From Gammaproteobacteria bacterium (GTDB lineage: Bacteria > Pseudomonadota > Gammaproteobacteria > JAKEHO01): a stretch of DNA of 43,155 nucleotides. The stretch is taken from positions 1 to 43,155 of the forward strand of contig JAPUIX010000160.1 of NCBI GenBank assembly GCA_027296625.1, read 5' to 3'. Positions 1 through 43,155 of this stretch are shown here, one piece after another. The number at the start of each line of letters is the position of its first letter. Within the stretch, counting starts at the first letter, position 1. The position numbers and the translations under genes were made by a program. The notes under the pieces were generated by a model. That model did not search any database. It had not been told where the DNA came from and saw nothing but the letters and a program-made list of their open reading frames with translations.

Positions 1-140
1 AGATGGTGATGCCGGGTGACAACGTGAAGATGACGGGGAAGTTGATTGCGCCGATTGCGATGGAAGAGGGATTGCGATTTGCCATTCGTGAAGGCGGCCG
101 TACCGTTGGTGCCGGCGTCGTCTCCAAAATAATCGAGTAA
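1..140 (+). CDS. tuf: Elongation factor Tu, C-terminal fragment
   Basis: This is the 3' end of an open frame that enters from the left edge; the visible 46 codons end in TAA at 138-140. The translation carries the closing signature of EF-Tu domain 3: [26 protein letters not shown] and [10 protein letters not shown]-Tu is the GTPase that delivers aminoacyl-tRNA to the ribosome. Only 5 bases separate it from rpsJ, so the two are probably cotranscribed, as in the classical str-S10 arrangement. The S10 leader and its regulatory structure, if present, must lie outside the window. Confidence 0.95.
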
Positions 141-145
141 GCGAG

Positions 146-457
146 ATGGCGGAGCAAATCATCCGAATACGTTTAAAGGCATTCGATCACCGATTGATTG
201 ATCAGTCAACGCGCGAGATTGTAGAAACCGCGAGACGCACGGGCGCACAAGTAAAGGGACCCATCCCTTTGCCAACGAAGAAGGAGCGTTTTACTGTTCT
301 TATATCACCACATGTAAATAAGGATGCCCGGGACCAGTATGAGATCCGTACGCATAAGCGATTGCTGGATATTGTCAATCCGACCGAAAAGACGGTCGAT
401 GCGCTGATGAAGCTTGATCTTGCGGCCGGAGTTGAGGTCCAGATTAAACTGAATTAG
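146..457 (+). CDS. rpsJ: 30S ribosomal protein S10
   Basis: The 103-residue product matches S10 over its full length and has exactly the enterobacterial length. It shows the [14 protein letters not shown] start, the [15 protein letters not shown] segment and the YEIRTHKR loop. S10 sits in the head of the 30S subunit and also acts in NusB/NusE-dependent antitermination. The ATG at 146 follows a GAG five bases upstream and lies just after the tuf stop. It is the first gene of the S10 cluster here. Confidence 0.97.
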
Positions 458-532
458 CACCAAGAGCGCAGGACGTACCGAAGGACACCTTAATTATAAC
501 TAAGCATTGGGCAAAGAAAGCTGAGATAGGTA

Positions 533-1174
533 ATGATTGGAGTAGTTGGACGAAAGGCCGGTATGACGCGCATCTTTACTGATGAGGGGGTATCGGTGCC
601 CGTTACTGTCATTGAAGTCGCACCGAATCGTGTAACGCAGATCAAGTCGCCTGATCGGGATGGTTACCGTAGCGTGCAGGTAAGCTGGGGTTCTCGGCGT
701 CCTAACCGCCTTAGTAAGCCCCTTGCTGGCGTCTTCGCCAAGGCCGAAGTCGAGGCAGGTCGCGGTCTGGTTGAATTTACTCTCAAGGCCGGTGAGGGAG
801 AGGAGCTTGCCCCGGGCGGTGAGGTCAAGGTTGACGTGTTTGAAGTTGGGCAGAAGGTGGATGTCAGCGGCACCACAATCGGGAAAGGTTTCGCCGGGAC
901 GATCAAACGGCACAACTTCCGTTCAGGTGATGCGAGTCACGGAACTTCCAAGGCGCATCGCGCACCGGGCTCTATAGGGCAATGTCAGACGCCTGGCCGT
1001 GTGCTGAAAGGGAAGAAGATGGCTGGACACATGGGAAATGTGCGTCGCACCACCCAAAATTTAGAAGTCGTGCGTGTCGATACGGATCGCAACCTGCTCC
1101 TGATCAAGGGCGCGGTGCCAGGAGCTAAGGGCGGCGTTGTTCTCGTGCGGCCCGCGTGCAAGGAAGCTGGCTGA
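533..1174 (+). CDS. rplC: 50S ribosomal protein L3
   Basis: The 213-residue protein begins [15 protein letters not shown], the standard L3 start. It carries the central glycine- and basic-rich loop ([21 protein letters not shown] and [14 protein letters not shown]) that reaches toward the peptidyl transferase centre. A Gln in GQCQTPGRV sits at the position methylated by PrmB in relatives. A 75-base gap separates it from rpsJ; I see no convincing terminator there. L3 is an assembly-initiating 50S protein. Confidence 0.97.
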
Positions 1175-1181
1175 GGATCAG

Positions 1182-1805
1182 ATGATGCAGTTGAGTGTAC
1201 ATCGAGCTAAGAAAGGTGGGGCTCGCACAGGGGTCGAAGTCTCCGATTCCGTGTTTGGAACGGAATTTAATGAAGCCCTGGTGCATCAGGTTGTCACAGC
1301 CTATCTCGCCGGTGGGCGTGCCGGTACGCGCGCGCAGAAAACGCGCGCTGAGAAGAGAGGAGGTGGTGCAAAACCGTGGCGTCAGAAAGGCATGGGTCGT
1401 GCGCGCGCAGGCTCCACTCGAAGCCCTCTATGGCGCGGTGGTGCTCCCACCTTTGCCGCGAAGCCGAAAAATTATGCCCAGAAAGTCAACAAGAAGATGT
1501 ACCGGTGCGCAATCCGCTCGATTATGTCGGAACTTGTTCGACAGGAGCGACTGCTCGTGATGGAAGATTTCTCCATTGACGCGCCAAAGACGCAAGAATT
1601 AGCGCAGAAGCTAAAATCGCTCGGCTTAGCCGATGTGCTGATTGTGGCTGAAGATGTGGATGAGAATCTCTATCTTGCGGCACGGAATCTTTCCCGAGTT
1701 GATGTTCGGGATGCGTCGGCGATTGATCCAGTAAGCCTTATCAGCTTTGAAAAGGTTGTGGTCACGAAGGCCGCCTTGAAGAAAATCGACGAGTGGCTGA
1801 CATGA
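1182..1805 (+). CDS. rplD: 50S ribosomal protein L4
   Basis: The frame is open from 1137, but I place the start at ATG 1182 ([13 protein letters not shown]), just after the rplC stop and 5 bases after a GAGG. The product is then 207 residues, close to the usual 201. The long extended loop ([20 protein letters not shown], then [19 protein letters not shown]) lines the peptide exit tunnel. In enteric bacteria L4 also represses its own operon through the S10 leader; that leader is not in view. Confidence 0.96.
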
Positions 1806-2098
1806 CGCGGGAACGACTGATGAAGGTGCTGCTTGGGCCACGTGTCACAGAGAAAAGCACCCGGCTTGCGGAGGCCAATCGACAATTTGTGTTTAAGGTG
1901 GTCAAGGATGCAACCAAACCTGAAATTAAAGAAGCCGTGGAGTTAATGTTTAATGTGCAGGTCGAATCAGTTCAGGTATGTAACGTAAAGGGTAAGAGTA
2001 AGTTGACGCAGCGTATTCCAGGGCGAAGAGCCAGCTGGAAGAAGGCCTACGTATGTCTGAAACCTGGTTTCGATATCGAGTTTATGGGGGCCCAATAG
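1802..2098 (+). CDS. rplW: 50S ribosomal protein L23
   Basis: The product aligns with L23 from [20 protein letters not shown] onward, so I choose the ATG at 1802. It overlaps the rplD stop as ATGA, a typical translational-coupling junction. A GTG at 1793 would add three residues. The 98 codons include the basic C-terminal stretch ([15 protein letters not shown]). L23 sits at the exit of the polypeptide tunnel and is the docking site for trigger factor and SRP. Confidence 0.96.
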
Positions 2099-2115
2099 TT
2101 GTTTAAGGGTTAGAC

Positions 2116-2943
2116 ATGCCAGTCATTAAGCCTAAACCAACATCACCTGGTCGCCGAGGGGTTATCCGGATCGTGACGCCGGAACTTTATAAAGGTGAGC
2201 CATACGGACCGTTACTGGAGAAGCAGACCAGGACGTCTGCACGGAATAATCGGGGCCGTATAACCGTTCGTCACCGTGGGGGTGGACATAAGCAACGCTA
2301 CCGAATCGTGGATTTCAAGCGAGATAAAGATGGTGTACCGGCCCGAGTGGAGCGCATCGAATATGACCCGAATCGATCTGCGCACATTGCCCTGATTCTC
2401 TATGCCGATGGCGAACGGCGCTACATCATTGCGCCGAAGGATATCGCTGTTGGCGACGTCGTTGTTTCTGGCACGGAGGCACCGATTAAGCCCGGAAATT
2501 GCTTGCAGCTTCGCAGCATCCCTATGGGTACGACAGTCCATTGCGTCGAACTTAAACCCGGTAAAGGGGCGCAACTCGCGCGCAGTGCTGGTGCCGCGGT
2601 CCAGCTTTTGGCTCGGGAAGGTGGTTACACGACACTCAGATTACGCTCGGGAGAAATACGGAAAGTCTCGACGGAGTGTCGTGCCACCATTGGTGAAATT
2701 GGGAATACTGAGCATTCACTGCGTGCCCTTGGTAAGGCGGGGGCGAAACGTTGGCGAGGTATTCGTCCGACAGTCCGCGGCGTTGCGATGAACCCGGTTG
2801 ATCATCCCCATGGTGGTGGCGAAGGGCGTACTGCGGGCGGTCGCCACCCCGTTACCCCTTGGGGTCAGCCTACCAAGGGCCACAAGACGCGGAAGACAAA
2901 ACGAACGGATCACTTGATCGTACGCCCTCGGCGGAAGAGCTAG
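2116..2943 (+). CDS. rplB: 50S ribosomal protein L2
   Basis: The 275-residue product has all L2 landmarks: [12 protein letters not shown] near the start, [36 protein letters not shown], and the highly conserved [16 protein letters not shown] loop near the C-terminus. Its conserved histidine is near the peptidyl transferase centre. It follows rplW after 17 bases and is followed by rpsS after 12, consistent with one transcript. L2 is required for subunit association and peptide-bond formation. Confidence 0.98.
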
Positions 2944-2955
2944 CGAGGAATCAGG

Positions 2956-3231
2956 ATGCCACGTGCAATAAAAAAGGGCCCATTCGTTGACTATCATTTG
3001 GCAAAAAAGGTGGAGGAGGCGAAGGCAAGTAACGACAAACGGCCGATCAAAACCTGGTCTAGGCGGTCGATGATCGTTCCTGAGATGGTCGGCCTAACGA
3101 TCGCAGTGCATAACGGTCGCAAGCATATCCCAATTTACCTCACGGAGGACATGGTCGGTCATAAACTTGGGGAATTCGCCGCGACACGCACCTTTCGAGG
3201 CCATGTTGGGGACAAGAAGATCAGCAAATGA
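2956..3231 (+). CDS. rpsS: 30S ribosomal protein S19
   Basis: The 91-residue protein begins [15 protein letters not shown] and carries [42 protein letters not shown] and FRGHVG, the standard S19 sequence. S19 binds the head of the 30S subunit together with S13. The AGGAATCAGG stretch just before ATG 2956 provides a ribosome binding site. The stop codon overlaps an ATG at 3228 in the next frame, but the true rplV start is probably slightly further on. Confidence 0.97.
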
Positions 3232-3245
3232 TGGCAGGGCTTGAA

Positions 3246-3581
3246 ATGGCGACCACTGCAACATTGAAGTATTCGCGCCTTTCTCCACAAAAGGCACGTC
3301 TAGTGGCAAATCAAATCCGTGGTCTGCCAGTAGAGCATGCACTGAATATCCTGACCTTCAGCAAGAAGAAAGCTGCCAGTGTGGTCAAAAAGGTTCTGGA
3401 ATCGGCAATCGCCAATGCCGAACACAATGATGGGGCGGATATCGATGAGTTGAAGGTGACAGCCATATCTGTTGATGGAGGACCGACGATGAAGCGATTT
3501 CGTCCTCGTGCGAAAGGCAGGGCAAGTCAGATCTTGAAACGGACGAGTCACATTATGGTGACCGTGTCGGACAAAGCTTAG
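3246..3581 (+). CDS. rplV: 50S ribosomal protein L22
   Basis: The frame opens at 3228, but family alignment (METIAKHRHAR in E. coli against [11 protein letters not shown] here) and the CAGGG at 3235-3239 favour ATG 3246. This gives 111 residues, close to the usual 110. The conserved run [20 protein letters not shown] and the extended tunnel-lining loop ([21 protein letters not shown]) are intact. L22 forms the exit-tunnel constriction with L4. It lies between rpsS and rpsC as in other S10 operons. Confidence 0.95.
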
Positions 3582-3591
3582 CGAGGTTGTT

Positions 3592-4269
3592 ATGGGGCAA
3601 AAGGTACACCCGGTTGGTTTTCGATTAGGCATCATCAAGGATTGGTCGTCGACTTGGTACGCGGATTCCAAGAATTATTCAGACTATCTCAATGTCGATC
3701 TCAAAGTACGTGCCTTTTTGAGAAAGAAGCTAGCGCACGCATCTGTGAGCCGTATCCAAATTGAACGGCCGGCACATAATGCCCGGATCATCATACACAC
3801 CGCTCGGCCTGGGATTGTGATTGGGAAAAAGGGCGGGGACATTGATCGCTTGCGCAAGGAGGTGTCAGACATGATGGGGATCCCGGCACACATTAGCGTT
3901 GAAGAGATTCGCAAACCGGAACTTGATGCCCAGCTCGTGGCCGAGAGTGTAGCGCAACAGATTGCGCGACGTATCATGTTCCGCCGCGCCATGAAGCGCG
4001 CTGTAACGAACACGATGCGGCTTGGGGCTCTAGGAATGAAGATCAACGTGAGTGGCCGGTTAAATGGTGCTGAAATCGCGCGTTCAGAGTGGTATCGGGA
4101 AGGTCGTGTGCCATTGCATACGCTGCGTGCAGATATTGATTACGGCTTCGCTGAGGCATACACAACTTACGGGGTTATCGGTATCAAAGTCTGGATCTTC
4201 AAAGGCGAGGTTCTTGGCTCTGGTGACGTGGACGAAGAAGTTGCACCAGACACCACTGCGGCAAAATAG
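3592..4269 (+). CDS. rpsC: 30S ribosomal protein S3
   Basis: The 225-residue protein starts [14 protein letters not shown]. It has the KH-type RNA-binding segment ending in [16 protein letters not shown] and the C-terminal domain with [17 protein letters not shown] and [16 protein letters not shown]3 lines the mRNA entry channel and contributes to mRNA helicase activity. AGCGAGGTTGTT upstream contains a GAGG Shine-Dalgarno. It is one of the larger members of the S10 operon and is intact. Confidence 0.97.
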
Positions 4270-4281
4270 TGGATTTGGGAC

Positions 4282-4695
4282 ATGTTACAGCCGAAAAAGA
4301 CCAAGTTTAGGAAACAGAGCAAAGGGCGGAATCGTGGATTGGCGACGTCTGGTAATAAGGTGAGTTTTGGCGAATACGGTCTTAAAGCAGTGACCCGGGG
4401 GCGCATCACAGCCCGCCAGATCGAGGCCGCGCGTCGGGCCGTTACCCGGTATGTTAAGCGTGGTGCAAAGGTATGGATTCGGATCTTTCCCGATAAGCCG
4501 ATTTCCAAGAAGCCCGTGGAAGTGCGCATGGGCGGCGGCAAAGGTAACGTGGAATATTGGGTCGCACAGATTCAGCCTGGCCGTATGCTGTATGAGATCG
4601 AAGGTGTTCCTGAGCAGATTGCGCGTGAGGCGTTTCGGCTAGCGGCGGCAAAGCTCCCGGTTCAAACGAGTTTTGTATCCCGGACCATACTTTGA
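4282..4695 (+). CDS. rplP: 50S ribosomal protein L16
   Basis: The 137-residue product begins [19 protein letters not shown] and carries [25 protein letters not shown] and [20 protein letters not shown], typical L16. L16 helps position tRNA in the A site. The Arg in the MGGGKGN-preceding segment is the region hydroxylated in relatives. Its TGA stop at 4693-4695 overlaps the rpmC ATG by one base, indicating coupled translation. Confidence 0.97.
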
Positions 4696-4895
4696 TGAAA
4701 CCAGGCAGTTTACGAGAGAAAAAGCCAGAGGAGCTGCAGTCACTCCTTCGTGATCTGCATCGGGAGAAATTTAACCTGCGTATGCAGAATGGTGCAGGGC
4801 AGCTTAGCAAACATACTCAATTAAGGGCAGTTCGACGCGATATTGCCAGAATAAAGACAGTGCTGAAAGAGCATACGGTGGTTGACGCAAAATGA
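4695..4895 (+). CDS. rpmC: 50S ribosomal protein L29
   Basis: The 66-residue all-helical protein contains [26 protein letters not shown] and [10 protein letters not shown], which are diagnostic for L29. A TTG three bases upstream extends the frame by one codon, but the ATG at 4695 is the better start because it overlaps the rplP stop in a TGATG junction. L29 sits by the tunnel exit next to L23. The next gene overlaps its stop as ATGA. Confidence 0.95.
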
Positions 4896-5158
4896 CTGAT
4901 GTATCGCAGGGACCTAGGAGTCTTACTGGTCGGGTTGTAAGCAATAGGATGGAGAAGACCATTGCAGTTCTGGTACAACGCACAGTTAAACACCCCCTCT
5001 ATAAAAAATATATTCGCCGTACGACGAAATTTCTGGCACACGATGAAAATAACGAATGTAAGGAGGGTGATGTGGTAACAATTGAGGAATGCCGGCCCAT
5101 CTCCAAACGGAAAGCATGGCGCTTACAGAAAATCGTGAATCGTGGACCAGAGCTTTAA
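4892..5158 (+). CDS. rpsQ: 30S ribosomal protein S17
   Basis: The 88-residue product has the S17 OB-fold signature: [32 protein letters not shown] and the closing segment [25 protein letters not shown]17 is a primary 16S rRNA-binding protein. Its ATG overlaps the rpmC stop by four bases. It is the last gene of the S10 group; a 74-base gap with a hairpin separates it from the spc group. Confidence 0.97.
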
Positions 5159-5170
5159 TAGAATGCATTA

Positions 5171-5191
5171 GATGTTGGAATGCGCAACATC
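5171..5191 (+). other. Hairpin between the S10 and spc gene groups
   Basis: GATGTTG (5171-5177) and CAACATC (5185-5191) form a perfect 7-bp stem around a 7-base loop, in the 74-base gap between rpsQ and rplN. No T-run follows, so it is not an intrinsic terminator. It could mark an RNA-processing or attenuation site at the operon boundary. The function is an inference from position only. Confidence 0.4.
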
Positions 5192-5232
5192 AGAAATAAG
5201 TGAAAGAGACTGCGAGTTAGCTGAGATAAGCC

Positions 5233-5601
5233 ATGATACAGATGCAGACAGTGCTCGATTCCGCCGATAATAGCGGTGCTCGCCGCCTTATGTGCATTAA
5301 AGTCCTCGGCGGGTCTCGCAGGCGCTACGCCGGCATCGGTGACATTGTTAAGGTGAGCGTTAAGGAAGCGATACCGCGGGGAAAAGTAAAGAAAGGAGAG
5401 ATCTATAATGCCGTCGTGGTTCGCACGAAGAAAGGCGTGCGGAGACCGGATGGTTCCTTGATTCGCTTTGACAGCAATGCCGCTGTCTTGCTTAATAATC
5501 AGCTACAGCCGATAGGTACCCGCATTTTCGGACCGGTAACGCGGGAATTGAGAAGTGAACGCTTCATGAAGATCATTTCGCTTGCTCCTGAGGTCCTGTA
5601 G
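5233..5601 (+). CDS. rplN: 50S ribosomal protein L14
   Basis: The 122-residue protein begins [33 protein letters not shown], typical of L14, and carries [27 protein letters not shown] and GPVTRELR. L14 is at the subunit interface and binds L19 and the silencing factor RsfS in other bacteria. It heads the spc group, as in E. coli. The upstream Shine-Dalgarno (GAGATAAG) is modest. Confidence 0.97.
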
Positions 5602-5615
5602 ACCGGGTAGCCGTC

Positions 5616-5933
5616 ATGCAGAAAATACGCAAGGGTGATGAGATCGTCGTGCTAACTGGCAAGGATAAAGGTAAGCGAGGTGTAGTGCTGCGCGTGTATC
5701 CCGATCACCGGGTAAGTATAGAGAACGTCAATATGGTCAAAAGGCACACGAAGCCAAACCCAATGCGAGGAACAGCCGGTGGAATTATCGAAAAGGAAAT
5801 GCCGATTCATGTTTCGAATGTGGCCTTGTATAACTCTGTTACAAAAAAACCAGACAGGGTTGGGTTCAAGGTGCTTGAAGACAGACGCAAGGTGCGCTAT
5901 TTCAAGTCCAATAACGAAGTGCTAGATGCGTGA
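5616..5933 (+). CDS. rplX: 50S ribosomal protein L24
   Basis: The 105-residue product shows the KOW motif near the N-terminus ([22 protein letters not shown]) and [12 protein letters not shown] with [15 protein letters not shown], all diagnostic of L24. L24 initiates 50S assembly and sits by the tunnel exit. It lies 14 bases after rplN. A GTG at its stop codon opens the rplE frame, although rplE probably begins at a downstream ATG. Confidence 0.97.
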
Positions 5934-5947
5934 TTTTGGGTAAAAGT

Positions 5948-6487
5948 ATGGCTAGGCTGCATAACTATTACCAAGAAGTTGTGGTCAAACAGTTACAGGA
6001 CCAGTTTGGTCACAAAGGAATTAGCGAGGTTCCACGGCTGTCAAAGATCACTCTGAACATGGGTATTGGTGAGGCAGTTGCCGACAAGAAGGTGGTAGAG
6101 AACGCACTAAGCGACCTAAAGCGTATATCAGGTCAAAAGGCAATAGTTAACTTGGCACGTACGTCTATTGCTGCGTTTAAGATACGGGCTGGCTTTCCTG
6201 TCGGGTGCAAGGTCACTTTGCGCAAGGAGCGCCTGTACGAATTTTTTGATCGTCTGATCAGCATAGCGATTCCGCGTATAAGGGACTTCCGTGGGTTTAG
6301 CCCGAGTTCATTTGATGGTCGTGGGAATTACAGCTTAGGCGTAAAGGAACAAATCATCTTTCCAGAGATCGATTATGACAAGATTGATGCCATCCGTGGT
6401 CTTGACATTACGATAACGACGACTGCACGGTCTGATGAAGAAGGTCGTGCGCTGCTAGCGGCATTTAATTTCCCTTTCCGCAGTTGA
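5948..6487 (+). CDS. rplE: 50S ribosomal protein L5
   Basis: The frame opens with a GTG at 5930 overlapping the rplX stop, but the family start (E. coli MAKLHDYYKDEVV) corresponds to [12 protein letters not shown] at ATG 5948. That start gives 179 residues, exactly the E. coli length. Conserved parts include [41 protein letters not shown] and [12 protein letters not shown]5 binds 5S rRNA and contacts P-site tRNA. The rplE start region of E. coli holds the S8 repressor site; I could not verify that structure here. Confidence 0.95.
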
Positions 6488-6503
6488 TTGATAAGAGGTT
6501 ATT

Positions 6504-6809
6504 ATGGCGAAGTGTTCAATGATAAATCGTGAGACAAAGCGGCTTCGCATGGTGAAAAGATATGCATCGAAACGTGCTGAGCTGAAGGCAGCAGCCAAAA
6601 ATATGAACCTCAGCGAGGAAGCGCGACAGGATGCTCGCCGGAAGCTCAACAGTTTGCCACGGGACTCAAGTCGTGTGCGTTTACGGAATCGGTGCAGTAT
6701 TACGGGACGGCCTCACGGCTTCTATCGGAAATTTGGTCTTGGGCGTAATAAATTGCGCGAGGCCGCGATGCGGGGCGATGTCCCGGGGCTTGTTAAGGCG
6801 AGTTGGTAA
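6504..6809 (+). CDS. rpsN: 30S ribosomal protein S14
   Basis: The 101-residue S14 is the long, zinc-free form: the C-terminal half reads [27 protein letters not shown] without the CxxC pairs of short S14. This form is typical of proteobacteria and supports the taxonomic reading. A GAGG lies about 8 bases before the ATG at 6504. It is located between rplE and rpsH, the usual place in the spc operon. Confidence 0.97.
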
Positions 6810-6855
6810 GAAATTTGCGGGCGTTATGGCATTTGAGGTGTAGGGTAATAGTCAT

Positions 6856-7251
6856 ATGAGCATGCAAGATCCGATAGCGGATATGTTAACCCGCATACGA
6901 AATGGTCAGATGGTAGAGAAGAAGCAGGTAACGATGCCGACTTCCAAGGTGAAAGTTGCTATCGCCAAGATATTGAAGGACGAAGGTTATGTTACTGACT
7001 ATGTAACTGAGACCGTCGATGGCAAGCTAGCGTTGACGATTGTTCTGAAATATTTTGCGGGGAAACCCGTTATTGAGTCGCTGCAGCGAGTCAGCCGTCC
7101 CGGCCTGCGCATGTACAGGTCAAAGGGCGATCTTCCTGCAGTGGTGGGCGGTTTGGGAGTTGCTATTATTTCCACATCTCACGGTGTGATGACGGATCGG
7201 GCTGCCCGCGCCCAAGGTTTTGGGGGCGAAGTCCTTTGTTTCGTAACATGA
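6856..7251 (+). CDS. rpsH: 30S ribosomal protein S8
   Basis: The 131-residue product starts [18 protein letters not shown] and contains [15 protein letters not shown] and [17 protein letters not shown], the classical S8 pattern. S8 binds the central domain of 16S rRNA and in enteric bacteria represses the spc operon by binding rplE mRNA. It is separated from rpsN by 46 bases with no obvious secondary element. The product is complete. Confidence 0.97.
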
Positions 7252-7262
7252 TCTAGATCACG

Positions 7263-7796
7263 ATGTCACGAATAGCGAATATTCCTGTTGAGATACCGCC
7301 TAACGTTGAGGTGACCCTTGATGGACGAAAGGTAACCGTCAAGGGCCCAAAGGGTACGCTTGAGCAACAAGTGCATCCTTTGGTGCAGGTCGACCGGGAG
7401 GATAATGTGCTCAAAATTTCGGCGCGGGATGAATCCAAGCCTGCAAAAGAATTGTCGGGTACGACACGTGCGAACCTGAGTAATATGGTGACCGGGGTCT
7501 CCGAAGGTTTCTCACGCAGGTTGCAGATCATTGGTGTCGGGTACCGCGCACAAACGCAGGGCAAGGTCCTGGATCTAGTGGTCGGTACTTCACATGCGAT
7601 CAAGTTCCAAATCCCGGACGGGATCACTGTCGAGACGCCGAGTCCGACGGAAATAGTCGTTCGTGGATTTGATAAACAGAAGGTGGGGCAGGCTGCTGCC
7701 CAGATCCGTGCTTATCGGCCACCAGAACCCTATAAAGGCAAAGGCGTCCGTTATGTGGATGAAATGGTTATCCGCAAGGAAGCCAAGAAGGCTTAA
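7263..7796 (+). CDS. rplF: 50S ribosomal protein L6
   Basis: The 177-residue protein has the two-domain L6 pattern: [17 protein letters not shown] and [10 protein letters not shown] in the first repeat, then [15 protein letters not shown] and the C-terminal [13 protein letters not shown] motif. The length equals the E. coli protein. L6 binds 23S rRNA near the sarcin-ricin loop. It is spaced 11 bases from rpsH and 5 from rplR. Confidence 0.97.
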
Positions 7797-7801
7797 GATC
7801 C

Positions 7802-8161
7802 ATGGCTTTTAGCAGGAAAGAGTCGCGTCTACGCCGTGCCCGCCGCGGGCGGGCAAAGATTAGAGAACTTGCAATGACGAGGTTGTGTGTGCACAGGACA
7901 CCGCGGCATCTGTACGCGCAGATCATAACGCCCAGTGACGCAAGCGTACTCGCCAGTGCGTCCACCTTGGACAAAGAAGTTAAGGGTAAAGTTAAAAATG
8001 GCGGCAATGTCGCTGCTGCAGTACTGGTGGGTGAGGTGATTGCGAAACGCGCTACAAAAGCTGGGATCACCAAGGTTGCTTTCGACCGTTCCGGCTTCAA
8101 ATATCATGGCCGGGTAAAAGCACTGGCAGATGCTGCCCGTGAACATGGTCTCCAGTTCTGA
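7802..8161 (+). CDS. rplR: 50S ribosomal protein L18
   Basis: The 119-residue product contains the 5S rRNA-binding core of L18: [26 protein letters not shown], and the end [29 protein letters not shown]. It begins five bases after the rplF stop. L18 carries 5S rRNA into the 50S subunit together with L5. The length agrees with E. coli L18 (117). Confidence 0.96.
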
Positions 8162-8170
8162 GGGCTTTGC

Positions 8171-8677
8171 ATGGCAGTTGTAAAACCCATTCGTGAGACT
8201 GACGAGCTTCTAGAAAAACTTGTCGCCATCAAGCGTGTTGCCAAAGTGGTCAAGGGGGGGCGCCAATTTGGCTTTGCTGCGCTCGCGATGGTCGGGGATG
8301 GCAAGGGCAGAGTTGGTTTCGGTCGGGGAAAGGCTCGGGAAGTGCCGCTCGCGATTCAAAAGGCGATGGAGAACGCGCGCCGTAACATGATTGCAGTGCC
8401 ATTGGACGGCAGGACGCTACCGTATGCCGTTACCGCAACCCATGGTGCGGCTAAAGTATTTATGAAACCGGCTTCTGAAGGCACAGGCATCATTGCTGGT
8501 GGAGCCATGCGAGCCGTCTTTGAAGTTCTGGGTGTGCACGATGTCTTGGCGAAGTCCTTGGGGTCTCCGAACGCGAATAATGTCATCCACGCCACAATGA
8601 ATGGGCTTCGCACTATGGTAACGCCCGATGAATTTGCGACAAAGCGTGGGAAGACCCTGGACGAAATACTGGGTTAG
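8171..8677 (+). CDS. rpsE: 30S ribosomal protein S5
   Basis: The 168-residue protein carries the S5 double-stranded RNA-binding domain ([28 protein letters not shown]) and the C-terminal fold ([37 protein letters not shown]). S5 influences decoding accuracy and lies at the mRNA entrance. Length matches the family (166 in E. coli). It is nine bases downstream of rplR. Confidence 0.97.
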
Positions 8678-8680
8678 GTG

Positions 8681-8869
8681 ATGGCCAAAAAGAAGCAAAT
8701 TAAGGTGACGCTCGTCAAAAGTACTGTCGGGCGCCTGGCCTCGCACAAGGCTTGTATCATGGGTCTTGGGCTTCGACGAATTGGGCATACGGTCCTGCGT
8801 CAGGATACCCCTGAGAACCGTGGGATGATCAATAAGGTCGAGTATCTCCTCAAAGTCGAGGAACATTGA
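8681..8869 (+). CDS. rpmD: 50S ribosomal protein L30
   Basis: The 62-residue product matches L30: [48 protein letters not shown] at 8678 would add one codon, but the ATG at 8681 aligns with the family start. Only three bases separate it from the rpsE stop, so translation is probably coupled. L30 is a small 23S-binding protein present in most but not all bacteria. Confidence 0.95.
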
Positions 8870-8870
8870 G

Positions 8871-9317
8871 ATGCGGTTGAATACTATCAAACCGGGTCCA
8901 GGCGCGCGAAAGGCGGGCAAGCGAGTGGGGCGCGGCATAGGCTCAGGGCTTGGCAGAACCGGTGGACGCGGCGATAAGGGGCAAAAATCGCGTTCAGGGG
9001 GCTACCACAAGGTTGGGTTTGAAGGTGGTCAGATGCCTCTGCAAAGGCGTCTACCCAAGTTTGGCTTCAGGTCCCGAATCGCGCGTACCACGGACGAGGT
9101 GCGCCTCCACGAGCTCGCCAAGGTAGAGTCTGAAATAATTAACATTGAGGCACTCAGACAAGCCGGGCTGGTATCTCACAACATTAAGCGCGTTAAGGTC
9201 ATTGCCCGGGGTACACTGGATAAGCCGGTGGTACTCCGTGGTATCGGTGTAACGAAGGGTGCACGGGCGGCGATAGAAGCATCAGGTGGGAAGATAGAGG
9301 GTTCGAATGGCGAATAG
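8871..9317 (+). CDS. rplO: 50S ribosomal protein L15
   Basis: The 148-residue protein has the glycine- and arginine-rich N-terminal extension of L15 ([26 protein letters not shown] and [13 protein letters not shown]) and the [17 protein letters not shown] motif. It ends inside the start of secY, overlapping it by 11 bases. That overlap suggests coupled synthesis of L15 and SecY, as in other proteobacteria. Confidence 0.96.
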
Positions 9318-10662
9318 TGGTGCCATTTCAAGTCTACCGGGCGGATTGGCTGGCCTCGGTAAACTGACCGAGCTGCGGCAGCGCTTGGTGTTCGTGATCA
9401 TCGCGCTGATCGTGTTTCGCATCTGCACCCATATTCCAGTGCCAGGGATCAATCCTATCGCCTTGAGCGAGCTGTTTAATCAACAACGCGGAACGATTCT
9501 GGATATGTTTAACATGTTTTCCGGTGGCGCACTGCAACGCTTTTCGGTGGTAGCTCTCGGGATCATGCCCTATATTTCGGCGTCGATTATTATGACACTG
9601 TTAACTCATGTACACCCAACCCTTGAACAGCTCAGAAAAGAAGGCGAGGCAGGAAGGCGAAAGATTACCCAATACACGCGCTATGGAACGGTTTTTTTGG
9701 CAGCATTCCAGGCATTTGGGGTTTCGATGGCGCTGGAAGGCCAGCAGGCTGCGGGACAACCGATTGTGATCGATCCGGGGATTGGATTTCGCATTACGAC
9801 CGTCACCACGCTCGTGACAGGGACCTTGTTCCTCATGTGGCTCGGTGAACAGATCACAGAACGCGGCGTCGGAAACGGTATCTCCATGATCATCTTCGCT
9901 GGCATTGTGGCGGGGCTACCATCCGCGGTAGGCGGGACGCTGGAATTATCTCGAACGGGTGAGATGCATATACTCATGGTGCTGGCGCTGTTTATGCTTG
10001 CTGTTGTCGTGACTGGCTTTGTTGTATTTGTTGAACGTGGACAGCGACGGATCACGGTAAACTATGCCAAACGCCAGGTGGGGCGGAAACTCTATGCTGG
10101 CCAATCCAGTTATATTCCGCTCAAACTGAATATGGCGGGCGTTATTCCCCCGATCTTTGCCTCGAGCATTATCCTGTTTCCTGCAACCCTTGGCGGCTGG
10201 TTCGGGTCATCCACGGGCCTGGGATGGTTAAGCAATCTTTCCAATACTCTCTCCCCTGGGCAGCCACTGTACGTTATCGGTTATGCTGCTGCGATCGTTT
10301 TCTTTTGTTTCTTTTATACGGGGATCGTTTTCAACCCGAGGGAAACTGCAGATAATCTAAAGAAGTCTGGTGCATTCATTCCCGGCATGCGCCCCGGTGA
10401 GCAAACGGCCCGTTACATAGACGGCGTAATGACCCGTCTGACCTTAGCGGGAGCCATATACATCACGTCTGTCTGTCTGTTACCGGAGTTTTTGATCTTA
10501 AAATATAGCGTACCATTTTATTTCGGAGGGACGTCGCTTTTGATTATTGTAGTCGTGGTGATGGATTTTATGGCGCAGGTACAGGCACATTTGATGTCGC
10601 ATCAGTACGAGGGATTGTTGAAGAAAGCGAATCTCAAGGGGCACGGACGGCGGCCGGCATAG
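9307..10662 (+). CDS. secY: Protein translocase subunit SecY
   Basis: The 451-residue protein has about ten hydrophobic segments and SecY signatures: [14 protein letters not shown] in the first membrane segment and plug region, [37 protein letters not shown], and the cytoplasmic loop [15 protein letters not shown]. SecY forms the protein-conducting channel of the inner membrane with SecE and SecG. The length agrees with enterobacterial SecY (443). The ATG at 9307 is inside the end of rplO, the usual coupling in spc operons. Confidence 0.98.
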
Positions 10663-10677
10663 TGTGAGGGAGATTCA

Positions 10678-10791
10678 GTGAAGGTAAGAGCATCTGTCAA
10701 AAAAATGTGCCGTAATTGCAAGATCGTCCGGCGCAAGGGCGTGGTACGGGTGATTTGCAAGGACGCCCGCCATAAGCAGCGCCAGGGCTAA
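10678..10791 (+). CDS. rpmJ: 50S ribosomal protein L36, GTG start
   Basis: A short frame begins with GTG at 10678 after a strong GAGGGAGA Shine-Dalgarno and encodes 37 residues: [20 protein letters not shown], then [17 protein letters not shown]. It is the zinc-binding form, with Cys11, Cys14, Cys27 and His32 as the ribbon ligands. Both the length and the position between secY and rpsM are canonical. The non-ATG start and small size make it easy to miss in automatic annotation. Confidence 0.96.
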
Positions 10792-10816
10792 CTTATTGAA
10801 TGTTAGTGGAGAAATG

Positions 10817-10850
10817 TTCTAATACCCCATCTCTGGATGGGATTGGAGAA
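10817..10850 (+). promoter_or_regulatory. Hairpin covering the rpsM ribosome binding site
   Basis: In the 67-base gap between rpmJ and rpsM an interrupted helix can be drawn: TTCT, AAT and CCCATC pair with GATGGG, ATT and AGAA around a TCTG loop, with small bulges AC and GG. The 3' arm holds GGAG at 10845-10848, the likely Shine-Dalgarno of rpsM. In E. coli this leader is a pseudoknot recognised by S4, which represses the alpha operon. The pairing is visible; S4 control is inferred by position. Confidence 0.5.
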
Positions 10851-10858
10851 TAGAGTTC

Positions 10859-11215
10859 ATGGCTCGAATCGCCGGTGTCAATATCCCAGTCAATAAACAT
10901 ACTGAGATAGCGCTCACTTATATTTACGGGATTGGGCGTTCTCGTGCGTGCACCATCTGTAATGCTGTGGGAATCAAACCGGAAGTGAAAGTTAGGGATC
11001 TGACAGAAGGCGAGCTGGATCTGCTTCGAAATGAAATTAGCAAGTTTACCGTCGAAGGTGATGTACGCCGCGAGATTTCTATGAGTATCAAACGCCTGAT
11101 GGATCTCGGTTGCTATAGGGGTCTGCGCCACCGTCGTGGTCTGCCGGTACGGGGACAGCGTACGCAGACCAATGCCCGTACGCGTAAGGGCCCACGTCGG
11201 ATCATCCGCAAATAA
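10859..11215 (+). CDS. rpsM: 30S ribosomal protein S13
   Basis: The 118-residue product begins [26 protein letters not shown] and ends with the basic tail [17 protein letters not shown], typical S13. It forms inter-subunit bridges from the 30S head. Its length equals E. coli S13. It is the first gene of the alpha group, and its ribosome binding site lies in a predicted hairpin, so translational control of the group probably acts here. Confidence 0.97.
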
Positions 11216-11236
11216 GGGAAAAGTTAGGTCGTCATT

Positions 11237-11626
11237 ATGGCAAAAACGTCAACTCGGGGTCGAAAGCGGGTCAAGAAGACCGTTGTAGATGGGGTCGCTC
11301 ACATTCACGCGTCTTTTAACAATACCATGATTACGATAACGGACCGGCAGGGCAACACCTTGGCGTGGGCTACTGCCGGTGGCAGTGGGTTCCGCGGTTC
11401 ACGGAAGAGCACGCCGTTTGCTGCTCAGGTTGCTGCAGAAAAAGTCGGAACCATCGCAGCAGGATTCGGCATGAAAAATCTAGAAGTATTTATCAAAGGC
11501 CCTGGCCCGGGGCGGGAATCCGCAGTCCGGGCCCTCAACGCCCATGGATTTAAGATCACGAATATAACTGATGTCACACCAATTCCTCACAACGGTTGCC
11601 GCCCACCGAAGCGGCGTCGAGTTTAA
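11237..11626 (+). CDS. rpsK: 30S ribosomal protein S11
   Basis: The 129-residue protein has [60 protein letters not shown] and the C-terminal [18 protein letters not shown], all standard for S11. S11 lies on the platform of the 30S subunit by the E site. The length is the same as in E. coli. It lies 21 bases after rpsM. Confidence 0.98.
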
Positions 11627-11641
11627 AAAACGGTAACCACT

Positions 11642-12262
11642 ATGGCAAGATATCTTGGGCCAAAATGTAAACTCAGCCGCCGGGAAGGGGTAGACCTGCT
11701 ACTTAAGAGCCGGGCGCGCCCGCTGGAATCAAAATGCAAGATTGACAAGATGCCGGGACAACAAGGCGTGCGCCAGCGTCGCTTGTCTGACTACGCGCTC
11801 CAACTACGGGAAAAGCAGAAATTGCGTCGAATGTACGGGATATTGGAGCGCCAATTCCGAAAATATTATAAGGAAGCAGCGAGACGCAAAGGCTCAACTG
11901 GCGAGAATCTTCTGAGACTTTTGGAATGCCGCTTGGACAACGTTGTGTATAGGATAGGTTTGGGCAGTACCCGCAATGAGGCGCGGCAGCTCGTCAGCCA
12001 TAAGTCCATTCAGGTCAATGGCCGATGCGTCAACATTCCCTCGTATCAAATTAAGCCTACAGACGTCATCGCGGTACGTGATAAGTGCAAAAAGCAGTCG
12101 CGTATCCAGGATTCATTGGCGGTAGCGGAACAATACGGTTTTCCAGAATGGATTGAAGTCACTGCCAGTAAGATGGAAGGCGTTATCAAGACTATACCCG
12201 AGCGGACCGATCTACCGCCGGACATCAATGAGCAACTTGTTGTAGAGCTCTATTCCAAGTGA
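11642..12262 (+). CDS. rpsD: 30S ribosomal protein S4
   Basis: The 206-residue product begins [16 protein letters not shown] and has the S4-type RNA-binding domain around [33 protein letters not shown]. Length equals E. coli S4. It lacks the four-cysteine zinc motif of some bacterial S4 proteins. S4 starts 30S assembly, helps rRNA antitermination, and in enteric bacteria represses the alpha operon at the rpsM leader, where a hairpin is visible here. Confidence 0.97.
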
Positions 12263-12284
12263 GCTTACCGGAGGGTTAAGTTAC

Positions 12285-13310
12285 ATGCAGGCAAGTGTTA
12301 GTGAATTACTCAAGCCACGTCGGGTCGACGTTGAGCCGACCAATGACCGCTGCGCAAAGATTACGATCGAACCCCTTGATAGAGGATTTGGATATACACT
12401 CGGTAACGCGCTGCGCCGAGTTCTTCTGTCTTCGATGTCAGGTTGTGCAGTCGTTGAGGTAGAAATTAAGGGTGTGCTGCACGAATACACCACCATAGAG
12501 GGTGTGCAGGAAGACGTGACCGACATTCTTCTGAATCTTAAGGGTTTGGCGATACGCATGCACGCGAAGGACGAAGCGACGCTGACGCTAAGCAAGCGGG
12601 GTCCTGGGCAGGTGCGTGCCAGTGATATTACGCTGGATCATGACGTTGAGATCGCTAACCCGGACCACGTGATTGCTAATCTAACAAAGGCGGGTGAGCT
12701 AAACATGAGCATAAAGGTCGTGCGGGGGCGGGGTTATCAACCCGCCACTGTAAGGGCTACGGGCGATGAAGATCGAGTTATTGGTACGCTGAAACTCGAC
12801 GCATCATTTAGTCCCGTTCGCCGGGTGTCGTATGAAGTGCAAAGCGCCCGTGTGGAGCAGCGCACTGATCTCGATAAGTTGATAATTGAAATTGAGACTA
12901 ACGGCGTAATAGATCCCGAGGATGCCGTACGCCAGGCGGCCGCCGTTTTGCAGAACCAGTTATCGGTTTTTGTCGCTCTGGAAGCTCAGGAGCAGGGGAT
13001 CCAGGACGCTGCACAAGAGCCGGAGATCGATCCAATCCTGCTGCGTCCGGTGGACGATCTCGAGTTAACGGTTCGATCCGCGAATTGTTTGAAGGCCGAG
13101 AGTATTTATTACATCGGCGATCTCATACAGTGCACGGAGGTTGAGTTGTTGAAGACGCCTAATCTTGGTAAAAAGTCGCTCACCGAGATTAAAGATGTCC
13201 TGGCATCACGCGGCCTGTCTCTCGGCATGCGCTTGGAGAAATGGCCTCCTGCGGGTCTCAACGATGACGACCACTCGAAGACCTCGCCCGGGGTGTTGGG
13301 GAGTCGTTAG
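12285..13310 (+). CDS. rpoA: RNA polymerase alpha subunit
   Basis: The 341-residue protein has the dimerising N-terminal domain ([50 protein letters not shown]) and the DNA- and activator-binding C-terminal domain ([49 protein letters not shown]). The tail after this domain is longer and more polar than in E. coli (329). A GGAGGG precedes the ATG at 12285. It sits between rpsD and rplQ as usual, so polymerase and ribosome synthesis are linked. Confidence 0.98.
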
Positions 13311-13322
13311 ACGGGAGGGATT

Positions 13323-13721
13323 ATGCGCCATTCGTTTAGTGGACGGAAACTCAACCGCACTAGTAGCCATCGCCAAGCAATGTTTCGAAATATGACGGTG
13401 TCTTTGATGCGGTACGAGATGATCAGAACGACTTTGGCAAAGGCGAAGGAACTCCGTCGCGTGGCCGAACCTCTGATTACACTGGCGAAGGATGACAGCG
13501 TTGCGAAAAGACGTTTAGCATTTTCCCGGCTGCGAGATCGCGAGATCGTATCTAAGTTGTTCAATGAACTTGGGCCGCGCTATCAAAAGCGCCCGGGTGG
13601 TTATCTGCGGATATTGAAATGCGGGTTTAGAGCAGGAGATAAGGCCCCAATGGCCATCGTGGAAATGGTTGACAGACCAAGCCCAGGAACAGACGACGAT
13701 GCTAAGCAGGTTGACGCGTAG
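13323..13721 (+). CDS. rplQ: 50S ribosomal protein L17
   Basis: The 132-residue product begins [24 protein letters not shown] and contains [21 protein letters not shown] and [26 protein letters not shown], the L17 pattern. GGGAGG lies six bases upstream of the ATG. It is the last gene of the alpha group and is followed within 20 bases by a strong intrinsic terminator. L17 lies near the tunnel exit. Confidence 0.97.
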
Positions 13722-13740
13722 GTTGCAGCGACGGGCACTT

Positions 13741-13768
13741 AAAAAAAGCCGGGCTTGCCCGGTTTTTT
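13741..13768 (+). terminator. Intrinsic terminator of the alpha operon
   Basis: CCGGG (13749-13753) and CCCGG (13758-13762) pair around CTTG, followed directly by six Ts; seven As lie on the upstream side. The A-tract means a T-tract exists on both strands, so it could terminate in either direction. It closes the ribosomal protein gene run 19 bases after the rplQ stop. Confidence 0.92.
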
Positions 13769-13805
13769 ATTATAACCTATCGAGATGCCTGCACTTGAGA
13801 TAAAT

Positions 13806-14528
13806 ATGATCGTCTTGATGACGGATTTTGGCCTAGCAGGACCCTATATTGGCCAGATGCAGTCTGTGTTGTTGCAACAGGCGCCTCGCGTGCCGATCGT
13901 GAGTCTGTTTGCAAATGCGCCCAAGCATAATCCCCGGGCAGCCGCTTACCTGTTAGCGGCCTACGTGCATGATTTCCCGGAGGACACGATATTCCTCTGT
14001 GTGGTTGACCCAAACGTAGGCAGTGTGGGGCAGAGACCCATCGTCATTAGGGTCGACAACCGCTGGTTCGTGGGCCCTGAGAACGGCTTATTTGCCATAG
14101 TGGTAAGGCGAGGGAGGGATCCCCAGTGTTGGGGGATTGATTGGCGCCCCAAACACCTGTCGTCAAGCTTCCATGGTCGTGACCTTTATGCGCCGGTAGC
14201 TGCGTGCATTGCAACGGGCGAGCCACCGCCTGGTAAACGGCTATCCTGTGAGCAGCGGGACGATTGGCCAGATGATCTGCCTGAAATCATCTACATTGAT
14301 CACTTCGGGAATGTGTTAACGGGTCTACGTGCCTCCACCCTTGCAGATGACGTGACCATCTCAGTCGGGGAACGGGCATTGACGCGTGCGGAGACCTTTT
14401 CCGATGTGCCCGAAGGCGCCAGCTTCTGGTATGAGAATGCGAATGGTCTGGTTGAGATCGCAGTGAATCAGGGACGGGCGGATGAAACGCTTAGATTAAA
14501 GATAGGCGATGAGATCGCCCTCGCGTGA
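13806..14528 (+). CDS. SAM hydroxide adenosyltransferase family protein (DUF62)
   Basis: The product resembles the chlorinase/fluorinase-like superfamily whose bacterial housekeeping members cleave S-adenosylmethionine with water or hydroxide to adenosine and methionine. Visible signatures are MTDFG and YIGQM near the start, VVDPNVGS with a following arginine, FVGPENGLF, SFHGRDLYAPVAA, and IDHFGNVLT in the C-terminal domain. Most relatives begin at the residues equal to MIVLMTDFG, so I choose ATG 13806; ATG 13785 would add seven residues. Size is normal at 240 residues. It follows the terminator and converges on gatB. I see no sign of a halogenase; the long loop of true fluorinases is not evident. 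The physiological role of the family is poorly known. Confidence 0.88.
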   Translation: MIVLMTDFGLAGPYIGQMQSVLLQQAPRVPIVSLFANAPKHNPRAAAYLLAAYVHDFPEDTIFLCVVDPNVGSVGQRPIVIRVDNRWFVGPENGLFAIVVRRGRDPQCWGIDWRPKHLSSSFHGRDLYAPVAACIATGEPPPGKRLSCEQRDDWPDDLPEIIYIDHFGNVLTGLRASTLADDVTISVGERALTRAETFSDVPEGASFWYENANGLVEIAVNQGRADETLRLKIGDEIALA

Positions 14529-14574
14529 AGAGGAGGGCATTTATCCCACGAAAATTTGCCCACGCAACTCGAGT

Positions 14575-14593
14575 GAGCCCTACCGTAGGGCTC
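14575..14593. terminator. Hairpin between convergent genes (terminator-like)
   Basis: GAGCCCTA (14575-14582) and TAGGGCTC (14586-14593) form an 8-bp perfect stem with a CCG loop, placed one base beyond the gatB stop and 46 bases past the adenosyltransferase gene. No T-tract follows on either strand, so it may block readthrough or protect 3' ends rather than act as a classical intrinsic terminator. Confidence 0.5.
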
Positions 14594-14594
14594 C

Positions 14595-16040
14595 TTAGTC
14601 AGACGAACCCTTGAGTTTCTCCCGCAATAAGGCGTTAACCTGCTGGGGGTTTGCCTTACCGCTGGATTTTTTCATTATCTGTCCGATGAAATAGCCGAAT
14701 AGTTTTTCCTTGCCGCTTCTGTACTTCGCTAGCTGGTCTGGATTTTCGGCGAGGACCTCGTCGATTAGTTTTTCGATGGCACCAGCATCGGTAACCTGCT
14801 TGAGCCCCTTTGCTTCAATAATCGCGTCCGCGTCGCCTTCTCCGTTCCACATCGCTTCGAAGACTTCCTTTGCAATTTTTCCGGAAATAGTATTGTCTAC
14901 AATTCGTGTCGTAAGTCTGCCAAGCATCGATGCTGACACAAGGCTTTTGGTGATCGGCTTACCCGCCTTATTCAGCGCGCCTAACAGGTCACCCATGACC
15001 CAATTTGCACATAGTTTTGGACCTGCTTCAGATGTTCTTACCGTTGCTTCAAAAAAATCCGCTAGTTCACGACTGGAAGTCAACACGCTGGCATCGTATG
15101 GTGATAGGTCATATTCGGCCATAAACCGCTGTTTCTTCTGTTGGGGTAATTCAGGCAGTTCCGCGCGGACGCTTTCGATATAGCCCTCCTCTAGCTCAAG
15201 TGGGAGAAGATCCGGATCTGGGAAATAACGGTAATCGTTCGCCTCCTCCTTGCTTCGCATTGGACGGGTCTCGTTCTTGTTTGCATCGTAAAGGCGGGTT
15301 TCTTGGGTGACATCCTCTCCCGCGTCAAGGACATCGGTTTGACGCTGTAACTCGTAGTTGATCGCACGCTCGACAAACCGGAAAGAGTTTAGGTTTTTCA
15401 ATTCGGTCCGCGTCCCCAATGTTGACTCCCCCTTCCGGCGCAAAGACACGTTGGCATCGCATCGGAATGACCCTTCCTGCATGTTGGCATCGGAAATCTC
15501 GAGATAGCGCACAAGTGTGTGGATAGTTTTCATGTAGGCAATAGCTTCCTTTGCCGAGCGCATGTCAGGTTCGGAGACGATCTCAAGGAGCGGTGTTCCC
15601 GCACGATTGAGATCGATCCCCGACATCGAGTTAAACGCTTCATGCAGTGATTTACCGGCGTCCTCCTCAAGATGGGCCCGTGTTACGCTAATGGTTTTTG
15701 GTTCTTCGCCTTCCACTTGGATCTCAACGTGGCCATTAAATACGATTGGGAGCTCATACTGACTGATTTGGTACCCCTTGGGGAGGTCGGGGTAGAAATA
15801 ATTTTTGCGGGCAAATATAGAACGCCGAGCGATGGAGGCGTCAATAGCCAGCCCAAATTTGACCGCCATGTGTACGGCTTCTCCATTCAAAACGGGCAAA
15901 ACACCGGGGAGGCCTAGATCCACGGCGCAGGCCTGCGTGTTGGCCTCAGCTCCGTAAACAGTTGAAGCGCCGGAAAAAATCTTGCTGTGTGTCGTGAGCT
16001 GGACGTGTATCTCCAGCCCGATTACCGGCTCCCAGCCCAT
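14595..16040 (-). CDS. gatB: Asp-tRNA(Asn)/Glu-tRNA(Gln) amidotransferase subunit B
   Basis: The 481-residue product starts [15 protein letters not shown] and carries [45 protein letters not shown], and FRCDANVS with the following [10 protein letters not shown]. These are the cradle-domain and kinase-like active-site segments. The C-terminal YqeY-like tail that binds tRNA is present (ALLREKL at the end). GatB activates the misacylated Glu or Asp with ATP and accepts ammonia from GatA. AAGGAG lies eight bases before the ATG. It is the last gene of gatC-gatA-gatB. Confidence 0.97.
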
Positions 16041-16152
16041 AATACATACTCCTTAATGGGAGGCTCCACGTCTATCAAGGATGCCACCTCTCGGCATGAA
16101 ATGCATGTCCAGGAGAGCTGCCGAGCGGGGGACGGATCGTCGGATTACACTT

Positions 16153-17634
16153 TTAATCGAATCCCTCGGGTAGCATGAGATGCCAATCGGTCTCCTGCTG
16201 ATAGCGGTGAGCGACATTGCAGAGACGTTCCTCCGAAAAATAATTTCCGATAATTTGTAGGCCAGCAGGTAATGTGCCGACGAAACCGGCGGGAATCGAC
16301 ATACCAGGCAATCCGGCAAGGTTCACCGAGACCGTGTAAATATCAGAAAGATACATCGTTACGGGATCATCGGTCCTCTCGCCGAGCTCAAATGCTGCCG
16401 TTGGGGACGTCGGACCAACAATCACATCAACGTCCTCGAAGGCCGTCTTGAAGTCGTCACTGATCAATCGGCGTATCTGTTGCGCCTTAAGATAATAGGC
16501 ATCATAGTAACCAGCTGACAGTGCATAGGTACCGATCATGATCCTGCGTTTAACCTCGGCGCCGAAACCTTCGCCGCGGGAACGGCAGTACAGATCCGAT
16601 AGGTCTTTAGGATCTTTGCAGCGAAAGCCGTAGCGCACACCGTCGTATCGTGCCAAGTTGGAAGAACACTCCGCTGGTGCCACCACGTAATAAGCCGGTA
16701 TCGAAAGATGCGTATTGGGGAGACTGATCGTGCGGATTTTGGCACCAAGTGTTTCAAAGACTTTGATTGCGGCGTCAATAAGCGCCTGTATTTCAGTATC
16801 CAAGCCCTCGCCGAAGTATTCTTTTGGTAGCCCGATCCTAAGGCCTCGAATGTCATCATTCAGGGACGCCGTAAAATTTGGAACGGGGCGATCCACAGAG
16901 GTTGAATCGCGCTCATCGAAACCTGCCATGACGTTGAGCAGCATGGCAACATCTTCGGCGGATCGCGCCATTGGGCCACCTTGGTCAAGACTGGAGGCGA
17001 AGGCGATCATGCCGTAGCGGGAAACCCGGCCATAAGTCGGCTTAAGGCCTGTGATGCCGCATAACGAAGCGGGTTGACGAATGGAACCGCCAGTATCGGT
17101 CCCGGTAGCTGCCGGAGCAATTCGTGAGGCGAGAGCGCATGCAGCCCCGCCTGATGAGCCGCCAGGGACTCGCTCTGGATCCCACGGGTTTTTAACCGCT
17201 CCGTAGTAACTGGTCTCATTCGACGACCCCATGGCGAATTCATCCATGTTCGTCTTGCCTAACATTACCATACCCGCCTGATTGATACGTTTGATTACGG
17301 TGGCATCATACGGAGCGATGAAGGAGTCAAGCATGCGTGATCCACAGGTTGTTTTGACACCAAGTGTGCAAAAAATGTCTTTATGAGCGATCGGCACACC
17401 GGTTAATGGCCCACAAGTGCCGGATCGAAGCAATACATCAGCAGCCTTTGCTTGAGCCAACGCCTGATCGCTTGTGATTGTTATAAAACAATTGAGTTTT
17501 GGATTGAATCGTTCAATTCGATCGAGATACGTACGGGTTAATTCTTCGCTGCTTATATCCCTCGCACGCAGCGCGGCAGACAGCTCGGCGAGCGTCTTCT
17601 TGTGCAGGCTATTTTCTGGATTTGAGACTGCCAC
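16153..17634 (-). CDS. gatA: Asp-tRNA(Asn)/Glu-tRNA(Gln) amidotransferase subunit A
   Basis: The 493-residue product is an amidase-signature enzyme. The Ser-cisSer-Lys catalytic set appears as Lys85 (PIAHKDIF), Ser160 (PGGSSGG) and Ser184 (TGGSIRQPA), with the 75- and 24-residue spacings expected for GatA. It releases ammonia from glutamine for GatB. The first codon is GTG at 17634 ([18 protein letters not shown]); no better start with a clear Shine-Dalgarno was found, so the first few residues are uncertain. It lies between gatC and gatB with gaps of 85 and 112 bases. Confidence 0.96.
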
Positions 17635-17719
17635 AGACGGCTCTATTCGATTCGCGCCGCAGCTTTGTGGTCGCGTTGCATGCTATGAAGCCTGTCGACG
17701 CTCTAAAGACCGCTATTTC

Positions 17720-18007
17720 CTACTCGATGACCTTAGGCACCAGGTAATGTCCCTCCTTGACCTGCGGTGCAATACTTTGGAAGCGCTCCCGTTCATCGAC
17801 CTCAACCACCGCGTCGCTGCGGAGCCGCGCGTTAATCGCAAGCGGGTGAGCCATAGGAAGGACCCCTTTGGGGTCGACAGCGTTCATCTGCTCGATAAGT
17901 TGGAGAATATTGGAGAGATCCCGCGCGTACTCAGCGACCTCCTCGGCAGTCAAGGCAAGGCGCGCGAGCCACGCGATCTTTTCCACGTCCTTCTTTTGTA
18001 GTGACAT
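17720..18007 (-). CDS. gatC: Asp-tRNA(Asn)/Glu-tRNA(Gln) amidotransferase subunit C
   Basis: The 95-residue protein starts at MSLQKKDVEKIAWLARLAL, with GGAG about seven bases upstream on the minus strand; the frame extends further upstream without family similarity. It ends with HYLVPKVIE, the usual GatC tail (RVPKVIE in others). GatC wraps GatA and GatB and stabilises the complex. As first gene of the set, its promoter must lie in the 301-base gap shared with mreB. Confidence 0.95.
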   Translation of the reverse strand: MSLQKKDVEKIAWLARLALTAEEVAEYARDLSNILQLIEQMNAVDPKGVLPMAHPLAINARLRSDAVVEVDERERFQSIAPQVKEGHYLVPKVIE

Positions 18008-19355
<1,348 letters not shown>

Positions 19356-19394
19356 CACCGCCTACGCCACTCAATTTCAGTTGAGGAGCGCATC

Positions 19395-20261
19395 ATAAAA
19401 CCGCTGTTCCTGAGAAGTCCGGCGCAGATCGTACGTCTAGCAGCATTCGTCATCGCGTCGGTCATTTTAATGACTGTTGATCACCGCCACGGTCATCTGG
19501 AGACCGTGCGCTCGACACTCTCTGTTGTCGTGTATCCAATCCAATATTTGGTCAACCTGCCCATAGAGATGGGACAGTGGATGATGAACTCGTTGGTTAC
19601 ACGTGAATCGCTGCTGAATGAAAATGCTCGGCTACGGAAAGAACACTTATTACTCAGTTCGAAACTCCAAAAGTTTGCTGCGCTGGAGGTGGAAAACCAG
19701 CGTCTAAACGAACTGCTAGAATCATCTTTCAAAGTCGGCGAACGGGTTCTCGTTGCTGAACTTCTGGCGGTGGCGCTTGAACGTTTCAAACGTCAGGTTG
19801 TGATCAATAAAGGTGCTAAGGAGGGCGCATATAATGGACAACCCATTGTCGATGCTGAAGGTATCATGGGCCAGATTGTGCACGTTGGCCCATTCTCCAG
19901 TACCGTGATGTTAATAACAGATCCGAGTCATGCCATACCTGTTCAAGTTAACCGAAATGGGCTCAGGGCAATAGCGATTGGCACTGGCGCCACTAACAGC
20001 CTTGAATTGGAATATGTTCCAAATAATGCAGACATCAGGGTAGATGATCTCCTAGTTTCCTCGGGACTCGGTAGCCGGTTCCCGCCTGGTTACCCCGTTG
20101 GCCGGGTCACCAATGTTTCCGTAGATCCGGGCCAACCATTTGCTAAAGTGACTGTGATACCGAGTGCAAAACTCGACCGAAGTCGCGAGGTGTTGCTAGT
20201 CTGGCCGCCGGATCAAGCAGGCGAACTTGACCCAGCGTCGGCCAGCGCTACTAAGTCGTGA
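19395..20261 (+). CDS. mreC: Rod shape-determining protein MreC, probable ATA start
   Basis: The first ATG in the frame (19470) lies after the membrane anchor. Reading upstream gives KPLFLRSPAQIVRLAAFVIASVIL, which matches the N-terminal anchor of MreC. No ATG, GTG or TTG occurs between the in-frame stop at 19353 and 19470. GAGGAG at 19383-19388 places an ATA at 19395 with six-base spacing; ATC at 19392 is the next candidate. The rest is typical: a coiled coil around LLNENARLRKEHLLLSSKLQKF, then the two beta domains with QVVINKG, GIMGQIVHVG, SHAIPVQVNRNG and PVGRVTNV. MreC is periplasmic and links MreB to PBP2. A sequencing error turning ATG into ATA is also possible. Confidence 0.92.
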   Translation: MKPLFLRSPAQIVRLAAFVIASVILMTVDHRHGHLETVRSTLSVVVYPIQYLVNLPIEMGQWMMNSLVTRESLLNENARLRKEHLLLSSKLQKFAALEVENQRLNELLESSFKVGERVLVAELLAVALERFKRQVVINKGAKEGAYNGQPIVDAEGIMGQIVHVGPFSSTVMLITDPSHAIPVQVNRNGLRAIAIGTGATNSLELEYVPNNADIRVDDLLVSSGLGSRFPPGYPVGRVTNVSVDPGQPFAKVTVIPSAKLDRSREVLLVWPPDQAGELDPASASATKS

Positions 20262-20746
20262 CCCTCGCCAAACGCCATGGTAGTTGGGTCATTGTATTAA
20301 CCTTCGTGGCCGCCTTCTTGCTGGATGCGATGCCGCTGCCCGACTGGGCCGTAGACGCCCGCCCGTTATGGGTAGCGCTTGTTCTTATCTACTGGTGCAT
20401 GGCCTTGCCGGAGCGTATCGGGATAGGAATCGCGTGGGTGTTAGGACTGCTACTGGATGTGATGCAGGGGACGCTACTCGGTCATTATGCCCTAGGGCTG
20501 GTCGTGGTCGCGTACGTTACGGTGCAAACCCATCGTGGTGTGCGCGTATTTCCTCTCTTGCAACAAGCTGTCCTAGTTGGTTTTTTGTTGCTTTTTTATC
20601 TGCTCTTATCTCTGTGGGTGCGTGGCATTGTAGGGCTGCCTCCAGAAAAGTGGTCCTACTGGTTGCCGGCGGCGACGAGTATGGTGTTATGGCCCTGGGT
20701 ATTTATCATATTGCGTGACTTGCGGCGCAAATATAATGTTTCCTGA
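20258..20746 (+). CDS. mreD: Rod shape-determining protein MreD
   Basis: The 162-residue protein has four to five hydrophobic stretches and the MreD landmarks ARPLWVALVLIYWCMALPERIGIGIAWVLGLLLDVMQGTLLG. It starts with GTG at 20258, overlapping the mreC stop by four bases. Length equals the family norm (162 in E. coli). MreD is an integral inner-membrane partner of MreC and RodA/PBP2. It lies 18 bases ahead of mrdA. Confidence 0.95.
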   Translation: MTLAKRHGSWVIVLTFVAAFLLDAMPLPDWAVDARPLWVALVLIYWCMALPERIGIGIAWVLGLLLDVMQGTLLGHYALGLVVVAYVTVQTHRGVRVFPLLQQAVLVGFLLLFYLLLSLWVRGIVGLPPEKWSYWLPAATSMVLWPWVFIILRDLRRKYNVS

Positions 20747-20764
20747 TATGAGTTACGAAGTTCG

Positions 20765-22615
20765 ATGCAGCGTCAATTAGTCTTTAAAGATCTGAGCCGC
20801 GAGAACCGGATCTTCAAAAGCCGCATGACCGTGGCTGTTGTGATCATGGTTATATCTGTTTCATTGATTATTGTACGTCTAGTTGACTTACAACTCATTA
20901 AACATGCGCATTTTATTACCTTGTCTCATGAAAACCGGGTCAAAGTTTTACCCATCCCTCCGATCCGCGGTTTAATCTATAGTCGTGACGGTGTGTTGCT
21001 CGCGGATAACCAACCGGCGTTCAGTTTGGAAATGGTACCAGAGCAAGTAGAGGACGTAGACGCTACCATTGCCGAGTTAGCTAGGATCATTGATATCAAC
21101 GCAGTTGATATTCAGCGGTTCTATAAGCTGTTGAACGAGCAACGTCGCTTCGACGCGGTGCCATTACGTTTTCGTTTGAGTGACGAGGAGGTAGCTCGTT
21201 TTTCGGTCAATCGCCATCGTTTCCCCGGCGTAGATATCGCGGCGCGCCTTACGAGATATTATCCACTTGGTTCTCAAACTGCCCACGCCGTGGGGTACGT
21301 TGGGCGTATCGATGAAAATGATCTTGAACGTGTCGACGTATCCAACTACAGCGGCAGCACGCACATCGGGAAGCTCGGGATAGAGAGAGCCTATGAAGAC
21401 GTGCTACATGGACGTGTAGGCTACCAGCAAGTCGAGGTTAATGTCCGCGGGCGCATATTACGCGTATTGGATCGAACGCCGGCATTACCGGGCCAAGATC
21501 TTTTCTTGAGCCTTGATGTTTCTTTGCAGAAGCTAGCAACCGAGGCACTGACAGGCTGGCGGGGAGCGATTGTTGCGATCGACCCTCAGACCGGCGGGGT
21601 ACTTGCGATGGTAAGTTCCCCAGGTTATGACCCGAATGTATTTGTTTACGGTATTGAGCCCGAATCATTTGATGAGTTACGCCGCTCGCCCGATGGGCCG
21701 CTCTTCAACCGGGCAGTGCAGGGGCACTATCCGCCTGGCTCCACGATCAAACCGTTTCTTGGGCTTGCTGCGCTTGAGTACGGATTAAGGACTCCGGATC
21801 AGGGAACGTGGTGCCCCGGCTGGTTCAAGCTCAAGGGGAGTCGTCACATATTCCGCGATTGGAAGCGAGGCGGGCACGGCGATACTGATCTCTCCCGCGC
21901 GATTACAGAGTCCTGCGATATCTATTTTTACAGTTTGGCCCATGATATGGGCATTGACCGTATCAATTTATTTTTGACCCGCTTTGGTTGGGGTGGAAAG
22001 ACTGGCATTGATATCACGGGTGAAGGGGACGGCCTCATACCCTCGCCGGAATGGAAGCGAAAGAATTGGCATCTGCCCTGGTACCCGGGTGAGACTCTGA
22101 TTAACGGGATCGGTCAGGGTTTTACGCTTGTTACGCCAATTCAACTTGCGTCTGCAACGGCAGCGCTGAGCTCACGCGGTCGGCAGATGCATCCTCGGCT
22201 GGTTGTGCGCATAGAGGACCCTATGGCCGATCGCTCAGCGGTGTTGTCGAACGAGAGTGAGTCTTGGATCGTGGTTAATGAGGAAGCATATTGGGATCAG
22301 ATCATTTCTGCCATGGTTGACGTAGTACATGGTCCGACAGGTACAGCTCGTGCAAGTGGACGGAATGCCCCTTACCGTTATGCGGGAAAGACTGGTACCT
22401 CACAGTTGGTAACAATAGATCATGATAAGAGGAATGATGGGGATGATTTGCCTGAGAACCTGCGTGATCATTCCCTATTTATTGGATTTGCTCCGGCCGA
22501 CGTCCCAAGCATTGCTGTGGCAGTTGTTGTAGAGAACGGCGGCAGTGGGAGTAAAGTGGCTGCACCGATTGCTCGTAAGTTATTTGATCATTACCTTTCT
22601 AAGTCGAGGATATAA
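20765..22615 (+). CDS. mrdA: Penicillin-binding protein 2, elongation transpeptidase
   Basis: The 616-residue class B PBP has one N-terminal membrane segment (around MTVAVVIMVISVSLIIVRLVDLQLI), then the PBP dimerisation region (PIRGLIYSRDGVLLADN) and a transpeptidase domain. Catalytic motifs are Ser326-Thr-Ile-Lys329, Ser-Cys-Asp in TESCDIYFY, and Lys542-Thr-Gly544. PBP2 cross-links lateral-wall peptidoglycan with RodA. Length is close to E. coli PBP2 (633). The gene is placed between mreD and rodA, the usual order. Confidence 0.97.
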   Translation: MQRQLVFKDLSRENRIFKSRMTVAVVIMVISVSLIIVRLVDLQLIKHAHFITLSHENRVKVLPIPPIRGLIYSRDGVLLADNQPAFSLEMVPEQVEDVDATIAELARIIDINAVDIQRFYKLLNEQRRFDAVPLRFRLSDEEVARFSVNRHRFPGVDIAARLTRYYPLGSQTAHAVGYVGRIDENDLERVDVSNYSGSTHIGKLGIERAYEDVLHGRVGYQQVEVNVRGRILRVLDRTPALPGQDLFLSLDVSLQKLATEALTGWRGAIVAIDPQTGGVLAMVSSPGYDPNVFVYGIEPESFDELRRSPDGPLFNRAVQGHYPPGSTIKPFLGLAALEYGLRTPDQGTWCPGWFKLKGSRHIFRDWKRGGHGDTDLSRAITESCDIYFYSLAHDMGIDRINLFLTRFGWGGKTGIDITGEGDGLIPSPEWKRKNWHLPWYPGETLINGIGQGFTLVTPIQLASATAALSSRGRQMHPRLVVRIEDPMADRSAVLSNESESWIVVNEEAYWDQIISAMVDVVHGPTGTARASGRNAPYRYAGKTGTSQLVTIDHDKRNDGDDLPENLRDHSLFIGFAPADVPSIAVAVVVENGGSGSKVAAPIARKLFDHYLSKSRI

Positions 22616-22627
22616 GGGAAACAACGC

Positions 22628-23722
22628 GTGAATACGCAGCAAGATCTGCTTCAGCGTCTGCACATCGATGTGCCCCTGTTATTTTCATTAATTGTGCTGT
22701 GCGGGATCGGTCTTGTGGTGCTCTACAGCGCTGCGGATCAAGATACGGAGGTCATCGTTCGACAGGGTATACGCATTGGCTTGGCCTTTGGTTTGATGTT
22801 TCTCGTGGCCCAGATCCCGCCGTATCAGATCGCACGCTGGGCCCCTTGGTTCTATTTCCTCGGGCTCGTTCTGTTGGCATTGGTTCTTGCCGTTGGCGAT
22901 ATTGGTAAAGGGGCGCAGCGCTGGTTGGACCTGGGGCTATTCCAGATTCAGCCATCTGAGATAATGAAGATCGCTGTGCCGATGGCAGTCGCCTGGCACC
23001 TGGCAGATAAATCCCTTCCACCTCGATTACTTCGCGTCATAGTCGCCTGCCTTTTAATTTTTATTCCCGTCATTATGATTGCGCGTCAGCCTGATTTGGG
23101 CACGGCCGTGCTTGTCGGTGCTGCAGGCATTGCCGTCCTGTTTCTGGCCGGGATTCAGTGGCGCATGATCGCTGCCTTTGGTTTGCTTGCGGCATTCTGC
23201 ATACCATTGGTGTGGCATCTGATGCACGATTATCAGCGCCTGCGAGTTCTGAACTTTCTTGATCCACAGCAGGATCCGCTTGGTGCTGGTTGGAGCATCA
23301 TACAGTCGAACATCGCCGTGGGTTCTGGTGGCCTATATGGTAAGGGGTGGTTGAATGGGACGCAGTCCCATCTTGAGTTTCTACCCGAGCGCTCAACTGA
23401 TTTTGTGTTTGCCGTCTACTGCGAGGAGTTTGGCTTCATGGGCGTATTGTTGTTGTTGTCACTTTATGGATTAGTGATTTTGCGATCCGTTTATATTGCC
23501 ATGCATGCTCAGAATACTTTTGGTCGTCTGTTAGCGGGCGGGTTGACATTAACGTTTTTTGTTTACATCTTCGTCAATATGGGCATGGTTACTGGGCAGC
23601 TACCGGTGGTAGGAATTTCATTGCCGTTGATAAGCTTTGGCGGTACCTCTTTAGTGACACTCATGGCTGGTTTCGGTATCCTGATGGCTATTCATACGCA
23701 TCGGAGACTGCTGTCCAATTAA
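22628..23722 (+). CDS. rodA: Peptidoglycan glycosyltransferase RodA (SEDS family)
   Basis: The 364-residue product is a multispanning SEDS protein. It has VVLYSAADQD, QRWLDLGLFQIQPSEIMKI, FIPVIMIARQPDLGTAVLV, the large loop with QSNIAVGSGGLYGKGWLNGTQSHLEFLPERSTDFVFAV, and the end VVGISLPLISFGGTSLV. The Asp in ARQPDLGTA is the catalytic residue known from RodA studies. It starts with GTG at 22628 after AAGGGA. RodA polymerises glycan strands with PBP2. Confidence 0.97.
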   Translation: MNTQQDLLQRLHIDVPLLFSLIVLCGIGLVVLYSAADQDTEVIVRQGIRIGLAFGLMFLVAQIPPYQIARWAPWFYFLGLVLLALVLAVGDIGKGAQRWLDLGLFQIQPSEIMKIAVPMAVAWHLADKSLPPRLLRVIVACLLIFIPVIMIARQPDLGTAVLVGAAGIAVLFLAGIQWRMIAAFGLLAAFCIPLVWHLMHDYQRLRVLNFLDPQQDPLGAGWSIIQSNIAVGSGGLYGKGWLNGTQSHLEFLPERSTDFVFAVYCEEFGFMGVLLLLSLYGLVILRSVYIAMHAQNTFGRLLAGGLTLTFFVYIFVNMGMVTGQLPVVGISLPLISFGGTSLVTLMAGFGILMAIHTHRRLLSN

Positions 23723-23740
23723 TTAGGTTAATTGGCACGC

Positions 23741-24730
23741 ATGTTAAAACGTATCGGCTCTATTCTGGCACTTGTGGTTTCTTGGATGGGCATCACCGGC
23801 GCTACATCCATCGATCAAGCAGAGCTAAATAGATTTATCGATAGTATGGTGCAGCAGCATGCGTTTAAGGGCAGCGAGCTGCATTCTCTGTTTCAGCAAG
23901 CCAGACTATCTCCTGAGGTCCTTCAGGCTATTTCAAGGCCCGCCGAAAGTAGGCCGTGGTACCGGTATCGGCCTATTTTTTTGACTACAGAGCGCGTTGC
24001 CGGCGGGGTTGGATTCTGGAGCGCTAATGCCGAAACATTAAGCAGTACAGAGGCAACGTATGGTGTTGCCCCCCAGATCGTGGTTGCCATTATTGGGGTC
24101 GAAACACGCTATGGAGCCAATAACGGTAAGTATCGGGTCATGGATTCTCTGACGACGCTGGCGTTCAACTATCCGGAACGCAGTGCATTTTTTCGTGGTG
24201 AGTTAGAACACTATCTGTTGCTCGTGCGCGAACAGCGTATCGAGCCGCTGTCGTTGAAAGGTTCTTATGCCGGCGCGATGGGCCTGCCGCAGTTCATCTC
24301 GAGTAGTTACCGACGCTATGCCGTGGATTACGATGGAGATGGGATCAGTGATATCTGGAACAATCCAACGGATGCAATCGCAAGCGTTGCCAACTATCTG
24401 AGCGCGCATGGTTGGCAGGCTGACAAGGCAGTTGCCCTCCCCGCTACGGTGATCGGTGAACGCCATCAGGAGTTCATCGAACTAGGGCTTAAGCCCCAGA
24501 TTAAACTTGCCCAGGTAAACGACTATGGTATCCAACTTGAAGGCGACGCACCCGATGACGCATTAGGATCGTTAGTGGTCCTCGAGACCGAAACTGGACA
24601 AGAGTATTGGGTAGGGCTGACGAATTTTTACGTGATTACGCGTTACAATCACAGCGCGCTCTATGCGATGGCGATATATCAACTTTCAGAGGAAATCCGA
24701 TTACAGTATGAAGCGCAGTTCAAGGACTAA
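23741..24730 (+). CDS. mltB: Membrane-bound lytic murein transglycosylase B
   Basis: The family match is clear: GVETRYGANNGKYRVMDSLTTLAFNYPERSAFFR, SLKGSYAGAMGLPQFISSSYRRYAVDYDGDGI and IASVANYLSAHGW. The catalytic acid is Glu121 in GVETRYG, counting from ATG 23741. An N-terminal hydrophobic signal (SILALVVSWMGITGA) exports it, but no lipobox cysteine is visible, unlike E. coli MltB; so it may be soluble or peptide-anchored. A TTG start at 23732 would add three residues. The enzyme cleaves glycan strands to 1,6-anhydro products. Confidence 0.95.
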   Translation: MLKRIGSILALVVSWMGITGATSIDQAELNRFIDSMVQQHAFKGSELHSLFQQARLSPEVLQAISRPAESRPWYRYRPIFLTTERVAGGVGFWSANAETLSSTEATYGVAPQIVVAIIGVETRYGANNGKYRVMDSLTTLAFNYPERSAFFRGELEHYLLLVREQRIEPLSLKGSYAGAMGLPQFISSSYRRYAVDYDGDGISDIWNNPTDAIASVANYLSAHGWQADKAVALPATVIGERHQEFIELGLKPQIKLAQVNDYGIQLEGDAPDDALGSLVVLETETGQEYWVGLTNFYVITRYNHSALYAMAIYQLSEEIRLQYEAQFKD

Positions 24731-25586
24731 AGGCCGGTTAAACGAGAGGTCGGTAACACTGCGAGCGGCGCAACAGGCATTTACTCAGATTGACCTGAGG
24801 GGGGCCCTGTTAAATCTAGCGCTGGCCGTATCTCTTACTGCCTGCGGTATCAGTGAGGAACGAGACGGTGCCCCCGAGGAACCAGTGGATGTATCTTACA
24901 TCCCGGACGCTGTGCCTAAGGTTGAACCGCGCAGTCGGTACGGCAATCCGAAATCGTACGTAGTGAATGGCAGGCAGTATTACGTGATGAGCCGTAGCGG
25001 CGGCTATTTCGAACGGGGGATCGCCTCGTGGTACGGTACAAAGTTTCATGGTAGACGGACCTCCAGCGGTGAACCTTATGACATGTATGCGATGACAGCA
25101 GCTCACCGTACTTTGCCGATACCTACATATGTGCAAGTGACCAATCTGCGAAATGGCCGCAAGATCATCGTTCGAGTCAATGATCGGGGTCCGTTTCACC
25201 AGAATCGCATTATTGACCTTTCTTACGCCGGGGCGAAGAAGCTTGGCATCGCGGCCAAAGGCACGGGGTTGGTCGAGGTGCGCGCAATTGATCCGAGAGC
25301 GCCGAACGAGGAGCCGGTGAAATTGAGGACGGCATCTAGGAGCGGTGACTCAAGCAACTTCTACTTGCAGGTTGGCGCTTTTGCGGAGTTAATGAATGCC
25401 AAGCGGCTCAAATCGCAATTAGCGGCTATGGGAGAGTCGCTCGTGCGGATCAATCAGGCGGTTGTTTCGGGGCGGACCTTCTACCGTGTGCGGATAGGTC
25501 CGATTATGAGCGTCGAGGCCGCTGATAGTCTGGTGGATACGCTAGCAGAACTTGGCATTGATAAGCCCCACTTCGTTTTCGATTGA
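24708..25586 (+). CDS. rlpA: Septal ring lytic transglycosylase RlpA-like lipoprotein
   Basis: I place the start at ATG 24708, overlapping the end of mltB; the frame is open upstream to 24663. A lipoprotein signal ends in LALAVSLTAC. Next come the double-psi beta-barrel (ERGIASWYGTKFHGRRTSSGEPYD, AAHRTLPIPTYVQVTN, VRVNDRGPFHQNRIIDLS) and a C-terminal SPOR domain (FYLQVGAFAELMNAKRL to RVRIGPI). RlpA homologues cleave peptide-free glycan; the SPOR domain recruits to denuded septal glycan. The n-region before the signal is unusually long (about 35 residues), so a later non-ATG start is conceivable. Confidence 0.93.
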   Translation: MKRSSRTKGRLNERSVTLRAAQQAFTQIDLRGALLNLALAVSLTACGISEERDGAPEEPVDVSYIPDAVPKVEPRSRYGNPKSYVVNGRQYYVMSRSGGYFERGIASWYGTKFHGRRTSSGEPYDMYAMTAAHRTLPIPTYVQVTNLRNGRKIIVRVNDRGPFHQNRIIDLSYAGAKKLGIAAKGTGLVEVRAIDPRAPNEEPVKLRTASRSGDSSNFYLQVGAFAELMNAKRLKSQLAAMGESLVRINQAVVSGRTFYRVRIGPIMSVEAADSLVDTLAELGIDKPHFVFD

Positions 25587-25668
25587 TTCCATTGCAGTTT
25601 ATTCGATATTTGCTCGCAATTTTGCGTAAAATAGCCGATCTTTTTGAAACGGTTAAGAACTTTCGGTA

Positions 25669-26808
25669 ATGAAATGCTTTAGCCAGTATCTTACGCTGCT
25701 GATGCTGTTTGTGAGCGCCAGCAGCTTTGCGGCTGCGCCTATCCTACCGTCGCCGCCAACGCTCGACGCCAGGGCCTACCTGCTATTGGATTACCACAGT
25801 GGCGAAATACTGGCGGAGAAGGGCATCGATGACCCTGTGGAACCCGCAAGCCTTACAAAATTGATGACTGCCTATGTGGTAGCAAGTGAATTGGCCTCTG
25901 CGCATGTCAGCCTTGATGACAGGGTCACTGTGAGTGAGAAGGCTTGGCGCATGGGAGGCTCCCGAATGTTTATCGAGGTAGACACTCAGGTCGCTGTCGA
26001 AGATCTCCTTACAGGTGTGATCGTGCAGTCGGGCAATGATGCAAGTGTGGCACTTGCGGAACATGTCTCGGGCACTGAAGAGGCTTTTGCAGCGATCATG
26101 AACCAACACGCAATACAGCTGGGCATGAGTGGAAGCAGTTTTGTGAACAGTACGGGGCTCCCGGATCCAGACCACTACACGACCACACGTGATATGGCTA
26201 TCCTTGCAGCGGCATTGAAACGGGATTTTCCCTATATTTATGATCTGCATGCAATGCGCGAGTTTACCTTTAATGGGATCAGGCAGTTCAATCGCAACAA
26301 ACTGCTGTGGCGGGATGAGTCGGTCGATGGGGTCAAGACCGGCTACACGGATTCGGCAGGCTATTGTTTAGTGGCATCCGCCCAGCGTGGTGATATGCGA
26401 CTCATTTCCGTCGTGATGGGTTCCACGAGTGAGAATACGAGAGTCAAAGCCAGTCAAGCACTATTGAATTACGGGTTCCGTTTTTTTGAGACCCATATGC
26501 TTTATGAGGCATTCGAACCGCTGACCCGTGAGCGAATCTGGAAAGGGAAGTCGGAGACGCTAGATCTGGGACTGGATAAGGCGCTCTATGTCACTATACC
26601 GCGGGGACAGTATGAGCGGCTTGATGCAACGGTGCAGCTGAATACACCGATCATTGCGCCGGTAGAGATGGCACAGCCACTGGGTATGGTCAAAGTAACG
26701 CTGGCAGAGAATGATCTGGCGGAGCGCTCTCTGATCGCCCTACAGTCTGTGCCCAAGGGCAACCTGTTCCATCGCATGGCAGATGCCGTCAGACTGCTGT
26801 TCCACTAG
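25669..26808 (+). CDS. dacA: D-alanyl-D-alanine carboxypeptidase (PBP5/6 type)
   Basis: The 379-residue product has a cleavable signal (LTLLMLFVSASSFAAAP) and the three penicillin-binding motifs: Ser61-Leu-Thr-Lys64, Ser121-Gly-Asn123 and Lys223-Thr-Gly225. The C-terminal beta domain and a final amphipathic helix (NLFHRMADAVRLLFH) tether it to the inner membrane. It removes the terminal D-Ala of pentapeptides. The 82-base gap before it holds a -10-like TAAAAT at 25627-25632 without a good -35. The Shine-Dalgarno is weak. Confidence 0.97.
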   Translation: MKCFSQYLTLLMLFVSASSFAAAPILPSPPTLDARAYLLLDYHSGEILAEKGIDDPVEPASLTKLMTAYVVASELASAHVSLDDRVTVSEKAWRMGGSRMFIEVDTQVAVEDLLTGVIVQSGNDASVALAEHVSGTEEAFAAIMNQHAIQLGMSGSSFVNSTGLPDPDHYTTTRDMAILAAALKRDFPYIYDLHAMREFTFNGIRQFNRNKLLWRDESVDGVKTGYTDSAGYCLVASAQRGDMRLISVVMGSTSENTRVKASQALLNYGFRFFETHMLYEAFEPLTRERIWKGKSETLDLGLDKALYVTIPRGQYERLDATVQLNTPIIAPVEMAQPLGMVKVTLAENDLAERSLIALQSVPKGNLFHRMADAVRLLFH

Positions 26809-26816
26809 GTCGGGCG

Positions 26817-27677
26817 ATGTCCATTGTCTATCTGAACGGAGAGTATCTGCCGATTGATAAGGCCCACATATCGGTACTCGACCGTGGATTTATGTTCGGT
26901 GACAGCATCTATGAGATTATTCCTGCCTATTCAGGGCAACTCTTCCGGCTGGAGCAACACCTCCAGCGCCTCGATAGAAGTCTGAAATCGATACGTTTGG
27001 TTAATCCGCTGACGCCGCATGAGTGGCAGCAAATGTTGCAGCGACTGCTGGAGAAAAATGGTGCAGGGGATCAGTCCGTCTATCTTCAAGTAACACGCGG
27101 TGTTGCAGAGCGCGACCACGTCATTCCACCGCAGCTTACACCCACTGTGTTTGCCATGTGTCAGTCCATGGACCAGGGCCGTAAGGAAACCGGTGTTGCC
27201 GCCGTTACGCTAACGGACTTTCGTTGGAAGCGTTGTGACATCAAAGCTACGACACTGTTGCCCAATGTCCTGCTGCGTCAGGAAGCGGATGACAGGGGGG
27301 CAACAGAGGCAATACTGCTGAGGGAAGGGCGCGTCACCGAGGGTGCTGCAAGTAACGTATTTATTGTCTTGGAAGGCGTGGTCAAAACGCCGCCCAAAAG
27401 TCATCTCCTCCTGCCCGGTATCACTCGGGACTTTGTCTTGGAGTTACTGGCGTCTGCTGGTATCCCTCATCAGGAGATTGAAATTGACAAAATGGAACTC
27501 CGTCGTGCTGAGGAAATTTGGGTCACAAGTTCGATCCGGGAAATCGTGCCGGTCATCAAGCTCGATGATCAGCCCGTGGGTGATGGTCGGCCAGGGCACA
27601 TGTGGGGAAAGGTCATATCGCTGTACCAGGCGCATAAGCGCGCGCCAAAGAATGCAGCGACGGCTAGAGCCTCTTAA
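26817..27677 (+). CDS. Class IV aminotransferase, probable D-amino-acid aminotransferase
   Basis: The 286-residue PLP enzyme of fold type IV shows LDRGFMFGDSIYEIIPAYSGQLFRLEQHLQRLDRSL, YLQVTRGVAERDHVIP and CDIKATTLLPNVLLRQEA with the PLP-binding lysine in DIKAT, plus TEGAASNVFIV and the end WVTSSIREIVPV. It resembles D-alanine aminotransferase more than branched-chain enzymes, as it is short and has YSGQLFRL. In many proteobacteria this gene follows dacA, suggesting use of released D-Ala. It lies eight bases after dacA. A branched-chain or aminodeoxychorismate-lyase function is not excluded. Confidence 0.87.
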   Translation: MSIVYLNGEYLPIDKAHISVLDRGFMFGDSIYEIIPAYSGQLFRLEQHLQRLDRSLKSIRLVNPLTPHEWQQMLQRLLEKNGAGDQSVYLQVTRGVAERDHVIPPQLTPTVFAMCQSMDQGRKETGVAAVTLTDFRWKRCDIKATTLLPNVLLRQEADDRGATEAILLREGRVTEGAASNVFIVLEGVVKTPPKSHLLLPGITRDFVLELLASAGIPHQEIEIDKMELRRAEEIWVTSSIREIVPVIKLDDQPVGDGRPGHMWGKVISLYQAHKRAPKNAATARAS

Positions 27678-27730
27678 CGTTGCCGTAACATCCAATCAAA
27701 AGTTCTAATCGTGTTTGTATGGGAGGAATT

Positions 27731-30286
27731 ATGCCCATCGTTGATGCGGAGTCCGATCTAAGTTGTGCGGCCGCTGATGAAGCTTTCAGTGGACCGGACA
27801 CAGAAAAACACTATCCGCCTGACCTTGGACTTGAGCCCTTGCACATCGATATTGATCTGCACGTCGATCTTGGGAACGAAACCACAAATGGTACGGTCAT
27901 CACCACGGTTCAGGCCCGACGTGACGGGATTCGGATTCTGCGCCTGGACGCACTTGACTTTGAAGATCTTGAAGTCTGGGACGTAGATGATAAGCCTCTA
28001 ACCCACCGGTATGACGGTCATGCGATCACGATTTCCTGGGAAGAACCTTTTATCAATTCGGAGGAGCGCCGCATAGCCGTCTGCTACCGTGTGACCCAGC
28101 CAGTCAGTGGTCTTTTCTTCTCGAAGCCGACGGACGCCTATCCTGATGATCCATGGTTCGCAGCGACCGACCATGAAACCGAGCGGGCCAGATATTGGTT
28201 ACCCTGTATTGATCTGCCCAACGTCAGAACGAGGCTTGATTTTCATCTGCGTGCGGATGGACGCTTTACTATTCTCGCCAATGGCAGCCTGATTGACGAG
28301 ATCGAGCATGATGATGGGACCAAGACCGCCCATTGGCGTCTTGAGTATCGCTGTCCAAGCTACCTTGCGTCCTTTGCCATTGGAGACTTCATGCGCATCG
28401 ACGACGACGCCGTTGGTGATATCCCCATTGCCTATTTCGCTGTGCCACGTTTCTCTGAAGCCGACCTACGCCGATCCTTTGGGCGCACGCGCGATATGCT
28501 GGTATGGATGATCGAAAAACTCGGTATGCCATATCCGTTTCCGAAGTACTTCCAATTTGCCCTCCCGAGCTTTTATGGTGCCATGGAAAATATTTCGCTG
28601 GTCAGTTGGAACGATATCTTCATCCTGGACGAGATCCTGGCAAAGGAGTGGGAGCAGTTTGTCGATGCCGTGAATGTCCATGAAATGGCCCATAGTTATT
28701 TTGGTGACGCTGTTGTCTGCCGCGACTTTGCCCATGCTTGGCTCAAGGAATCGTGGGCAACCTACATGGAACAATGCTGGTTCGAGGACAGCCTTGGAGA
28801 GGATGAAGGACAGTATGAATTCTACCGCAATGCCGTGGCCTACTTGACTGAGGCCAGTGAGCGTTATCAGCGACCTATCGTGACACGGCAGTTCAGATCA
28901 TCCCGTGATATGTATGATAGGCACCTTTATCCAGGTGGCGCCTGTCGTCTGCACATGCTCCGGCGTGTGTTGGGGGATGACGTATTTTGGAACGCCGTAT
29001 CGGATTATCTAAAGCGTTACGCCGGTAAGGTTGTAGAGACGGATGACTTTCGGCGTGTCCTGGAGGAAGGTTCTGGACGTTCCTTGGGGCAATGGTTCGA
29101 TCAATGGTTTTTCACGCCGGGCTATCCGTCGCTGAAGGTGCGATTCAAATATGACGAGTCCAGTTCGCAGGGTACTTTCGAGATCGAACAAAAACAAGTC
29201 GACCGCGATAAAGGCATACCGGCTTTTATGCTTGAGACAGCGATCGGCTGGACACTGGATGGTCAGGATCACTCTCAGCCCGTGACACTTGAATATGCAA
29301 AACATACCTTTACTGTCGATATCCCGCGGCCACCGGAACAGGTCCGGTTTGATCCCGAAACCAAGGTGCTCGTAAAACTTGACTTTAATCCAGGTGACAC
29401 CTTGCTCCGTTGCCAGCTTAACGCCGCCAAGGACGTTATCGGGCGGATCCTGGCTGCCAGGGAGCTGGCGAAGACGGGGAAACACGGCAATATTCGGGCG
29501 ATCATTGACGCATATGCCACGGAAAGGTTCTGGGGTGTGCGAGAGCAGATGGCAAAGAGCTTGGGTAAGGTTGGGGTGGAGGCAGGGCTTCAAGGGATCT
29601 TGGAGATCATTCCAATGGAAGGTGATCCGAGGGTTCTCGAAGCCGTCTTTCATGCAGCGGCAAGCTACCGCGATCCGCGTATTAAAGACGCCGTGCTGGA
29701 GCGTCTAGACGGCGAACTGCCGTACCGCGCGAGGATGGCGGCCTATGAAGGCTTGGGTGCTCAGCGTGGCGATGCACCCTGGGAACTGCTCCTCGAGGCG
29801 GCAGCGAGGGAAGATTTTTCAGGCTTCATGCAGAGTGGGGCGTTTCGGGGGTTGGCCGCCACCCGCAAGTCAGAGGCTGTCGATATACTCTTGGAAAGAG
29901 TTCCCTATGGGGCGACTCAGCACAGAGGCCGCCCGGCGGCGGTTGCCGCGCTTGCTGAGCTTGGTAGCGTGCAGGAGGCGGGGAGGCGGGAGCAGATTGT
30001 GGAGGCGTTGGTTGACTTGCTACGCGATCCGGTGGAAAAGGTTCGACGTGCAGCGGCGGAAGGTCTGAAGACTGTGCATGCTACGGAGGCGATCCCGGCG
30101 CTGGAGGCCTATCGTAGCGCATTGCCGCAGCAGGAACAGGTCAAGCTGGATCGCCTGTTGGATAAATTGAGGGTGGATGAAAAGCCGACGGAGCGTTCGC
30201 TGCAAAAGCAGCTTGAGGAGTTGCGGGACAAGTTTCGCACCTTGGAAGATCGCCTCCAGAAGCTCGAATCTGGACTTGAGGATTAG
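27731..30286 (+). CDS. M1 family metallopeptidase with C-terminal helical repeats
   Basis: ATG 27731 follows a strong GGGAGGA, so I prefer it to the ATG at 27719; the product has 851 residues. The N-terminal beta domain and M1 catalytic core are clear: Gly283-Ala-Met-Glu-Asn287 and the zinc site His317-Glu318-x-x-His321 with Glu340 19 residues later. After residue about 560 come HEAT-like helical repeats (RAIIDAYATERFWGVREQMAKSLGKVG; VEALVDLLRDPVEKVRRAAAEGL), then a charged coiled coil ending LEDRLQKLESG. No signal peptide is seen, so it is probably cytosolic. The ERAP-type C-terminal domain appears replaced by HEAT repeats. Confidence 0.9.
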   Translation: MPIVDAESDLSCAAADEAFSGPDTEKHYPPDLGLEPLHIDIDLHVDLGNETTNGTVITTVQARRDGIRILRLDALDFEDLEVWDVDDKPLTHRYDGHAITISWEEPFINSEERRIAVCYRVTQPVSGLFFSKPTDAYPDDPWFAATDHETERARYWLPCIDLPNVRTRLDFHLRADGRFTILANGSLIDEIEHDDGTKTAHWRLEYRCPSYLASFAIGDFMRIDDDAVGDIPIAYFAVPRFSEADLRRSFGRTRDMLVWMIEKLGMPYPFPKYFQFALPSFYGAMENISLVSWNDIFILDEILAKEWEQFVDAVNVHEMAHSYFGDAVVCRDFAHAWLKESWATYMEQCWFEDSLGEDEGQYEFYRNAVAYLTEASERYQRPIVTRQFRSSRDMYDRHLYPGGACRLHMLRRVLGDDVFWNAVSDYLKRYAGKVVETDDFRRVLEEGSGRSLGQWFDQWFFTPGYPSLKVRFKYDESSSQGTFEIEQKQVDRDKGIPAFMLETAIGWTLDGQDHSQPVTLEYAKHTFTVDIPRPPEQVRFDPETKVLVKLDFNPGDTLLRCQLNAAKDVIGRILAARELAKTGKHGNIRAIIDAYATERFWGVREQMAKSLGKVGVEAGLQGILEIIPMEGDPRVLEAVFHAAASYRDPRIKDAVLERLDGELPYRARMAAYEGLGAQRGDAPWELLLEAAAREDFSGFMQSGAFRGLAATRKSEAVDILLERVPYGATQHRGRPAAVAALAELGSVQEAGRREQIVEALVDLLRDPVEKVRRAAAEGLKTVHATEAIPALEAYRSALPQQEQVKLDRLLDKLRVDEKPTERSLQKQLEELRDKFRTLEDRLQKLESGLED

Positions 30287-30328
30287 GGGCCCGGATCAGA
30301 CGGGCCATCGGAAACGACGTCTCGAACC

Positions 30329-30691
30329 ATGGAGATCTTTAAAGAATTTGTTATCGAGGCGGCGCACAGTCTCCCCAATCTGCCGGAGGGGCACAAATGC
30401 CGCAGGCTGCACGGGCACTCTTTTCATGTTGCGGTGCATATTGCTGGGGATGTCGATGCTAAGTTAGGTTGGGTTATCGATTTTGCCGAGATCGGCGAAA
30501 AGTTTCAGCCTTTATTTGATCAGCTTGATCATACCTATCTCAACGATGTTGAAGGACTGGAAAATCCAACCAGCGAAAACCTTGCGCGCTGGATCTGGAA
30601 GCGCCTTAAAACCTCCCTTCCCCAAGTCTCAAGGATCGTGGTACGGGAGACTTGTACTGCTGGATGCATCTATGAAGGGAGTGATAGCTAA
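30329..30691 (+). CDS. queD: 6-carboxy-5,6,7,8-tetrahydropterin synthase
   Basis: The 120-residue protein has the QueD/PTPS active site. Zinc ligands are His13, His28 and His30; the catalytic Cys24 stands in HKCRRLHGH; the acid-base pair is Asp67-His68 in QLDHTYLND; pterin-binding Glu107 is in [15 protein letters not shown] is also conserved. It turns dihydroneopterin triphosphate into 6-carboxytetrahydropterin in queuosine synthesis. No other queuosine gene is in view. It ends the long plus-strand run. Confidence 0.93.
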
Positions 30692-30736
30692 ATGCTGCCG
30701 TAGTGCTTGATCTTTGGGTAAGGCGATCGGGGATGG

Positions 30737-31228
30737 CTAGATACTGCGGCTCCTGTCGGTGGCATCATCGCCCGGTGTGAGTGTCAGTTCCCCTTTGTAG
30801 TCAAAGGGCACCGGTGCACCAAACGTCCCGATCTTGATCTTTCCTTTAAAGCGGTACGCTAAAGCCTCCCTCTGACTGAGTTCTTGAAACTGACGCAGTA
30901 TACCGATCAGCGTGCTGGTGACCGCAACGCGTGTTATCGCCTCGCCGTATCCCGGGACATTAAAAGCCTCATTACTGACGCCACTTGCAAATTCTTCATC
31001 GTTGATCTCAAGGTCAAAGCTCATTCCCTTGATGTCAAGATCGAAATCGTTTGGGTTCTGTAAACGTAGCGTCAACAGATACTGCTGTTCAAAAAAGGTA
31101 GCATTCAGTAACTCAATGTTCTTGAGTGTTAAGCGGAGAGGCTCAAGCTCGGATGGAATGGAAGCACAGCCGGCGAGGGCGAGGCTCGCATAGATCAGCA
31201 AAAAGAGGCGGGCGTTGGCTGGATTCAT
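30737..31228 (-). CDS. LEA14-like (WHy domain) lipoprotein
   Basis: From ATG 31228 the product has 163 residues, starting with a lipoprotein signal (ARLFLLIYASLALAGC; lipobox LAGC). The mature part resembles the WHy/LEA14 fold: the LNATFFEQQYLLTLRLQNPNDFDLDIKGMSFDLEINDEEFASG segment has the family NPN motif. An upstream ATG at 31246 gives six more residues. Related proteins occur in many gammaproteobacteria as outer-membrane or periplasmic lipoproteins of unknown role. It is convergent with queD and divergent from the dehydrogenase-like gene. Confidence 0.82.
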   Translation of the reverse strand: MNPANARLFLLIYASLALAGCASIPSELEPLRLTLKNIELLNATFFEQQYLLTLRLQNPNDFDLDIKGMSFDLEINDEEFASGVSNEAFNVPGYGEAITRVAVTSTLIGILRQFQELSQREALAYRFKGKIKIGTFGAPVPFDYKGELTLTPGDDATDRSRSI

Positions 31229-31365
31229 TTTAGGGCAAGCGTGCATGCGCTGAGGCGACTGATTCTCAACAAGCAGTAATTATATACCAGGGGGCGGCTT
31301 TAAGGAGCTAATCGCGCCCAGCCCGAGCCCGCGGCGCTGGCCAGCCAGGCCGAGGTGCCATGTGG

Positions 31366-31371
31366 TAAAAT
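31366..31371 (+). promoter_or_regulatory. Candidate extended -10 promoter element
   Basis: TGGTAAAAT at 31363-31371 combines a TG dinucleotide with the -10 hexamer TAAAAT, the extended -10 arrangement, 57 bases ahead of the dehydrogenase-like gene. No recognisable -35 is present. The assignment rests on the match alone. Confidence 0.35.
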
Positions 31372-31427
31372 AACGCAACTTTCATGCTGATCGATGATCT
31401 AGGTCCCTGAATTGAGGCCACAAATTG

Positions 31428-32459
31428 ATGGACATCATTGAGACCACCGAATTATTGGGTGACGGAATAGGGCCTGAGCTCAGGGAGGTGGTACATGCTG
31501 TCGCAGATGCCTTGCCGGTTAAGTTTCGTTTTCACCCGGTGGACTTCTCCCTTGAGGCACGTGAGCGGAACGCACGGGCTTGCTATGACGACGCAGATCA
31601 TTCGATGCGTCGGACCAAACTGGCATTGAAGTATCCAACCATTACGAAGACCGAGAGTCCCAATGCCGTAATTCGCCAGCTATGTAATTTTAGCGTGATC
31701 TTGCGTCCCGTTATGTCGATCAAGGGGATCTCGTCAAACTTCAAGGAAAATGTGTTCCTGTACATCGTTCGTATTGCCACCGGCGGTACCTACGATGATC
31801 CAGGCCGTCCCATTGGCAAAGATGCTGCGATATCCATTCGTATTGTTGAACGTGAGCCGTGCCGACAAGCTGCGGTGTTTGCGTTCCGATTGGCGCGGGC
31901 CAAAGGGCTCAAGGTTACGTCCTCATCGAAGCACACCATACAGCGCATCACAGACGGCCTCTTTCAGTCTGTAGTCGAAGAGGTGCATCAGGCCTTTCCG
32001 GACGTATCGCACAATGTGGAGCTCTTTGATGCTTTGTTAGCCAAGATCATCCTGAACCCGGACGACTTTCAGGTGATCTTGGTTTTGAATGAGTACGGTG
32101 ATTTTCTTTCAGATATGGCCAGCGGCTTGGTCGGAAGCTTGGGGACAGGGGCTAGTGGCAATTTCAGTTTCGATGAAAATGACGACGTCAATATTGCTAT
32201 GTTTGACCCGGCCGGTGGGACGGCGCCCGATATCGCTGGCCAGAATAAGGCGAATCCGACTGCCATGTTGCTTTCATTGGGCATGCTGTTCGATCATATC
32301 GACCGCTATGACATCGGCCATGCGCTGCGCCTGTCTATACTTTCTGCAATCAGTGACGGGGAACGCACCCAGGATATCGGCGGTACGCTGGGCACAAAGG
32401 AGTTCGTTCAGCGGGTAATTGAGCGACTGCCCGACCATCTCCCTGCGCACGCCGCATAA
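31428..32459 (+). CDS. Atypical isocitrate/isopropylmalate dehydrogenase family protein
   Basis: The 343-residue product starts LLGDGIGPE and has the family core SDMASGLVGSLG and GGTAPDIAGQNKANPTAM. Aligned by eye with E. coli isocitrate dehydrogenase, the active site is kept: Ser77, Asn79, Arg83, Arg93, Arg115, Tyr122, Lys168, Asp201, Asp225 and Asp229. The Ser-x-Asn pair favours an isocitrate-like substrate; Asp-Ile in APDIAG suggests NAD rather than NADP. The otherwise invariant His of HGTAP is Gly264, and the TTPxGGG loop is shortened. It probably catalyses NAD-linked beta-decarboxylation, but substrate is unknown. ATG 31428 is chosen over a TTG at 31425. Confidence 0.85.
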   Translation: MDIIETTELLGDGIGPELREVVHAVADALPVKFRFHPVDFSLEARERNARACYDDADHSMRRTKLALKYPTITKTESPNAVIRQLCNFSVILRPVMSIKGISSNFKENVFLYIVRIATGGTYDDPGRPIGKDAAISIRIVEREPCRQAAVFAFRLARAKGLKVTSSSKHTIQRITDGLFQSVVEEVHQAFPDVSHNVELFDALLAKIILNPDDFQVILVLNEYGDFLSDMASGLVGSLGTGASGNFSFDENDDVNIAMFDPAGGTAPDIAGQNKANPTAMLLSLGMLFDHIDRYDIGHALRLSILSAISDGERTQDIGGTLGTKEFVQRVIERLPDHLPAHAA

Positions 32460-32487
32460 GGGCGCAGTCGCGGGCCATCTGCCAGCG

Positions 32488-33261
32488 TCACGCTTTAAGA
32501 CCGATCCCTCGATTGAGGACATAGAGGCTTGCCGCAATGAGCGCGGTGATAAATACAATGATGATCGCGAACGCGGTGAAGATGTTGATATCTGATACGC
32601 CCAGGATCCCATACCGAAAGGTGTTCACCATATAAAGAACTGGGTTCGCGTGCGAGACGCTCTGCCAGAAATCGGGCAAAAGCGTAATGGAGTAGAACAC
32701 ACCGCCAAGGTAGGTCAGCGGTGTGAGGACAAAAGTGGGGATTATAGATATATCGTCAAATTTTGTTGCAAACACACCGTTTAGAAATCCGCCAAGTGAA
32801 AATAGAATCGCGGTCATGAGCACCACGGATGCCATCACCAGAAAGTTGTTTATGTGAAGGCCTGTGAAAAAGAGCGCGACGCCCGTTACGACTACTCCGA
32901 CCATCAGGCCACGTACAACACCGCCGGTGATGTAGCCAGCCAGGATAACGAAATTGGGTATCGGCGCGATCAACATTTCCTCGATATGCTTCTGGAACTT
33001 GGCGCCAAAAAACGAAGAGACGACATTCGTGTAGGAGCTGTTGATTACAGCCATCATGATGATGCCTGGCGCGATATACTCCATATAGCTAAAGCCGCCC
33101 ATCTTTCCGATTCGCGGGCCGATGAGCTGCCCGAAGATGACGAAATAAAGGGTCATGCTAATGGCAGGCGGCAAGATCGTCTGTATCCAGATTCGGGTAA
33201 AACGGGTCACTTCCTTTCTGACGATGGTTTGGTATGCAATTAGATCCCTTTTAATACTCAT
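32488..33261 (-). CDS. yadH: ABC-2 type transport permease, YadH-like
   Basis: The 257-residue product has six hydrophobic segments and matches E. coli YadH closely: RIWIQTILPPAISMTLYFVIFG, SSFFGAKFQKHIEEMLIAP and FDDISIIPTFVLTPLTYLGGVFY. I place the start at ATG 33261 with AGGA five bases upstream, seven bases beyond the yadG stop; a longer frame reaches 33300. With YadG it forms an exporter of unknown substrate. The pair is convergent with the dehydrogenase-like gene. Confidence 0.93.
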   Translation of the reverse strand: MSIKRDLIAYQTIVRKEVTRFTRIWIQTILPPAISMTLYFVIFGQLIGPRIGKMGGFSYMEYIAPGIIMMAVINSSYTNVVSSFFGAKFQKHIEEMLIAPIPNFVILAGYITGGVVRGLMVGVVVTGVALFFTGLHINNFLVMASVVLMTAILFSLGGFLNGVFATKFDDISIIPTFVLTPLTYLGGVFYSITLLPDFWQSVSHANPVLYMVNTFRYGILGVSDINIFTAFAIIIVFITALIAASLYVLNRGIGLKA

Positions 33262-33268
33262 TGACGTC

Positions 33269-34213
33269 CTAAAGCCTCCTTGATATGGGTTCGGTTCCAC
33301 TGCCGTTGTTGTCGACTAGTCGCAAGAACAACTCTTCCAGCCGGTTTGCCTTATTTCGCATGCTCAGGACTTCGATGTCGTTTTCCGAAAGTAATCTGAA
33401 TAACTCGTTGATGCTTTGGTTTTTGGAGACGTCGACTTCAAGGGTAGATTCGTCGATGAGTTGAATTCGATATCCGTCAATGGTAGGTGGGCTCGGGAGA
33501 CGCCTCTTCAAATCCAATACAAAGGTCTCGATATTGAGCTTCGTTAGAAGCTGCTTCATAGATGTGTCCTCGATGATTTTGCCCTTGTCGATAATGGTGA
33601 TGTCCTTGCACAGGGATTCCGCTTCTTCCAGATAGTGCGTTGTTAGGACAATGGTTGTGCCACGTGAGTTGATTTCTTTTAGAAACTCCCACATGGATCG
33701 TCTCAACTCTACGTCTACGCCGGCCGTTGGCTCATCCAGTATTAAAAGCTTGGGTTCGTGAACGAGCGCTCGCGCGATCATTAACCTACGCTTTAAACCA
33801 CCGGATAACGTCCGCGAGCGATCATGCCGTTTCTCCCACAACCCCAGTTTCTTAAGATATTTTTCTGCACGCTCATACGCGAGGCGCTTCTCAATCCCAT
33901 AAAATCCGCCCTGGTTCACCACGATTTGGAGGCCCGATTCAAATTGCGAGAAATTGATCTCCTGTGGCACGAGACCGATATACGACTTGGCGGCTTCCAG
34001 TTCTTTATCGATATCCTTGCCGAAGACAAAGACTTTGCCGGCTGTCTTCGTCACGAGCGAGGTGATGATCCCGATGGTGGTTGACTTGCCAGCACCATTC
34101 GGTCCGAGGAGTGCCCTAAAATCCCCCTCACGGACGACAATATCAATGCCCTTTAAGGCCTCCAGGCCATTGGCGTAGGTCTTGCGAAGTCCCTGGATTT
34201 GAAGTGCATTCAT
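33269..34213 (-). CDS. yadG: ABC transporter ATP-binding protein, YadG-like
   Basis: The 314-residue protein has Walker A (GPNGAGKST), Q-loop (LVPQEINF), signature (LSGGLKRRL), Walker B (LLILDEPTAGVD) and switch histidine (LTTHYLEEAE). The C-terminal part ends VLSMRNKANRLEELFLRLV as in E. coli YadG. It energises the YadH permease encoded directly downstream. A -10-like TATAGT lies about 45 bases upstream on the minus strand, after a GGCGCTG/CAGCGCC stem (34260-34281). Confidence 0.95.
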   Translation of the reverse strand: MNALQIQGLRKTYANGLEALKGIDIVVREGDFRALLGPNGAGKSTTIGIITSLVTKTAGKVFVFGKDIDKELEAAKSYIGLVPQEINFSQFESGLQIVVNQGGFYGIEKRLAYERAEKYLKKLGLWEKRHDRSRTLSGGLKRRLMIARALVHEPKLLILDEPTAGVDVELRRSMWEFLKEINSRGTTIVLTTHYLEEAESLCKDITIIDKGKIIEDTSMKQLLTKLNIETFVLDLKRRLPSPPTIDGYRIQLIDESTLEVDVSKNQSINELFRLLSENDIEVLSMRNKANRLEELFLRLVDNNGSGTEPISRRL

Positions 34214-34359
34214 CTGATGTTACGTTGTAGGCTCATAGGCGGTTGTATTCTACTATACCGGCGCTGGGCTCTGGCAGCGCCGCTGCAATCGCCTCAGCTG
34301 GAGGGTAGGGAAAGCGCTGGCCTCATCATGACTGACGAGGCACTTTGATCGGCAGAGGG

Positions 34360-34965
34360 TTAGGAATTTCGATTGGCGCTGGAGAACGCCGGGACGTCAT
34401 ATAAGGGCCAGCTGTCGGTCGCACCCGCAGCAGCCAAGAGCGATCGGGCAAGTTCCACATTCTTGTCTTTGAAGGGGCCCGCCACAACGCGGTATCGGCG
34501 CTCGCCGCCAATCTCAGTGGTGACGATGTGGGAGTTGAAGGCTTCATGACGCACCCGGTAGCGCTCGGCATTCTCCACTATTCTGAAGCTCCCGATGACG
34601 AGGTAGATCTGTGGGCTCGCTGCCCCGGCCACCGAAATCTCAGATGATGGCGCTACGGTATCCTCGGATGTCGGGCTTGCAGCCATCTTCGTCGCTGCCG
34701 TCTGCCCGGGCTCCTCCACGCTCGTGAGCGTTGAGTCTGCGTGCTCGTCATCCCGGCATAGCGCACCTTCGGTCACAATCCGATGCCAGGCGCAATCCTC
34801 TTCCAGCGCGGCGGACACGGCGTGATCACTGAGCCCCTTACCCGTGGTGAGGTAACTGGCTGCCCCGCCAGCGAGCAGGCCCAGCTTGACAGCGGCGGGT
34901 AACGCGCAACCGGCGAGCGACAAGCTCAAGATGGTGAGCGCAAGCGTTTGTGTTGGTTTGACCAT
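34360..34965 (-). CDS. SPOR-domain lipoprotein
   Basis: From ATG 34965 the 201-residue product has a lipoprotein signal (LALTILSLSLAGC). A glycine-rich hydrophobic patch and a short segment DCAWHRIVTEGALC follow, the latter recurring before SPOR domains in related lipoproteins. A Ser/Thr/Glu-rich linker of about 55 residues leads to a C-terminal SPOR domain (YLVIGSFRIVENAERYRVRHE to RYRVVAGPFKDKNVE). SPOR binds denuded peptidoglycan glycan. No enzymatic domain is visible. The start could also be a TTG at 34977. Confidence 0.83.
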   Translation of the reverse strand: MVKPTQTLALTILSLSLAGCALPAAVKLGLLAGGAASYLTTGKGLSDHAVSAALEEDCAWHRIVTEGALCRDDEHADSTLTSVEEPGQTAATKMAASPTSEDTVAPSSEISVAGAASPQIYLVIGSFRIVENAERYRVRHEAFNSHIVTTEIGGERRYRVVAGPFKDKNVELARSLLAAAGATDSWPLYDVPAFSSANRNS

Positions 34966-34977
34966 CCCCAATCCCAA

Positions 34978-35271
34978 TCAGAGAAAACGTAGACGTGCCC
35001 CTAACATCCGCCCCTCCCTGACACGCCTGCGGAGTCAATTTTAAACAATAGCATAGAAGATTTTTCTAAACAAACGAATAAAAAGTATTCGTATCTACAT
35101 GACTTTATGTATCCCTGGCACGGTGGTGGGGCGGTCCGCGGAGTGGATGGTGTCCGGGGCAAAATGGCCCGCATGGGCACACCCGGCCCTGCCCGCTGGC
35201 ACGATCAACCCATCGAGGCAGGCACCGCTGGCAGTATACTGATGCCTAGGCCGACGTAGGAGGGGTCGCAG
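34978..35271. other. AT-rich intergenic region with two short inverted repeats
   Basis: This gap separates two divergent genes. Two inverted repeats lie close together: TAGAA/TTCTA at 35054-35068 and CGAATA/TATTCG at 35075-35091, each with a five-base spacer. A -10-like TATACT at 35235-35240 faces the receiver-like gene 31 bases on, without a good -35. AGGAGG at 35260-35265 is its ribosome binding site. I see no coding sequence. Confidence 0.4.
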
Positions 35272-35853
35272 ATGGGAAAGCCCGCTGTATGGTTTGTCGA
35301 TGATTTGTCATCGAATCGCAAACGCTTTCGGGACAACCACCAAGACGCGTTTATCGTGACGACCTTCCGGGAGCCCGCAGAAGTAATGGATGAGCTGGAA
35401 CAAATGGGGCCGCCCGATGCCTTACTCTGTGATATCTATTTCTATGAAAGTGAGGAGCAAGCCAAGAGGATTGAAGAGCAAATAGGAAATGCCGCAGCAA
35501 GACTTCGGGCCCTTGCCGGAGATCTAGGGGCCGGCAACAAGGATGCACAGGCCGGGATCAGGCTTATAGAAGACGTGACGAATTATTTTAAAGGGGATCC
35601 GCCATTCCCGCTCTATGCCTATACGTCCAAAGGACCATACATTCTGGATGATTCAGGGTTTGATCGCCTTGTCCAATCAAGCGCACGCTGGCTATTCAAA
35701 GGAAGGAATACCCCCGAAGCTGAACGGCGTGTCATCAGCCGCGACATCAAGGCATTGAAAATGCTGCGGTTGCAAGAAGGGATACGAAAACATCTTTGGG
35801 CAATGATTTTTATCTCGGCTATCATCGGCTGGTGCGCAGGGAAATTCCTGTGA
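35272..35853 (+). CDS. Receiver-domain-like protein with C-terminal membrane anchor
   Basis: The 193-residue product begins like a response-regulator receiver: WFVDDLSSN gives the acidic pair Asp10-Asp11, and DALLCDIYF gives a phosphoacceptor candidate Asp54. After a helical insertion of about 50 residues come the strand YAYTSKGP (Thr118/Ser119) and Lys143 in WLFKGRN, where receivers have the conserved Thr/Ser and Lys. Residues about 172-190 (MIFISAIIGWCAGKF) form a single hydrophobic segment at the end, so the domain should face the cytoplasm on a C-terminal anchor. No output domain, kinase or phosphatase is adjacent except a SpoIIE-type phosphatase 2.2 kb on. Similarity is by pattern, not high identity. 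Confidence 0.72.
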   Translation: MGKPAVWFVDDLSSNRKRFRDNHQDAFIVTTFREPAEVMDELEQMGPPDALLCDIYFYESEEQAKRIEEQIGNAAARLRALAGDLGAGNKDAQAGIRLIEDVTNYFKGDPPFPLYAYTSKGPYILDDSGFDRLVQSSARWLFKGRNTPEAERRVISRDIKALKMLRLQEGIRKHLWAMIFISAIIGWCAGKFL

Positions 35854-35947
35854 AGTTCACGGCCAGTAGCCCAAGGGCCCCCGAAGCGGCGCTACAGAGA
35901 GACCATCGCACTGCTCGTGTGGTCAACAACCGATATGGAGAAAAACA

Positions 35948-38053
35948 ATGCGCATTCGCAAGATTTTGATCATTGGATTTGGCCTTTTCGCAGCACTGAT
36001 CATTGCTGTCCTGGTGGCCGCGAGTTTCGTTGACGTCAACCAGTACAAAGGTTTTATAGCCGAGAAAGTCACAGCGGCGACCGGGCGTGATATGAAGATA
36101 GCGGGCGATCTGGAACTGGCCGTCTCACTCTCCCCCGCCGTGGTAGCAAACGGGGTAACCTTTGCTAATGCATCTTGGGGTTCAAAACCCGAGATGGTCA
36201 CGGTGAAGCGCGCCGAGGCCAAGGTGGCGTTATTGCCGCTCATCTTTGGCAAGATTGAGATCAAGCGTTTTGTTCTGATCGAGCCGGAGATCCTGCTGGA
36301 GACCAATGCTGAGGGGAAGGGCAATTGGGAGTTTGGTAAACCTAAGGCGAAAGAAGAAAAACCGGAGAAAGAGAGCAAAACGGGAGTGCCCGAGCTCGAC
36401 ATCAGCGAGATCCGCATTGAGAAGGGGCGGCTGACCTACCGGGATGGTAAGACGAAACAGACAACCCAGGTAGGCATCCAGCGCTTGAGCCTGAAATCAA
36501 GCAGTATGGGTAGTCCCATTGCACTTCAACTGGCAGCGACCTATAACGATCTCCCGATCAGTGCGGCTGGAACCCTGGGGCCAATCGGTGCGCTCATGAA
36601 GAATGAGTCGTTCCCCATCGACATCACTGTCGATGTCGAGGATGCCAAGATCGCTCTGGACGGTTCTATCGACAAACCCATGGACGCCAAGGGTTTGAAC
36701 CTGGCCGTCTCCGTGAAAGCGGATAATCTCAAAGATCTCTCCAAGCTCGCTGGAACCGAGTTACCGGATGTTGGTCCACTACAGGTCACAGCGAAGCTTT
36801 CCGATCCCAAGGGTGGTGTCTACAGCGTCAAAGGTCTCAATTTGAGGCTCGACAAAACAGATCTGGCCGGTGAAGTCTCCGTTACCGTGGCCGGCAAGCG
36901 TCCCAGCATCACCGCACGCCTTAGGGCTTCGTTGATTGATGCCACGCCCTTCATGGCCGAGGAAGAGGGCAAAAAGGCGAAGAAGGCCGCAAAGGAGAGT
37001 GATCGGATCTTCTCAGCAGAGCCCCTTCCGCTGGATGGACTTCGGGCGGTGAACGCGGACGTGACCCTTCAGGCGGATCGCATTCGCACGCCGAACCTCG
37101 TCCTCGATAAGGTCAATGTGGCGGTGAAACTCACGGATGGTCAGTTGCAGGTCAAACCCCTCACCGCAACCGTAGGGGGCGGGACTTTGGCCGCCGACCT
37201 GAGCCTGGATGCCAGGGGTAAGGCCGCTGCGTTAGCAGCAAACGTCGATGCCAAGCAGCTTGGTTTGGGAGCCCTGCTCAAGGAGACCAGGGGCGCTGAT
37301 CTCATGGAAGGCGGCAAGACGGACGTCACGATAAAGGTAGCAGGAAGTGGTGATTCGGTGCGCGCCATTATGGCAGGTCTCAATGGCAACCTGTTGGTGG
37401 AGGTAGGCAAAGCGCGCATCAACAATGCCACCATGAATAAGACCACATCGGCTATCGTCACGACAACCCGGGGCCTTATCAATCCCCTCAGCGCCACGGA
37501 TCCCTATACCAATCTAGAATGCGGCGTCGTTCGCTTTGATATCAAGGACGGCATCGCAACATCCGACAAGGGCATCGGCGTCGAGACCCAAAAGCTCCTT
37601 ATTTCGGGTGGCGGCGAGGTCAATCTCAAGACTGAAAAACTGCACCTCGGCGTGCAACCCAGGGCGCGCAAGGGCATCGGTGTGGGATCGCTTGCCAGTG
37701 TCGTCGTCATAGGGGGCACGCTCGCCCATCCGAAACCCGAAGCCGACCCCGAGGAGCTCGTTAAGAAAGGTGCAGCGGTCGGCGCGGCGGTGGCGACCGG
37801 GGGTCTGGCGCTGCTCGGCGGGGCGCTGCTTGACTCGGGTACCAAGGATGAACACCCTTGTGCAACCGCCCTCACAAAGGCGCCGGCCAAGGCGGCAAGT
37901 ACGGAAGGGGCAAAGCCCGGCGCGTCAACCAAGGAGCCAACGGCAAGTAGCAGTGAGACGAAGGCGGGGGCAGCCTCCAAGGAGAAGGAAACCAAAGAAG
38001 AGGGTCTCGGTGGAATGTTGGAGGGGATCAAGAAGGGTATCTTCGGGAAGTAG
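35948..38053 (+). CDS. asmA: AsmA family protein
   Basis: The 701-residue product starts with one membrane segment (ILIIGFGLFAALIIAVLVAASF) followed by VDVNQYKGFIAEKVTAATGRDMKI, the usual AsmA start. Long periplasmic beta-rich repeats follow, and the family C-terminal core (SGGGEVNLKTEKLHLGVQPR) is present. The last 80 residues are a low-complexity Ala/Lys/Glu/Ser linker ending in a glycine-rich amphipathic tail. AsmA-like proteins bridge the envelope and influence lipid transport. GGAG lies about nine bases before the ATG. It starts 94 bases after the receiver-like gene and may share its transcript. Confidence 0.88.
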   Translation: MRIRKILIIGFGLFAALIIAVLVAASFVDVNQYKGFIAEKVTAATGRDMKIAGDLELAVSLSPAVVANGVTFANASWGSKPEMVTVKRAEAKVALLPLIFGKIEIKRFVLIEPEILLETNAEGKGNWEFGKPKAKEEKPEKESKTGVPELDISEIRIEKGRLTYRDGKTKQTTQVGIQRLSLKSSSMGSPIALQLAATYNDLPISAAGTLGPIGALMKNESFPIDITVDVEDAKIALDGSIDKPMDAKGLNLAVSVKADNLKDLSKLAGTELPDVGPLQVTAKLSDPKGGVYSVKGLNLRLDKTDLAGEVSVTVAGKRPSITARLRASLIDATPFMAEEEGKKAKKAAKESDRIFSAEPLPLDGLRAVNADVTLQADRIRTPNLVLDKVNVAVKLTDGQLQVKPLTATVGGGTLAADLSLDARGKAAALAANVDAKQLGLGALLKETRGADLMEGGKTDVTIKVAGSGDSVRAIMAGLNGNLLVEVGKARINNATMNKTTSAIVTTTRGLINPLSATDPYTNLECGVVRFDIKDGIATSDKGIGVETQKLLISGGGEVNLKTEKLHLGVQPRARKGIGVGSLASVVVIGGTLAHPKPEADPEELVKKGAAVGAAVATGGLALLGGALLDSGTKDEHPCATALTKAPAKAASTEGAKPGASTKEPTASSSETKAGAASKEKETKEEGLGGMLEGIKKGIFGK

Positions 38054-38092
38054 CCCTCTTGCTATCCCCGGTCAAGCGAATGGCCGTGTATG

Positions 38093-38947
38093 CTATTTGA
38101 CCGTGGGCTGTTGAAACGCCAGCGCGCCGGTATGATGCAGCACCATGAGTGTCTGATCGTCTTTTGCCGGTATCCCACCTCGAAACCTCGCCACCGCATC
38201 GAGCAGCAAGCAATTGAGCCTGGCGGGCTCTCTTCTATCTAGCTCGCGAACAAGGGTAAGTAAACCGTCTTCACCGAGCGGCTCATTGTTTGTGTTCGTC
38301 GCTTCAATGAGTGAGTCGGTGTACATTAAGATAACATCGCCACGGCCAAGCGCCACGGCAAACTCGACGTAGTCTGTCGGCTCAATCACACCAAGGGGCA
38401 GATTCAGGGGACCTCCAGCCTGCACCGGGATATCATGATCCAAGAGCTCCCAGGTGCGAGTTTGGGCGTGATACCAAAGCGGTTTTGGATGGCCGGCATT
38501 GCAGATGATGAGGTGATCCGTGGCGGTGAAATAAGTCACAAACAGGGCGGTCGCGAAGCAGCCGGCGCTGTCGAGCCTCGAGAATTCCTGATTGATTGCT
38601 CGCGCAAAGCGCGTCTGGTCTGACATGTTGATGTGTTTGCGCATCAGGCGCCTCAAGCGTGTGGCCGACTCGCCGACGCTTGCCCCGTGACCGGAGATGT
38701 CCACTATGGCAAAGCGCGATATTTGGCCGGCGCCTGCGATAGACACGTAGTTCAAATCGCCCCCGCGGTTGCTTTCCTCGAAGGGCAGCGATGTGATCCA
38801 GGCATCGATTCCCGGTACCGAAAACGCACACTCACCGCGTTCATTGCCACCCCAAACCTCCATCCACTTCAGCGGACGAGGGCCTGCGTTGGCTCGCTGA
38901 TAATCGGCGATGCTTATGGGCGATTGCATGAGGGCTGGGGCTTGCAT
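38093..38947 (-). CDS. SpoIIE-type PP2C serine/threonine phosphatase
   Basis: The product carries the PPM/SpoIIE motifs in order: SNRGGDLNYVS (metal-binding Asp), FAIVDISGHGASVGESA (second metal Asp and GHG), CNAGHPKPLWY, GDVILMYTDSLIEATN and KDDQTLMVL. It therefore probably dephosphorylates a phosphoprotein such as an anti-sigma antagonist. There is no sensor domain; the first 60 residues are short and variable. The start is uncertain: ATGs at 39031, 38947 and 38929 are all in frame and none has a good Shine-Dalgarno. No partner kinase or STAS protein lies nearby. Confidence 0.85.
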   Translation of the reverse strand: MQAPALMQSPISIADYQRANAGPRPLKWMEVWGGNERGECAFSVPGIDAWITSLPFEESNRGGDLNYVSIAGAGQISRFAIVDISGHGASVGESATRLRRLMRKHINMSDQTRFARAINQEFSRLDSAGCFATALFVTYFTATDHLIICNAGHPKPLWYHAQTRTWELLDHDIPVQAGGPLNLPLGVIEPTDYVEFAVALGRGDVILMYTDSLIEATNTNNEPLGEDGLLTLVRELDRREPARLNCLLLDAVARFRGGIPAKDDQTLMVLHHTGALAFQQPTVK

Positions 38948-39197
38948 GGGAAATAAGACCGGAGACGGGATGAATGGATTACACCTGGCCGAGGGTAGCC
39001 ACCACTCCCGTCGGGTTTGGGTATGTTGCACACTATAAACGTGCCAGGTACCCGATCTGCTCGCGTTTTAAGCGGCTGTTCCGCTGCAAAATTTCCTATG
39101 TTCATGTTTAAAAGCCAGTTTTCAGGATGTTTATCCTCGCGCACCCTGCGTTCGATCCACCTGGAGCCTAGTTTGACATCATCCTGCTTTCCCCTGG

Positions 39198-39226
39198 GTG
39201 ACAGATTGCTTACAGAACGCTTACAG
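39198..39226 (-). promoter_or_regulatory. Candidate Pho-box-like triple direct repeat
   Basis: Read on the minus strand, three seven-base units CTGTAAG, CTGTAAG and CTGTCAC begin exactly 11 bases apart, with four-base spacers (CGTT, CAAT). The last two units match the E. coli PhoB consensus CTGTCATAWAWCTGTCAY at 15 of 18 positions by hand count. They face the SpoIIE-type phosphatase gene, 250 bases downstream. Binding by PhoB is an inference. Confidence 0.45.
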
Positions 39227-39531
39227 ATTTGAATTGAACGGTTGAGACGAGGCGGAGAGCCTGGGAGGGTGTCAGGCTTTGGCGCGCACCGCAGCGGCAG
39301 CGGGCAGCGTGGCGTAGCTGGGGCCTGTCAGGGGGTATCAGGATACCTGTGTGCGTCTCTGATAAACGAGGCGTAGGAATCCGGATTTCTTAGTGACGCT
39401 TCAAAGCTCATCCTTGCGTATTTTTCAGACTACCCTTCGTATCTTTCAAAAGGCCAGCCAAGAAAACGTTTCTCGACTGGGGGTACGCGCTGCAAGCTCT
39501 CGTGGATGAGGGTGTGCGCCCGCCTCAGGCG
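39227..39531. other. Non-coding stretch with one palindrome
   Basis: This stretch of about 300 bases lies between the phosphatase leader and doxX. The only clear structure is an inverted repeat GGTATC/GATACC at 39334-39347 with a two-base centre. Short frames cross it on both strands but have no family similarity or ribosome binding site. I found no RNA gene. Confidence 0.3.
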
Positions 39532-39933
39532 CTATGCAGTCTTCCCATTGTTTCCTTTGATGAGGAAATACAGAAGTATCAGCGCCAGGGTCACCTGAAA
39601 TTCCATTCCGCCCATCGGATGCGATTCTGAGGGCACGAAACTCCAGCGACCCCAATGAACCATGACGGTTGCGCCTATGATCACGATCAGCATCATGAGT
39701 GCCCCAAGCCGGGTCATCCACTCTTGCATGACGCCGCCTAGCAGGATGAGCGCACCACCGACTGTCTCTGCCAGTGCAACCAGAAGTGCGACAAACACCG
39801 GGAGGCCAGCCATCTCGGCAAATCCCGATACATTGGGGAATTTCCCAAGGCCGTGGTAGAGAAATACACTGGCAACTGCGATGCGAAGTAGCCAGTGCGC
39901 ATGTGGCGCGAGATTATCTAAGGCTTTCATCAT
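39532..39933 (-). CDS. DoxX family membrane protein
   Basis: From ATG 39933 the 133-residue product has four hydrophobic segments and DoxX features: LLRIAVASVFLYHGLGKFPNVSGFAEMAGLP, VALAETVGGALILLGG and the C-terminal MEFQVTLALILLYFLIKG. A strong GGAGGAG five bases upstream on the minus strand fixes the start; the next codon is also ATG. The frame is open to 39996. DoxX proteins are inner-membrane proteins, some being quinone-linked oxidoreductase subunits; the role here is unknown. Confidence 0.87.
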   Translation of the reverse strand: MMKALDNLAPHAHWLLRIAVASVFLYHGLGKFPNVSGFAEMAGLPVFVALLVALAETVGGALILLGGVMQEWMTRLGALMMLIVIIGATVMVHWGRWSFVPSESHPMGGMEFQVTLALILLYFLIKGNNGKTA

Positions 39934-40034
39934 CTTCTCCTCCGTCGCTTGTCCCCTGCATCTCCCAGTGTAATCCGGGAGAAGTTGCAGAAGCATCTTT
40001 TGGCAGCGCTGCGTGTGTCTGAAACACCCCTCTG

Positions 40035-40154
40035 TTACGGGTATGGGTACGTGAATGGAATTGGGGTCCCACCGTAAGGATGGATTTTAGGTGTCACGCT
40101 CCCCCCTGAAACGCTCTCTATGACCGTTATTTATAATACAGATTACGGGTATGG
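40035..40154. repeat. 12-bp direct repeat around a candidate promoter
   Basis: TTACGGGTATGG occurs at 40035-40046 and again at 40143-40154, spaced by 108 bases between starts. Between them is a TATAAT hexamer (40132-40137), readable on the minus strand as TATAAA with a TTTTCC about 17 bases upstream. The minus-strand reading faces doxX about 200 bases away. The repeats could be operator copies; no regulator gene is adjacent. Confidence 0.4.
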
Positions 40155-40220
40155 AAAAGCATTAAAAGCGGGGCGAGGCAGGCGCGCATAACCTGTGCTC
40201 AGTCTTTATTAGCTCTGGTC

Positions 40221-41279
40221 TTAGGGTTTCTTTGGCGTTACATATTTTTGTATCGCGAGCTCAAAGCGTTCTGCGACGGCCTCAACGGTGATCCAGTGCA
40301 TACCGTCGGGCCGGCGCTTCCTTGAAACGGGATAGTCCTCGCCTGGGTATTGGGTATAGCCATCCACGATGAGGTCCCCGTACTTGCGATATGGCCCCGT
40401 ACGCTTGGGGTTGGTGTTGCCATAGAGGCCAATGACAGGGACCTCCAGCGCCCGCGCGATATGCAGCGGGCCGGTGTCGGGACTTACCACGACGTCGCTG
40501 CCGTCAATCAGATAAGCGACTCGCCGCAGATCATCGCCTAACTCATTCAGCGGCCTGGCCCGCGTGAGACGCATAATAGCGTTCGCGGCTGCGGCTTCTA
40601 CCGATGACGGCCCGCCAATCAAGACGGGTTGGTAGCCGAAATCGCTCTCGATGATCTCAAGAAGACGCGCATAGCGCGCCGTTGGCCAATCCTTTTCCCG
40701 GTGGCGGGTCGCCACCACGACGGCGCAGACAGGTCGCTCGAGACGCTCAAAAAACCGGTGTTGCGCTTCTCGCTCCTCCTCGGTGATGACGATGCCCCAT
40801 TCCAGCGGATTCGGGTCAACATGAAGATAGGCAAGGAACTCGAAATACTGATCCTGTACGTGCTGAATCGCGTGAGGTGGAATGCGGTGTGTGGTAGTGA
40901 GCCAGTTGAGTTCCCGCGCGCGAGCCCGGTCAAATCCGAGCTTCACAGGTGAACGTGCGGCCGCCGTCAGGATCCCCGCCTTGATAGAGACCTGGAGGGC
41001 GATGATCAGATCGAAACGTCGGCGGCGAAGCGCGAGGATGCAGCTCGCAAAATCGCGAACGCGCAGCACGCCGCGGCTTCGACGTAACAGGATAAATTCG
41101 TCGATGGCAGGATGGTTATAAACCAGTTGGTAAGCAGGCGCCTGGATCACCCAGGTGAGGGAAATATTAGGCGCAGCACGCTTCAATGCGTTGGCCACCG
41201 GCAGCACATGCACCGCATTGCCGAGCGAGCTCATCCTCATGATGGCGACGTTGTGATAGCGGTCGATGGGCTCAGGCAT
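40221..41279 (-). CDS. Glycosyltransferase family 9 (heptosyltransferase-like)
   Basis: From ATG 41279 the 352-residue product begins like GT9 enzymes (VAIMRMSSLGNAVHVLPVANALKR). It has PVKLGFDRARARELNWL, AVVVATRHREKDWPTARYARLLE, VLIGGPSSVE and the donor-site segment DVVVSPDTGPLHIARALEVPVIGLYG with NPKRTGPY. Such enzymes transfer heptose or related sugars from ADP-sugars in the lipopolysaccharide core on the cytoplasmic face. The acceptor cannot be named. No other LPS gene is next to it. A TTG at 41303 would extend it by eight residues. Confidence 0.9.
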   Translation of the reverse strand: MPEPIDRYHNVAIMRMSSLGNAVHVLPVANALKRAAPNISLTWVIQAPAYQLVYNHPAIDEFILLRRSRGVLRVRDFASCILALRRRRFDLIIALQVSIKAGILTAAARSPVKLGFDRARARELNWLTTTHRIPPHAIQHVQDQYFEFLAYLHVDPNPLEWGIVITEEEREAQHRFFERLERPVCAVVVATRHREKDWPTARYARLLEIIESDFGYQPVLIGGPSSVEAAAANAIMRLTRARPLNELGDDLRRVAYLIDGSDVVVSPDTGPLHIARALEVPVIGLYGNTNPKRTGPYRKYGDLIVDGYTQYPGEDYPVSRKRRPDGMHWITVEAVAERFELAIQKYVTPKKP

Positions 41280-41540
41280 CGCTAGCGCGAAGCAAGGGGT
41301 CAATTCGCGAATGCTGGACCGTCATGGGGCCAGTGACGCTGTTAGGGGTCGCATTGCATGTATCGGCAAATGTATTACCCCTCTCAGTGTGCGTGGCGAC
41401 CACACAATCAGTCAACATCGCAGGTTTGTGCCACCGGCACAGCAGATTCCTGAGTGATATTCCCCCTTATTCAGATTTTAACTTCACGGTGTTGCGCAAT
41501 GCTGTTTCCCACGAGAGGAACAGCCATTGCGACTCGCCCG

Positions 41541-42035
41541 TCACCTCACTAGCGGGATGACGCGCGCTAGTTCAAAGTTAATCATGGCATCGAGTTTATT
41601 GTCGATCTGAAAAAACCGTACCACCTTTTTAGACGGTAGTATCTCTTCAAATTTAGGCGCAAACTTTTTCTTTAACTGTAAACCTGCTTCCTCGATTGAC
41701 ATCCACTCGCCAAACATGGACTTGGCTTGGGCGTTGGTGAGGGTATTGGCGTTGTATGCGTTGGCATAGCCCTGGATCAATGCAAGCTCTCTGTCATTCA
41801 CCTTTTGCATGGCGGATGTGTATTGTTGGTATAAGGGCCAGAATACCTGCGCCTGATCGGCCGTGATCTCCATGTTTGCGGCAACAATCTGTTTGCGCTG
41901 ATTTATTATGTCCGCGCGGGTCATTTCCATTTGTTGGTCTTGGGTGGGTTCCGCGACTGGCGCGGCGACCACAATGCCTGGTGTCACACCAAAAATGCAG
42001 AAAAGAATCATTGCAGGTTTGTTAATTATGCTCAT
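41541..42035 (-). CDS. Exported protein of unknown function
   Basis: The 164-residue product has a signal peptide (AMILFCIFGVTPGIVVAAP), then a mostly helical mature part with ADIINQRKQIVAANMEITADQAQVFWPLYQQY and MQKVNDRELALIQGYANAY. This resembles small uncharacterised periplasmic proteins of proteobacteria, and in general plan the helical Spy/CpxP-type proteins, but I do not see the LTxxQ repeats. The mature part has no cysteine. AAAGGAG lies six bases before the ATG. No clear partner is adjacent. Confidence 0.75.
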   Translation of the reverse strand: MSIINKPAMILFCIFGVTPGIVVAAPVAEPTQDQQMEMTRADIINQRKQIVAANMEITADQAQVFWPLYQQYTSAMQKVNDRELALIQGYANAYNANTLTNAQAKSMFGEWMSIEEAGLQLKKKFAPKFEEILPSKKVVRFFQIDNKLDAMINFELARVIPLVR

Positions 42036-42405
42036 CGTCGGCTCCTTTAGAATTATGGGGTTGTGTTGAGGTTTAAATATAAAGTTGAAGTTAGGGCACT
42101 ATTCTCCTGACGCCGCAATAAAAAATGGCGGCAATTGCCGCGGACCGCAAGTGAGCGGCGGAATTTGACTGCTCGGAAAGAAAAGTCCCGTTTTATCTTT
42201 ATATAGATGGCGGGGCTCAAAGTGCCCGGGGCTTTTTAAACCAAATGGGCTTCATTGTCAATGAAGGATGCCCTATCTCGCTTTCCTCCGCAAGAATTCA
42301 GGCAACGCTCGGACTTTGCCTGTCAACAGGTTGTGGCGGGTTGATGAACCCTTGCACGAGATAAGCGTAAGTTCGCGCTTCGCCACATATATGAGTCTCT
42401 AAACC
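42036..42405. promoter_or_regulatory. 370-base non-coding region with two palindromes
   Basis: This gap lies between the minus-strand mscS-like gene and the exported-protein gene. A perfect 14-bp palindrome GCGGCAATTGCCGC is at 42128-42141, and an upstream GCCGC (42112-42116) can pair with its left half instead. A second palindrome TTCATTG-T-CAATGAA is at 42251-42265, flanked by GGGC and GCCC. AT-rich sequence with TATATT (minus strand) lies closer to the downstream start. No ORF or classical terminator is evident. Confidence 0.45.
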
Positions 42406-42918
42406 TTATGATTTCTCTTTGGAGACGGCAATTAGATTGGTATAAAGGGTGGCGTTCGGGATGAGATATTTTTTCTCCTCTCCTTGAAGGACCGTATAGC
42501 GCAGATTAATGTCAACCACCTCTCCCTCACAGCCCGATACAGTAATATGATCGCCGACGTAAAACGGCCGATAGAGAAGGATCAAGGCGCCGGAGAGAAG
42601 ATTAGACACCGCGTCTTTCAACGCGAATCCCAGTGCGAACCCTATAAGTCCGAGTCCGGCAACGAGCGCGGTAACGTTAATACCCATCGTACCAAGCGCT
42701 GTAATTGCGCCAAGGAGTATCAGGGCAATTTTGCTTATTCTGCCGGCTAGTTGCAGGACACGGTTCTTTCCTTCATCAAATGTTGTCCCGAATCGAAAAA
42801 AGGTTTTTTGTGCGAACTGCCCGAGGATCCAGAATAGAATAAATAGAACGATGGCGATCCCGAGCTTCGGGACGAATGTAATCACCTCTTTGGTGATTTG
42901 AATGATTGCGTCTTCCAT
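42406..42918 (-). CDS. Short MscS-family mechanosensitive channel
   Basis: The 170-residue product has three hydrophobic segments, the pore helix ALVAGLGLIGFALGFALKDAVSNLLSGALIL and the beta domain start YRPFYVGDHITVSGCEGEVVDINLRYTVLQGEEKKYLIPNATLY. It stops right after the beta domain; the 286-residue E. coli MscS has a further alpha/beta cytoplasmic vestibule. Short versions are known in other bacteria, so this may be a natural form. It would release solutes on hypo-osmotic shock. No frameshifted continuation is seen downstream. Confidence 0.88.
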   Translation of the reverse strand: MEDAIIQITKEVITFVPKLGIAIVLFILFWILGQFAQKTFFRFGTTFDEGKNRVLQLAGRISKIALILLGAITALGTMGINVTALVAGLGLIGFALGFALKDAVSNLLSGALILLYRPFYVGDHITVSGCEGEVVDINLRYTVLQGEEKKYLIPNATLYTNLIAVSKEKS

Positions 42919-42953
42919 TAATTCCCCCCAGCCAAGGCGGCGCTTACCATTAT

Positions 42954-43155
42954 TCAGGTATCTTCGGCGAGCTGAGCCAGGAGAGCCAGCACCCGGTAAG
43001 TCTTCATGTCGTTACTGCTGAGTGTTTCCGTGTCGTTGTGCGCTGCGTGCGCCGTGGTTCGCACATCTCTGCCCAGCAGGAACGTTGTGCCCAGTCCAGC
43101 GTAGAGGTAGCGCTCGCCAAAGGCCTTCTTCAACGCGGCGAAACTCCGCTCGCCA
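42954..43155 (-). CDS. C-terminal fragment, possibly an M28-type peptidase
   Basis: A minus-strand frame enters from the right edge and ends with TGA at 42954-42956. The visible 66 residues include FGERYLYAGLGTTFLLGRDVRTTAHAAHNDTETLSSNDMKTYRVLALLAQLAED. A His-Asn-Asp-Thr stretch followed by a hydrophobic helix resembles the end of zinc aminopeptidases of family M28, but too little is present for a firm call. It ends 35 bases before the MscS-like gene start and may be upstream in the same transcript. Confidence 0.5.
   Translation of the reverse strand, partial: GERSFAALKKAFGERYLYAGLGTTFLLGRDVRTTAHAAHNDTETLSSNDMKTYRVLALLAQLAEDT

Follow-up and report, generated by a model that had tools for sequence, protein, structure and literature searches.

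Where does translation of mreC begin when the codon that aligns with the first residue of MreC is not a standard start codon? The question arises in a window of 43,155 nucleotides, one contig of the 2.42 Mb draft genome of a gammaproteobacterium. The window carries the operon order mreB-mreC-mreD, followed downstream by mrdA, rodA, mltB and rlpA. The mreC product matches the MreC profiles PF04085 (E=1.7e-43, 148 bits, cut-off 28) and TIGR00219 (206 bits, cut-off 92.75), the latter from residue 5. The features of the operon are as follows, with ATH standing for ATT, ATC or ATA:

18309..19355, + strand: mreB, with ATG start and TAG stop (open reading frame; NF010539 525 bits, TIGR00904 519.5 bits)
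19353..19355, + strand: TAG stop of mreB, in frame with mreC and the upper limit of the mreC frame
19383..19388, + strand: GAGGAG, predicted Shine-Dalgarno sequence of mreC (Shine-Dalgarno enrichment, congener comparison)
19395..19397, + strand: ATA, predicted mreC start; the congener has ATT here, and 134 of 210 genomes of the class have ATH
19395..20261, + strand: mreC, 288 codons and stop (translation, profile matches)
19437..19478, + strand: hydrophobic membrane stretch of MreC, residues ~15-28 (translation, by inspection)
19470..19472, + strand: first in-frame ATG, codon 26 of mreC, the choice of a standard gene finder and judged wrong
20258..20746, + strand: mreD, with GTG start and a 4-nt overlap with the mreC stop (TIGR03426 121 bits)

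Predicted start codon of mreC in the window

Downstream of the mreB TAG, the in-frame codons read CAC CGC CTA CGC CAC TCA ATT TCA GTT GAG GAG CGC ATC ATA AAA CCG CTG TTC, and the frame ends at the TGA at 20259-20261. The sequence bears out the original prediction that no ATG, GTG or TTG occurs in this frame between the TAG at 19353-19355 and the ATG at 19470, and that GAGGAG, at 19383-19388, lies six bases (cgcatc) ahead of the ATA at 19395-19397, which is followed by AAA, CCG, CTG and TTC. ATA 19395 aligns with Met1 of MreC, and a protein begun at ATG 19470 would be left with no cytoplasmic tail and little of the hydrophobic membrane stretch. At the sequence level there is good support for ATA 19395 as the start, with GAGGAG serving as its Shine-Dalgarno sequence. 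The adjacent ATC at 19392, which the original prediction had named beside ATA, is less likely because in the survey described below the ATH sits at the position aligned with Met1 and the Shine-Dalgarno 8-mer ends mostly 5-8 nt upstream. A hairpin masking the mreC start was considered and rejected, as no significant fold was found there (z-scores -0.4, -1.5 and 0.0).

ATT, ATC or ATA is the usual codon at the Met1 position of mreC in Gammaproteobacteria

The single congener available, with 84% identity in MreC, carries ATT where the window has ATA. The 16 bases around the Shine-Dalgarno sequence, TTGAGGAGCGCATCAT (19381-19396), are identical in the two genomes, while the stretch between the TAG and these bases differs at ~11 positions. 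Scoring the codon aligned with Met1 in mreC of 210 distinct gammaproteobacterial genomes, we found ATH in 134 (ATT 58, ATC 48, ATA 28) and a canonical codon in 35 (ATG 30, TTG 3, GTG 2). An ATH lay one to three codons upstream of the Met1 position in a further 12 genomes and a canonical codon did so in 7; the N-termini of the other 22 were unalignable or of another kind. At family level ATH was found in 57/94 and a canonical codon in 13/94, and an evenly drawn sample gave 26/48 and 3/48, respectively, at the Met1 codon. The ATH majority in the class includes single-contig genomes, and in five Kangiella genomes (L194-L198) the TAG is followed by one codon and then by ATC or ATT. E. coli, Vibrio-like and several other clades start mreC with ATG, indicating that the AUH codon is dispensable. 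Loci of Pseudomonadota outside the class have ATG or TTG near the mreC start and lack the KPLF tail, and therefore cannot decide the ancestral state.

Comparison with relatives thus finds ATT, ATC or ATA kept at the same aligned codon, and the non-AUG start that had been taken for a rare event in one genome turns out to be the usual state of mreC in the class. The aligned sequences give strong support to the AUH start and to its conservation, by which this start is widespread in Gammaproteobacteria and not private to one genome.

Two groups of loci depart from this layout. Three of them (L140, L152, L153) read TAA ATC TAC CGC directly before a KPLF-like tail, so that an ATC start would adjoin the stop and add extra codons. 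In ten others (L094, L139, L160, L164, L168, L193, L199-L202) the aligned start and the positions just before it hold no ATH and no canonical codon, and the N-termini of several of these are variable or longer.

Shine-Dalgarno sequences and absence of other starts

In 121 of the 134 ATH genes no ATG, GTG or TTG occurs from the upstream in-frame stop to the ATH, and in 49 that stop lies within 5 codons; with a stop one to five codons upstream in many genomes, no other start is left. By one criterion applied to the same loci, a canonical start is absent from 42/80 mreC, 0/64 mreB and 0/80 mreD. Shine-Dalgarno energies, taken from a simple ungapped stacking score, reached dG<=-4 in 99% of the 134 ATH genes, where the 8-mer mostly ends 5-8 nt upstream, compared with 46% of canonical-start mreC and 30% of the background. 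The median was -7.69 for ATH mreC versus -3.26, equal to background, for canonical-start mreC (p 1e-9, uncorrected for relatedness), and the Shine-Dalgarno sequences of the latter were weaker and scattered in position. Since mreD, which has canonical starts, carries Shine-Dalgarno sequences as strong as those of ATH mreC, a strong Shine-Dalgarno sequence alone is no proof of compensation in mreC.

Constraint in the ATH genes sets in at the Shine-Dalgarno sequence and again at the ATH itself, where T, C or A at position 2 is followed by AAA CC (the invariant A and T at positions 0 and 1 follow from the definition of the group), and the spacer between the two is near random save for a preference for CC at -2/-1. 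From the internal Ile codons of these genes one would expect ATA at the start 13.4+-3.3 times; it is found there 28 times, a ~2-fold excess indicating that the site is unlike an ordinary Ile codon. The codon, its conservation, its Shine-Dalgarno sequence and the absence of alternatives are all directly evident from these comparisons.

As a positive control, we read infC of the genome to which the window belongs (L247, contig C43). It starts at ATC, with a TAG two codons upstream (TAG AAT ATC), and an AUH codon is present in most of the relatives read; the layout of IF3 autoregulation appears to be present at infC of this genome.

At -3 to -1 the 134 ATH genes show a preference for RCC, C being present at -2 in 64% and at -1 in 58%. 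CC at -2/-1 occurs in 38% of ATH mreC, 20-22% of mreB/mreD and 9% of canonical mreC; the window has ATC at -3 to -1.

A model for limited synthesis of MreC

We consider it probable that AUA 19395 is the true start of mreC and one instance of a conserved AUH start that limits MreC translation under IF3 discrimination. According to this model, AUA 19395 would be decoded as fMet with GAGGAG as the Shine-Dalgarno sequence. The strong Shine-Dalgarno sequence would recruit the 30S subunit to mreC, and the third-base mismatch with the initiator anticodon would lead IF3 to reject most initiation events, so that from one mreBCD message MreB would be made freely and MreC sparingly. A fall in IF3 activity would raise MreC synthesis, as it does for infC, and the AUH codon would be kept by selection. 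As the best mechanism for the ATA start we infer a low MreC:MreB ratio combined with dependence on IF3. The AUH codon would presumably entail a low initiation rate and dependence on IF3, with MreC dosage as its likely purpose.

On non-canonical starts IF3 makes 30S complexes less stable, and its repression of infC and sigR provides precedents (PMC5472188); in vitro, higher IF3 disfavours the reading of AUU by a CAU anticodon (PMC10158994). E. coli contains ~180 MreC copies per cell; overexpression of MreC alone deforms the cells, and the defect is partly suppressed when MreD is also raised (PMC7793260).

Like mreC, infC of E. coli and others (AUU/AUC) has a class-conserved AUH start with a third-base mismatch with the initiator anticodon. 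Discrimination by IF3 is known for infC and is proposed for mreC by analogy; furthermore, infC serves autoregulation of IF3, whereas MreC is a cell-shape scaffold, and any control of it would amount to cross-regulation or simply to a limit on dosage. pcnB of E. coli starts with AUU and encodes a low-abundance protein; it resembles mreC in both respects and differs in being a single gene in enterics, and we know of no class-wide survey of its AUU start. The same gene in E. coli, mreC, has the same aligned first residue (MKPIF) as mreC of the window, and differs from it in its ATG start and in showing no obvious Shine-Dalgarno sequence by eye. The GTC-started sigR of Streptomyces is similar to mreC in that the non-canonical start belongs to one of two proteins kept in balance, has a strong conserved ribosome-binding site, and is misannotated in databases; IF3 represses this start (PMC5472188). 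sigR differs in that its codon is GTC rather than AUH, is conserved in Streptomyces only and is experimentally proven, whereas the start of mreC is predicted from sequence.

If a core cell-shape gene does have a class-wide AUH start, infC would gain a broadly conserved companion, and the cell would have a means of keeping MreC scarce compared with MreB although both come from a single message; an effect of IF3 activity on cell shape would then be predicted. To our knowledge, very few bacterial genes have purposeful AUH starts. More tentatively, the level of IF3 relative to 30S, as it follows growth rate or stress, might set MreC output against that of MreB and MreD and form a dedicated regulatory link in most Gammaproteobacteria including Pseudomonas; we raise this as a possibility about which we are doubtful. 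If true, the translation machinery would set the cell-wall elongation machinery.

Evolution of the start codon

The AUH codon could also be the true start of mreC and have no regulatory role, the strong Shine-Dalgarno sequence making the codon tolerable, little MreC being needed, and the codon drifting among AUN. MreC is indeed low-copy (PMC7793260), several clades have moved to ATG, and the MreC tree holds 14 changes between AUH and canonical codons. Drift, however, should mix ATG with ATA, yet of the changes on this tree only ~1.5 are ATA<->ATG, compared with ~38 among ATT, ATC and ATA, of which 21 are ATC<->ATT. In addition, the 14 AUH/canonical changes compare with 31.8 when labels are shuffled, indicating that the labels are clustered on the tree, and the neighbours mreB and mreD are never without a canonical start. 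We therefore regard a start codon devoid of any regulatory role as unlikely and favour an AUH start that limits MreC synthesis. A low total initiation rate of mreC may be maintained in one of two ways, through a weak codon with a good Shine-Dalgarno sequence or through a good codon with a poor one. Eight supported independent pairs, compared for weak codon versus strong Shine-Dalgarno sequence, gave ~3.9 concordant and 0 discordant (median p 0.125); with this p value from independent pairs, the trade-off is only suggestive.

The N-terminus of MreC in Pseudomonas and other readings of the start

Pseudomonadaceae were reached through a genome that shares ~94% identity in the MreC core with P. 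aeruginosa MreC (PDB 6zlv); all 30 mreC loci read in this family are ATH (28 ATC, 1 ATT, 1 ATA), preceded by TAGGAG, GAGGA or similar. In a 6.6 Mb genome (G666, locus L263) the MreC core matches the P. aeruginosa PDB chain at 100% identity, and from this identity and the genome size we infer that the genome is P. aeruginosa. Its mreC starts ATC AAA CCG CTA TTC, with an in-frame TAG four codons upstream. Published numbering of P. aeruginosa MreC places Pro114/Phe115 within a construct of residues 97-258 (PMC8137920); counted from the ATC, these are residues 130/131 and 113-274. The published numbers are thus 16 lower, and residue 1 corresponds to the GTG that forms codon 17, inside the membrane stretch. 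The first 14 residues of the protein are said to span the cytoplasmic part and the membrane region (PMC8137920). Fourteen residues are too short for a helix and a tail, suggesting that the P. aeruginosa annotation is truncated, presumably because an AUC start was disallowed; the annotated protein probably lacks the cytoplasmic tail and part of the membrane helix. Gene-finding programs are blind to the AUH start, and in many genomes including Pseudomonas the N-terminus of MreC is probably annotated short, without the cytoplasmic tail and half of the membrane helix, which affects the constructs and structures based on such annotations. Among the papers on mreC and start codons that were listed in a literature search, judged by titles and abstract openings and with many subscription papers outside its scope, none concerned the start of mreC, and the class-wide AUH start is likely, though not certainly, new to the literature.

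Annotation practice, including the P. aeruginosa numbering from a GTG, is what favours a true start at a downstream TTG, GTG or ATG and hence a shorter MreC. Such a start would remove the conserved [IM]KPLF tail and half of the membrane stretch; the Shine-Dalgarno peak fits the ATH, and the signal within the open reading frame is minor; and E. coli MreC begins exactly at the aligned residue. We consider a downstream start very unlikely. Still less credible is the possibility, entertained in the original prediction, that a real ATG was given an A in place of its G, at 19397, during sequencing or assembly. The species is known from one assembly, but the congener has ATT with TTGAGGAGCGCATCAT unchanged, which argues against a single-base error, and the class majority has ATH, in single-contig genomes as well, with ATA itself in 28 genomes; the error was rejected on these codons of relatives. 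Production of MreC with no need of a start codon, whether ribosomes read through the mreB TAG or translation is coupled to that of mreB, was likewise rejected as highly improbable: in the window the two genes share one frame and are separated by one TAG and 13 codons, but across loci their frame relation is 0, 1 or 2, the gap is 6-298 nt, and several loci have a further in-frame stop between them.

The elongasome cluster in the window

The elongasome cluster at 14595-30286 of the window is ordinary. gatB/gatA on the - strand are divergent from mreBCD-mrdA-rodA-mltB-rlpA, a D-Ala-D-Ala carboxypeptidase gene and a D-amino-acid transaminase gene on the + strand. When the open reading frames of mltB (TTG start, 23732) and rlpA (ATG 24663) are taken from their first start codons, they overlap by 68 bases (24663-24730), and rlpA likely starts later than ATG 24663.
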